Positions 1-47,047 are shown, counted from the stretch's first letter. The stretch: 47,047 nucleotides of DNA from Clostridiaceae bacterium (GCA_012840075.1 DUMC01000131.1:1-47047), one strand, 5' to 3'. Made by a program: numbers and translations. The notes: generated by a model not told the origin, from the letters alone.

Positions 1-50
1 CCCTTGACAACATGAGGAAGGCAGCTAAATTTTTTAAAGGGTTGAGTTAA
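1..50 (+). CDS. C-terminal tail of an unidentified protein (partial)
   Basis: An open frame enters from the left edge (codons from base 3) and ends at TAA 48-50, giving the tail LDNMRKAAKFFKGLS. The tail looks like a charged amphipathic helix, but it is too short to assign to a family. Only the absence of an earlier stop and the gap before the next gene support it. About 280 bases of AT-rich DNA with no recognisable gene follow. Confidence 0.3.
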   Translation, partial: LDNMRKAAKFFKGLS

Positions 51-332
51 GTATAAAACAATAGAATTCTTACAGTAGAGAGAGTTCTACGCAGAAATTC
101 TCCAATAACGGGGGGTCAAGGCGATATAACATGCAAAATAAAATAATAACCAAATAGTCCAGATATAAAATGCAATTAATTTTCATGCAACATGTAAAAA
201 ACACAATAAAAACTTGTGCAATCAAAATTTCGTGCTATCAAATGTAAAACAATTAATCTAATGAAAAATAATAAATTCAATTGTAAATAAGTAAACTACC
301 AAAATTAGTAAACTTGCAGGAGGAAAATTAAA

Positions 333-1427
333 ATGAGTGAAGTTAATAAAATATCGATTGCAGTGCTAGGCTGTGGAAGAGTGGGCACCGGAATTATGAA
401 GTACATAAGACAATCTCCATATGTAGACGAGGTGTACGGTTATGACATAAATCAAGATGTTTTAGCTGAAAAACAAAATGAGTTAGAATTCAAAGCTGTA
501 CGAACTTTAGAAGAGATATTAGATAATCCAAAGATAAAGCTAGTGTTCGTAACGACACACAATGCTACGCATGTTCCCCTTACAATTAAAGCATTATATG
601 CAGGAAAAGCTGTTATGACAGAAAAACCGGTTGGTATGAGCATAGATGAAATAAATGATCTTCTAAAGGTCCAAAAAGAAACTGGTGGTTTCGTACAAGT
701 AGGGTTAGAACTACGCTATTCAAAAAGCTATTTGTATGTAAAAAACGAAATTGATAACGGAACTATAGGAAAACCTCTCTGCTATCACTTTATATACAGT
801 TAGGAACCTTATAATTCATCATCATGGCGTGTGAAAAAAGAATATTCAGGCAGTATGTATCTTGAAAAGTTGTGTCATTATATAGACGTAGTAAGATGGT
901 GGAATGGCTCACGTGTCAATAGGTTTATAGTAACCTCAGTGCCAAACGTGATACCTTATTATGAAATAGAAGATAACGTTCATGTAACATATTCATTTGA
1001 AAATGGTGCTGTAAGTCATCTATTTTTTTTATCAACAGCCACTGCAGGACTTAGCAATTATTTACCGCATAAGTGCGATTTATTTGAACAGGATAAGCTG
1101 GGTTACAAGCTAAATTATATCATAACAGGAACAAAAGGCTCAATTGAATTAGATGTTTTTCAACGTGAAATCAGAGTCTATTTGCATCCAGGTAACAGCG
1201 AGCTCAAAGAAAAAACTGCAGTAATGCTAAAAAAATATAACTGGACTGCTGAGGAAGATAACTTACATTTCCATAACTCTAAAGAACAAAATCTTGATAT
1301 TGTAAGGCGTGTAGCACTTGGTGAACCTCCTTCACTTTCACTTGAAGATGCCCTGGAAACAATGTTGCTATGTTTGCAGTTTTCAGAAGCTCAAGAAAAA
1401 ACTCCATGGCAGATTATTAAGAGGTAA
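333..1427 (+). pseudogene. Gfo/Idh/MocA-family dehydrogenase broken by an in-frame amber stop
   Basis: The N-terminal half (333-803) has a Rossmann fold starting AVLGCGRVGTG and the family signature EKPVG near residue 100. That matches NAD(P)-dependent sugar or inositol dehydrogenases of the Gfo/Idh/MocA family. Translation stops at TAG 801-803, codon 157. The same frame then continues without another stop to 1427, with the typical C-terminal-domain stretch CHYIDVVRWW. Reading through the TAG gives about 364 residues, the normal family length, so one substitution explains the break. A good AGGAGG site lies 8-10 bases before ATG 333. The second half has no ribosome binding site before its first possible start (GTG 831). 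A recent nonsense pseudogene is most likely; a sequencing error or stop-codon readthrough cannot be excluded. An intact relative lies at 26891-27868. Confidence 0.85.
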
Positions 1428-1434
1428 ATAATGT

Positions 1435-1934
1435 GGGGACGCTTCTTCACTTCCTTCACTTCTCACTGTTTTTTACTAAGTGTTAAAGGGAGGAACTTAT
1501 TAAAAAATCATTGGAAATTATTATTTAGGGGACGTTTCTTAAATAAGGGACGTTTCTTTACATTAGTGAATGTAGATTGTTTCTTCATAGATGACATCAC
1601 TACTTCAAATGTATTCAAATATAACATTCAAATATAACATCGTTTGGCTAATATCATCGGGAACGTATCTTTAAGTAACATCGTTTCCAGGACCGTTTAT
1701 TTAAATATAGTAAAATTAAAGCAATTTGTAAAACTTTAAAATAGAACATAGTCTATTTCCAGATTGTCACTTATTCAGACATTCCATATTCTTTATAGAA
1801 GTGCTTTACAGAAGTGTGTACTATTCTTATTCAACTATTACTTGCAATTTTAGCAGAAACGTCCCTCGCTAAGAGTTTGTTATTTTAACAGAAGCGTCCC
1901 CAACCAACAACCATCATAACCAAGAAGCGTCCCC
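1435..1934. repeat. Inverted-repeat-bounded intergenic element (GGGGACGYTTCTT motifs)
   Basis: The interval is bounded by a perfect 13-bp inverted pair, GGGGACGCTTCTT (1435-1447) and AAGAAGCGTCCCC (1922-1934). Inside, the motif recurs in the left orientation at 1528-1540 and 1546-1558, and in the right orientation at 1855-1866 and 1890-1901. The layout is therefore three inward copies on each side. An 18-bp direct repeat beginning GAAGCGTCCCCAACC occurs at 1891-1908 and 1924-1941. No convincing gene lies within. The pattern resembles REP-like or MITE-like non-coding mobile repeats. Related motifs recur near 8.33-8.49 kb. Confidence 0.6.
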
Positions 1935-1944
1935 AACCAACCAT

Positions 1945-1980
1945 AAAAAAACCTACCAACTACTGCGCTAGTTGATAGGT
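1945..1980 (-). terminator. Rho-independent terminator of the AbrB-like gene
   Basis: On the minus strand an 11-bp stem (ACCTATCAACT pairing with AGTTGGTAGGT, one G-U pair) is followed directly by a run of seven U. It lies about 50 bases downstream of the stop codon of the AbrB-like gene. Confidence 0.8.
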
Positions 1981-2027
1981 ATTTGTTTGTGTTTGAAAAT
2001 TTATATATATATAAATTAATCTAAGTT

Positions 2028-2276
2028 TCAAATCTCTGTATTTTTGATTTCCTCCAAGCAATCAGAACAAATATTATTCTCCTTAAATCTTACGACGTTG
2101 TTCATATTTCCACAAAAAACACAGCCAGGATTATATTTTTTAAGTATAATGTTCTTTCCTTCAGTAAAAATCTCTAATGGATCTTTAATGTTTATATCTA
2201 GTACTTTTCTTAATTCTTTAGGGAGGACTATTCTTCCTAACTCATCTACCTTCCTTACTATTCCTGTTCCTTTCAT
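2028..2276 (-). CDS. AbrB/SpoVT-family transition-state regulator with C-terminal zinc-ribbon-like Cys pairs
   Basis: The 82-residue protein opens with MKGTGIVRKVDELGRIVLPK, the swapped-hairpin AbrB DNA-binding domain (about residues 1-50). The tail has two CxxC pairs, CVFC and CSDC (about 52-75), as in clostridial AbrB homologues. AbrB proteins are small dimeric or tetrameric repressors of post-exponential genes such as sporulation, competence and secondary metabolism genes. An AAAGGAG site stands 6-7 bases before ATG 2276. A consensus-like promoter with a palindrome lies upstream and a terminator downstream, so the gene looks monocistronic although it follows the HerA-like gene on the same strand. 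It is a DNA-binding regulator with unknown local targets. Confidence 0.9.
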   Translation of the reverse strand: MKGTGIVRKVDELGRIVLPKELRKVLDINIKDPLEIFTEGKNIILKKYNPGCVFCGNMNNVVRFKENNICSDCLEEIKNTEI

Positions 2277-2319
2277 ATAACTTACTCCTTTTAATAATTT
2301 AATTGTAATTTACGACATT

Positions 2320-2348
2320 ATTTTACATTATACTTCATAAGATGTCAA
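2320..2348 (-). promoter_or_regulatory. Sigma-A-type promoter of the AbrB-like gene
   Basis: Read on the minus strand, TTGACA (2343-2348) is followed by a 17-base spacer and TAAAAT (2320-2325). This is a near-consensus housekeeping promoter, about 45 bases upstream of the start codon. Confidence 0.7.
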
Positions 2349-2390
2349 TGATTGCAATCATTTTTCTACATTTTTCTACATATTTCTACA
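2347..2390 (-). promoter_or_regulatory. Palindrome and three helically phased TGTAGAA boxes upstream of the AbrB-like gene
   Basis: A perfect 16-bp palindrome, AATGATTGCAATCATT (2347-2362), abuts and slightly overlaps the -35 box. Just upstream on the minus strand, TGTAGAA occurs three times (2364-2370, 2374-2380, 2384-2390) at exactly 10-bp steps, so the copies share one face of the helix. TGTAGAA differs by one base from the Spo0A box TGTCGAA. In Bacillus, Spo0A represses abrB, so Spo0A or autoregulation is plausible but not shown. Confidence 0.5.
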
Positions 2391-2450
2391 TTTGGATTTA
2401 AAACTATTTATTATATAACGCCTTAATTATTTTTCAAGTTATTTGTATCC

Positions 2451-2474
2451 ACATGATTATTGACATGATTATTG
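2451..2474. repeat. Tandem duplication of a 12-mer in the abrB-like/herA-like intergenic region
   Basis: ACATGATTATTG is repeated twice back to back (2451-2462, 2463-2474). Diverged copies of ATTACTCAAGT-like sequence follow to about 2526. The whole 2391-2597 interval is AT-rich with no gene and no clear terminator for the upstream HerA-like gene. Confidence 0.7.
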
Positions 2475-2597
2475 CCCAAGTAAATTATAGTCATATTGTT
2501 ATTACTCAAGTTGCTATTACTCAAGTCAATTAATAGGAATCGCTCTTACGATATTTACTATTTACTTTTTTGCTGAATCTTCTGCTGAATTTTCATC

Positions 2598-4625
2598 TTA
2601 CAGAATCGATTTAAAATTATTAGCTTCAAGAAAGGCTTCAACTGTATTAAATGCATTAAAAAACAATGGAGTTCCTGCAAATGATAATGGACTTACTGGA
2701 CCGATTGTCATAAATGAGTATTGTCTGCTTGATATATCAAATGCTGAGTGAGGATCCCTAAACAATTGATAAAGGTTCAAAGCATTTCCCGACGAGCCTA
2801 CCAGTTGCCTTAATGCCTGATATTCCTGCCCTAATCCTAGTCCAAATCCAAAGAAAAAGATACGCAATTGTTGTACTATCTCAATATCCAAACTTGATAG
2901 TGTCTGGCTTATAAAAAGCCAACCAAGCCCGTATTTTCTTGTTGTTCTCGCAGCGTCTACCAGAACTGAGCGAACCCCTCTTGCTGCATCATCATCTCTC
3001 GGTAATTCTCGTGGAGCTAAACGATGTGCTTCATCTATTATAACAAGGGTATTAAGATTTTGTCCCTTAAGATAATAATACTCAGCAGCAGTGTTTAATG
3101 CATCCAGTAAGCGCTTTATTACAAGGGATTGTATTTTATCGTTCCAAAACATATCTTTTGCTTGTTCCCGTGATAAGTCAATAATCATTACCGGTCTTGC
3201 TTTATTGTATTCTTCATCTTTACCGTGTTGCAGTAACCATCCTAATGCTCTGTTTATAGACCGTGCTCCTTTTCTATTTTCTTGAAATAATACTGTCACC
3301 GGAACCCAATATTCCTTATAGAATTCTGCTTTATTGGCTCCTTTTAATGCTGAAGCAAATCGTTCTCGTGAAGTTTCACTTCTATAGAAAATCTTTTGTA
3401 CATTCTCATCCGATAAAATAGACCACGCCTTTTCAAAAGCTTCCTTTTCATAAAGGTTTGCAAGTTTTATATTTGCTTTTCTAAGCCTTTCAGCCAAAAT
3501 ATTGCAAGCGATTTCTCGGTTTTCTCCTTTTGTCATGCTCAGTTTTTCAAAGAAAGGAGATTCATATAATATCTGTTCAAACAGTTCCCAAGTATCAAGT
3601 ACCAATCTTTTTATAGTTAAAACTGCAGTTTCCTTTCCTAGATTTTTGAGTAAATTACCTAATGGTAGTTGGAATTCCCCTGTTGGATGTCCTTGTATAT
3701 CTTTTGCAAACTCACCTTGGGGATCAATTATCAAAAGTGCCATTTTAGGATATCTGGCGTAAGCAAGAAGCACCATCTTTGCCAATACGGATTTCCCCGA
3801 ACCCGTTTTGCCGAATATTCCTATATGATAAGCTTCTCCTGCACCATCAGGTCCTTTGTCGAAATGTTTAAACCATAAAGGAAGCTTAGGTTTTGATCCG
3901 TAAACGTGCCCCAAATAATACAATTGGCTTTTATACGATCGTAAAATCTCATCCAGTATTTCGTCTGTCACCACATATATAGGTGTTCCCGTAGGTGGCA
4001 CTGTTCCCAATATACTTGGTTCATACATATTACAGGTGTTTTGAAAAACAGCACTTACTATCATTTTCCCCAGGTGAGTATCTTGCCGCTCACTTACAGG
4101 ATCCACCCTTCCCCGCTGACGTATCAGGCTTCGCATGGTAGGATCTTCATGCCATATGTTTCGCAGTTCCACTTCAGTTATCTGCCCAATTGCATAATGC
4201 GTATGGTTATCTTGAAGATATTCGAATAACGCCAGTTCTCCTACTAATTTCCTTCCGGTAGCTGCTCCAAGGATATCCAATGCTAATTGTGATGTTGATG
4301 ATGGTGAACCTATAACTCCTAATCTCTCTGTTTGTCCCACAAGTAGCTCTACATTGGTATTTTTGCTGTTTTTGCCGTTATTACCAGTATTTCCATAAAT
4401 ATTTTTATTTATGTTTTCGTTTATTTTTTCAACCATATCTTCCTTATTAATACCTTTATTATTTATATTTTTATGATTAATACTTTTATTATTAACATTT
4501 TTATTTATATTTTTGTATAAAATTCCCCTCGTATTGCCATTTACGTTATTATTTGCATCTACATTGTCAGTAATTTTGGCGTTTATATTTTCACTCACAT
4601 TTTCATCTATATAGTTGTTTGCCAC
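2598..4625 (-). CDS. HerA-like hexameric ATPase/translocase with an Asn-rich N-terminal extension
   Basis: The domain order is an Asn/Lys-rich low-complexity head (about residues 1-93), a beta-barrel-like segment (about 94-230), and a HerA/FtsK-type ATPase domain. The Walker A motif is GKTGSGKS (about 272-279) and the Walker B is LVIIDEAH (about 527-534). A sensor/arginine-finger region follows, ending near FGLGLGQEYQALRQL. HerA proteins translocate double-stranded DNA as hexamers and partner the nuclease NurA, whose homologue lies immediately upstream at 4867-6012. ATG 4631 touches the GGGGAGG ribosome binding site, so GTG 4625 (6-base spacing) is the more likely start. The low-complexity head is unusual and may be disordered. 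Family assignment is firm. The role (end resection, conflict defence or other) is inferred from neighbours. Confidence 0.9.
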   Translation of the reverse strand: MANNYIDENVSENINAKITDNVDANNNVNGNTRGILYKNINKNVNNKSINHKNINNKGINKEDMVEKINENINKNIYGNTGNNGKNSKNTNVELLVGQTERLGVIGSPSSTSQLALDILGAATGRKLVGELALFEYLQDNHTHYAIGQITEVELRNIWHEDPTMRSLIRQRGRVDPVSERQDTHLGKMIVSAVFQNTCNMYEPSILGTVPPTGTPIYVVTDEILDEILRSYKSQLYYLGHVYGSKPKLPLWFKHFDKGPDGAGEAYHIGIFGKTGSGKSVLAKMVLLAYARYPKMALLIIDPQGEFAKDIQGHPTGEFQLPLGNLLKNLGKETAVLTIKRLVLDTWELFEQILYESPFFEKLSMTKGENREIACNILAERLRKANIKLANLYEKEAFEKAWSILSDENVQKIFYRSETSRERFASALKGANKAEFYKEYWVPVTVLFQENRKGARSINRALGWLLQHGKDEEYNKARPVMIIDLSREQAKDMFWNDKIQSLVIKRLLDALNTAAEYYYLKGQNLNTLVIIDEAHRLAPRELPRDDDAARGVRSVLVDAARTTRKYGLGWLFISQTLSSLDIEIVQQLRIFFFGFGLGLGQEYQALRQLVGSSGNALNLYQLFRDPHSAFDISSRQYSFMTIGPVSPLSFAGTPLFFNAFNTVEAFLEANNFKSIL

Positions 4626-4690
4626 TTTCATCCTCCCCTACTTTCATTTATAGCCGTTGGCTTATCATTTATCCATTTGTTCCTTTTACC

Positions 4691-4728
4691 TTTTAGATTA
4701 CTAACCTGCTTTTAGATTACTAACCTGC
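4691..4728. repeat. Perfect 19-bp tandem duplication between the HerA- and NurA-like genes
   Basis: TTTTAGATTACTAACCTGC occurs at 4691-4709 and again at 4710-4728. Further short imperfect repeats of ATCTACATGTA type fill about 4799-4845. The 241-base spacer has no coding potential. Confidence 0.75.
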
Positions 4729-4866
4729 TGCCTCTCCTTGGTGATTTATCCTCCTAATTTTTACTCGTTAATTCGATTACCTGTTTCTTCATCCGATAAT
4801 TTATCTACATGTATCTACATGTAATTTATCTACCTGTAATTAATCCATCTGCTCTTATCTAGTAGT

Positions 4867-6012
4867 CTATCCTCCTGCTTCACTTCGATAGCCATGCATA
4901 GCAAAAAACACCTCTCCAATATCCCCATCATATTTTTCTGAAATATATTGGGCTGCAATTTGACGAAAAGCCGGCATTGAACGCGATAATGCCTTCACCA
5001 TGCGATCAGCCAGATATATTGGAAAAGGCTCTAACATCGACGCTGCAGCGCATTGATGTTTAATTCCTTGTATTAGCGTTGCTAACCGATACTTATTTGT
5101 AGCCACACTTTCTGCAAATTCTAAACGGATTGCAGGCAGCCAACTGTGTGGTTTATAATGACACACATATACATGATATAATGCATCGATTATTTGCTTT
5201 TCAACAACAGATGCTTTACTTCCTATATTCGGAATTGCTTTTGTATTCAAATGCCAAGGTTGAGCCGGTTTTTCTAACGGTAGTGGTCTTGTCATTTCTC
5301 CAGGTCTTAGAATAGCAGTCAATAAACCTCTATCATCCTGTTTAATATTCCAGTTCATCAATTTACTGATTTCTCTCCTAGTAGAATACTTTGGTATTGC
5401 TACATAATGCTTGTCAGAACGAATCCCTGTTAAAATTGATATATATGCTTCGAGATATTCTAAAGAGTTTTTTAAAAATTCCTGAGAACATTTAAGTTCC
5501 AGACTTTCCGGTGCTCTGTTCAAAGCTTGGTTAAAATATATGATAGGCAGTGTAATTGTTCCGTCCAACATTACGATATCATGAGGAGCTTTAACTGCCA
5601 ATTGTAATTCTCTTCCAAGCATTACCGCCCGTAATATCGTTGCTGTGTCCGGATTATGTACTTCCATTGATACGTATACAGAATGGCTTGGCTTCTCCCA
5701 ATAACGTTTTTCCGATGGAGGTGTAAGTCCTTCTACAGCAACTGCAGCAGATGCTATAAAGTCAGCAGTCAGCAATCTTTCTATAGCATATGAGCCATCT
5801 ACTCCACAAGTTGTTGGTAGTAGTGGATAACCTAAATCAGACTCATTAATAATTAATCCATTCTCTATCAGTTCTTCTCTCTGTTTATCCCGGTTCTCCT
5901 TAAATTCCTGGAATGTTTTTAACATACCTGAACCTGCATTAACAGCCTCATTTAAAAGTTCTTCTACTAATGCTGCTGGTAAATCCGTAAATAAAAGCTT
6001 ATCTGAATCCAT
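4867..6012 (-). CDS. NurA-like nuclease, partner of the HerA-like ATPase
   Basis: The protein is 381 residues from ATG 6012, the start best spaced from the AAGGCTGG site; the GTG at 6021 is possible. The NurA-domain signature is CGVDGSYAIERL (about residue 70), with the conserved Asp of the RNase-H-like metal site. A second acidic stretch, MLDGTITLP, follows near residue 150. Arg/Lys-rich and His-containing C-terminal segments complete the fold. NurA is a Mn-dependent 5'-3' exonuclease/endonuclease that resects DNA ends with HerA. It lies 241 bases upstream of the HerA-like gene and 100 bases downstream of the DUF4338 gene, all on one strand, which supports a three-gene unit. The identity of every catalytic residue was not checked by alignment. 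Confidence 0.8.
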   Translation of the reverse strand: MDSDKLLFTDLPAALVEELLNEAVNAGSGMLKTFQEFKENRDKQREELIENGLIINESDLGYPLLPTTCGVDGSYAIERLLTADFIASAAVAVEGLTPPSEKRYWEKPSHSVYVSMEVHNPDTATILRAVMLGRELQLAVKAPHDIVMLDGTITLPIIYFNQALNRAPESLELKCSQEFLKNSLEYLEAYISILTGIRSDKHYVAIPKYSTRREISKLMNWNIKQDDRGLLTAILRPGEMTRPLPLEKPAQPWHLNTKAIPNIGSKASVVEKQIIDALYHVYVCHYKPHSWLPAIRLEFAESVATNKYRLATLIQGIKHQCAAASMLEPFPIYLADRMVKALSRSMPAFRQIAAQYISEKYDGDIGEVFFAMHGYRSEAGG

Positions 6013-6112
6013 TACGTTCACCAGCCTTATTTTTCCTTATAATTATGCTCATTTATTTATTTTATTTATCTGTGATACTAATATTGATACTATTTACCTA
6101 GCATACATTACT

Positions 6113-7249
6113 CTATTTCCACAACATATACGATTCCGGGTCGAAGTCTAAGTAACGTTTATCTCTTGCTGCTCGCGGAAGCATCCATCTTTCCCGGAAA
6201 AACGTAAATAGGTCATCAACGGACTGATCAAATTCTACTAATATTTTATCATATCCCTGCAAAAAATTTCTAGTATTTTCAGCAAGTGGTACAACATATA
6301 TTTCTCTTTTTACACCATGATTTAGCCAATCATTTGAAAGTCCCAATGCTTTTAGACATTTTCCTACAATCTCCCGTCGATTGCGAAAACCACTTCCCCA
6401 TAAATGATGTTTTGACGTAGGCTTACAAGTCCTGTTTACAAATTCATATATTTCTTTGTATAGCCCACTTGAAAAGTGGAATTCTCCATATCCCTTAGTA
6501 AAACCAACTTTATGGTACAAAAGTCGGTCCTTGTATTTCAATCTATTGTATATTGAAGACCTTCCTAAAGCTGAAGTAGTCGTAATCATAGCTAATCTGC
6601 CATCATGAAGCTTTTTCTGAATCAACGATTGTCTGCTTCCGTATTTTGCCCTGAAAGCCTCTCTGACCTCATTACTTGCTGCAAGCATAGCAACAAGTTT
6701 GCCACATAATAAGTATGAGTAAGGAGGGACTGCGCCCAAAACAAAAGCATCCATTACATAACTTAACCTTTGTCTTTTCTGATCCTCGTCCCATCCTATC
6801 CATGTATCTCTTGCCTTCAAGCTGTATACAGGATCTCCCAAACCTATCAAGCCTATAAGTTTTCCATGGTATGAATCCATCACAAGAAAACGGAGTCGCC
6901 TTCCATAACCGGATGAAACAGGTATACTCCAATGTAAACTCGCATATCGGAAAAGCAACCCCTCAATTGAGTTTGAAGTCACCGTAACCAAGCATGGTTT
7001 AACTTTTTCCGGATTTATTTCACTGCCTTTAGCAAAATAACGAATCAGTTCATTTTCTTTTTTTTTCAAGTTAATACTAGCACTATCTCTTTTATGATTT
7101 ACAGCGATTTCATGCAATTCCCTTATCTTACTTTTTTCTATATCAGAAGGAAGTTCTATCCTGTCGTTGCTAACTATAAATCCTTGCTCTTCCAATGAAG
7201 CTATAATCAATTTTTTAAGTTCTGTCTTTTCCATGACTAATAACATCAT
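6113..7249 (-). CDS. DUF4338 (Druantia DruA-like) protein
   Basis: The 378-residue protein has the DUF4338 core: RFLVMDSYHGKLIGLIGLG (about 134-152), then RDTWIGW, then VMDAFVLGAVPPYSYLL (about 178-194). DUF4338 is the family of DruA in type I Druantia anti-phage systems. Its biochemical activity is unknown to me. Related single proteins also occur near transposons. Here it is the first gene of a minus-strand trio with NurA and HerA, so HerA could supply the motor function that DruE gives in Druantia. No DruB-E homologue is visible. The start is uncertain: ATG 7249 has only a weak GAAAG site, and the in-frame ATG at 7234 (MEKTELKK) is an alternative. No strong promoter was recognised upstream. 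Confidence 0.8.
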   Translation of the reverse strand: MMLLVMEKTELKKLIIASLEEQGFIVSNDRIELPSDIEKSKIRELHEIAVNHKRDSASINLKKKENELIRYFAKGSEINPEKVKPCLVTVTSNSIEGLLFRYASLHWSIPVSSGYGRRLRFLVMDSYHGKLIGLIGLGDPVYSLKARDTWIGWDEDQKRQRLSYVMDAFVLGAVPPYSYLLCGKLVAMLAASNEVREAFRAKYGSRQSLIQKKLHDGRLAMITTTSALGRSSIYNRLKYKDRLLYHKVGFTKGYGEFHFSSGLYKEIYEFVNRTCKPTSKHHLWGSGFRNRREIVGKCLKALGLSNDWLNHGVKREIYVVPLAENTRNFLQGYDKILVEFDQSVDDLFTFFRERWMLPRAARDKRYLDFDPESYMLWK

Positions 7250-7850
7250 CTACTTTCAAAATGATTTTCTTATGTAATTTAATACTACTACGATGATTCA
7301 CATATAATCTACCCTGTTGCCGCAAATAAAGAAGTTCAAAATCCCCATATAAAGTAATGTGAAGAGGATTCTAATCCAACTTCTGGATATTTAACATAGT
7401 AATATTATAGTAAATATTATTAATGTATGTAACTTAATGTATATAGTTTAATATATACAGTTTATTACACGTGGAGCCTTATTCACATAAAACTCAATAT
7501 GCTTTTGCCTATTTTATATTTATAAAAAATACTTATTTTCAAAAACATTTTTTTGTAAAAAATCAATTTTTCAGTTATTAATTCTATTTACTTATATTAC
7601 CACTTTCAGCAATACTTCTTACCGTCTTTTATACTCACATCAAAACAATATTCACTTATACTTATATCGTCTATAATTTTAATAATTGTTACTCACCATT
7701 TTATATAATTGTTACTCATCAATTGTTACTCACCATTTTATTCATATTTATAATATATAATATTTCAACGTATTTCAATCATTTGGGATATCCTTTTTGC
7801 AAATAATGAATAACAATTTTGTTTACCCTACGTTCGCTTACACAAGGATA
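7250..7850. other. AT-rich intergenic DNA without recognisable gene
   Basis: I see no coding potential. Short direct repeats of ATTGTTACTCA-CCATTTTAT type occur around 7686-7742. The promoter of the DUF4338-NurA-HerA unit should lie near 7260-7400, but no convincing -35/-10 pair was found. Confidence 0.5.
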
Positions 7851-8215
7851 TCCCTGTAGAGTAATGGTAATATTCCTCTATAGTAAACAGGAACTTCCTC
7901 TATAATAAGTGAAAGTATCCTTATATGATAAATGTTAGCATCCTTCCTTCTATAGTAAATGGTAGTATCTTTCTATGGTCAACGAAAATATTCTCCTAAA
8001 GCAAATTAAACATTTATTTATAGATGCGGACGTTCTTTTACAACAAGTGAGGACATTCATTTATAGCATATATGGATATTATTCTACTGCAAATGGAAAT
8101 ATTTATCTATATCACGTTGGAACACTAATCTATAACAATTTAGAACATTTTGCCAAACAAATAGAAACATTTCTTTACAGCAAATATTGACGTGTCTTTA
8201 TGGAAAGTGAGAACA
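7850..8215. repeat. Degenerate tandem array with a period of about 23 bp
   Basis: At least 15 diverged units follow one another with the loose form TTCTNTAGTAAATGGAANAT. Examples are the TCTATAGTAAATGGTAGTAT segment near 7952 and the TCTACTGCAAATGGAAATAT segment near 8083. The 71-codon open frame at 7975-8190 is made of these units and has no convincing ribosome binding site, so I do not call it a gene. Units blend at the right end into a second repeat family. Confidence 0.6.
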
Positions 8216-8329
8216 TTCGGAAAGAAAAACATCCGCTTTTAAAAGAAAAAGCATTCCCTTCCCATTCTCCTCGTAAAAAAAAGTATCCTCCCTGTATACT
8301 GAAAAGGTTTTTCCTTTAGATAGATGCAA

Positions 8330-8492
8330 TTTTTGAAGAAACGTCCCTCTTTTTGAAAAGCATCCCCCCTCTATTGCTGAAAGATGTAATTTGAGAAGAA
8401 GCATCTCCCTCCTTTTTTTTTTGAAAAATTTAATTTAAGAAGAAACGTCCCCCCTCTTTTGCTGAAAAATGTAATTTGAGAAGAAACGTCCC
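8330..8492. repeat. Roughly 42-bp tandem repeat containing GAAGAAACGTCCCC motifs
   Basis: Three to four diverged units alternate a GCTGAAAAATGTAATTTGAG-like part with AGAAACGTCCCC-like parts (around 8335, 8395, 8440, 8480). The core is the same motif that bounds the 1435-1934 element, here in one orientation only. It stops a few bases before the stop codon of the URO-D-like gene. Confidence 0.65.
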
Positions 8493-8497
8493 CTTCC

Positions 8498-9613
8498 TTA
8501 ACGCAAAGTCGTTAAGCATTCTAAGCCGTATTTTATATACAGGATAAGATTATTTATATATTGCGGTGTTGGGTTTACATATTCCATGTAACCGGCGGAT
8601 GGGCATAATATAAATCTGTCAGATTTTCTGCTTTCAATTACAGTGTTGTAAATAATATTTTTTAGCTCGTCTTCATTGCTCAATAAAATAGAAGATATTT
8701 CAATGTTTCCTTCTAATCCCATTCCATTGCCTACTATTTCGATAGCTTCTTTTAAAGTTACATCGCCTAACGGAGGTGGTTCTATTGGATTTAATACATC
8801 GACTCCCATTTCCATAAATCGTTTTAAAAGTTTTCCGACACGTCCGTGGCAATGCACCCACACATATCCGCCGGCATCATGTATTAAGTCACAAAGTGGT
8901 TTATCGATATTAAATACAAATTCCTCAAATTCAATTTCCCTTACTAAAGGCGGGATGCAAAGTTCAGGTCCTACCCATCCGAATATTGGTTTTATACCTG
9001 TGCTTAACACGGCTTTAACATGATCCTTAATTCTTGCGGCATAAGTCTCCACAGCTTCTAATATTAGGTCTCTTTCATCAATACACATAAGTGCAAAGCA
9101 TTCTGAACCCATTATACGTGATACGGCGTAAGCTGCATGATCTATTCTAAATATTACAACACCTTTGTCTTCTGTTTTTTCTACTGCATCGTTATATGAG
9201 CTAATGTCAACGGGGAACGGTGTATACTTCACATCAAGCAGGGCTCTTAAATCCTCCGGTTCTTTGACGAAATGCTCTATATTATATCCTGGTTCTCCAA
9301 TTGTACTATATCTTCGAATAGAGCGGAGCGTTCTATTTGGCAATTTTAAGTATGTAATCCGATCTACCCAGTTGCTATTTGGTATTGGTTTGTCTTCGAC
9401 AGATATTTCAACTTCTTCACTTGAACCCCAATAAACATTAAATTCGCTTGAAGCTCCGGCCATGATATCAGTTACTTCCACGGCTAAATCATATACAGGT
9501 TTATAGGCAGGATGTAACATTTTCTGGCCGATTGCAACTCCCCAAAGTTTCAAAGCAGGACGATCAACTTCTTTACCTTGGAAAATTCTCATAATTCTTT
9601 CTTTACCGTTCAT
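8498..9613 (-). CDS. Uroporphyrinogen decarboxylase-like (URO-D family) protein
   Basis: The 371-residue protein begins MNGKERIMRIFQGKEVDRPA, the usual opening of the URO-D/corrinoid-methyltransferase-like superfamily. It then keeps the TIM-barrel stretches GWVGPELCIPP, GYVWVHCHGRVG (about 240-255, a zinc-type His/Cys neighbourhood) and EPPPLGDV. Members outside haem synthesis are often cobalamin-dependent methyltransferases or proteins of unknown role in sugar or aromatic catabolic clusters. No haem genes lie nearby, so true HemE function is unlikely. A GGGAGG site precedes ATG 9613. A fragment of a second family member lies at 10035-10625. Confidence 0.8.
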   Translation of the reverse strand: MNGKERIMRIFQGKEVDRPALKLWGVAIGQKMLHPAYKPVYDLAVEVTDIMAGASSEFNVYWGSSEEVEISVEDKPIPNSNWVDRITYLKLPNRTLRSIRRYSTIGEPGYNIEHFVKEPEDLRALLDVKYTPFPVDISSYNDAVEKTEDKGVVIFRIDHAAYAVSRIMGSECFALMCIDERDLILEAVETYAARIKDHVKAVLSTGIKPIFGWVGPELCIPPLVREIEFEEFVFNIDKPLCDLIHDAGGYVWVHCHGRVGKLLKRFMEMGVDVLNPIEPPPLGDVTLKEAIEIVGNGMGLEGNIEISSILLSNEDELKNIIYNTVIESRKSDRFILCPSAGYMEYVNPTPQYINNLILYIKYGLECLTTLR

Positions 9614-9667
9614 GTAAAGTCCTCCCTCTATGAACCAAAGTTCTGTTAAGTTATATGAAAATTGAAA

Positions 9668-9735
9668 GCCTCAAACTCCTTGCAGTTTAATAGTTTTACA
9701 ATCAAAAAATATTACTCCACAAAGGAGGCCGAGGC
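9668..9735 (+). promoter_or_regulatory. Stem that could sequester the ribosome binding site of an IS fragment
   Basis: GCCTCAAACTCCTTG (9668-9682) can pair imperfectly with CAAAGGAGGCCGAGGC (9720-9735). The pairing gives about 5 + 7 base pairs and covers the AAAGGAGG site directly before the transposase fragment. Hairpins hiding translation starts are known in insertion sequences (IS200, IS10). Confidence 0.4.
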
Positions 9736-9737
9736 TT

Positions 9738-9899
9738 GTGAATACTATTATACCAAAAATTAAATGTCCACGCTGCAATTCTTTTTATCTTCATAAAACT
9801 GGCAAAGATCATAATGGTCATCTTATACATCAAATACATCAATTAGCAAAATATTCAGATAGAACATATTCCGGGATTATAGAACATATTCCGGGATAA
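9738..9899 (+). pseudogene. Transposase N-terminal fragment (zinc-ribbon type)
   Basis: A 53-codon frame from GTG 9738, preceded by AAAGGAGG, encodes KIKCPRCNSFYLHKTGKD. This is the zinc-ribbon head seen in IS1- and IS6-like clostridial transposases. The matching second Cys pair is gone and the frame ends at TAA 9897-9899. The end contains a 20-bp-period duplication (AGAACATATTCCGGGAT at 9861-9877 and 9881-9897). The rest of the insertion sequence is absent, so it is a relic. The IS family cannot be fixed from so little. Confidence 0.6.
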
Positions 9900-10034
9900 T
9901 TGTTCAGCTATTACGTAATTTACTTCATTAATAGATGCTTATTATATATGTTTTAGTTTATATTTTAGTTTATGTTTTAGTTTAAATTTATCTCTAGTCT
10001 TTATCAGAAATTGCATATAGAAATTGCATATATT

Positions 10035-10625
10035 TCACCTGCCACAAGCAACCCAAAGTTTCTCTGCAAGCTCAACAGCCTGGTCTTTGTCTGCTGCATA
10101 TACCTGCATAACAACCCGCGCACCTTCAGGATATTGCCGTGGCCATGTATGAGGTTCACCTTCTCCGCACCAGTTGTGCATCTGGCAGGTATGCTTTGTA
10201 AAAAACTTATAGGCTTCTATAGTTATTTCTGCAGGTTGCACTAAATTAATAAGTTTAAGATTGGGAATTTTCAGGAAATTGTCCCATTGATGCCTGGCGG
10301 TGGCACAGCAATGTATTCCAATACCACCAAAATGTTCGGAAAGCTCTACCAGACTTGGCAAAGCAAATTGAATAAACATTTGAGGGCTCATCGATCCGAC
10401 TTCATCTTCCGATAGTGTAATGCCACAATTCATATAGTAATAAGGATAATGTGCTATATATTCCTTCCCATATCTCTCAAACCAGGCATCGAAAAAAGAT
10501 AAAAGAAGGCTCTTAATTTTCATTATTAGCTCCAGTACAGCTTCCGGTTCTTCAATTAACGCAACATAAAAGTCATTTTTATCCCATGAAAAGCGAAATG
10601 ACAACAGCCTAGTATTAAAATGCAT
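10035..10625 (-). pseudogene. URO-D-like protein, C-terminal half only
   Basis: The 196 residues match the C-terminal half of a URO-D-family TIM barrel, including HYPYYYMNCGITLSEDE, FGGIGIHCCATARHQW and a final helix QAVELAEKLW. The N-terminal half (about 150-200 residues) is missing. No ribosome binding site precedes ATG 10625. The truncation point coincides with that of the divergent AraC fragment beginning at about 10620, which indicates one deletion that removed both 5' ends. Confidence 0.75.
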
Positions 10626-11015
10626 TTCTTTTCATTGGTGGCTTATCTTTGCAGCAGGTATACAGGAGACAGAAATGCCTATACCAGGGAATTGTTTTAT
10701 CTTGCTGACACTATATCCTACATGGAAAATAATTTCCCCAAGCACTTAAAGGTAAAGGACTTGGCAGAGAGGGCAAATTTGTCTGAAAGACACTTTTCAA
10801 GGGTATTTGTTAAAAACTATCATATCTCTCCAATAGAATATATTATAAAACTTAGGCTTCAATATGCTAAAAAGCTTTTAAAAATCCCGGACTTAAGCAT
10901 ATCTCAAATAGCTGAATTGAGCGGTTTTTATAATTCAAGTGCTTTTTCGCGCAAGTTCAAAGAGGTATACGGATTATCGCCCAGCAAATACAGGCAACTC
11001 CTTCAAATAAAATAA
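10620..11015 (+). pseudogene. AraC-family regulator, C-terminal DNA-binding domain only
   Basis: The fragment carries the complete double helix-turn-helix of AraC/XylS regulators: LKVKDLAERANLSERHFSRV (first HTH) and ISQIAELSGFYNSSAFSRKF (second HTH), ending GLSPSKYRQLLQIK. The ligand-binding N-terminal domain is missing, and the first codons (to about 10650) look like junk joined at a junction. No ribosome binding site precedes ATG 10620. It would once have been divergent from the URO-D-like gene next to it. Residual expression of a DNA-binding domain is possible but unlikely. Confidence 0.75.
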
Positions 11016-11064
11016 ACAAAAAGGACTTGTAAGTCGGAGTTTTGAATGGATTGATTTACATAAG

Positions 11065-11144
11065 TAATATATAAACTCAATAATATATAGACTCAATAAT
11101 ATATAGATCCAATAGTATATAGATCCAATAGTATATAGACTCAA
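11065..11144. repeat. 16-bp tandem repeat, five units
   Basis: Five consecutive 16-bp units (from 11065, 11081, 11097, 11113 and 11129) follow the form TARTATATARAYYCAA with few differences. The stretch between the AraC fragment and the glycosidase pseudogene (11016-11313) otherwise holds no gene. A second small duplication of about 22 bp (TATCTATATTCCACCTATGCC type) occurs at 11270-11313. Confidence 0.8.
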
Positions 11145-11313
11145 CATTGCTAATTCAAATATTACGTACATTACAAGAGAACACTCCATGAACTAGAAAC
11201 AGGAGGTCCCCATGATATCAGAAACTACAAAGTAAATATGCTACTACAAACTTCAAATATCTATATTTCTATCTATATTCCACCTATGCCTATCTATATA
11301 TCCCACCTATGCC

Positions 11314-12546
11314 CTATTTATACTCTACTTCTACAATTGCATATCCTTCAAAAGAATTTGCAGGTATATTTATAACTGCCTTATTGCTACCATCTTCTGT
11401 AAAATCTATTTCTTTATATCCTTCTCTTTCAGGAGTATAAAGTCTTATTCGGTTTATTTGCCTGCCACTTAATTTCTAAGTTTCAAATACATACTCTCTT
11501 TTAATTCATATTTACCGCTACCTGTAAATGCAGGAATTATGTCACTATGTCCTATATCACAGGACTCTCTCGGAAGTGTTTCTGCAATATTAACAAGGTG
11601 GATTATATGTCTTGATTCTTCCTCATCTGTAAAGCATGTAACAATTATGTCATGAACTTTTTCCTGTAACTCATTTTGAAACTCAACGTCTTGATGTTCC
11701 TTATTTTGAACTTCATTTTGTGGTTTTCTGTATATATCTATCAACTTGTCGTTAATTATGCTATCAATAATCTTGCCAGGTATTATCTTCAACCTGTCTA
11801 CTGCATATTCCGGAGAAGGTACTCTAATCTCATGTTTAAACCATCTGTTTGCCCACATTTCAAGCTGCCTTATCTCATTACCAAAAGAGTTTATAAGCCA
11901 AATAAAATGACCTTTTCCTACTCTGCCTTGTATAGTTGTTTAAATAACTCTCTGCAATATTGACATGCACACGCATGTCCGTCACCAAACCATTGAACGT
12001 CGTCTGTCATTATGCCGTCAACACCTGTTTTGTAGACACTTTCAAGATATGAAAAATAAGCCAGTCTGTAATTGGGATTGTTAAAGCACATAGCATATCC
12101 ATGATAAAGTAATCTTGCCCACTTCCCCGTTCTACCGTCAACTTGTCTGAACGATGATAAAGGTTTCCCATTAATTATAGGATCTTTTGTTAAATAATCT
12201 CTTAAACCTTCCCATGAATCAATACTGCTATGCCTTTTATTTAATACTCTCTCCATGTAGTCCCAATCCTGGCTGTCCAGCGGATCAAAAGTTAAGTGAG
12301 AGCTATGGTGTTCTACAACTTTTATACCGTACTTGTGACATGCTTTCACGATATTTTCAAGACATTTATTGATTTTATCCCAATATGGCAACATGGTCCA
12401 CCTGAAATGAATACAGCTAAAAGTAATAACTATATTGATACCGGCATCAGCAAACTTTTTTGCATTTTGCCAAAATTCTCTTCTGTAAATTCAAAAATCT
12501 CTTCATCGTTATACCAGAAAAATCCAAATCTTGCATTCCAACTCAT
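11314..12546 (-). pseudogene. Glycoside-hydrolase-like protein with at least three frameshifts
   Basis: Four consecutive frames on the minus strand make one decayed gene. It starts at ATG 12546 with a GGAGG site and encodes MSWNARFGFFWYNDEEIFEF. It shifts frame near 12476, continues to 11918 with KYGIKVVEHHSSHL and GVDGIMTDDVQW, and shifts again near 11920. It resumes with GKGHFIWLINSFGNEIRQLE, shifts near 11475, and ends INRIRLYTPEREGYKEIDF to TAG 11314. The TIM-barrel-like front and the HIIHLVNIAETLP beta-sandwich-like tail resemble family 29/42-type glycosidases. The exact family is not recognised. Some sequence is probably also deleted near 11920. Confidence 0.7.
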
Positions 12547-13116
12547 TTTATACCTCCGTTGTCCGTGAATAATTTAGTATTACTATGTTAAGTACGCAAG
12601 TGATATAATACAAAGTTTGTCAACCAAAATTTCGCATCGTCTGCTAAGCCCATAGCTTAATCTACGTTGCAGCATAAGCCATTAATATGCCAGCATCGCC
12701 ATGGAAAAGTACCTGTGGAATGTGGAAACCATCCCACATTAGGCATTCATATTGGTAAATCAACATAGTAGTGTTAAATCTTTTAGACAGAAAATTTTAC
12801 AATTTAAAAAACCCATAATAAGAGTTAAATTTTAAAAAATCAAATAATAGATTCAATTTGAAAAATCTCTAATAATACTTTATTATAAAATTGCAAATAC
12901 TTCTTTATTAAAAGGCATTTTCACACAAACTACAAATAATACAATTTTACCAATAAATTTATATCGTTATTGTTAGCAAGAAATAGCAATCATAATAAAT
13001 TTGCTCATGTAAGTAAAATCAATATTATTTATAAGAAAAATCAGTATTGTTTATGTAAGTAAAATCAACAATAAAAATAAAAATTAATATATAGTTAAAA
13101 TCAAGGAGTGAATTTG
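12547..13116. other. AT-rich intergenic region
   Basis: No gene is visible. A possible promoter for the downstream radical SAM gene is TTGTTA (12970-12975), a 17-base spacer and TAATAA (12993-12998), followed by repeats of AAGTAAAATCA type (13011-13075). A more GC-rich island at 12640-12760 has a small AATGTGG/CCACATT stem that I could not assign. Confidence 0.35.
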
Positions 13117-14418
13117 ATGAATAAATTCTCAAAAAAATCTCAATCCCCTGTTTATTTGTCTCTTAGTAATGAAGAATGGGAAGAAAAATTACAAGTGAGC
13201 AGAAAACTAGCATCTCCTTGCATCCTGTGCGGAAGGCGTTGTTGTGCTATGCGTTTTAAAATGTACACAAATACTGAAAACATAGACAATATCGAAATGT
13301 GCACAAATACTGAAAATATAGACAATATCGAAATGTACGCAAATGCTGAAAATATAGACAATATCCAAACTATAGATATCGAACCCAACAAGAATATTGA
13401 TACGAAAAATATTGATAAAAATACAAAAAATATAGATAAAACAAAAAACAACGGTACTACAAGAAACAACGGCACTACAAAGCAAAATAATGCTACGACA
13501 TACACACAAAATAATACTTCATCTTCCGCACAAAATAATACCATGACTAATATGCAAAATACAGAAAATACTGCAGAGAATATTACAGAGAATATTACAC
13601 AACCTCCTATAAGTTCTATGGGGTCTTCTAAGGAGTCACCTATTGGAATTTGCAAAACCCGGGATAAAGCCATAGTTGCCAGTTGGGGACCACATTTTGG
13701 CGAGGAACCTCCTCTCGTCGGAAAAAGAGGTTCAGGAACCATCTTTTTTTCAGGTTGCAACCTTAAATGTATTTTTTGCCAGAATTATGACATAGCTCAT
13801 TTTCACTTAGGACAAGAAGTAAGCGACGAAAAGCTATGCGAAATAATGCTCGAGTTGCAGGAATTAGGTTGCCATAATGTCAATCTCGTTTCACCAACGC
13901 ATGTTGTTCCTAACATATTAGCTGCTGTTAGGCTGGCTGCCAAGCAAGGTCTTCGTATTCCACTAGTGTATAATACTGGAGGATATGATTCTCTGGAGAC
14001 GATTAGATTGCTGGAAGGTGTTGTGGACATTTATATGCCGGACATGAAATATGGAGACCCAGAACCTGCCAAGGATTTTTCTAAGGCAGATAACTATCCG
14101 GAAATTAATTTTGCTGCTGTAAAAGAAATGCATAGGCAAGTAGGTGATTTAGTCATAGGAGAAGATAATGTGGCAATAAGTGGTCTCTTGGTCAGGCACT
14201 TGGTTCTCCCCGGGGGACTGGCCGGCACTAAAAAGATTATGGAATTTATTGCCAACAACATATCTAAAAATACCTATGTAAATATAATGGCCCAATATAG
14301 ACCATATTACAAGGCAATAGGTCATCCGCAATTGGGCAGAAGGATAAGAGCTTCAGAATATCGTGAAGCTCTGAAAATCGCTGCTGATGCTGGTTTAACG
14401 AGAATTCAAGCTTTTTAA
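13117..14418 (+). CDS. PflX-type radical SAM protein with a low-complexity insert
   Basis: This is a pyruvate-formate-lyase-activase-like radical SAM enzyme of the uncharacterised PflX group. The [4Fe-4S] motif CNLKCIFC (Cys 214, 218, 221) follows SGTIFFSG. SAM-binding-type stretches (VYNTGGYDS, VDIYMPDMKYGD) and the conserved tail NIMAQYRPYYKA follow. ATG 13117 is chosen because AAGGAG lies 8 bases upstream; the GTG at 13108 overlaps that site. The N-terminal Cys cluster CILCGRRC (about 36-43) is normally about ten residues from the next block, here GICKTRD. In this protein about 125 Asn/Thr-rich residues separate them, including three copies of a 12-residue repeat. The insert is in frame, so the core may still fold. 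The natural substrate is unknown. Confidence 0.85.
   Translation: MNKFSKKSQSPVYLSLSNEEWEEKLQVSRKLASPCILCGRRCCAMRFKMYTNTENIDNIEMCTNTENIDNIEMYANAENIDNIQTIDIEPNKNIDTKNIDKNTKNIDKTKNNGTTRNNGTTKQNNATTYTQNNTSSSAQNNTMTNMQNTENTAENITENITQPPISSMGSSKESPIGICKTRDKAIVASWGPHFGEEPPLVGKRGSGTIFFSGCNLKCIFCQNYDIAHFHLGQEVSDEKLCEIMLELQELGCHNVNLVSPTHVVPNILAAVRLAAKQGLRIPLVYNTGGYDSLETIRLLEGVVDIYMPDMKYGDPEPAKDFSKADNYPEINFAAVKEMHRQVGDLVIGEDNVAISGLLVRHLVLPGGLAGTKKIMEFIANNISKNTYVNIMAQYRPYYKAIGHPQLGRRIRASEYREALKIAADAGLTRIQAF
13264..13371 (+). repeat. 36-bp tandem repeat inside the radical SAM gene
   Basis: Three units (13264-13299, 13300-13335, 13336-13371) encode YTNTENIDNIEM, CTNTENIDNIEM and YANAENIDNIQT. The unit is a multiple of three, so the frame is kept. 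Asn/Thr/Lys-rich sequence of simpler repeats continues to about 13600. Confidence 0.95.
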
Positions 14419-14438
14419 TGCACCAAATTGCAATATTA

Positions 14439-14474
14439 ACATCTAAAGTCAGGAATTCACGACATCTAAAGTCA
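14439..14474. repeat. 13-bp direct repeat between convergent genes
   Basis: ACATCTAAAGTCA occurs at 14439-14451 and 14462-14474 in the 62-base gap between the convergent radical SAM and dehydrogenase genes. No terminator hairpin is apparent. Confidence 0.6.
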
Positions 14475-14480
14475 CAAAAA

Positions 14481-15512
14481 TCAAGGCTTCAGAATAACCT
14501 TCATTAACCCGGGTTCTGCCTTATAAAGTTTTTCGAACCATAATGCTCCTTCCGAAAGCGGTGCAACGGCACTAATAAAAGCATCTACGTTAACTTTCCC
14601 CGAAGATATCATATCCAGACACCTGTCGTATTCCCCACTTGATGCACAGGATCCATTTATGGAAATTTCTCTCGTTACAACTTTTTGCAAAGGAAGTTTA
14701 ACTTCAGGTGAAAGGTTGCCTACAAGTGTTACAAATCCGCCTTTTCTAACACAATTTACGGCAGTATTTACGGTTGAATTGATACCTACTACTTCAAAAG
14801 CTACATCTGCGCCTCTTCCATCAGTCAACTCAAAAACTTCCTTTTCAACATTGACTGTATCGGCTTTCAGACCTGTAAATGCTCCAAAATTGCGGGCCAT
14901 ATCGAGTTTGTTTTGATCAATATCAACAGCTATGACCTTGCTACATCCGGCTGTTACCAAAACCTGAATTATAAGTAACCCTATCATTCCGGAACCTATA
15001 ACTACAGCTATATCTCCTAACGAAATCGGTGTTCTGTTTACTGCATGTAGTGCAATAGATAAAGGCTCAACCATTGCTGCCCGCTCAAAAGAAACATCAT
15101 CGGGTATTTTGTACAGAATTCTATAAGGTACACTTACATATTCTGCAAACGCTCCGTCCCTGTGGTATTCTTCGCAAGATACTCCAAGCACTCTTCTGTT
15201 ATCACATAAGTTAATCTTTCCCATTTTACAAAAATAGCACTTTCCACAATAAACTGTGGAATCAAATGTGACATGATCCCCTACATTAAAACCTTCTACA
15301 TTTTTTCCTTTCTTCTCGATGACTCCGCTCGCTTCATGTCCCATTATGATGGGAGGAATTCGCCTGCCTGTACTACCATCCATACCGTGAACATCACTTC
15401 CGCATATTGAACAGGCTTTAACTCTTATTAGGACATCATCATCTCCAACTTCCGGGTCCGGTACATCTTCGTATGAGAATTTCATGTATTCTTTAAGAAC
15501 TAACGCTTTCAT
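14481..15512 (-). CDS. Zinc-dependent medium-chain alcohol/polyol dehydrogenase
   Basis: The 343-residue MDR-family enzyme resembles sorbitol/L-iditol and threonine dehydrogenases. Catalytic zinc ligands are Cys37 and His59-Glu60 (in GHEASG). The structural zinc lobe is Cys89, Cys92, Cys95 and Cys103. The NAD(P)-binding glycine motif is GSGMIG (about 173-178), followed by an Asp typical of NAD preference (VIAVDID). It would oxidise a secondary alcohol of a sugar or polyol in the cytoplasm. A GGGGG site precedes ATG 15512. The exact substrate is unknown; sugar-catabolic neighbours make a sugar or sugar acid likely. Confidence 0.85.
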   Translation of the reverse strand: MKALVLKEYMKFSYEDVPDPEVGDDDVLIRVKACSICGSDVHGMDGSTGRRIPPIIMGHEASGVIEKKGKNVEGFNVGDHVTFDSTVYCGKCYFCKMGKINLCDNRRVLGVSCEEYHRDGAFAEYVSVPYRILYKIPDDVSFERAAMVEPLSIALHAVNRTPISLGDIAVVIGSGMIGLLIIQVLVTAGCSKVIAVDIDQNKLDMARNFGAFTGLKADTVNVEKEVFELTDGRGADVAFEVVGINSTVNTAVNCVRKGGFVTLVGNLSPEVKLPLQKVVTREISINGSCASSGEYDRCLDMISSGKVNVDAFISAVAPLSEGALWFEKLYKAEPGLMKVILKP

Positions 15513-15640
15513 TTTTTTACCCCCATTTATTCCTTATAATTGAACTTTCTTTTTGTTTACAGCTAATATAATCGGTTATTCATATCATAAAACCTAATCA
15601 CCAAGCTTGAATCACCAAGCTGGGTCAAGCTGGGCACACA

Positions 15641-15667
15641 AAAAGAGGGATATTTAACCTATCCCTC
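15641..15667 (-). terminator. Rho-independent terminator overlapping the end of the phosphodiesterase gene
   Basis: The minus-strand stem GAGGGATA / TATCCCTC (8 bp, 15645-15652 with 15660-15667) is followed by five U. The stop codon of the phosphodiesterase gene lies within the stem. The terminator separates that gene from the downstream dehydrogenase gene. Confidence 0.85.
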
Positions 15668-16375
15668 ATTCTTGGATATCAATTCATAAAGCTTATCAGG
15701 AAAGTTAACGGTCATACCGTCAACGCCGCAATTGTAAACATATTCCATTAATTCAACATTCTTTACCGCCCAAGCACGTACTGAAAGACCACAAGCTTTT
15801 GCCTTTTTAACAAGATCTTTATTTATATTTTCAGCTTTTGGGCAAATTTGCCGAATATTATAGCTCAACAACATTTTAATATTATCATCGGAAATACATT
15901 GAGTCAAAAATCCAAGAGAGATATCATTATCAAAGTTTCTTATATTAATCAGGTGCTCAATTGAAAACGAAGTCACTATTGATTTATACTGACAATTATA
16001 CTTATATATTATTTCTAAAGTATCTTTTTCAATTCCGTCATCCTTTAACTCGATAGCAAAATTCAAATGCTTTGAACCAAAATATTTTAGAAAATCATCT
16101 AATAATACAATCTTCTCGTTAGCATACTTTTTATTCTTATAGCTTCCTAAATCTAAACTCAACAATTGTTCATATGTAAAATCTTTAATAGAACCATCCA
16201 TACCTGTTAACCGCTTAATAGTCTCATCATGAAAAAGGACTAATTTCCCATCCAAAGTCCTTCTTACATCAGTTTCTATACCATTAGCTCCCATTTCAAT
16301 TCCAAGATAAAAGGCTGCAAAAGTATTTTCCGGTGCATATTCCGAAGCTCCTCTATGTGCATAATTTATAAACAC
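15659..16375 (-). CDS. Glycerophosphodiester phosphodiesterase
   Basis: The 238-residue GDPD TIM barrel has all signature residues: HRG (7-9), PENT (15-18), Glu34 and Asp36 in GIETDV, and His49 in FHDE. It hydrolyses glycerophosphodiesters to glycerol-3-phosphate and an alcohol. No signal peptide is present, so it is cytoplasmic. Start GTG 16375 has an AAAGGA site about 12 bases upstream. A consensus promoter about 135 bases upstream and a terminator at the stop codon make it a single-gene unit. Confidence 0.9.
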   Translation of the reverse strand: MFINYAHRGASEYAPENTFAAFYLGIEMGANGIETDVRRTLDGKLVLFHDETIKRLTGMDGSIKDFTYEQLLSLDLGSYKNKKYANEKIVLLDDFLKYFGSKHLNFAIELKDDGIEKDTLEIIYKYNCQYKSIVTSFSIEHLINIRNFDNDISLGFLTQCISDDNIKMLLSYNIRQICPKAENINKDLVKKAKACGLSVRAWAVKNVELMEYVYNCGVDGMTVNFPDKLYELISKNEG

Positions 16376-16510
16376 TTATAAATCGTCCTTTCTGTTGAGG
16401 ATGCTTTCCTGGTTTCAATATACATAAATCATATACAGCTAAGCTGCCCGATCATTTACCTGCTATATTGGTTTTAATTTTATAAAATTTTCTCCCTTCA
16501 ATTGGAAGTT

Positions 16511-16539
16511 ATTATAGCTTATCAAAATGGCTTTGTCAA
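16511..16539 (-). promoter_or_regulatory. Consensus sigma-A promoter of the phosphodiesterase gene
   Basis: On the minus strand TTGACA (16534-16539), a 17-base spacer and TATAAT (16511-16516) form a perfect consensus promoter. The untranslated leader would be about 130 bases. No riboswitch fold was recognised in it. Confidence 0.8.
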
Positions 16540-16936
16540 TTAATTGCCGATTAATGGGTGTATTTAAAAATATGATTTATGCATTACAAAACCCGATTAT
16601 CTCATGATATGTAAATTAGTTCTTAGAAATATGAGATGTGTATTTAGTCGTATTTATTTTATCACATATACATATGTACGTATATTTTCAAAAAAAATAT
16701 GGATAGTGTTAACTTATTGCATTCGACTCCAAATTGTTACTACACTCGGCTCCAAATTGCTTTAAGCTTTACGTCCACACGATCTTCCTATCCATATAAC
16801 ATAATTATTAATCATTATTAATTAAACGATCACTTAAAAGTTAAACTAAGATGTTCATTTAATTTCATTTAATTTCATTAAATTTCATTTAATTTAAATT
16901 TTATTTAAATTTTAAATTAAATTTTTACTTCCCTTC
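16540..16936. other. AT-rich intergenic region with simple repeats
   Basis: Nothing coding is visible. Imperfect repeats of TTCGACTCCAAATTG type occur at 16725-16760. TTTCATTTAAT-type simple repeats fill about 16855-16925, just downstream of the AraC-sensor stop codon. Confidence 0.5.
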
Positions 16937-18694
16937 CTATTCATTAACCGACTTCATGGCATTTGTAAAAAAACTAACGGCATATTTCCTCCTGAATTCA
17001 CTCGGTGAACAGTTGAAACACTTTCCAAACATTTTATTGAAGCTTTGTATGTTCCTATAACCACATTTACTTGCTATGTCATTAATTTTAAAATTTGTGT
17101 TAAGTAGTAGTTCTCTTGCTTTTTCCATGCGTACCTTAATCAAATATTCCGAAAAAGTGAGTCCGATTTGTTCTCGGAATAGTCTTCCTAAATAGGATGG
17201 ACTCAAATAAACATATTCTGATAATGTATTCAAACTTATATCCTTCATGTAATTGGCATTTATATATTCTACTGCCTTTTTCACCAATTCTGTTTTATCG
17301 CTTTCCGAACATTCTTCATACTTCACGTCTGAATCCTTCACGTCCGACGATTTTATAAAATCTTTAGAATACATGATGCGATTATAATCCAATTCTTCAA
17401 AATCCTTGAGCAAACATCTTAAATCAGTATTATCCTTAAGCAAAACATTGAGCATTTTTTGCTTGTAATTTTCAATTTGCTTTTCCAGTTCTACATTCCT
17501 AATTGCTATGCTGTTTATATAAGTGACGATTCGCTTAAATGCCTCCAATCTTTTGTATTCCCATTTGTTTTTATCCAAGATATATACTTTTTCTTTTGTA
17601 TTTTGACTTTTTTCCAACATCTGTAATATATCAAGTACAGGCTGATAATACTTACTGTTCATTTTCTTTGAAAATGTATTTGCAATCAAAAGTATGAAAG
17701 ACGAGAGTAAAAAGAGCAATATACCAACCTGATTAGCCGATTTTAGAAGCTCTTCCTGTGGAACAAGCATCACATACGTCCAACCTCGTTCAGGTAACCT
17801 CATGCTGCTAAGAAAATATTTACCTGAACCCAGCGTTATGTTACCCGTCTTATATTTAGCATGTGAGTTTTCAGTTTGTCGAACGAGATCAATAATATGA
17901 TTTTCATCAAATATTATTCCCTTCTGACTTTTATCAAAGTTTTTATAAAAGATTGGTACTCCTTTTTTATCGATAATCAAAAAAATACCCCTCTGGAAAG
18001 AAATATTATATCTGATTGATTCTACCAGATCACTCATACTTATATTTATTACAATGCCATTTTTTGTTTCCGGATATGTAAGCGGCATTTCTGCTAAACA
18101 AGATAAGGGTTTTTTCCCGTCCTCCGGCATTTCGGAAGTTTCCGGTTTAATAGCTTGAATAGCTCTTTCTTCCAATAAATTGATTATTAATTTATTTTGT
18201 TTAAAACTCTCATAAATCTGTGTGCCTAAAAACCATTCTTTGCACTTAATTCCATTTTCTCCGTATGTCTTAGACTGATAGTAAGCATTTTCTCCTTCAT
18301 CAAAAAAGAAACAAATAGAATCAATACATGATACATTTCCTTTTAGCTCATTAACCTTTTTAAAAATTATATTTCTTTGTTCAAAATTCAAATTTTCTAA
18401 TGATAAAACTCCTGCATTAATAATATCTATACCGAAACTTAATATTTTTCTATCAATATCAGCTAATCTAATTTCTACCTGATCGTAGAAATTTTTAATA
18501 AAAATGGAACTTTTTTCAGTAATTTCCTCCTGTTTCGTGTTGATAAACATCCGGATTGATACCAAAGTAATTATGAACAAAATTACGAAAACAAACAGAA
18601 CAATGTCCAAAGACATCTTCGGATTATAATAATTCCCTCTATGTAAAACTTTTTTAAACCTATTAATCCCATCTAAAACCGGGATAGTTTTCAA
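16937..18694 (-). CDS. Membrane-bound AraC-family sensor-regulator
   Basis: The 585-residue protein has a transmembrane helix (about 29-48), an extracytoplasmic sensor region (about 50-320, with SICFFFDEGENAYY), a second transmembrane helix (about 323-342), a cytoplasmic linker, and a C-terminal AraC double HTH. The HTHs are LNTLSEYVYLSPSYLGRLF and INDIASKCGYRNIQSFNKMF. The layout matches YesS/YtdP-type one-component regulators of polysaccharide utilisation in Bacillus and clostridia. Start TTG 18694 lies 11 bases after AGGAGG. It stands next to the catabolic cluster on the same strand and is probably its regulator, perhaps sensing an external oligosaccharide. Confidence 0.85.
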   Translation of the reverse strand: MKTIPVLDGINRFKKVLHRGNYYNPKMSLDIVLFVFVILFIITLVSIRMFINTKQEEITEKSSIFIKNFYDQVEIRLADIDRKILSFGIDIINAGVLSLENLNFEQRNIIFKKVNELKGNVSCIDSICFFFDEGENAYYQSKTYGENGIKCKEWFLGTQIYESFKQNKLIINLLEERAIQAIKPETSEMPEDGKKPLSCLAEMPLTYPETKNGIVINISMSDLVESIRYNISFQRGIFLIIDKKGVPIFYKNFDKSQKGIIFDENHIIDLVRQTENSHAKYKTGNITLGSGKYFLSSMRLPERGWTYVMLVPQEELLKSANQVGILLFLLSSFILLIANTFSKKMNSKYYQPVLDILQMLEKSQNTKEKVYILDKNKWEYKRLEAFKRIVTYINSIAIRNVELEKQIENYKQKMLNVLLKDNTDLRCLLKDFEELDYNRIMYSKDFIKSSDVKDSDVKYEECSESDKTELVKKAVEYINANYMKDISLNTLSEYVYLSPSYLGRLFREQIGLTFSEYLIKVRMEKARELLLNTNFKINDIASKCGYRNIQSFNKMFGKCFNCSPSEFRRKYAVSFFTNAMKSVNE

Positions 18695-19206
18695 GTGTAA
18701 TCATACCTCCTTGGGGCATTTTAACATATTTTGAAAGTATTATAAAAAAGTATCATCTCTTGTTCCCCCATAGTACTACTTTTATACATTAAAAGTAAAC
18801 ACTTTGAAACCAAACATGTATGTAAACTTGTCGATTTTTAATTAACGTCACTGGTATAAATTGCACAGTCAAATTGGTGTATATTGCATCGCCTCCTTCT
18901 TTGAAGAATAGTGCGTTTTAGATGAAAGGATGCAATTTTGAATATTAACTAATAATATTAGCTGATATGTATTTATAAATTTGCCCTCTACTTTATTTTA
19001 TCATATTTTTTAGCATATACAAGTCTTGCCAACCAGATTTTTTATTTCTCTAATTACAGCTCTATCAAATAGGTTGGCTACTTTCAAGGGTTAGCTGCTT
19101 TTATATTGTGTATTTACTTTTTTATTGTGCAACCTAATTTCCCTTTGGGCAAACACTAATTTCATCAAGCATTTTACTTGGTTTATACGGGGCTTTGTTT
19201 GGTTTA
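18695..19206. other. Intergenic region between the regulator and the catabolic run
   Basis: I see no gene. The region must hold the regulator's promoter, but no good -35/-10 pair stands out. No clear terminator follows the last catabolic gene. TAGGTTG and CAACCTA segments near 19070-19140 could pair at long range. Confidence 0.4.
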
Positions 19207-20040
19207 TCAAGGATTTTGCTTTGCTTGAAGAATTTCCCTTACTAAATTTGCATTTTCATAAACCTGGTCCTTGGTTTTAGGAAACATACCTACTACGATG
19301 GCGTCAGTAGCTTTAATGTTATCAAAGGCCTCTTTAAATGCCTCTCGTACCATCTCAGTTGATTCACATTTCCTCCCTGCTCCTAAAATTTTGAAAACAA
19401 GGCATGGCTTTGAAGTAGCTCGAATAGTTTTGTACATAATAGGCTTATCTTCATCATCAAACCTTTCATTTTCATTCAATTTACCTGTAATTTCCGAACT
19501 TACTCGATCTACCTTACTCAAGTTATAAACACATACCATATAAAAATCTATATCCCAGTTATTTTCTTCGGCATATTCTACCACCTCAGGCATATGTGTA
19601 CCTAATCCGACCAACTTTCCGGTATTTCTCAAAATGGCAAGTCTCTTCTTCAGTTGATCAAATTCTCCATTTTTAAATAAAGCATCCGTCTTCGTTCCGT
19701 GGTGATAAATTGCAATTGGATTATATTTAAGTATTTGTGTGATGTTTCCTTCGTAAGATAAATATTCCGAAGCGGTTTGTGCAATCCAATGTAATTTTCC
19801 GCCCTCGTTTCTATACTCTCGAATCATGCGAAAAATATGTTTATCTCCTCTTGTTTGCATCGTATTAATTCCGCATTCTTCGCATCGGAAAAGCGTCCTT
19901 TTTATATTCTCAGTGGTAAAATAGTCTTCCATTTCTTCGTTTTTTTTAGGGGAAATATGAGAATTACCGGAGAAGGGATTACCACCTATAATTAGCCTTG
20001 TCACTTCATAATCTCCTAATTTTATTGTAGGTAACAGCAT
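19207..20040 (-). CDS. Aldo/keto-reductase-like TIM-barrel protein
   Basis: The 277-residue protein starts at ATG 20040, 8 bases after GGAAGGG; GTG 20049 overlaps that site and is less likely. The opening LGDYEVTRLIIGGNPFSG resembles the first strand of aldo/keto reductases, and segments such as GKLVGLGTHMPEVVEYAEEN fit a TIM barrel. The classic Tyr/Lys catalytic tetrad is not obvious, so it may be a divergent member or act differently. It is the last gene of the long catabolic run, 120 bases after the lyase gene. A role in reducing or rearranging a sugar acid product is an inference. Confidence 0.55.
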   Translation of the reverse strand: MLLPTIKLGDYEVTRLIIGGNPFSGNSHISPKKNEEMEDYFTTENIKRTLFRCEECGINTMQTRGDKHIFRMIREYRNEGGKLHWIAQTASEYLSYEGNITQILKYNPIAIYHHGTKTDALFKNGEFDQLKKRLAILRNTGKLVGLGTHMPEVVEYAEENNWDIDFYMVCVYNLSKVDRVSSEITGKLNENERFDDEDKPIMYKTIRATSKPCLVFKILGAGRKCESTEMVREAFKEAFDNIKATDAIVVGMFPKTKDQVYENANLVREILQAKQNP

Positions 20041-20160
20041 GTCTACCACCCTTCCAAAATCAGCCTTCCCTAAAAGATCGTTAACTGCAATTATTATAAA
20101 ACCATACTATGATTAAAAGTCCAAACAAAATAAGCTTAATTATATTATAAAAGATTAAGT

Positions 20161-22176
20161 TTAAAAATTAAAGATATAGGTACCAAATTTTTTATTTTCT
20201 ACAATTTTTTCCCCGTTGTACTCAACAAATGTGCCATCAACTAATATTACACGAGTTATTTCGCCTTTTTTAAATGAAATAACTACCATGCTTCCGTCAC
20301 TTTCCACAGAACCTACTTTTCCTACATGTGTAAGTAGGTTGGATGAATAAACTATGATGTCTTCCTCTGATTCCATTGTTATTTTTAAACCTCTTGCAAT
20401 ATCACTTGTTCCATATTTTTCTACATGTATATCAGGAAGTGTATCTCCCCTAAAAGGCATCAACATAGTAACTAATTCTCTTTCCTGATTTCTGATTATT
20501 CCTTCTATCGAAAACATAGGAGCAGGCTTATATTGTAAATCTTTATCTGCTTGCCAACCCAGCAGAGGGTCTTTTGATCCTTCATAAACAACAAATTTAT
20601 AATCTTGAGGATCTATGCAATGTACAAGTACGTTATCCTCCCCTCCGACTGTCCAACAACGCCCATTTTTAGCATCAAGTTTATAAGCTCCTGCCGGAAA
20701 CTGCCAATGTGCCGCAAAGTTTTGACCATTATCGGAACGTATTGTGTCAAAAACCAATGCGTACTTTTTCTTCAACCATAATAATACTCTGGTATGAATA
20801 CCAAATATTCCTGGCCCTTTCCCATCAGGCCAATTCCATCCATATGTACCGGGAAAATAGCTTCCTTCATACGAAGAAGCTATCACGGCCGCTTCATTAA
20901 ATATATCGGCTTTATACGTATATGGATTTGCTTCAGTTTGATTCATATTGCCTATTGTTATTGTATTATGTGCCGGCGTTGATTTAGCATAGGGTCCAAA
21001 GACATTTGACATATCATAGTCAAAAGAGCCAAGGTCACATAACAGCATGCGGCTCCCCGAATATAAACTTATACTCATTTTACTTAAATGGCAATGTCCG
21101 CCTCCCCAATTCGTTGCATCAAAAAACAAAAAGGTTGCGTCAGGTTCCCAACTATCCCTTATAAATATATGTCCGGCACATGGAAAATATTTCGAAGGAT
21201 TTTTTTCTAAGCTCCATTCATCCCCGCTTAATCCTGCTGCTTTAAGAAACTCCTCTCTTTCCTCAATCACCTTTATTCTTCCCGGACCTTTTGACCATGG
21301 ATGGCTGTTGTGAATCCCGGCAGAACTTCCATCAGGAGTTATACTGTATATATAATAATCCCACATTCTGGCCGTTTTCTCTGTATCAATATTTAACCCT
21401 AATTCCGGATAAGCTTGTGATAAATACCATAGTCTTGCAAATATACTCCACATCCATTCATGATAACCGGGTGTATGCTCTTCGTGTGATCCGTCGGCCT
21501 GTATCTGTCTGTTAAAAACTTCATTTAAATTTTTAACTGCAAATGCTTGATACTGCTCAAATCCCGGTATAAGTAAGCTGCAATAAAGTATGCAATCAAG
21601 GTGGCTTATTCGCCAATTTCCTTTTAACCTTAAATTGGCACACAGACAATCAAGTTGATTTTTAGTAGAATCTACCATCTTTTTTATAAACTCTTCATCA
21701 TAATGCGGGCTTTTAGCAAAAGTTGCCATTGTCCCCCACCAGCCGGGACGATTTCCTTGACCTAATCTAACGGAAATACCCAAAGTGCTGTCTCCGTCTC
21801 TACCGTATCTAGGAGGCCTATCCGGACTATAAGGTTCATGACTGTCTATCCAGTCTTCAATTAAACTTCTTGCAATATAAGCTAACTCTTCATCGCCTGT
21901 TTCTTTATACACTTCTGCGAGAGGTTGCAGGTAGCTAAAGGCATTAAGTGTTAATGGCCATTGAGGATGGTCAAGATGTTTTCCTTTCCAATCAATCCCC
22001 TTTAATCCTACTTCTATTTCTTGAATATAACCTCCTTTGCCGGAAAAGAGAATCTTTCCTTCCTTCAGTGCTTTAACCCATCGATAAGCATCCCCCATAT
22101 TCGGCCAAAGTCTGATTTTGCATATTTCTTCTATTCTATTACTATTTTTCACTATTTGTTCTTTTAGACTTGACAT
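20161..22176 (-). CDS. Heparinase II/III-type polysaccharide lyase-like protein
   Basis: The 671-residue protein starts at ATG 22176, 9 bases after GGAGG; the upstream in-frame ATG 22215 lacks a site. The N-terminal half (about 1-340) is an alpha/alpha-toroid-like region with DGSHEEHTPGYHEW. The C-terminal half is a heparinase II/III beta-sandwich with the active-site stretch NWGGGHCHLSKMS (about 375-387) and the usual following LLCDLGSFDYD. Such enzymes cleave uronic-acid glycosidic bonds by beta-elimination. No signal peptide is seen, so it would act in the cytoplasm on imported oligosaccharides. It sits downstream of sugar transporters and deacylating enzymes. The substrate (alginate-, heparin- or pectin-like) cannot be told. 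Confidence 0.8.
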   Translation of the reverse strand: MSSLKEQIVKNSNRIEEICKIRLWPNMGDAYRWVKALKEGKILFSGKGGYIQEIEVGLKGIDWKGKHLDHPQWPLTLNAFSYLQPLAEVYKETGDEELAYIARSLIEDWIDSHEPYSPDRPPRYGRDGDSTLGISVRLGQGNRPGWWGTMATFAKSPHYDEEFIKKMVDSTKNQLDCLCANLRLKGNWRISHLDCILYCSLLIPGFEQYQAFAVKNLNEVFNRQIQADGSHEEHTPGYHEWMWSIFARLWYLSQAYPELGLNIDTEKTARMWDYYIYSITPDGSSAGIHNSHPWSKGPGRIKVIEEREEFLKAAGLSGDEWSLEKNPSKYFPCAGHIFIRDSWEPDATFLFFDATNWGGGHCHLSKMSISLYSGSRMLLCDLGSFDYDMSNVFGPYAKSTPAHNTITIGNMNQTEANPYTYKADIFNEAAVIASSYEGSYFPGTYGWNWPDGKGPGIFGIHTRVLLWLKKKYALVFDTIRSDNGQNFAAHWQFPAGAYKLDAKNGRCWTVGGEDNVLVHCIDPQDYKFVVYEGSKDPLLGWQADKDLQYKPAPMFSIEGIIRNQERELVTMLMPFRGDTLPDIHVEKYGTSDIARGLKITMESEEDIIVYSSNLLTHVGKVGSVESDGSMVVISFKKGEITRVILVDGTFVEYNGEKIVENKKFGTYIFNF

Positions 22177-22255
22177 AGCCCTTAACCTCCATCCCGTCGC
22201 TACTGTCGGTGACATAGATTTTTTTAAAGTATTTTATAAAAATGATGGACATATT

Positions 22256-23146
22256 TCAAAACAAATCTCCTATTATCCACCTTGGCATTAAAAATCTAGC
22301 CGCTCTCGTCGGTTCAATAACCTTGCATATTTGTGTACTACCTAGAGCACTCATAAGCATGACAATCTCGTGTAAAGGAAGATTCATACGCTCCTTTAAA
22401 AACTCAGCCATATCTTTAATAGCTAATTCTACTGCACTGTCAAGATTTTTGGAAGAAGCGATAGTAGAAAAAAATTCATTATTTTCCAACAAAGGGTTTC
22501 TCAATCTAAATCCTTTTATTACCTCAAGTTTCACCTTTACAGACCCGGCTACCTCCACACCGGACACTCCGATCTCTCCATCTCCCATAGCTGCATGAAG
22601 ATCACCTAGGGCAAATAAAGCTCCCTCAACAAATATAGGCAAATAAAGTGTTGATCCGACACTAATCATTGTGTTATCCATATTTCCGCCGTGTGGTCCT
22701 GACACTCCGCAATAGCATTCGCCTATTTCGGGTGCAACACCTATCACACCTATCATTGGATTAACAGGTATCTTAATGTTTGAATTAAAAATAATTTTAT
22801 CATCTATAATGGGAACAATCTTTAAATGAGTATCTGTAAGTTCTTCGCCTAAAACTCCCAGATTTTTCCCGGTCAGCATTACACCTTTTTTATTAACGGT
22901 GATATCTTCAATACTAACTTTTAATATATCACCGGGATAAGCATCTCTTACATATATGGGACCGGTAGCAGGATTAACTCTTTCCAAATCAATATTTTCT
23001 AAAACATCCGTTTCCGACTGTATCTGATTAGCGAAGCAATCCATTGTTTCAATACATATGGTTGAACCCGAATCTACATACAAAGCGACTGGGTTTTCCT
23101 TTGAAAACTTATATATATTATATTGATTGGATAATTTATATTCCAT
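22256..23146 (-). CDS. Acetamidase/formamidase family protein
   Basis: The 296-residue protein matches the FmdA/AmdA family. It contains NPATGPIYVRDAYPGDILKV (about 57-76), the central CGVSGPHGGNMD metal-site region (about 145-156) and GDLHAAMGDGEIG (about 181-193). The family hydrolyses short amides such as formamide and acetamide. Within this sugar cluster it could remove a formyl or acetyl group from an amino sugar, an inference not testable from sequence. AAAGGTAGG precedes ATG 23146. The gap to the lyase gene downstream is 79 bases. Confidence 0.85.
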   Translation of the reverse strand: MEYKLSNQYNIYKFSKENPVALYVDSGSTICIETMDCFANQIQSETDVLENIDLERVNPATGPIYVRDAYPGDILKVSIEDITVNKKGVMLTGKNLGVLGEELTDTHLKIVPIIDDKIIFNSNIKIPVNPMIGVIGVAPEIGECYCGVSGPHGGNMDNTMISVGSTLYLPIFVEGALFALGDLHAAMGDGEIGVSGVEVAGSVKVKLEVIKGFRLRNPLLENNEFFSTIASSKNLDSAVELAIKDMAEFLKERMNLPLHEIVMLMSALGSTQICKVIEPTRAARFLMPRWIIGDLF

Positions 23147-23246
23147 TTTGACACCTACCTTTGTGTAAAGCTAAATATGCTTTCTTATTATCCTTTTTTA
23201 TCTTTTCTTATCCCTTATTACCTTTCTTATTCCTTCCTTACCCTTC

Positions 23247-25223
23247 CTATCGTGCTTTTTTAACATTGCCCACATCAGGTCGGTTATAGCAGATGATTTT
23301 CTTGTCACTAAAAGCATCCAATATCATAGGAATATCCAAATATTTCAGCACGCCGTAAAGGCTATATCGGACATCATAACGGTAAAACCTGTTGAGCACA
23401 ATGCTCTCATAAGAAGGTAGCATGTTTTCAACGTATATGGATTCAACATCATCGTTAAGTACGGCCGCAAAAAGAACATAAATTGAACTGATTCCTTTTC
23501 CAGCCATACCAATCCGCATGTTAGGACATCTTAGGTGTATATAATCACAAGCCCTCAAAATATCATATACCCTTTGCCCCGTCAACGGCTTCTCCATCAT
23601 CATGGCATTATAGTTCAGCTTATATTCCGTACCATACATTTCATAGTACGGAGTCGAACCTATATCTCCGCTTTTGATGACTCCGGTTCCTCTAGGGTCA
23701 AATACGAACACATCTCCCTCTCGCAGAAGTTTTGTCAATAGGTCATCTTCCAAATGTATATGATTTACTCCTTCATCCATAACAAGAACAGTGCATTTAT
23801 CCGCTTTTCTGCCGACAACTTCCACATACATGCCAACAACAACAATATCTTTCTCTGAGAAAAATATAACTTTGCTCTGTTTGATATCGTCCATAAAATA
23901 AGCTGAGTTATCAAGGATTATCTCAGAACTAATCCTAGGATATATTTTTTCTTTGCCGGTAGGCATATTAAGAAGTTTTTTCAGTCTGTGCTTTATCTCT
24001 TCTTTGTCGCGCGTATATGAATATTTGTGTTTTTTATAATAATCTACATTAAGTTCAAAAATAGTCCTTGCATCCGGAAATTCATCCATAACTTGTCCTG
24101 ATTTAGTGCACTGCAATGTTTTTTTATCCTCTATAGGCATGTTGGGATTTGTTACAAAGTTTCCGGGCTCTCCCTTGAAAGTTTCGATGAACCAATTAAC
24201 TACTATCTGTCGAAGCTCATCATTCAATGCATGGGTTCCTTTCGCCATTCCCAACTTTACTTTATCTTCGCAACCATATAATCTGTATACAAGCTTTGCC
24301 CTCTCATAAGTTTTAACTGTTCCTTCAATAGTGAAGTAATCGGATTCTACCCCACCAATCAGCACAGGCTTGGGTGCAAAGAAAGAGATAAAATCGTCAT
24401 GATTTGGTCCTCTTGAAATAGCACCATAGGAGATTTCTTCATTATCCATTGCTCCTCCTATTTTCATATATTCCTCTCTGGAAGTAATATAAGTTAACGG
24501 TGCAGCCGCACTTAATCTGTCATCAGCCATCATCAGCAGGGTAGACTGAATTCCTCCTCCGGAATTTCCTGTTATCCCTATCCTGGTTTCATCGACTTCA
24601 GGAATACTACATAAATAATCCATAGCTCGTATTAAATCCCATACAAGATATCGGATGATACTGCTGCCTGTAAGCTCACATTGGAAACCTAAATAAGAAT
24701 GCTCAATATGCCAACGAACAAGGCTCATTCCTGCTTCCTTGTCGAAGCATTGTATTCTTTCACCCTGAGATATTGGATCTACTGCTAAAACAATAAAACC
24801 GTTCTTTACAAGATCTATGCACATTTTTTGATAAAGGGGAGCTGCCTTTGATATTTCATAATGACCTAGTGCGAACAAAACCGCCGGAGCCTTACCTTCA
24901 ATATTTTTCGGAACATATAGATTCGAGGTAACATATATACCGGGTTGACTTTGAAAGATTATCTTCTTTATTACATACTGTTCCCTATCAATAACACCCG
25001 TACAAATATCGTTAAGAGGAGTTTTTTCAAAGTCTAATCCTCCAATAGCCTCAAAGAAAAACTTCTTAACTTCTTCTCGTCTTTTCTCAAATTCCTCAAC
25101 TGTAGAAATATTTTTTTTGATCCTCTCCTCTTCTTCAAAATATTCCATGGCTTTCCTTTCTATGTATCTAGGGAGTTGATAACTTACATTACAATAACCG
25201 TCTGCGTTCGGTCTAAAACTCAT
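23247..25223 (-). CDS. Tandem alpha/beta-hydrolase esterase (acetyl-xylan-esterase-like)
   Basis: The 658-residue protein has two alpha/beta-hydrolase-like halves. The first (about 60-350) has LGHYEISK (oxyanion-type), the nucleophile elbow GNSGGG (about residue 220) and a plausible catalytic His in KGTHALNDE. This is typical of AXE1/dienelactone-hydrolase-like carbohydrate esterases. The second (about 430-650) keeps the fold order, with FDPRGTG and IGMAGKGISSIY, but the elbow reads GKGIS with no Ser between the glycines, so it is probably inactive. ATG 25223 is preferred because AAAGGGG lies 9 bases before it; ATG 25232 touches the site. It probably deacetylates imported oligosaccharides. 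Confidence 0.75.
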   Translation of the reverse strand: MSFRPNADGYCNVSYQLPRYIERKAMEYFEEEERIKKNISTVEEFEKRREEVKKFFFEAIGGLDFEKTPLNDICTGVIDREQYVIKKIIFQSQPGIYVTSNLYVPKNIEGKAPAVLFALGHYEISKAAPLYQKMCIDLVKNGFIVLAVDPISQGERIQCFDKEAGMSLVRWHIEHSYLGFQCELTGSSIIRYLVWDLIRAMDYLCSIPEVDETRIGITGNSGGGIQSTLLMMADDRLSAAAPLTYITSREEYMKIGGAMDNEEISYGAISRGPNHDDFISFFAPKPVLIGGVESDYFTIEGTVKTYERAKLVYRLYGCEDKVKLGMAKGTHALNDELRQIVVNWFIETFKGEPGNFVTNPNMPIEDKKTLQCTKSGQVMDEFPDARTIFELNVDYYKKHKYSYTRDKEEIKHRLKKLLNMPTGKEKIYPRISSEIILDNSAYFMDDIKQSKVIFFSEKDIVVVGMYVEVVGRKADKCTVLVMDEGVNHIHLEDDLLTKLLREGDVFVFDPRGTGVIKSGDIGSTPYYEMYGTEYKLNYNAMMMEKPLTGQRVYDILRACDYIHLRCPNMRIGMAGKGISSIYVLFAAVLNDDVESIYVENMLPSYESIVLNRFYRYDVRYSLYGVLKYLDIPMILDAFSDKKIICYNRPDVGNVKKAR

Positions 25224-25267
25224 TATTAACATCCCCTTTTACACTAACTTCATTAGATCTTCTGTTT

Positions 25268-26077
25268 TTATTCCTCATTCTTGATCTGACGTTGATGTTC
25301 ATCTAACTTTCTTATGGCATCTGCCAGCTTTTTAGCCATAGCTTCTATGTAAGCCAGTCCTGCATCAGCGTTTGCATCCGCTCTGGGCCTTACATGCATG
25401 GTTTCTGAAAGATAGTCATGTCCGACTTCGCTAATCTCAAAAACTTTACGTAAAGATGGAGGTTCAAATTGGGTATTAGGCTCTCCGAATTCCTCAACTG
25501 CTTCCCAAATCAGTCTTTTGGCTTTTTCCAACAACTCTGTTTTCCCGTATTTTTTTATTCCTCCGAGCATTGCGGATGCTTCATAAGAAGACGGATCATT
25601 TAATCCATACTCTTGCCATACCTTTCTAATCTCCGGATACACCCTTTGAACCTGACCGGTAAATATAGCCAGCACAGGGATTCCGGTACGCTTAAACACC
25701 CTGCTGGCTACGGAATACACCATCTCTCTGCCGCCACCATGACCATTTACCAGTAAAAGCTTCTTAAAGCCCATGTTCAATATATTCATGCACACTTCTT
25801 CCAGGTAATTTCCCATATTTTTAGAACGTATGTCAATCGTTCCGGGCCATACTCGAAGCCCTCCTATCCATGATAAGGGAACCATTGGAAATAAAACTCC
25901 GCCAGAATATTCTGCGGTGCAATCTGCCAAAGCCTGAGTAATAAAGCTGTCGCAACCTAAAAGCAGATGAGGACCGTGCTGTTCTACGGATCCTATGGGA
26001 AGTACGGCCACATCCTTGCCTTCCTCAATCAAATTATCCAAATCCATCGGGAACATATCTTCCAGCTTATATATCAT
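25268..26077 (-). CDS. Creatininase-family metal-dependent amidohydrolase
   Basis: The 269-residue protein keeps the creatininase metal ligands: Glu32 and His34 in GSVEQHGPHL, Asp43, and His113 in VNGHGGG. Family members cleave cyclic amides or peptide-like bonds (creatinine amidohydrolase, formamide hydrolases of cofactor synthesis, MftE). It follows a second, degenerate family member with only a 14-base gap, so the two are likely translated together and may form a mixed hexamer. The substrate here is unknown. Confidence 0.88.
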   Translation of the reverse strand: MIYKLEDMFPMDLDNLIEEGKDVAVLPIGSVEQHGPHLLLGCDSFITQALADCTAEYSGGVLFPMVPLSWIGGLRVWPGTIDIRSKNMGNYLEEVCMNILNMGFKKLLLVNGHGGGREMVYSVASRVFKRTGIPVLAIFTGQVQRVYPEIRKVWQEYGLNDPSSYEASAMLGGIKKYGKTELLEKAKRLIWEAVEEFGEPNTQFEPPSLRKVFEISEVGHDYLSETMHVRPRADANADAGLAYIEAMAKKLADAIRKLDEHQRQIKNEE

Positions 26078-26091
26078 AAATTCATACCTCC

Positions 26092-26871
26092 CTATCTTAA
26101 GCCTCTGTCAAATCTAGCCCTTGATATGTAATATGCATATTCTTTGAGTGCTTCTACAGCCGGAACCTTTTCCTCAACCCACTTATTAATAGCGGCAACA
26201 GCTTCATCTACGAGCACTGTTTCTACAGGCAGGATCTCATATTCATCTTTTTTAAAGTGATATCCCATCCTGCCTAACTTGCGAAGTTCGCTTAAAGGGT
26301 ATCTCTCGCTTAAAGGTCCTTTGAATTTGCCAAAATGTTTTTTATTCTCTGCCAGAAGCCTTTCAAGAAGATCTTCCCTTCCGCAAAGTTTTAAACAGGC
26401 AGCTACAAGTGAAGTTACACGGGTATTTTCATCCTTCGCTTCAGGAAAAGGAATTTGATCAGGTGAAATCCATGCAATGGGAAGATCTTTTTCCTGGAAA
26501 AACTCGGCAATCACATAATAAAGTTCTTTAAAATAGCTAACAAAAATTATCCTTCTGAAGCCATTTTCCATCAATTCCTTGCTGATGTCATAGGTATAAT
26601 CGTAAAGGATTTTGGCATCAACGCTCATCGACCCGGCTCCGCTATAAGTATCATATAGCGTACTGTAAGGCAAAACCGGAAGACAGTATCCTCTATTCCT
26701 TTTTGCCAGTGCCTCGGATATTGCATAGACTACAAAACACTTGGAGGCTAAAGGTAAATGGGGACCCAGTCTTTCAATAGATCCCATAGGAACAAAAACC
26801 AAATCTCCACCCTCTTCCAGGTATTTCTTACACTCCCTTGATGTAATCTCTGCCATTTGAACCGTATTCAT
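26092..26871 (-). CDS. Creatininase-family paralogue lacking its metal ligands
   Basis: The 259-residue protein aligns over its length with the neighbouring creatininase. The block GSIERLGPHLPLASK retains Glu33 but has Leu35 and Lys44 where His and Asp bind metal, and NGHGGG is replaced by VSYFKEL. It is otherwise intact, in frame and has no stops, so it looks like a maintained pseudoenzyme and not a decaying gene. A structural or regulatory partner of the active paralogue is plausible. The start is ATG 26871; a recognisable ribosome binding site (GGGGGGCAGG-type) lies just upstream. Confidence 0.75.
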   Translation of the reverse strand: MNTVQMAEITSRECKKYLEEGGDLVFVPMGSIERLGPHLPLASKCFVVYAISEALAKRNRGYCLPVLPYSTLYDTYSGAGSMSVDAKILYDYTYDISKELMENGFRRIIFVSYFKELYYVIAEFFQEKDLPIAWISPDQIPFPEAKDENTRVTSLVAACLKLCGREDLLERLLAENKKHFGKFKGPLSERYPLSELRKLGRMGYHFKKDEYEILPVETVLVDEAVAAINKWVEEKVPAVEALKEYAYYISRARFDRGLR

Positions 26872-26890
26872 ATTAACCTGCCCCCCAAAT

Positions 26891-27868
26891 TTATAACTTT
26901 ACTACCTCATTATTAAGACTGGACTTATGCATGGCTATAATAACTTTTATGTTATACACTGCTTCATCAATTGAATTAAAAGGTTTAAGATTTTCCCTTA
27001 TGCATTTGTTAAAATGGGCTTGCTTGCTCATATTAGTATCAGCTACCGTTTCAACTTCTTGAACTTCATCATCATTCTTAGCCATTTTCACTTTCCTACC
27101 GCTTATTTCAATAACTCCTGCTGTTCCTAAAATTCCTTTTTCCATGCTATTTATAGGGCAAGACCAGCTAGTACCTAAAACACCGATACCACCGTTTTTA
27201 AACTTGAGAATAGCCCAGCAATTATCATCTGCGGTTATATTCGGATTAGGATTTGCTGATTGAATATTAGCATAAACGCTTTCTACTTCTCCCCCTATGG
27301 AAAGCATCCATTGCACTTCGTGAGTCATACATTCCAGCAGATGGCCCCCGCTTTTATTTTTATCCGTAAGCCAATCTTTATGAGTACCTAAGGATGAATT
27401 CAGTATATTGGCACTATGCATCCGCTTATCCCAAATAACTACCAGATCTCCTATTTTATTTTCTTTAAATAACCGGCGTGCCGTATCACCCGCAGGATTA
27501 TAACCTACGATATAACCAACTTGACACTTTACTCCTGCTTTATCAACAGCAGCCTTAATCTCAACGCAATCCTCATAACTTAAAGCAAGAGGTTTTTCCA
27601 CAAAGATATGTTTTCCTGCCTCAGCAGCGGCTATAGTCATTTCTTTATGGAGAAAAGGAGGAGTCAATATATAAACAATATCAACATCGGTTTTAAGTAA
27701 ATCTCGGTAATCAGTGAAAACCCTCGCTCCATGCTTTTCAGCAATTGCTTTGGCTGCATCCTCTCTTATATCGCATACTGCAGTTATCTTGCAATCATCC
27801 AGCTTGGCAATCTCACTTTCATGATTCTGTGCTATTTCTCCGGCACCAATTATTCCAATTTTAAACAT
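26891..27868 (-). CDS. Gfo/Idh/MocA-family oxidoreductase
   Basis: The 325-residue protein starts at ATG 27868, 9 bases after AAAGGAGG; GTG 27877 overlaps that site. The Rossmann domain is IGIIGAGEIAQNHE, the signature is EKPLALSYEDC (about 92-102), and the C-terminal domain has GGHLLECMTHEVQWM. It would catalyse NAD(P)-dependent oxidoreduction at a sugar or sugar-acid hydroxyl in the cytoplasm. It lies between an epimerase-type gene and the creatininase pair. The substrate is unknown. Confidence 0.88.
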   Translation of the reverse strand: MFKIGIIGAGEIAQNHESEIAKLDDCKITAVCDIREDAAKAIAEKHGARVFTDYRDLLKTDVDIVYILTPPFLHKEMTIAAAEAGKHIFVEKPLALSYEDCVEIKAAVDKAGVKCQVGYIVGYNPAGDTARRLFKENKIGDLVVIWDKRMHSANILNSSLGTHKDWLTDKNKSGGHLLECMTHEVQWMLSIGGEVESVYANIQSANPNPNITADDNCWAILKFKNGGIGVLGTSWSCPINSMEKGILGTAGVIEISGRKVKMAKNDDEVQEVETVADTNMSKQAHFNKCIRENLKPFNSIDEAVYNIKVIIAMHKSSLNNEVVKL

Positions 27869-27895
27869 AAGGTCCACCCTCCTTTAATTCATTTC

Positions 27896-28648
27896 TTAAT
27901 AACCTAAATTTCTGAGGACTTTCAACACATCCGCAAGATGAGTATTTGAACCATCCTTTGGCCCTATTTCTATGCACCCGGGTCCTGAAAATCCTTTTTT
28001 ATTAAGAATATTTAAAATAGCATACAAGGGCATTTCATTGACTGATATTTCACGAGCGCCCTTAATATGAATTGCCTTCACTATATCAACCCAAACTCGC
28101 AGTTGCTCTACCGGTTCTTCTCCTGCAAATATACAGTTACCCATATCGTAATACAACCCTATAGCAGGATGTTCAATTTTTCTGACCAATTTCCCCAGTA
28201 CATTTGTCTTAAAGCGGCCTACCGGCTCCAATGCCAAGTATATATTCCTTTCTTGTGCGTAATCGGCTATTTCTTTTAGCTCATTTTTATATATATCGCA
28301 ATACTCATTAACATCATCTGAAGACTCCTTTGTAGCCAGCAGAATCACTTCTCCTCCAAGAAGTGCGGTTATATCGATAACCTTTTTTAATTGTTCTAAA
28401 ATTACCTTTCTTTTTTCTATTGTCATCGTCGCAAAACCGGGAAAGTGACCTACGCTTGTAGTTATAAACGGAATTCCTGTTTCATTAACCATTCGTTGGT
28501 AATTCCTTACATCCTCCTTGGTAAGATTATCAATCATCTCAGGTGTAAATGTTAATTCCATAAAATCATATCCCAGACCTTTTAACACCCACATCTTCTC
28601 CTGTAGGCTGCATCCTGCAATACAATCATCTCTGACTCCTATTTTCAC
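27896..28648 (-). CDS. Sugar phosphate isomerase/epimerase-like TIM barrel
   Basis: The 250-residue protein of the xylose-isomerase-like TIM-barrel superfamily has the typical strands LALEPVGRF (metal Glu), YYDMGNCIFAGE (Asp), AIHIKGAR (His) and GCIEIGPKDG (Glu). These carboxylate and His positions normally bind a divalent metal. It probably isomerises or epimerises a keto-sugar. A second member of the superfamily follows upstream at 28682-29491, sharing the usual metal positions but little else. Confidence 0.8.
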   Translation of the reverse strand: MKIGVRDDCIAGCSLQEKMWVLKGLGYDFMELTFTPEMIDNLTKEDVRNYQRMVNETGIPFITTSVGHFPGFATMTIEKRKVILEQLKKVIDITALLGGEVILLATKESSDDVNEYCDIYKNELKEIADYAQERNIYLALEPVGRFKTNVLGKLVRKIEHPAIGLYYDMGNCIFAGEEPVEQLRVWVDIVKAIHIKGAREISVNEMPLYAILNILNKKGFSGPGCIEIGPKDGSNTHLADVLKVLRNLGY

Positions 28649-28681
28649 AATAAATTCACTCCTTCATCCAAAAATTCATAT

Positions 28682-29491
28682 TTATAGCCCAAGTTCACTT
28701 CCAAGTTTGTTAAGGTATTCTATGCTTCTTCTGAACCCCTCTTCAGGAGTTGATTTTCCTTCATACTCTATGCAATATGCACCGCTGTAACCAACTTCTA
28801 TTAGCTTTTTCAATATGGCGTGAAAATCTAAGTCGCCTTCTCCCACAGCAGTACCATAGCGTTTTTCCGAACTAATACAGCAATCTTTAAGATGAGTATG
28901 ATAGATTCTCTTGTTTATCTTTTCAATGGCTTCTATAACATCCACGTTGTAATATGTAAAATTAGCAGTGTCCAGGGTTACACCAAACATAGGTGAATTG
29001 ATTTCATCTAAAATCGTTAACATAGCTTCCAAATCATTACCAAACTGACCGTGACTTTCCACAGCAAGCCTCATACCTCTTTTTTCAGCATACTCGACAC
29101 AAGGTTTTAGACCTTCTAAAACCGCATCCACACATTCTCTCCAGGTTCTACCTTCAGGCACCTTTCCTCCTGAAAAAATCCGAACAAGTTTAACACCGTA
29201 TAACTCAGCCAAATCAATCTGAGCCATGGAGTGTTCAATCTGCTGGCGCCGCTCTCTTTTATCAAATACAAGGAATTCAGTGTGAGGAGATATAGCCACA
29301 ATTTCAAGTCCAAGCTCATCCAGAAGTTTTAGCGTTTTCTCCCTGATTTCAACAGTGTCTAGTGTATCCACATGGTAACAAGGATCATGTGTTATGATCT
29401 CCACTCCTTTTAATCCAAGACCGGCCATAGACCTAAATACTGATTCCCTGTCAAGTGCACGATAGCAATATGTATTAGCTGCAAGTTTCAT
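28682..29491 (-). CDS. Sugar phosphate isomerase/epimerase-like TIM barrel (second copy)
   Basis: The 269-residue protein has the metal-binding pattern AVESHGQFG (Glu), GVTLDTANFTYYN (Asp), YHTHLKDC (His) and YCIEYEGK (Glu) of the xylose-isomerase-like superfamily. It probably acts in series with its neighbour on a sugar or inositol-type intermediate. An AGGAGG site precedes ATG 29491. It is 33 bases upstream of the next epimerase-like gene, so the two are cotranscribed. Confidence 0.82.
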   Translation of the reverse strand: MKLAANTYCYRALDRESVFRSMAGLGLKGVEIITHDPCYHVDTLDTVEIREKTLKLLDELGLEIVAISPHTEFLVFDKRERRQQIEHSMAQIDLAELYGVKLVRIFSGGKVPEGRTWRECVDAVLEGLKPCVEYAEKRGMRLAVESHGQFGNDLEAMLTILDEINSPMFGVTLDTANFTYYNVDVIEAIEKINKRIYHTHLKDCCISSEKRYGTAVGEGDLDFHAILKKLIEVGYSGAYCIEYEGKSTPEEGFRRSIEYLNKLGSELGL

Positions 29492-29539
29492 ATTTATCCT
29501 CCTCGTATAGTATTATTTTTTAATAAATTTATATCTAAT

Positions 29540-29558
29540 TTCCAGTTAATAACTGGAA
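29540..29558 (-). promoter_or_regulatory. Small perfect hairpin between the acetyltransferase-like fragment and the epimerase genes
   Basis: TTCCAGTT and AACTGGAA (8 bp) are separated by three bases. No U-run follows, so it is not a standard terminator. It could be an RNA-processing or regulatory stem inside the operon, or an operator. Confidence 0.35.
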
Positions 29559-29583
29559 GTTAAATTGTTCACTTTAAAGTTAT

Positions 29584-29829
29584 TCACACCCTATCGGGAC
29601 CCCAATAGACTGCTTTCTTTCCATCAAAAATAGTATCCAGAATCTGAATCTCAACAGGACTTAACCCCGCATCAATGTTCAGTTCTGAAAATTTCGACAA
29701 GTGAAATATTAGACTGAAAAACTGCTGTTGTGTCATTTTAATTTCCTTTAACGTACTTAATTTTTCTTTAATCCTTATAATTCCGTTTTTAATTTCAACA
29801 TAAGCGCTCTGTCCATCACAGCTTATCAT
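29584..29829 (-). pseudogene. C-terminal fragment, possibly from an Eis-like GNAT acetyltransferase
   Basis: An 81-codon frame begins at an ATG inside a longer open stretch. It reads AYVEIKNGIIRIKEK, then a helix, then LSPVEIQILDTIFDG and YWGPDRV. The pattern resembles the sterol-carrier-like tail of Eis-type GNAT proteins, though recognition is weak. The frame is identical to that of the truncated solute-binding protein upstream and starts immediately after that protein's TAA. The two were probably joined by a deletion that removed the end of one gene and the front of the other. Confidence 0.45.
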
Positions 29830-29865
29830 AAAATCAGCATTTGCTGCTTTTCCAAAACTGTTAAG

Positions 29866-30822
29866 TTAATACTCACCATAGTGCATTATTGCTTTACCTG
29901 CAGAAAACTGGTTTATTCCATAATCCCATTGGGCATCTTCAGGCCAGATTTCAGCTACCTTATAAACATGATGCAAATCATAATAGAACTGAAGTGCATC
30001 ATAAACCTTTTGATCGTTAAATGCTACATAATAATCTCCTTGATCGTCAACTCCTATAATTCTTCCGCCGTTACTAAATATTAAATCCTGTGGATTTACC
30101 CTTGAAAGACCCCATCGATCGATTTTACCATCGCCATCGAAGTCTTTAGTTGCTGCTATTGCAATTTCAAGCATCTTATCCCATGTCCACTGATTGTTCT
30201 TATACAGTTCATACGGATCCTCAAAACCTTCTTCCTTAAACATCTTTTTATTAAAGAATACACCGCCTTGTGCTTGTCCGTAGGTATTAGAACATGCGTA
30301 TATTTTGCCTTTATACGTACTTGTTTGGATAACAGCCCTGTTCCACTTTGGATGATCAAAATTAATGTAATCACTTAGCGGAAGCAGATAATTCTTTGCC
30401 ATCAATGACGGCATAACATCCGGTGTAGGATTAAACCAAAGTTCTCCTAAAGGATCTCCGGCCATTGTGGTTGTCATAAACTTCTCATTATACTCAGCGT
30501 TTGGAACTACAATATACTCGAATTTTACATTATACGTTTTTTCACAATAAGCTTGTCGTTCTAACATAAAATCGCCGTATTTCGAAGCTCCCGGGGTAGG
30601 TTCTTCATTCCATCTTGCAACTATTCTGAATGGTCTGCCTCCTAAATCAATAGGAGCAGTTTTTGGTGCAGTTGTTTCTTCTTTGGCCGTCTGATCCTTA
30701 GTTTCTGTAGTTGTAGGTGCAGTATCCTCTTTTTGCGAAGTTTGTGATGTCGATACCTGGCATGCTGTAGTAATTGAAATTAACATAAGTGTGGCTAGAA
30801 TAATAGCAATTATTTTTTTCAT
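29866..30822 (-). pseudogene. Extracellular solute-binding lipoprotein, C-terminally truncated
   Basis: The 318-residue protein has a lipoprotein signal with Cys21 (SITTAC), a Thr/Glu-rich linker (about 22-58) and the N-lobe of a family 1-type sugar-binding protein. It includes an EF-hand-like loop DFDGDGKIDRWG. It stops at FSAGKAIMHYGEY, where family members usually continue another 130-180 residues. It probably served the two permeases upstream (30949-32926) and may no longer bind sugar. A GGGGG site precedes ATG 30822. Frame continuity with the downstream fragment points to a deletion near 29,850-29,870. A short functional form cannot be excluded. Confidence 0.65.
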
Positions 30823-30948
30823 CTTTATACCCCCTATTTTTTATTTTTTTATGATTTTTTATATAAATTTTTTATTAGCCTTATTGGAATTATTTATAAA
30901 TTGAAATGTGCTGCTAGTTTTTATTACCAATTTGATACCAATCAGCTA

Positions 30949-31929
30949 TCAACCAACTATTCCCGAACGCTCAATACTTTCGATAAAATACTTCTGAGCG
31001 AATGCATATAATATAAGCAGAGGGAATATGACCAGAAGCATACCCACATTATCAAGCAATGACCTATATACCGGACTAAACTCATGAATACCCTCTGTAA
31101 TTCTTAAAAACTGTTGATAATTGTCAGTTAGCGCACTTAGAGCCGAAGAAAGCACTTGATTCTTAACCCAGAACAAATTCGCATAAAACGTATCATTCCA
31201 TTGCCACACAATTGAAAACAGAACGGTAGTTACAAGAACAGGAGTAGCACTAGGCAACATTACACTATAGAACGTCTTAAAAACTCCTGCACCATCCACC
31301 ATAGCTGCTTCTTCAATTTCCTTTGGCATTTGCCTGAAAAACTGCCTTATCATGTAAATATACAGTCCGTTCCTTATTCCCATGCAGGTGGCTGAAGTTA
31401 GTATATAAGGCCAATATGTATCCAGCAATCTTAAAATTCTGAAATTCATGTAAAGCGGAACCATTATTGTTTGTGGCGGTACCAGTAGCGTAAAAATTAC
31501 TAATGAGAACAGCAAACTTCTTCCTGGAAAACGAAAGCGTGCAAAACCATATCCAACCAATGTACAGGAAATCGTCTGCAGTACCGTGGTAAATAATACC
31601 ACTTTAACCGTATTCATAAAGGTATGCCAATAATTCATATATTCCAGTGCTATTTTTACATTCTCCAGAGTAAGATTTTTAGGTATCCATTTTACAGTAC
31701 GATCATATAAATCCTTCTGATCCATGAAGAACATGGAAATCTTCATTAACAGAGGATATAGTATTATAAAGGAAATACCTATGATTAAGACAGCTCGTAC
31801 TATGCTCCATGCCATAAGTTTAAGTCTTCCTACTGACGCATATCTTATAAGTATTTTATACCATCTATATTCCTTTAGGTCTGCTTTTCTTTTATTAAAA
31901 ACTGTTATAACTCTTATAATATTATCCAA
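30949..31929 (-). CDS. Carbohydrate ABC transporter permease, MalG type (second transporter)
   Basis: The protein has about six transmembrane helices and the EAA loop EEAAMVDGAGVFKTFYSVML (about 210-229), which docks to the ATPase subunit. TTG 31929 lies 6 bases after GGGGGAG and is the likely start. TTG 31962 gives a longer frame but has no site. It pairs with the MalF-type permease upstream. No ATPase gene is in the window, so a shared MsmK/UgpC-type ATPase encoded elsewhere is presumed. Confidence 0.88.
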   Translation of the reverse strand: MDNIIRVITVFNKRKADLKEYRWYKILIRYASVGRLKLMAWSIVRAVLIIGISFIILYPLLMKISMFFMDQKDLYDRTVKWIPKNLTLENVKIALEYMNYWHTFMNTVKVVLFTTVLQTISCTLVGYGFARFRFPGRSLLFSLVIFTLLVPPQTIMVPLYMNFRILRLLDTYWPYILTSATCMGIRNGLYIYMIRQFFRQMPKEIEEAAMVDGAGVFKTFYSVMLPSATPVLVTTVLFSIVWQWNDTFYANLFWVKNQVLSSALSALTDNYQQFLRITEGIHEFSPVYRSLLDNVGMLLVIFPLLILYAFAQKYFIESIERSGIVG

Positions 31930-32014
31930 AGTAAACTCCCCCAGTCTTTTGACATCGCGCAATGTTTGATTAAGCTTTTATTCTAGATTAATGTTTTTAT
32001 TCTTAAATCACGTA

Positions 32015-32926
32015 TTATTCGTAATAAAACACTCTTTTTGAGATTATTCTCACTATAATCAATAATAATATAGATACAACTATAAAATAAATCCATGCTA
32101 AAGCCGCACTATAAGTAAAATTAGCTAAAACAAAGGCCGTCGTTCTTATTGTCTCCATTACTACATTTTTAGGCGACATAAAATAATCAATAACAGTATA
32201 AACTACACAAGTCAGTATGTACGGACTCAACATTGGAAAAGTTATTTTCCAAAAATTCTCCCAACCGGTAGCTCCCTCTATATTCGAAGCTTCAAAAAGT
32301 GACGGCGGTATTGTTTGCAAGGCTGATAAAAATACCAATATTTGGACTCCGGACATGCTTACTATATCGTTTATCCTATTTACGGCACTGGTTATGTAAT
32401 TTACCATTGTCGGATGCAGACCTATTTCCAGCAAATAGTGAGACAGCCTAAAACTCCCGAGCACAGTAGAAGTTTCAACATTTTGATTAATTACTCCCAG
32501 TGTCATTACATAGTTTCTTAAATAGTCAGTCGATTCCATTGTAGCAATAATACCGGATGACATAACAACCGGAAGAAAGAATATAACTCTCGCAAGCGTT
32601 CTACCCCTAAATTTTTGATTTAGCAACACGGAAGAAAAGAAGCTGAAGAAAATCACAAGGGGAACATCCATTAACATATTACCTACCGATTCAACAAGTT
32701 CTCGGTTAAAAGTCGGGTCTACCAGGAACGCATCACGATAGTTCTTAATACCAACTCTGCTAAGTTCATAACCTGTAGTATGTATTGTCATCCTGCTAAA
32801 GCTGAATATAGCTGATAATATCATAGGATATGCGAAAAACAATACAAACCCTATTAAAAACGGAAGTATAAATATTATTCCCGACCAAGCTCTTTTTTGT
32901 TGCAGTGTAAGACCTTTCTTGGGCAT
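32015..32926 (-). CDS. Carbohydrate ABC transporter permease, MalF/LplB type (second transporter)
   Basis: The 303-residue permease has six predicted helices and the EAA-like loop FEASNIEGATGWENFWKITF (about 217-236). It starts IIFILPFLIGFVLFFAYPMI, as in LplB/UgpA proteins. AAGGAGG precedes ATG 32926. It begins two bases after the end of the DUF5696 gene, so translation is probably coupled. Confidence 0.9.
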   Translation of the reverse strand: MPKKGLTLQQKRAWSGIIFILPFLIGFVLFFAYPMILSAIFSFSRMTIHTTGYELSRVGIKNYRDAFLVDPTFNRELVESVGNMLMDVPLVIFFSFFSSVLLNQKFRGRTLARVIFFLPVVMSSGIIATMESTDYLRNYVMTLGVINQNVETSTVLGSFRLSHYLLEIGLHPTMVNYITSAVNRINDIVSMSGVQILVFLSALQTIPPSLFEASNIEGATGWENFWKITFPMLSPYILTCVVYTVIDYFMSPKNVVMETIRTTAFVLANFTYSAALAWIYFIVVSILLLIIVRIISKRVFYYE

Positions 32927-32927
32927 T

Positions 32928-35495
32928 CTACTTACCTCCTTCTGCTACAACTTCAAAGCTCTTTCCGTCAATTTTTATACCTTTCGTATAAAACGGCTTG
33001 TCACCATAATTCACCACTATTTCTTTACCATTCTCATAAATTGTTCGGTACACTTTATCTCCTATTTTCTCATGACCTATAATCATCTGATCTTGTACAT
33101 CCCTCAGTGCAAGATTTATTTTTTCATACAAGTCTATGGCTATATCATACCAATCCTTATAGTTTACAGAATACAGGTCTCGATATGCTGTATCTTTAAG
33201 TATTGAAGACTCTGCATGTATCCATGTAAAATACAAACATGCACCTGTCTCCACGGTTTTTAATATGTTTTCTATGTAATCCCCGGCAAGATTCACAGGT
33301 TCACCCGAATATTCGATAAAACCATGGACAACTATCTGATAAAATGGTATGCTTTCGTCTGCAATAATAAATTTACTATCAGTAAGCGGCATATTGACAA
33401 TGTTGTCCACGTATGGAAGCATATAAGCGTTACATCCATTTACCATTAAATTTATACCGTTTCTCTGAAATTTCTCTCCTTGCTGCATAACAATTTCTTT
33501 TGCTTCTTGCCTGTCGACAAGATTTCTCTCATTGAAATCCGAATATAGTACTTCTCCCATTACTCTCAGTGAAATGTTTCCAATTCCGTAATTTTTATAT
33601 TTATTTATAAAATTGCTCACATAATAGTCAAGTTTTGAAGGAGAAAGTAGATACCAGCCTTCTTCTCCGCGTACCGGTTGAAAATTTGCAATATTGAAAT
33701 TTTTTAGTTTGACAGAATCCTTACTCAAGTAGCGTGCTGAATTCTCTTTTATACTGAAAAGAAACGGCACTCTGTACATATACATAAAAGATACATCAGG
33801 ATAGAACTTACCATCCAACGTCTTGATTGTATCAACCAGTTTATTGAAACCCTTCTTTCCCCCCAATTTCCCTTCAATGTTTATATTCGTCGGGAAAACA
33901 TGGTCAATTCCACCGTTAAACCAGCCGCTAAATTTCAGGTTTATATTATCAATTCCGTCTTCTGAAAGTTCGGTAATTATCTGTGAAGCCTGTTCAAACG
34001 TAGTCAATGGCTCCAGGACTTTTCTAGGTATACCAAGTATGGATTTATGCCTATAAATGGCTCCGATCAACTCCAGGTTGAAAGGTATGTTGCTTTTCGG
34101 TTCAATTTTTTTGCCAAGCATTCCTTTTTCAATTAAGTAATTCCTGTAATATTCCGCCATACCTATATAACCGGCTTTTTCCCCGTGCAAAAATGCAAAT
34201 CTTATAACTATATCCTTTTGGTAAGGCCTTTTTTGATATACTTTGATTTTATCCACTTCAGTCTCTCTTCCAAAAGAAACTTCCGTCCAAGGAAGTACCG
34301 TAAATTCGCTGTATACACTGCTATAAGAATTTAAAACACCACCTATCGAAGCTCCGATACTTGCCATAGCATCACCTTCTTCTATTATGGCGAAGAAGGC
34401 ACTGTTATCTTTCTTTAATCCAAAAACGGGAAGGTAAGCCTGATATGCTATTTGAACCTTTTCTTTTTGCCTGATAGAACTATCAAACCCATAAACCGGA
34501 GCTTTATAACTCATACCCACTTTATTCGGATTATTTAAATTTATTAAAGCTCCTGATCCGTCCGGTATAAAAATATAACCATTATCTGACATTTTAGCAG
34601 CGCCGAAATATTCCAGCACTCTAACAGTAGTAAGTGGAAATTCCCTTTCGTAATGTATTTCACTACACGGTATTCTAACTATTAAATTTTCACCTTCCAG
34701 GGTGTATTCAATGGGTATTATGAACTTGGGCGTCAATACTACTTCTGCTATTATTTCATTCTCTGTGTTATCAAATATTAGATCTTCTTGTGTATAGCCT
34801 GCTTCTGCTAAAATTCGGTAAACAGCAGGAATTTCATATACATATATGTATTTATCCAGCACATACAGGTCAGTATTTTTTATATTTACATAGGTATTTA
34901 TGAGGTTTTGTTTTTCTTCTTCACTTTTCGCATCATTCAAGGATACTAATTGATACTTGGTCAGCAAGAATTGTCTATCTTCTTCATCTTCAACCTTGGA
35001 CAGTATAAGAGATTCAAATCGTTCCTTGCTGATCACTTTCGGGAGCGAATTTATATCAATCTTTTTTATTCCTATATCATATAAAACTTTTACGCCATTC
35101 TCAATCTCTGAGATTGTAAATTGATTGGCTTTAATACAATCATTCGCATTATCCATGCTACCGGGCTGTCCTTTTGAATTATAGTAACTCAACGCTAATT
35201 GAGAACCAAGTCTCATCTTGTTTTCCGCATTCGCAATACTATCTGATTGCCTGTCAGGCGGATTTGAATAAAATACTGCTCCTGTACGTTTATCCTTCAC
35301 AGCTATCTCAGTAGTATCGAAATCCATGTATAACATGAGGTACTGATTTTCAGCTACTAACTTCATCTTATCCGGAACGCTCGAAGACACGTTTGCAGCC
35401 CCACCGGAATTATCTGCAAGGACACCGATATTTAAATAGCATATTGTAGATATAATCAATAGCAGCGCAATTACTAGTTTAACATTCGGCTTCAA
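32928..35495 (-). CDS. DUF5696-domain exported protein
   Basis: The 855-residue protein has an N-terminal signal or anchor helix (about 7-26). A beta-rich part follows with YFGAAKMSDNGYIFIPDGSG (about 307-326), then a TIM-barrel-like part with KFSGWFNGGIDHVFP, characteristic of DUF5696 proteins. These recur beside YIP1 and NHL proteins in sugar-transport operons of Paenibacillus and clostridia. The function is unknown; an exported glycoside-binding or hydrolase role is possible. TTG 35495 is 7 bases after GGGGG. It overlaps none of its neighbours but is separated by only 1 and 23 bases. Confidence 0.8.
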   Translation of the reverse strand: MKPNVKLVIALLLIISTICYLNIGVLADNSGGAANVSSSVPDKMKLVAENQYLMLYMDFDTTEIAVKDKRTGAVFYSNPPDRQSDSIANAENKMRLGSQLALSYYNSKGQPGSMDNANDCIKANQFTISEIENGVKVLYDIGIKKIDINSLPKVISKERFESLILSKVEDEEDRQFLLTKYQLVSLNDAKSEEEKQNLINTYVNIKNTDLYVLDKYIYVYEIPAVYRILAEAGYTQEDLIFDNTENEIIAEVVLTPKFIIPIEYTLEGENLIVRIPCSEIHYEREFPLTTVRVLEYFGAAKMSDNGYIFIPDGSGALINLNNPNKVGMSYKAPVYGFDSSIRQKEKVQIAYQAYLPVFGLKKDNSAFFAIIEEGDAMASIGASIGGVLNSYSSVYSEFTVLPWTEVSFGRETEVDKIKVYQKRPYQKDIVIRFAFLHGEKAGYIGMAEYYRNYLIEKGMLGKKIEPKSNIPFNLELIGAIYRHKSILGIPRKVLEPLTTFEQASQIITELSEDGIDNINLKFSGWFNGGIDHVFPTNINIEGKLGGKKGFNKLVDTIKTLDGKFYPDVSFMYMYRVPFLFSIKENSARYLSKDSVKLKNFNIANFQPVRGEEGWYLLSPSKLDYYVSNFINKYKNYGIGNISLRVMGEVLYSDFNERNLVDRQEAKEIVMQQGEKFQRNGINLMVNGCNAYMLPYVDNIVNMPLTDSKFIIADESIPFYQIVVHGFIEYSGEPVNLAGDYIENILKTVETGACLYFTWIHAESSILKDTAYRDLYSVNYKDWYDIAIDLYEKINLALRDVQDQMIIGHEKIGDKVYRTIYENGKEIVVNYGDKPFYTKGIKIDGKSFEVVAEGGK

Positions 35496-35518
35496 GATAG
35501 CTCCCCCTTATATTCTCT

Positions 35519-36142
35519 TTATATCCTATAAATAATTTCTTTGTATATTGTATCAACGAAACCGCTTATTTCCAAAATCAAGTTGATAAATAACATCCCT
35601 ATGAAAATTATAATCATTATGCCTATTACCGAAAGAACCATCGTCCCAAAAGTTTTTCCCGGCTCATATTGGTGTGTTACCATTGTACCAACATATAACA
35701 GGAACGCAGTCCATAAAATTGCAATAGCTTGGAATGTATACAACAGCGGTCCTTCTTCCAGAGTAATGTAATTACTTATAATAGATAATGGAAAATTAAT
35801 CAGTATCAACGGAACTAAGGAATATGAGGTGGCAATCACTATATCCCTAAAGGTACCTTCACCCTCCATTAGTGAGGTCAAGCACCAGGAAGATACGCAC
35901 CATAGGAAAAACGGCAGCACTACCCTCATACTTTCATTTAGAACATTTAACCTGCTAACGTCGTTGTAATTGAACAAAAACCCTGTATTTTGCCTGGAAA
36001 AGATAACAGTAAGTATTAACAATAACAATATTATTATCGCGGATTTTAAATTTCCTCTCTTCTCATACTTCAAATCCCAGAATCCGTCAAAGGGGTGAAA
36101 AATCACATGTAAAGAATATCTCAAGCTTTCTAAAAGTTCCAC
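35519..36142 (-). CDS. YIP1-family integral membrane protein
   Basis: The 207-residue protein has about five hydrophobic helices and the YIP1-like opening YSLHVIFHPFDGFWDLKYEKRG. It belongs to the bacterial YIP1 domain family of unknown function. Start GTG 36142 lies 8 bases after GAGGGGG. Its fixed place between the NHL protein and the DUF5696 protein suggests a three-part membrane module associated with the transporters. Confidence 0.8.
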   Translation of the reverse strand: MELLESLRYSLHVIFHPFDGFWDLKYEKRGNLKSAIIILLLLILTVIFSRQNTGFLFNYNDVSRLNVLNESMRVVLPFFLWCVSSWCLTSLMEGEGTFRDIVIATSYSLVPLILINFPLSIISNYITLEEGPLLYTFQAIAILWTAFLLYVGTMVTHQYEPGKTFGTMVLSVIGIMIIIFIGMLFINLILEISGFVDTIYKEIIYRI

Positions 36143-36257
36143 CGATATGGCCCCCTCTTATTTATCCATTTATCCTTTAAAATTAATCTTTTACATATTT
36201 TTTATATATTTTTACATTTTCTTTTTATATTTTTACATATTTCATATTTACCGTCTT

Positions 36258-37856
36258 CTAACGGGCTTTATAATAAACATCGCTCAAATAACTTTGAGAC
36301 TTTCTGCCATGCCGTAAGAGTTTTCTTATATACCTTAGTATAAATATCACAGCTATCACCGAAAAAACTATAAGACCGAAATTCTCACCTACTACCTGTT
36401 TTCTGTATAGCTTAAAAGCTTTAGAATAATACTCTCTATGGTTACCAAGTCTGAACATCTCAAGAGCTTCCTTATATTTATCCTGTCGCAACAGAGCTTT
36501 TCCTACTCCTACATAAGCAAGGTCATAATTGGCATTCAGCTTCAATATTTCCTGCCACCTTTGGGTTGCTTCATCATACTTTCCTGTATAATGTTTCCTT
36601 ACCGCATCCTTTATAAGTTTCCCGTAATTTGTGGGCTCGAATATGGTAATCCTATTTCCCGTCTTATCGAGGACTATTATATAGTCGTTCAAAGAATCTA
36701 TTGCTACAGGCGCTCTGAATGTTCCCTTTTGATAGCCTAATCCGCCGAAAACATATAACAAGTCTCCATCACTGTTATAAGTAAAAATTCTACCTCTTTT
36801 TCCATCCAAACAATTGTATATACCTGAATCCTCAACGCATACATCAATAAAGACTGATGGCCCTCTAATGGTACCGGAAATATTTATTTCAGTGCCAAGG
36901 TCTCCTATTGGTTTTAAAACAGATGTCCTTCTTAATATATCCTGCCCCGCAGGATTTAATTTTCTTATTGGTTGGACATTGTTTTGATCCTCATAAAAAG
37001 CCAGGTTAGTATAATCAATACTACCCGTAGTAGCAAATATAAAACCGTCGCTGTCTACATCAACACTGTTAAATTCTGTGGGAAGAAAAGCCATCAAGCC
37101 GGCCCTTTGCTCTTTAGTGGATATTCTCTTCCAAAAGTAATCAATCAAGTTGGGTGTAACCCTGTTCGCTCCTACAAAACCGGTAAAATTACCATCAACA
37201 TCAAATTCCATCAACCCTTCATAGGCTCCCTGGCTGACAGCATATAATCTTTTTCCCTTATCCATAACTAACCTTATAGGTTTAAATATAAAATTTTCAC
37301 TTATAACATCCGATTTTGGCTCTTTTATCTCTTTTAAGATATTTCCGTTTTCATCCAATATAAGAATTCTATAATTTTCAGTATCCGCAACATATATAAC
37401 TTTATCATTCGAAACATATATCCCTTGGGGATTCTTGAACGAATCCGCTTTTCCGGCATTATTTAAAGTATCCAATATCTTAAGTAAGTTCCAATTTTCA
37501 TCAAATATTATCAGGCGGTTGTTTCCAGAATCAAGAAGATATATATTGTTATCCGGCCCTACGAACAAATCTCCGGGATTGTTCAATCTGCCTACTTTTA
37601 AGTCATTGCCAAAAAACACTTCTTTGGGTAAATACGCCTGTGGAGCTTTAGCCGGATTTTCATACAAATCATAAGTATATGAACTATAAGCCGTCAATGC
37701 ATAGCAATTATCAGCATTACAAAAACCGGCTATATAAATTATTATTAACAATCCTAATATTATCCTAAATCTTATGCTAAATGCTTTCCTGCTAAACTTA
37801 TTTCCGTTCAATATCTTCTTGTTCGATATCTTTTTATTCATTATTGTCCTGCTCAA
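36258..37856 (-). CDS. NHL-repeat/TPR membrane-anchored protein
   Basis: The 532-residue protein has an N-terminal hydrophobic signal or anchor (about 27-45). About six NHL-type beta-propeller blades follow, such as NRLIIFDENWNLLKIL and YRILILDENGNILKEI. A short TPR-like helical part (about 440-490, KYDEATQRWQEILKLN) and a C-terminal transmembrane helix (about 498-517) complete it. An extracytoplasmic propeller held at the membrane is inferred, perhaps binding polysaccharide or proteins. Start TTG 37856 lies 8 bases after AAGGAGG. It follows the permease gene with only 14 bases between. Confidence 0.8.
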   Translation of the reverse strand: MSRTIMNKKISNKKILNGNKFSRKAFSIRFRIILGLLIIIYIAGFCNADNCYALTAYSSYTYDLYENPAKAPQAYLPKEVFFGNDLKVGRLNNPGDLFVGPDNNIYLLDSGNNRLIIFDENWNLLKILDTLNNAGKADSFKNPQGIYVSNDKVIYVADTENYRILILDENGNILKEIKEPKSDVISENFIFKPIRLVMDKGKRLYAVSQGAYEGLMEFDVDGNFTGFVGANRVTPNLIDYFWKRISTKEQRAGLMAFLPTEFNSVDVDSDGFIFATTGSIDYTNLAFYEDQNNVQPIRKLNPAGQDILRRTSVLKPIGDLGTEINISGTIRGPSVFIDVCVEDSGIYNCLDGKRGRIFTYNSDGDLLYVFGGLGYQKGTFRAPVAIDSLNDYIIVLDKTGNRITIFEPTNYGKLIKDAVRKHYTGKYDEATQRWQEILKLNANYDLAYVGVGKALLRQDKYKEALEMFRLGNHREYYSKAFKLYRKQVVGENFGLIVFSVIAVIFILRYIRKLLRHGRKSQSYLSDVYYKAR

Positions 37857-37870
37857 TTCCTAGGCCTCCT

Positions 37871-38776
37871 TTACTCCTTTATCCCCGACGTTGCAAGAGT
37901 TTCGATTACGTTACTTTGAGTAATAATAAAGACAATTACCGGAACTGAGATCATAAGCAAAGCAATTGCAGCACCCACACCTGACCTGGCTATACCACCT
38001 TGAATAATTTGTGAGAATGCAACAGGTAGTGTTTTTAGCTGCTCGCTATAGATGAAAGTACCACCCGTAGCGGACCAAAGCCCCTGAACGGTAAACAGTA
38101 TAAGTGTAAGCCAAGCCGGTTTAACTATAGGCATTGCTATTTTCCAGAAAACCGCAAACTCTTTTGCCCCATCCATTCTGGCGGATTCCAACATTATATC
38201 GGGTACAGCATGCTCAAAAAAGTTTCTCATTAAAAATACACCGACAGGAGTCGCAAAGGAGGGTACTATGACTGATAGATAAGTATCTATCCATCCTAGC
38301 CTGGACATTATTAGATAATTGGGTATAGCAGTTACAGCAGTTGAGAACATCAAGGCTAACACAATTATCCTCGATATAAACCTCCTGCCGGGGAAATTAT
38401 GTTTTGCTAGTGCATATGCTGCTAAAGATGCAACCAATACATGACCCGTCGTCCCTGCAGTGGTTATGAAAACCGTGTTAAAAATATATCGCGAAAAAGG
38501 TACCCAGGAATTGGACATGATAATGAATAAATCCCTGAAATTATCCAATGTTGGATTCCTTACAAAAAACCTGGGCGGGAAAAAGAATATTTCATTAAGC
38601 GGTTTAAATGCATTTGAAATTGCATATACCATGGGTAGTGCCATAAAGGCGGCAACCAATCCCAGCGGTATTGACATCGCAACATTTCCGCCCACTGTAC
38701 GATTCACTTTAACTCTTCTATTTATTTTTCTTATCAATCTAAAATTTTTCAATCCCGATTTCACTTTTGCAAACAT
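37871..38776 (-). CDS. Carbohydrate ABC transporter permease, MalG type (first transporter)
   Basis: The protein has about six helices and the EAA loop LESARMDGAKEFAVFWKIAM (about 200-219 of the longest frame). ATG 38776 is preferred: GGAG lies 9 bases upstream and the gene then begins just after the preceding stop. TTG 38791 would overlap the upstream gene by 11 bases. It forms a transporter with the next gene and the 988-residue binding protein. Confidence 0.88.
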   Translation of the reverse strand: MFAKVKSGLKNFRLIRKINRRVKVNRTVGGNVAMSIPLGLVAAFMALPMVYAISNAFKPLNEIFFFPPRFFVRNPTLDNFRDLFIIMSNSWVPFSRYIFNTVFITTAGTTGHVLVASLAAYALAKHNFPGRRFISRIIVLALMFSTAVTAIPNYLIMSRLGWIDTYLSVIVPSFATPVGVFLMRNFFEHAVPDIMLESARMDGAKEFAVFWKIAMPIVKPAWLTLILFTVQGLWSATGGTFIYSEQLKTLPVAFSQIIQGGIARSGVGAAIALLMISVPVIVFIITQSNVIETLATSGIKE

Positions 38777-38780
38777 AGCC

Positions 38781-39746
38781 TTATTCTCCAACTTTCCTCA
38801 ATAGATTTTGGATTAATTTATTAGAGCCTACCATTATTGCAAACAATACTGTTGCTATTGCAGAAGCGTAACCCATCTCAAATCTTATGGAACCATAATC
38901 CATGAGATGTGTTACAACCGTATGTGCAGCATAATCGACGCTCGGGAAACCTGCAAGAGCAACACATATATCTCCTACATTAAAGGTTGATGTTATCTGC
39001 ATAACTGCTCCAAACATCAGTATTGGCCTCATGGCTGGAAGTGTTATGTACCAGAGCTCCTGCCAGCGGTTTTTTACCCCGTCTATAGCTGCTGCTTCAT
39101 AAATATTTCTATCTATTCCTTGCAGTCCTGCAATAAATGCTAGAAAACTAATACCAAGATTAATCCAAAGAGTGGCTATTATTATAACTGCCATCATGTA
39201 CTTGGGATCCTGCAACCACTGTATACTTTCCCTTATAATACCTGTTCTTAAAAGGAAACCGTTCAGGTATCCATAGTTATCTCCGCTGAATATAACTTGC
39301 CAAATCATATACATATTCCCCGAAAGGGAAGGCGCTGACAATAGCAGTGTTATAATCGCTCTTATATTCGGAGGATATTCATTTACCATCCAAGCAAACA
39401 TAAAGCAAGCAATATAGCTTATTGGACCCGTAATCAAGGCGAACAAGAATGTATTCTTTATTGCTATTAGAAATATATCATCATCCAAAAAGAGTTTTAT
39501 ATAATTCAGCCATCCGATGAATTTCGGAGGTTCAAGTATGTTGTAATATGTAAAACTGTAGAATATAGACATAATAACAGGTACTATGTAGAACAAGGTG
39601 AATAAGGTCATAAAGGGAGCTACAAATAAGTATGAAACTTTATTTATTTTAACTTGTTTGATTACATATTTTAAATGTTCCCTTTCCTTAGCCAATTTTG
39701 GTATTAGCGCGATTCTTTTGTCAGTTTGAACAATCTCTGATTTCAA
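38781..39746 (-). CDS. Carbohydrate ABC transporter permease, MalF type (first transporter)
   Basis: The 321-residue permease has six or more helices, an N-terminal cytoplasmic segment (about 1-33) and the EAA loop YEAAAIDGVKNRWQELWYIT (about 216-235). Start TTG 39746 lies 8 bases after GAGGAGG. It is 14 bases downstream of the binding-protein gene. Confidence 0.9.
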   Translation of the reverse strand: MKSEIVQTDKRIALIPKLAKEREHLKYVIKQVKINKVSYLFVAPFMTLFTLFYIVPVIMSIFYSFTYYNILEPPKFIGWLNYIKLFLDDDIFLIAIKNTFLFALITGPISYIACFMFAWMVNEYPPNIRAIITLLLSAPSLSGNMYMIWQVIFSGDNYGYLNGFLLRTGIIRESIQWLQDPKYMMAVIIIATLWINLGISFLAFIAGLQGIDRNIYEAAAIDGVKNRWQELWYITLPAMRPILMFGAVMQITSTFNVGDICVALAGFPSVDYAAHTVVTHLMDYGSIRFEMGYASAIATVLFAIMVGSNKLIQNLLRKVGE

Positions 39747-39760
39747 GACCTATACCTCCT

Positions 39761-42727
39761 CTATTCATCTAGGCCAAATTCTTTTCTTTTTGCTTTAATT
39801 TCATCATTTATCACTCTTACATAATCAAGTAAGGTCTCCCTTACATCATCACCTTCGTTTATAACCTTCCTAAACGCATTCTCAAGATGCCTGCTTGTAT
39901 AATAACCTCCGGGTACTTGTGGGATGCCTTTTACCCATTGCCATTGTTCCATAAGATTGTTATAATCCTTAGTCGGCCATGGAAGCTGCTTCAGTGCTTC
40001 TATATTTGCTGTGGGATGTCTTGCTGCAGCTCCCATCAAACTTTCCATTTCCAGACCGAACCTTACTTGGGTTTCGGTACTCGTCCACCACTTCATGAAT
40101 TCCCATGCTGCTTCTTTATCCTTTGCACTTTTGAGCATCATGCATGCTGTTACTGAACCAGGTACATCATGCCTTATAGTTCCATCCTCTTGAAGTGTGC
40201 CCGGTACCGGTGCAAAGCCCCACAATCCGTTTAACTCCGGTGCGAAAACAACTAACTGGTTATATAGAGTATAATCTGCTATTACAAGCGGCATTTCACC
40301 CGTTCTGAAGCGGTTAGCTGCGTTAAAGTTTAACGGTAGCTTATAGTTTGAATAAAATTCTGTCCATTGTTTAAATGCTGCAATCGCTTCCTCACTATCA
40401 AGTGCGCTGGCCACTCCATCCTCTTTATAAAAACTGCCGTCCCTCTGGTAAAGTAGCATGCCAAAGGTGAGCATTCCACCCCCTCCTGTTCCCGCAGTCA
40501 CACCTACAGCTGTGAATGGCAGTCCAATGCTCAAGTTGTGTTTCTGTATGTCAGGCAAGATGGAATACAGCTCTTCCCAAGTTTTTGGAACCTTCAAATT
40601 CAGTTCACTTAATGTATCCTTCCTGTAGAAAAGCATCGGGAAAGTTTGTCTCTCCGGCAAAGCGTAAACACCGTCTCTGAAAGTAAAAGGCAATAATGCA
40701 CTTTCCCTGAATCTTTTTTTAACTTCTTCAAAATCCGGAAATTCAGCAAGATTCACTACAGCATTTCTGATAGCATAGTTCACGGGATCTCCTTCCGCCA
40801 CTTCCATAGCCACATCCGGTCCTACACCGGCCACAGTTGCCTGGAGCAATGCTCCCTGAACTTGTTTTAGATTTACCTCAATACCTGTTACAGGTGTAAA
40901 AGTATCATCTATTAATTGCTTTAGTATCTGAGCTTGGTCTCGCCCGGAATTTATCCATACGGTAATAGCTCTTGATTCGTCATAAAGATTTCCTATGGTA
41001 CTATAATCTTCTGTAAATGATGCAAAGAAAGCACCAATTTCATGCCAAACCTTACTGAAAAATCCTGCTTTTACTTTTGGCATATCTTTTTCCGGCGAAG
41101 CTATAATTATATAATCAATTTGAAGTGGTTGCTGCTTTGAATCCAGCACCCATTGTCCTAATGCACTTGTATTGTCCTTGAATGTTGACAATCTCTCCGG
41201 TATGGTTTCAGGGTTTTTAGCAAAATCCTCCAACTCATAAGCAAGTCTTTCAAGTATTGCAACATTACTGCCTCTATGTCCGGTCAAATCAAACAATTTT
41301 TTTGAAAGACCGTATAGTACTTCACTTTCGGTTTTAAATGTGTTAATGGTATGCGGTAACAATTCCTCTAACCAGTAATCCCTAAAAGGATCAGGAGTGG
41401 TGCCGGTAAGCATAACTATTTGACGGTAAGCTGTATTCAAATTATATACGCTGTTTTCAGCCGTCCTCAAAATATACGATAAATCACCCACTGTTACTTC
41501 CATCTTAATTTGATGCTTTCCTTTACTTAGATAAAATAAGTATGGGCCGTTGTCATTTCCTAAAACCTTCATATTCCAATCGGAATCATAATTAAATTCT
41601 ATGCAATCCATTTCCTTAAAAGGAACTTTTCCATCAATCAAAAGTCGTCTGCAAGATGGTATGCCTCTTATAAAACTCTGCTTGTATTTGATACCGATTT
41701 TATATAATCCGTCTTCAGGCACCTCAAATTCCCATACCAACCACTGTCCGGGTAATGACCACTTGAGTGATGCACTGTTAGAACCTATTGTGTTTAATCT
41801 TATTTTCGATACATCATAAGGCTCAGTTAAAGGTGATGTTCTATCATATACGGGGTAAAGCGTAGGATCTGATTTGTATAAAGCATCTTCTCCCTGTATC
41901 TTTATAAATACATCACTAGCCGGTTGATAATTAGCTGTTTTATATTCATTTTCCACTTCTGAATATGTTTTAGGCTCTTCTACCTGAAATAGCAACAAAT
42001 ACTCAATTACTACGGGTTCTCTAATTGAATATAACCTTATTTTATGTTTACCTTTAGTGAAATAAAACAGATAAGGTTCGTTATAGTGTCCTGATAAATC
42101 TCTAAAAATGGCAAACTGCCACATTGGATATTCAACCTGCGTAGGTACAAGATCGTTTCCTCTATTGTCCTGCTGTATTTCATGTTCATTTGTCCAAACA
42201 CGTTGAAATACCAAATGACCTGCTTCCGCAAACGGTATTTCTCCGTCAATTTGCAGTTCTCTTTCTATTGCGGAATTTTTCCCTTTAATATTGTAATATT
42301 TCATTCCTATATTATATAAACCTTCATTTTCAATATATATTTCCCATTCTATAAAACCTTCGTCAGAGGTTTTTACCGACTTACCGGTTGAACCTTCGTA
42401 GTTATCAAGTATCTCTACATCCATATCTGTATCAATAAAATTTTCAGCCGGAATTTTTATTTCACTCTTAGGTCTTGGAGCGTTTATGTAATTTGAAATA
42501 TATTCTTCATAACTATTCTCTCTTAAGATTAAAATATCGCTTGCGTTAAGCGAAGACCGGGATACATTTACAGACTGGGTTTTTTCCTCAGCGTGCAAAT
42601 TTCTTGCATCAATCAGAAACGTAGATATTATAAATATTGAAATTAAAATAACCGAGATAAAAAAGTTTAAATGTAAATATCTATGTTTATTTTTATTTAT
42701 TTGTCTCGTAAACCTGAATAAGCTCAA
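39761..42727 (-). CDS. Extracellular sugar-binding protein fused to two N-terminal beta-sandwich domains
   Basis: The 988-residue protein has a signal or anchor helix (about 19-45). Two related beta-sandwich, carbohydrate-binding-like domains follow (about 90-255 and 275-425). Both contain a WEIYIENEGLYNIGMKYY- or WEFEVPEDGLYKIGIKYK-type strand and an LFYFTKGKHKI- or LFYLSKGKHQI-type strand. A helical linker (about 430-560) leads to a family 1 solute-binding domain (about 590-975) with LLQATVAGVGPDVAMEVAEG and YALPERQTFPMLFYRKD. Ordinary binding proteins are about 430-550 residues, so the front half is an addition, probably for gripping polymer at the surface. Start TTG 42727 lies 11 bases after AAGGAGA. 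It is the first gene of the long minus-strand run. Confidence 0.82.
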   Translation of the reverse strand: MSLFRFTRQINKNKHRYLHLNFFISVILISIFIISTFLIDARNLHAEEKTQSVNVSRSSLNASDILILRENSYEEYISNYINAPRPKSEIKIPAENFIDTDMDVEILDNYEGSTGKSVKTSDEGFIEWEIYIENEGLYNIGMKYYNIKGKNSAIERELQIDGEIPFAEAGHLVFQRVWTNEHEIQQDNRGNDLVPTQVEYPMWQFAIFRDLSGHYNEPYLFYFTKGKHKIRLYSIREPVVIEYLLLFQVEEPKTYSEVENEYKTANYQPASDVFIKIQGEDALYKSDPTLYPVYDRTSPLTEPYDVSKIRLNTIGSNSASLKWSLPGQWLVWEFEVPEDGLYKIGIKYKQSFIRGIPSCRRLLIDGKVPFKEMDCIEFNYDSDWNMKVLGNDNGPYLFYLSKGKHQIKMEVTVGDLSYILRTAENSVYNLNTAYRQIVMLTGTTPDPFRDYWLEELLPHTINTFKTESEVLYGLSKKLFDLTGHRGSNVAILERLAYELEDFAKNPETIPERLSTFKDNTSALGQWVLDSKQQPLQIDYIIIASPEKDMPKVKAGFFSKVWHEIGAFFASFTEDYSTIGNLYDESRAITVWINSGRDQAQILKQLIDDTFTPVTGIEVNLKQVQGALLQATVAGVGPDVAMEVAEGDPVNYAIRNAVVNLAEFPDFEEVKKRFRESALLPFTFRDGVYALPERQTFPMLFYRKDTLSELNLKVPKTWEELYSILPDIQKHNLSIGLPFTAVGVTAGTGGGGMLTFGMLLYQRDGSFYKEDGVASALDSEEAIAAFKQWTEFYSNYKLPLNFNAANRFRTGEMPLVIADYTLYNQLVVFAPELNGLWGFAPVPGTLQEDGTIRHDVPGSVTACMMLKSAKDKEAAWEFMKWWTSTETQVRFGLEMESLMGAAARHPTANIEALKQLPWPTKDYNNLMEQWQWVKGIPQVPGGYYTSRHLENAFRKVINEGDDVRETLLDYVRVINDEIKAKRKEFGLDE

Positions 42728-42873
42728 TTTAATCGTCTCTCCTTTTATTACGATTTTTTGATACGGTTTTACATTTACATATATATTTTAAATCAATATT
42801 CTTATGTCTTTTTCTTTTGTCTTTATTTCGTTTGTAATTCATATATTTTGAATTTTTTGCTCAAAAATCATTT
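42728..42873. other. Leader region of the long catabolic run
   Basis: AT-rich, with the ribosome binding site of the 988-residue protein. A weak TTGATT / TGTAAA pair, 17 bases apart, near 42770-42800 could be its promoter. I saw no catabolite-response palindrome. Confidence 0.3.
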
Positions 42874-43048
42874 GTGAACCTCACATGACTAAGGCCACGT
42901 GCTTCTGTTGTCACCAACAGAATTTCCTGCTTCTTCGTCCTCGTAACGGACTTACTTCCACAGGCGTCTTACTTCGGATAGTTCCTACCTTCGTTATGTT
43001 AATTTCCTTACTCATGACTGAAGTCACGAGAATGCGGCAATATATGTT
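42874..43048 (-). mobile_element. Orphan IS200/IS605-type right end with tnpB C-terminus and omega-RNA-like hairpins
   Basis: This GC-richer island stands out from its AT-rich surroundings. On the minus strand a 46-codon frame (43048-42911) ends INITKVGTIRSKTPVEVSPL and then an Arg-rich tail, like TnpB C-termini. Three hairpins follow: CTCGTGAC/GTCATGAG (43011-43030); a perfect 7-bp TCTGTTG stem with a GTGA tetraloop (42904-42921); and CACGTG/CATGTG (42882-42901). The strand ends GAGGTTCAC at 42874, the type of right end seen in IS200/IS605 elements. The rest of tnpB and tnpA are absent. In intact elements this zone encodes the guide (omega) RNA. The assignment rests on remembered patterns, not an alignment. 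Confidence 0.5.
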
Positions 43049-43543
43049 TCAAAAACCTTTTTTCTTTTTATATTTTTCTTAAAAATTATATTTTTCTTAA
43101 AAACTTCTATATCTCATGTGCAAAATAATAATAAGTAAAAAGCACCAAAATTAGAAATAATTTAAAAGTAAGTAGTAGCAAGCTAACTATTAAATAAATA
43201 AGTAACACTTACCACTTATCGCTAATACTTAAGTTTATAAATAGTATATGCTAATTACAAAATCTACCAATCATAATTTTTTTTGTCAATAGTGTTTGCA
43301 GATCATGAATTTTAAGCTTAGAATTCGGATTCGATTTTAGATTTTATGTTCAGTATTAACTTTATGTACTTGCAAACACAGTATTAATTTTATGTACTCG
43401 CAAACAAAATTTCAATTAAACTATTACTTAAAAGTTAAACTTTTACGTTTTTTTAATTTAAACTTTTACGAAATTCTTAAACTTTTCATCTTTTAACTTT
43501 TTTGTGACATTATTTACCTGTTTACTTTCACAGTCTTTTGATG
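43049..43543. other. AT-rich intergenic region
   Basis: No gene is visible. Short repeats occur, such as ATTATATTTTTCTTAAAAA (around 43070-43100) and AAACTTTTACG (around 43440-43475), together with AGTATTAA(C/T)TTTATGTACT (around 43350-43395). Confidence 0.5.
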
Positions 43544-44008
43544 TTACTTTATAATGTAAACAACATTATTTATAATGTAAGCAAGATTAATAACTTTTAC
43601 TTGTACAATATCCTGTAAATAACTTACAGTTTCACCAACTGTACTAAAGTTGTTTTTATCTGTAGCATTTTTAGAAATATAAATGAAAAAATACTGTAGA
43701 GAAATAATGATAAAAGCTGTAGAGAAATAACCCTCTAATTTTTCAGGATTACGTGCTTGGACTTTTTCAAAATTAAGATGTTGCTTGATATCCCTGAAGA
43801 AACACTCAATATCCCAGCTGGCGAGGTACTTCTTGAGGATATCCTGAGTAGGTGAATCAAGCATATCAGTTATTATGAACCTGGTATTTTGAATTGTTGC
43901 ACTATAGCCGTTTTTGACTATTGCTAACTTAACTTTATCAATACCTGGCATATAAACTTCAATAGCTTTGATGTATAAACCTGTAGCACGGTAATATGAA
44001 ACTTTCAA
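43544..44008 (-). pseudogene. DDE transposase fragment, IS4-like C-terminal part
   Basis: The 154-residue frame retains the end of an IS4-type DDE transposase. DILKKYLASWDIECFFRDIK contains the third catalytic residue (Glu) with the following Arg and Lys of a YREK-like motif. The first two catalytic Asp regions are gone and the frame is closed upstream by TAA. No ribosome binding site is present. It is a relic between the second lyase gene's terminator and the transporter run. Confidence 0.7.
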
Positions 44009-44026
44009 CTTTTTTAGTAAGTTCTG

Positions 44027-44097
44027 TTTCTTAAATTATTATCTAATAAGTATCAAATAAGTTATATTTCTTAAATTATTATCTAATAAGTATCAAA
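44027..44097. repeat. 31-bp direct repeat with 9-bp spacer
   Basis: A 31-bp sequence beginning TTTCTTAAATTATTATCTAA occurs at 44027-44057 and identically at 44067-44097. It adjoins the transposase fragment and could mark a local duplication at an insertion or excision scar. Confidence 0.85.
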
Positions 44098-44138
44098 AAC
44101 ATATAATTAATAATACTTTTTATTACACTAATCAATAT

Positions 44139-44182
44139 AAAAAACAGTGCTAATTCACAGCATAGTTGAAGAATTAGCACTG
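44139..44182 (-). terminator. Strong Rho-independent terminator after the large lyase-like gene
   Basis: A perfect 12-bp stem (CAGTGCTAATTC, 44145-44156, with GAATTAGCACTG, 44171-44182) has a 14-base loop and is followed by six U on the minus strand. It ends the transcript of the lyase-like gene 17 bases after its stop codon and isolates it from the transporter run. Confidence 0.93.
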
Positions 44183-44198
44183 TCTTTAACATTTGTTA

Positions 44199-46682
44199 TT
44201 AAAATTCCATTGTTTTTGTTTCATTTTGATTTAGAATGATCTTTTGCACTTTCTTTCGCTTTTGCTCTTCTACTTTAATACAAATTACATTCTTACTCCT
44301 ATTTGTTAAGATTAATACATTTTCAAGGGGCACATATGCTTCAAAACACATTTCTTTATCATATCGAATCTTAAATCCTGCTTGAAGCCAACCGTTTTCT
44401 CGTTTTTCTACTTCATTTTTCCAAGTAAAGACACCATCAATAACTGAATTATATCCTTTGAATAAATAAATATAGTCATCTTGTATATTCTTTTTAGCTT
44501 CAATTGTTATGTCTTTGTAATTAAAATTGGTATAGATTAACTTATCTTGTACACATATGACTATTGTATTATAGCAAGAAGTATTCAGCATAGCAGTTTT
44601 TCTTGCAAGTTCTGCAGTATCTGATAGTTCCTGATTAGGTGCAGTAACAACAACAAAAGGTTTTAAGCCTTCTCCTCGGGTTAAGCAAAAGTGATTTTCA
44701 TAATTATTTAGTATTAATTGTTCTTCTATACCTTTCCATTTTGGATATTGATGTTTATTTATATACTTTACACCATTAGAATTAATGCAAACATAACCTA
44801 TTTCATTATCAATATTTAAATAATTCACATTATTCCATTTTTCAATTATATCAGGACCCTTTCCGTAATATCCATAGAATGTCTTTTGTCTGCCACCATC
44901 AAGATAGAGAGTTCTGTATCCTTTAGCAACTTTAGGTAAGTTAGAATAGCTTTCATTTCTTACTCCTACTAATCCTGTCTCCATTTTTTTGACTTCACAA
45001 TTCTCATTAGCAAAAATTTTCTCTATATAAACCGTTTTTCCATCAGGTAAAGCTGTAAAACTTATATCCTGAATTAATTGCTTTCCTCCTCTTTCTATCC
45101 TTGAAGTAACAGCAAACCCATTTTCTTTAGGCAATATTTTTTCGTCCTTAACACATCTTACTATACTTTCATTGGATAAGGCTTTAAACCCTTTCTTTTC
45201 CATTAATTCTATTATACCTATATAACTGCAAGTTATTGGCGTAATAGTCCACAATCCTTTTTGGGGAAAACTAAACCCCATAACGTTACTTCTCCAGCTA
45301 AAACCGGCAAAAGTATCTTCTGTTCTATATATTATACTATTTCCGTATGGGTAATAATAAACACCTTTTATCTTATTGAAGAACTCATTGTACTCAGTTG
45401 GTTCTGCTCCCATGCCGCCGAAGTAATGCAGAAGATATGACTCAACAAGAGATACAGCCGCACTTCTTTCCATATCCTTGGCTGTTTGAAATTCAGTAAT
45501 TCTGCATTCCTCTCCATTTTTTTCATACAAACATCCATTGCCATTGCTCTCCTGTATTTTTTCCAAGGTATCAATTGTTATTCTTTCAAGAAGAGCTGCA
45601 TCTTTATTACTTTTAAATACATTCATGAGACAATGTAAAAGCTGTACTGCCGGTTGATTATTATACCACCAATCCTGCCCTTGTATAGGTATAGGCAAAC
45701 CATTACGATCACACCACACTTTTAACGTATTTTCATAAACATCTTCCCAATGATAGAAATAAGCCATTGGAGTTTCTATTCCTGCCATAAGATGCATTAA
45801 GGCTACTTTACCTCTCAAAGTGATTCCGGATGCCATGTAATTCGGATGCACGAAACCGTGATTTTCCGCCGTATAATCTGGATGTGTAGTTACGCTCATA
45901 AATCTGTTGTAGGGTATGCTAGGATCATATATGTATCTATCAAGATAAGTTGTACACGTATTAGCCGCCCATACATCAGCGGCCTTCTTCCAACCTTCTG
46001 CTTTCGGGTGTGTTGAAAACATTGTAGCAGCCACTGAAATACCAAGTGATGTCCATGCATTTTCTTCAGTCTGTGTATTATTATAGGTACCGGTCTTCGG
46101 CTCATTTACTGACCAGCTTTTTTCATAGTTTTCCAGTATATCCTTTGACCATCTGTCGGCATAACTTGAAACTACTGCTTGTACCATCATTTTTGTTTCA
46201 TCATCAAGATAGTCCCATAGTAACCAAGCAGCTATTCCAAAATCTGAAATACTTACCCCATGCTGACTTGCTTTAAAAAAATCATCGTTTTTCCCACCCC
46301 ATTTTGTACGGCTTGCATGAGGATTAGGGCCTTCCACTCTTACACAATCTTCAGGTCCTGTATCATGTGTAAAACCGAGATATCTGATCCCTTTAATGGC
46401 CTTCCTAATCAATTCATCTCTTGGTATACCCGTTAATTTTTCATCATATTCACCCAAAGTTGCTAATAGTGCATAAACCAGTACTGTATTCGAAGTATCA
46501 GTAGCATACCAATATGAACCTCCGAAAAAATATCCGCAATTCGGACGAACATCCCAAGTTTCAAAGTGCCGATCTGCAAATACTATCCATTTCATAAGCA
46601 TTTTATATATTTTTCGGGTCATTTCATTTTCTTTACCTTTTTGAAAACAGATAGGTGTAATTTTCCATATTTGATTTTCCAT
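44199..46682 (-). CDS. Large alpha-toroid/beta-sandwich protein, lyase-like
   Basis: The 827-residue protein starts at ATG 46682, 6 bases after AGGAGG; the upstream in-frame start 46712 has no site. The first half is helix-rich with toroid-type repeats and aromatic, His/Asn-rich motifs (YNNTQTEENAWTSLGIS about 207-223; AENHGFVHPNYMASG about 274-288). The second half is beta-rich. This plan resembles polysaccharide lyases of the heparinase II/III or PL8 fold, but I do not recognise the exact family. It has no signal peptide. It follows the ceramidase-family gene at the window edge with an 89-base gap, and the two are probably cotranscribed. Uronate polymer degradation is inferred from context. 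Confidence 0.6.
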   Translation of the reverse strand: MENQIWKITPICFQKGKENEMTRKIYKMLMKWIVFADRHFETWDVRPNCGYFFGGSYWYATDTSNTVLVYALLATLGEYDEKLTGIPRDELIRKAIKGIRYLGFTHDTGPEDCVRVEGPNPHASRTKWGGKNDDFFKASQHGVSISDFGIAAWLLWDYLDDETKMMVQAVVSSYADRWSKDILENYEKSWSVNEPKTGTYNNTQTEENAWTSLGISVAATMFSTHPKAEGWKKAADVWAANTCTTYLDRYIYDPSIPYNRFMSVTTHPDYTAENHGFVHPNYMASGITLRGKVALMHLMAGIETPMAYFYHWEDVYENTLKVWCDRNGLPIPIQGQDWWYNNQPAVQLLHCLMNVFKSNKDAALLERITIDTLEKIQESNGNGCLYEKNGEECRITEFQTAKDMERSAAVSLVESYLLHYFGGMGAEPTEYNEFFNKIKGVYYYPYGNSIIYRTEDTFAGFSWRSNVMGFSFPQKGLWTITPITCSYIGIIELMEKKGFKALSNESIVRCVKDEKILPKENGFAVTSRIERGGKQLIQDISFTALPDGKTVYIEKIFANENCEVKKMETGLVGVRNESYSNLPKVAKGYRTLYLDGGRQKTFYGYYGKGPDIIEKWNNVNYLNIDNEIGYVCINSNGVKYINKHQYPKWKGIEEQLILNNYENHFCLTRGEGLKPFVVVTAPNQELSDTAELARKTAMLNTSCYNTIVICVQDKLIYTNFNYKDITIEAKKNIQDDYIYLFKGYNSVIDGVFTWKNEVEKRENGWLQAGFKIRYDKEMCFEAYVPLENVLILTNRSKNVICIKVEEQKRKKVQKIILNQNETKTMEF

Positions 46683-46771
46683 AAATATCCTCCTAGCATC
46701 TATTGCAGACACAATTAATTTTTCTGGAAAAAAATAAAGTATAATTAAGTATTTATCCTTTGCAATTCTTT

Positions 46772-47047
46772 TTATATACTTTTCGCCATCAAAACTGCTT
46801 TACCGATTATTATGTCCTCTATTTCAGGCACAAAAGGACCTGCAAGTCTTGCAGTTTTAAATGATTCACTTTCATAACCGCCTTCCCGAATAATCTTTTC
46901 TGTTGGGATATAACAAACACTGCTATTAGAATACCCAAGAACAATAACATCTTCATTATCCAGTATCTTTTTTATATTTTTCCCTATGTCACTAACAACT
47001 TCACATTCCAGTGCAATTATACATGTTTTATCGTCAAATCTAAATAC
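46772..47047 (-). CDS. Neutral ceramidase-family protein, C-terminal end (partial)
   Basis: The open frame runs from the window edge to TAA 46772 (91 codons seen). It contains VIVLGYSNSSVCYIPTEKII followed by REGGYES, then an end LAGPFVPEIEDIIIGKA. The GYxNxxxxYIPT...EGGYE pattern is typical of the end of the neutral/alkaline non-lysosomal ceramidase family. In bacterial sugar clusters this family appears without sphingolipids, so an amide- or ester-hydrolysing role on another substrate is possible. The N-terminal metal site is outside the window. Confidence 0.65.
   Translation of the reverse strand, partial: VFRFDDKTCIIALECEVVSDIGKNIKKILDNEDVIVLGYSNSSVCYIPTEKIIREGGYESESFKTARLAGPFVPEIEDIIIGKAVLMAKSI

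Follow-up and report, generated by a model that had tools for sequence, protein, structure and literature searches.

A recurrent druA-nurA-herA gene trio of bacteria and archaea as a candidate anti-invader operon

Gene content and setting of the cassette

We analysed a 47,047-nt contig of a Clostridiaceae bacterium, the whole of which is referred to here as the window. Three neighbouring genes, all on its minus strand, lie in the order druA-nurA-herA. The original prediction had taken them for a HerA-like ATPase, a NurA nuclease and a DUF4338 protein, and Pfam searches confirmed the families as well as the coordinates:

2598-4631, minus strand: herA, HerA-class hexameric DNA translocase of 677 aa (Pfam DUF87, 1.2e-11), with invariant Walker motifs
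4332-4631, minus strand: N-terminal extension of HerA, rich in Asn (31 in about 100 residues), delimited by alignment and composition
4867-6021, minus strand: nurA, NurA nuclease of 384 aa, RNase H-like, with GTG start (Pfam NurA, 4e-8)
6113-7249, minus strand: druA, DruA/DUF4338 protein of 378 aa with GNAT fold (Pfam PF14236, 2.4e-120)

Alignment with relatives revealed that all three genes are full length, and the PF14236 match of the window DruA extends over positions 2-297 of the 297 in the model, which makes it a full-length member of the family. The dN/dS values, calculated against the two nearest relatives, were 0.05-0.08 for each gene, thereby indicating that purifying selection maintains druA, nurA and herA. 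Intergenic gaps of 91 bp and 235 bp separate druA from nurA and nurA from herA, respectively. The Asn-rich N-terminus of HerA is missing in most of the aligned relatives. When PADLOC was run on the window, the DruA model was matched at 6e-120 and HerA models weakly, with no match for NurA.

The cassette is located close to one end of the 47-kb contig, the genome being fragmented. An accessory-island setting, as originally predicted, is weakly supported in this window: repeats are present, and so is a broken gene, a Gfo/Idh/MocA oxidoreductase gene that appears as two ORFs (333-803 and 831-1427), but the other large ORFs checked were chiefly those of carbohydrate metabolism and regulation. No further defence genes were seen near the trio among these large ORFs. 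Directly downstream of herA, at 2028-2276, is the gene for a small DNA-binding protein of AbrB/MazE type, whose C-terminus is rich in Cys.

All nine copies of AGAARCGTCCCC in the window (at most one mismatch) are located at 1434-1935 and 8337-8493, where they bracket the AbrB, herA, nurA and druA genes; the chance expectation was 0.06. The left cluster possesses perfect 14-bp inverted ends. Exact copies number only 20 genome-wide and are clustered between genes, and one pair on another contig flanks an apparent RAYT-type transposase gene. A role of the repeats as ends of a mobile element was not supported, since further copies are found between other genes and around the RAYT-like gene. They are probably dispersed REP-like sequences, and not the IS relics for which they had been taken at first.

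Recurrence of the trio and exchange of DruA

A NurA profile was scanned against one genome per species in about 85,000 species, which yielded 80 loci. One further locus, on a contig that looks bacterial, was obtained from viral contigs, bringing the total to 81. DruA adjoins NurA-HerA in 66 of these 81 loci, usually in the order druA-nurA-herA, a count biased towards DruA-linked members because four of the five NurAs used to build the profile were DruA-linked; the survey also includes near-copy loci (the Thermoflexus, Thermogemmatispora and Thermomicrobiaceae sets). The druA gene was directly upstream of nurA in 58 loci, 2-3 kb upstream in three and downstream of herA in five, and was not found in 15. 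The genes mostly overlap or abut, the median gap across loci being -16 bp between druA and nurA and 0 bp between nurA and herA. Carriers belong to at least 18 bacterial and three archaeal phyla. The suggestion that DUF4338 would be found repeatedly next to HerA-NurA was thus borne out in many phyla.

A sample of 398 genomes from the phylum was searched with the window NurA alone, and NurA was matched in six genomes besides that of the window. DruA was present in the same cluster in five of these six, in agreement with the large scan. DruA-family genes were detected in 48 of the 398 genomes, and eight of the 12 full-length DruA genes of this sample have HerA as a neighbour or, where the contig stops, the NurA from a NurA-HerA pair. 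The 59 relatives searched, most of them from the same order, had neither NurA nor DruA of the trio type. This absence, taken together with the spread over many phyla, points to horizontal transfer, and the horizontal spread of a recurrent operon is typical of accessory systems. By Pfam model search, the trio DruA was the sole DruA in 48 of 49 carrier genomes; therefore, trio DruAs are not stray members of a multi-copy family. No conserved fourth gene was found; the neighbours of the trio vary. The NurA query gave no match among phage proteins, nor did the DruA query in E. coli DNA. The druA-nurA-herA trio is almost certainly a functional unit.

Pairwise identities among 55 complete trios were closely correlated between NurA and HerA (rho 0.90), whereas the correlation between DruA and NurA was only 0.26, with a permutation maximum of 0.19. 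Some loci combine a DruA 49-61% identical to that of the window with a NurA sharing only 32-38% identity with the window NurA. Trio DruAs fall into several clades of the DruA tree, and between these stand the DruAs from loci with a DruE-type helicase. One locus (L166) harbours a far more divergent NurA-HerA-DruA cluster, and in another (L161:6296-10652) the genes for DruA, a 385-aa protein and HerA form one operon. Searches with the 385-aa middle protein gave no demonstrable NurA identity, and it may be a diverged or replaced nuclease. The difference between the two correlations, the DruA tree and these two loci together indicate that NurA-HerA behaves as one unit, which DruA joined as a partner more than once. 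NurA and HerA thus co-evolve, and DruA is swapped between NurA-HerA pairs, as could be expected of a subunit for specificity or self-marking.

Several loci depart from the simple arrangement. A gene for a sacsin-ATPase with a NO VEIN (NOV_C) C-terminal domain is present between druA and nurA in two of them (L038:2769-5933 and L041:4845-7976), and a pentapeptide-repeat protein gene occupies this place in a third (L042:5693-7990). A further locus (L026:934-11883) encodes, in one direction, a DruE-like helicase, DruA, NurA, HerA and then, as judged by eye, a DUF262-like protein. In three loci nurA is found as two adjacent or overlapping ORFs (L012:7796-8945, L087:8004-9153 and L030:7977-9155), which could reflect a split gene, a frameshift or faulty sequencing. 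The Rhizobium plasmid pRlX5 (L176:5001-10075) carries NurA-HerA without DruA, followed by an apparent GHKL-type ATPase, which is perhaps an alternative partner for the NurA-HerA core. Three loci from Nitrososphaeraceae (L075, L076 and L078) also have NurA-HerA without DruA, here directly adjoining Mre11 and Rad50 genes in the classic repair arrangement; Mre11-Rad50 was found beside none of the DruA-linked loci.

Folds, active sites and related systems

The AF2 monomer model of NurA (pLDDT 92) was compared with solved structures. It matched T. kodakarensis NurA from the HerA complex at Z 22.4 over 308 residues and Sulfolobus NurA at 22.0, followed by Pyrococcus-type NurA (18.9), TdpAB chains (13.9) and the next family (8.8). 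The match to the T. kodakarensis protein and the Pfam match (4e-8) confirmed NurA as a family member with RNase H-like fold. The catalytic acids D75, E138 and D153, on whose retention the first reading of the trio as one system had leaned, were kept on alignment in 54-55 of 55 sequences. Going by its DG motif, D75 would be the equivalent of D49, an essential residue of T. kodakarensis NurA (PMC12977600). In HerA, Walker A (GKTGSGKS) and Walker B (IIDEAH) were invariant in 55 sequences, signifying an intact HerA/FtsK-class ATPase. Its closest solved relative by sequence is TdpA (6e-11), and other HerA-class ATPases come next.

The AF2 monomer model of DruA (pLDDT 93) shows a helical N-terminal region at residues 8-69. 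Nearly all of its best structural matches are GNATs (Z 8-9.7), which assigns DruA to the GNAT fold, and DUF4338 has already been termed a GNAT domain by Rakesh et al. (PMC10853773). The top solved match is the DNA adenine modifier Mom of phage Mu (Z 9.7, rmsd 3.8, 177 residues of a 222-residue chain), which is tied with other GNATs since these reach Z 9.2. Despite this structural likeness, comparison of DruA and Mom sequence profiles by hhalign detected no match; a Foldseek search of the PDB with the DruA model gave no significant match. The acetyl-CoA loop motif [RQ]xxGx[GA] was present in the expected region in none of 55 DruAs, and DruA may therefore not be an enzyme. About 30 residues, for example K184, S226, S231, S232, Y234 and R236, are invariant in these 55 divergent DruAs.

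DruA-like proteins also occur in cyanophages and Pelagibacter phages, and DruA-like predicted structures in the giant viruses Faunusvirus (E 7e-18), Yasminevirus and Dasosvirus. The annotation of a cyanophage DruA-like protein as 'methylcarbamoylase mom' was set aside, as this protein is in phrog_19197 (unknown function), a different family from that of Mom (phrog_1384).

The Tdp system (TdpA-TdpB-TdpC) carries out phosphorothioate-based modification-restriction in thermophiles, where TdpC modifies DNA and thereby marks self. It resembles the trio in having a HerA-class motor and a NurA-like nuclease in one complex, with TdpA as the closest solved relative of the trio HerA. However, the NurA of the trio is matched better by archaeal NurA (Z 22) than by TdpB (Z 13.9), and the third gene of the trio encodes DruA, a PF14236 protein of GNAT fold. 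Since the third protein is from another family, the trio was not filed as Tdp. HerA-NurA of archaea and Deinococcus is the same pair with the same catalytic residues (Z 22.4 to the T. kodakarensis complex), but the trio is coupled to DruA and horizontally spread, with no Mre11-Rad50 beside its DruA-linked loci.

As regards Druantia type I, the window DruA is 37-38% identical, over nearly the full length, to plasmid DruAs in DruE-like helicase loci, but the trio has HerA-NurA where Druantia has DruE, the component common to all Druantia types (PMC13192584). The absence of DruE noted in the original prediction was upheld: no DruE-like ORF was present in the window or in 65 of the 66 DruA loci, the exception being L026. 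Membership of Druantia was rejected because DruE is absent. The HerA-Sir2 and HerA-DUF4297 complexes, cited as anti-phage complexes in PMC12977600, likewise combine a HerA motor with a partner effector against phages, but the effector of the trio is NurA, with druA as an additional gene. No paper or catalogue entry for a trio of DruA, NurA and HerA was found in open-access full text or in a 2023 catalogue, and we provisionally regard the trio as undescribed so far.

Candidate function and competing readings

An anti-invader role of the trio is, we infer, probable. The reading that we prefer has, in its entirety, about an even chance: druA-nurA-herA would be a mobile three-gene anti-invader operon, where HerA-NurA degrades DNA and DruA discriminates self from non-self. 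The HerA hexamer would pump double-stranded DNA into the NurA dimer, which would degrade the DNA thus fed; the conserved catalytic residues and the fold of characterised HerA-NurA complexes argue for such a degradation core. A machine that degrades DNA processively and passes from genome to genome must spare self, which makes DruA the obvious candidate to supply the discrimination. DruA would most likely do so by modifying DNA, whereby own DNA would be spared and unmarked invader DNA destroyed, a logic that may parallel the phosphorothioate modification of TdpABC. The original proposal that HerA-NurA degrades while DUF4338 recognises or modifies still appears to be the best reading, going by the modelled GNAT fold of DruA and by TdpAB as a structural analogue of the core. 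That DruA is a DNA modifier has slightly under an even chance. We put forward more tentatively that DruA may be a new kind of DNA-base-modifying enzyme and the trio a modification-restriction system widespread among bacteria and archaea, with DruA exchanged between restriction cores as its self-marking module.

The sacsin/NOV_C or DruE-like genes in or beside some operons are of defence type and favour a defence role. An excess of methylase-motif ORFs near the trio (18 of 335, as compared to 2 of 183 in control regions of the same genomes; p 0.016, by a test picked post hoc) supports the defence reading weakly. When trio and control neighbourhoods were compared by PADLOC, with top families only, the control regions happened to contain CRISPR and type IIG genes.

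The trio unites in one recurring operon the unexplained DruA of Druantia, the disputed role of bacterial HerA-NurA and defence by HerA motors. Two questions, the function of DruA and the choice between defence nuclease and repair enzyme for bacterial HerA-NurA, are now directly testable. The occurrence in at least 18 bacterial phyla and in archaea suggests that the 2023 catalogue lacks a common system. If DruA were indeed a DNA-base modifier, this would also account for its role in Druantia.

Among the alternatives, the one that survives best retains the defence operon but considers DruA a sensor or loader, which would recognise some feature of infection, in the form of a phage protein or a DNA structure, and would activate or recruit HerA-NurA. 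The missing canonical acetyl-CoA motif and the missing sequence link to Mom favour it, the helical region 8-69 could bind partners, the subtype-specific partner in Druantia III is a likely sensor (PMC13192584), and Druantia-type DruAs are paired with a helicase and not with HerA-NurA. We nevertheless consider it rather unlikely, as the approximately 30 residues invariant in 55 DruAs include a Ser/Tyr/Arg/Lys cluster resembling a catalytic centre, and as sensors of phage features usually diversify.

HerA-NurA of D. radiodurans resects DNA ends in vitro (PMC9960219), and three related loci without DruA adjoin Mre11-Rad50; both would fit a horizontally spread DNA-repair or recombination module in which HerA-NurA resects ends and DruA is accessory. 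Such a module is improbable here, given that Mre11-Rad50 adjoins no DruA-linked locus, that the distribution is patchy and DruA is exchanged, and that T. kodakarensis HerA-NurA, an ATP-driven complex degrading both strands of dsDNA, cannot make 3' overhangs, its authors preferring antiviral defence to end resection (PMC12977600).

It is very improbable that DruA is a protein acyltransferase effector targeting proteins of the host or the invader, and that HerA-NurA degrades DNA as a separate arm. The GNAT fold would suit this role, many of the GNAT matches of similar Z being protein or small-molecule acetyltransferases, and co-effector roles have been proposed for GNAT domains fused to DndF (PMC10853773), but the acetyl-CoA loop motif is missing in 55 of 55 DruAs and the operon couples DruA closely to a DNA-degrading pair. 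Common as DruA-family genes are (48 of the 398 phylum genomes), the chance presence of a stray one beside HerA-NurA has a negligible probability, and was ruled out by the 66 of 81 loci (a count raised by the DruA-linked profile), the overlapping genes, the many phyla and the repeated independent assembly.

Elsewhere in the genome of the Clostridiaceae bacterium, contig 109 (L177) carries an apparent second defence island with a methylase-like gene and a 2133-aa helicase possessing an MrfA-type Zn domain, along with, as judged by eye, a TIR protein and then a possible short Argonaute.
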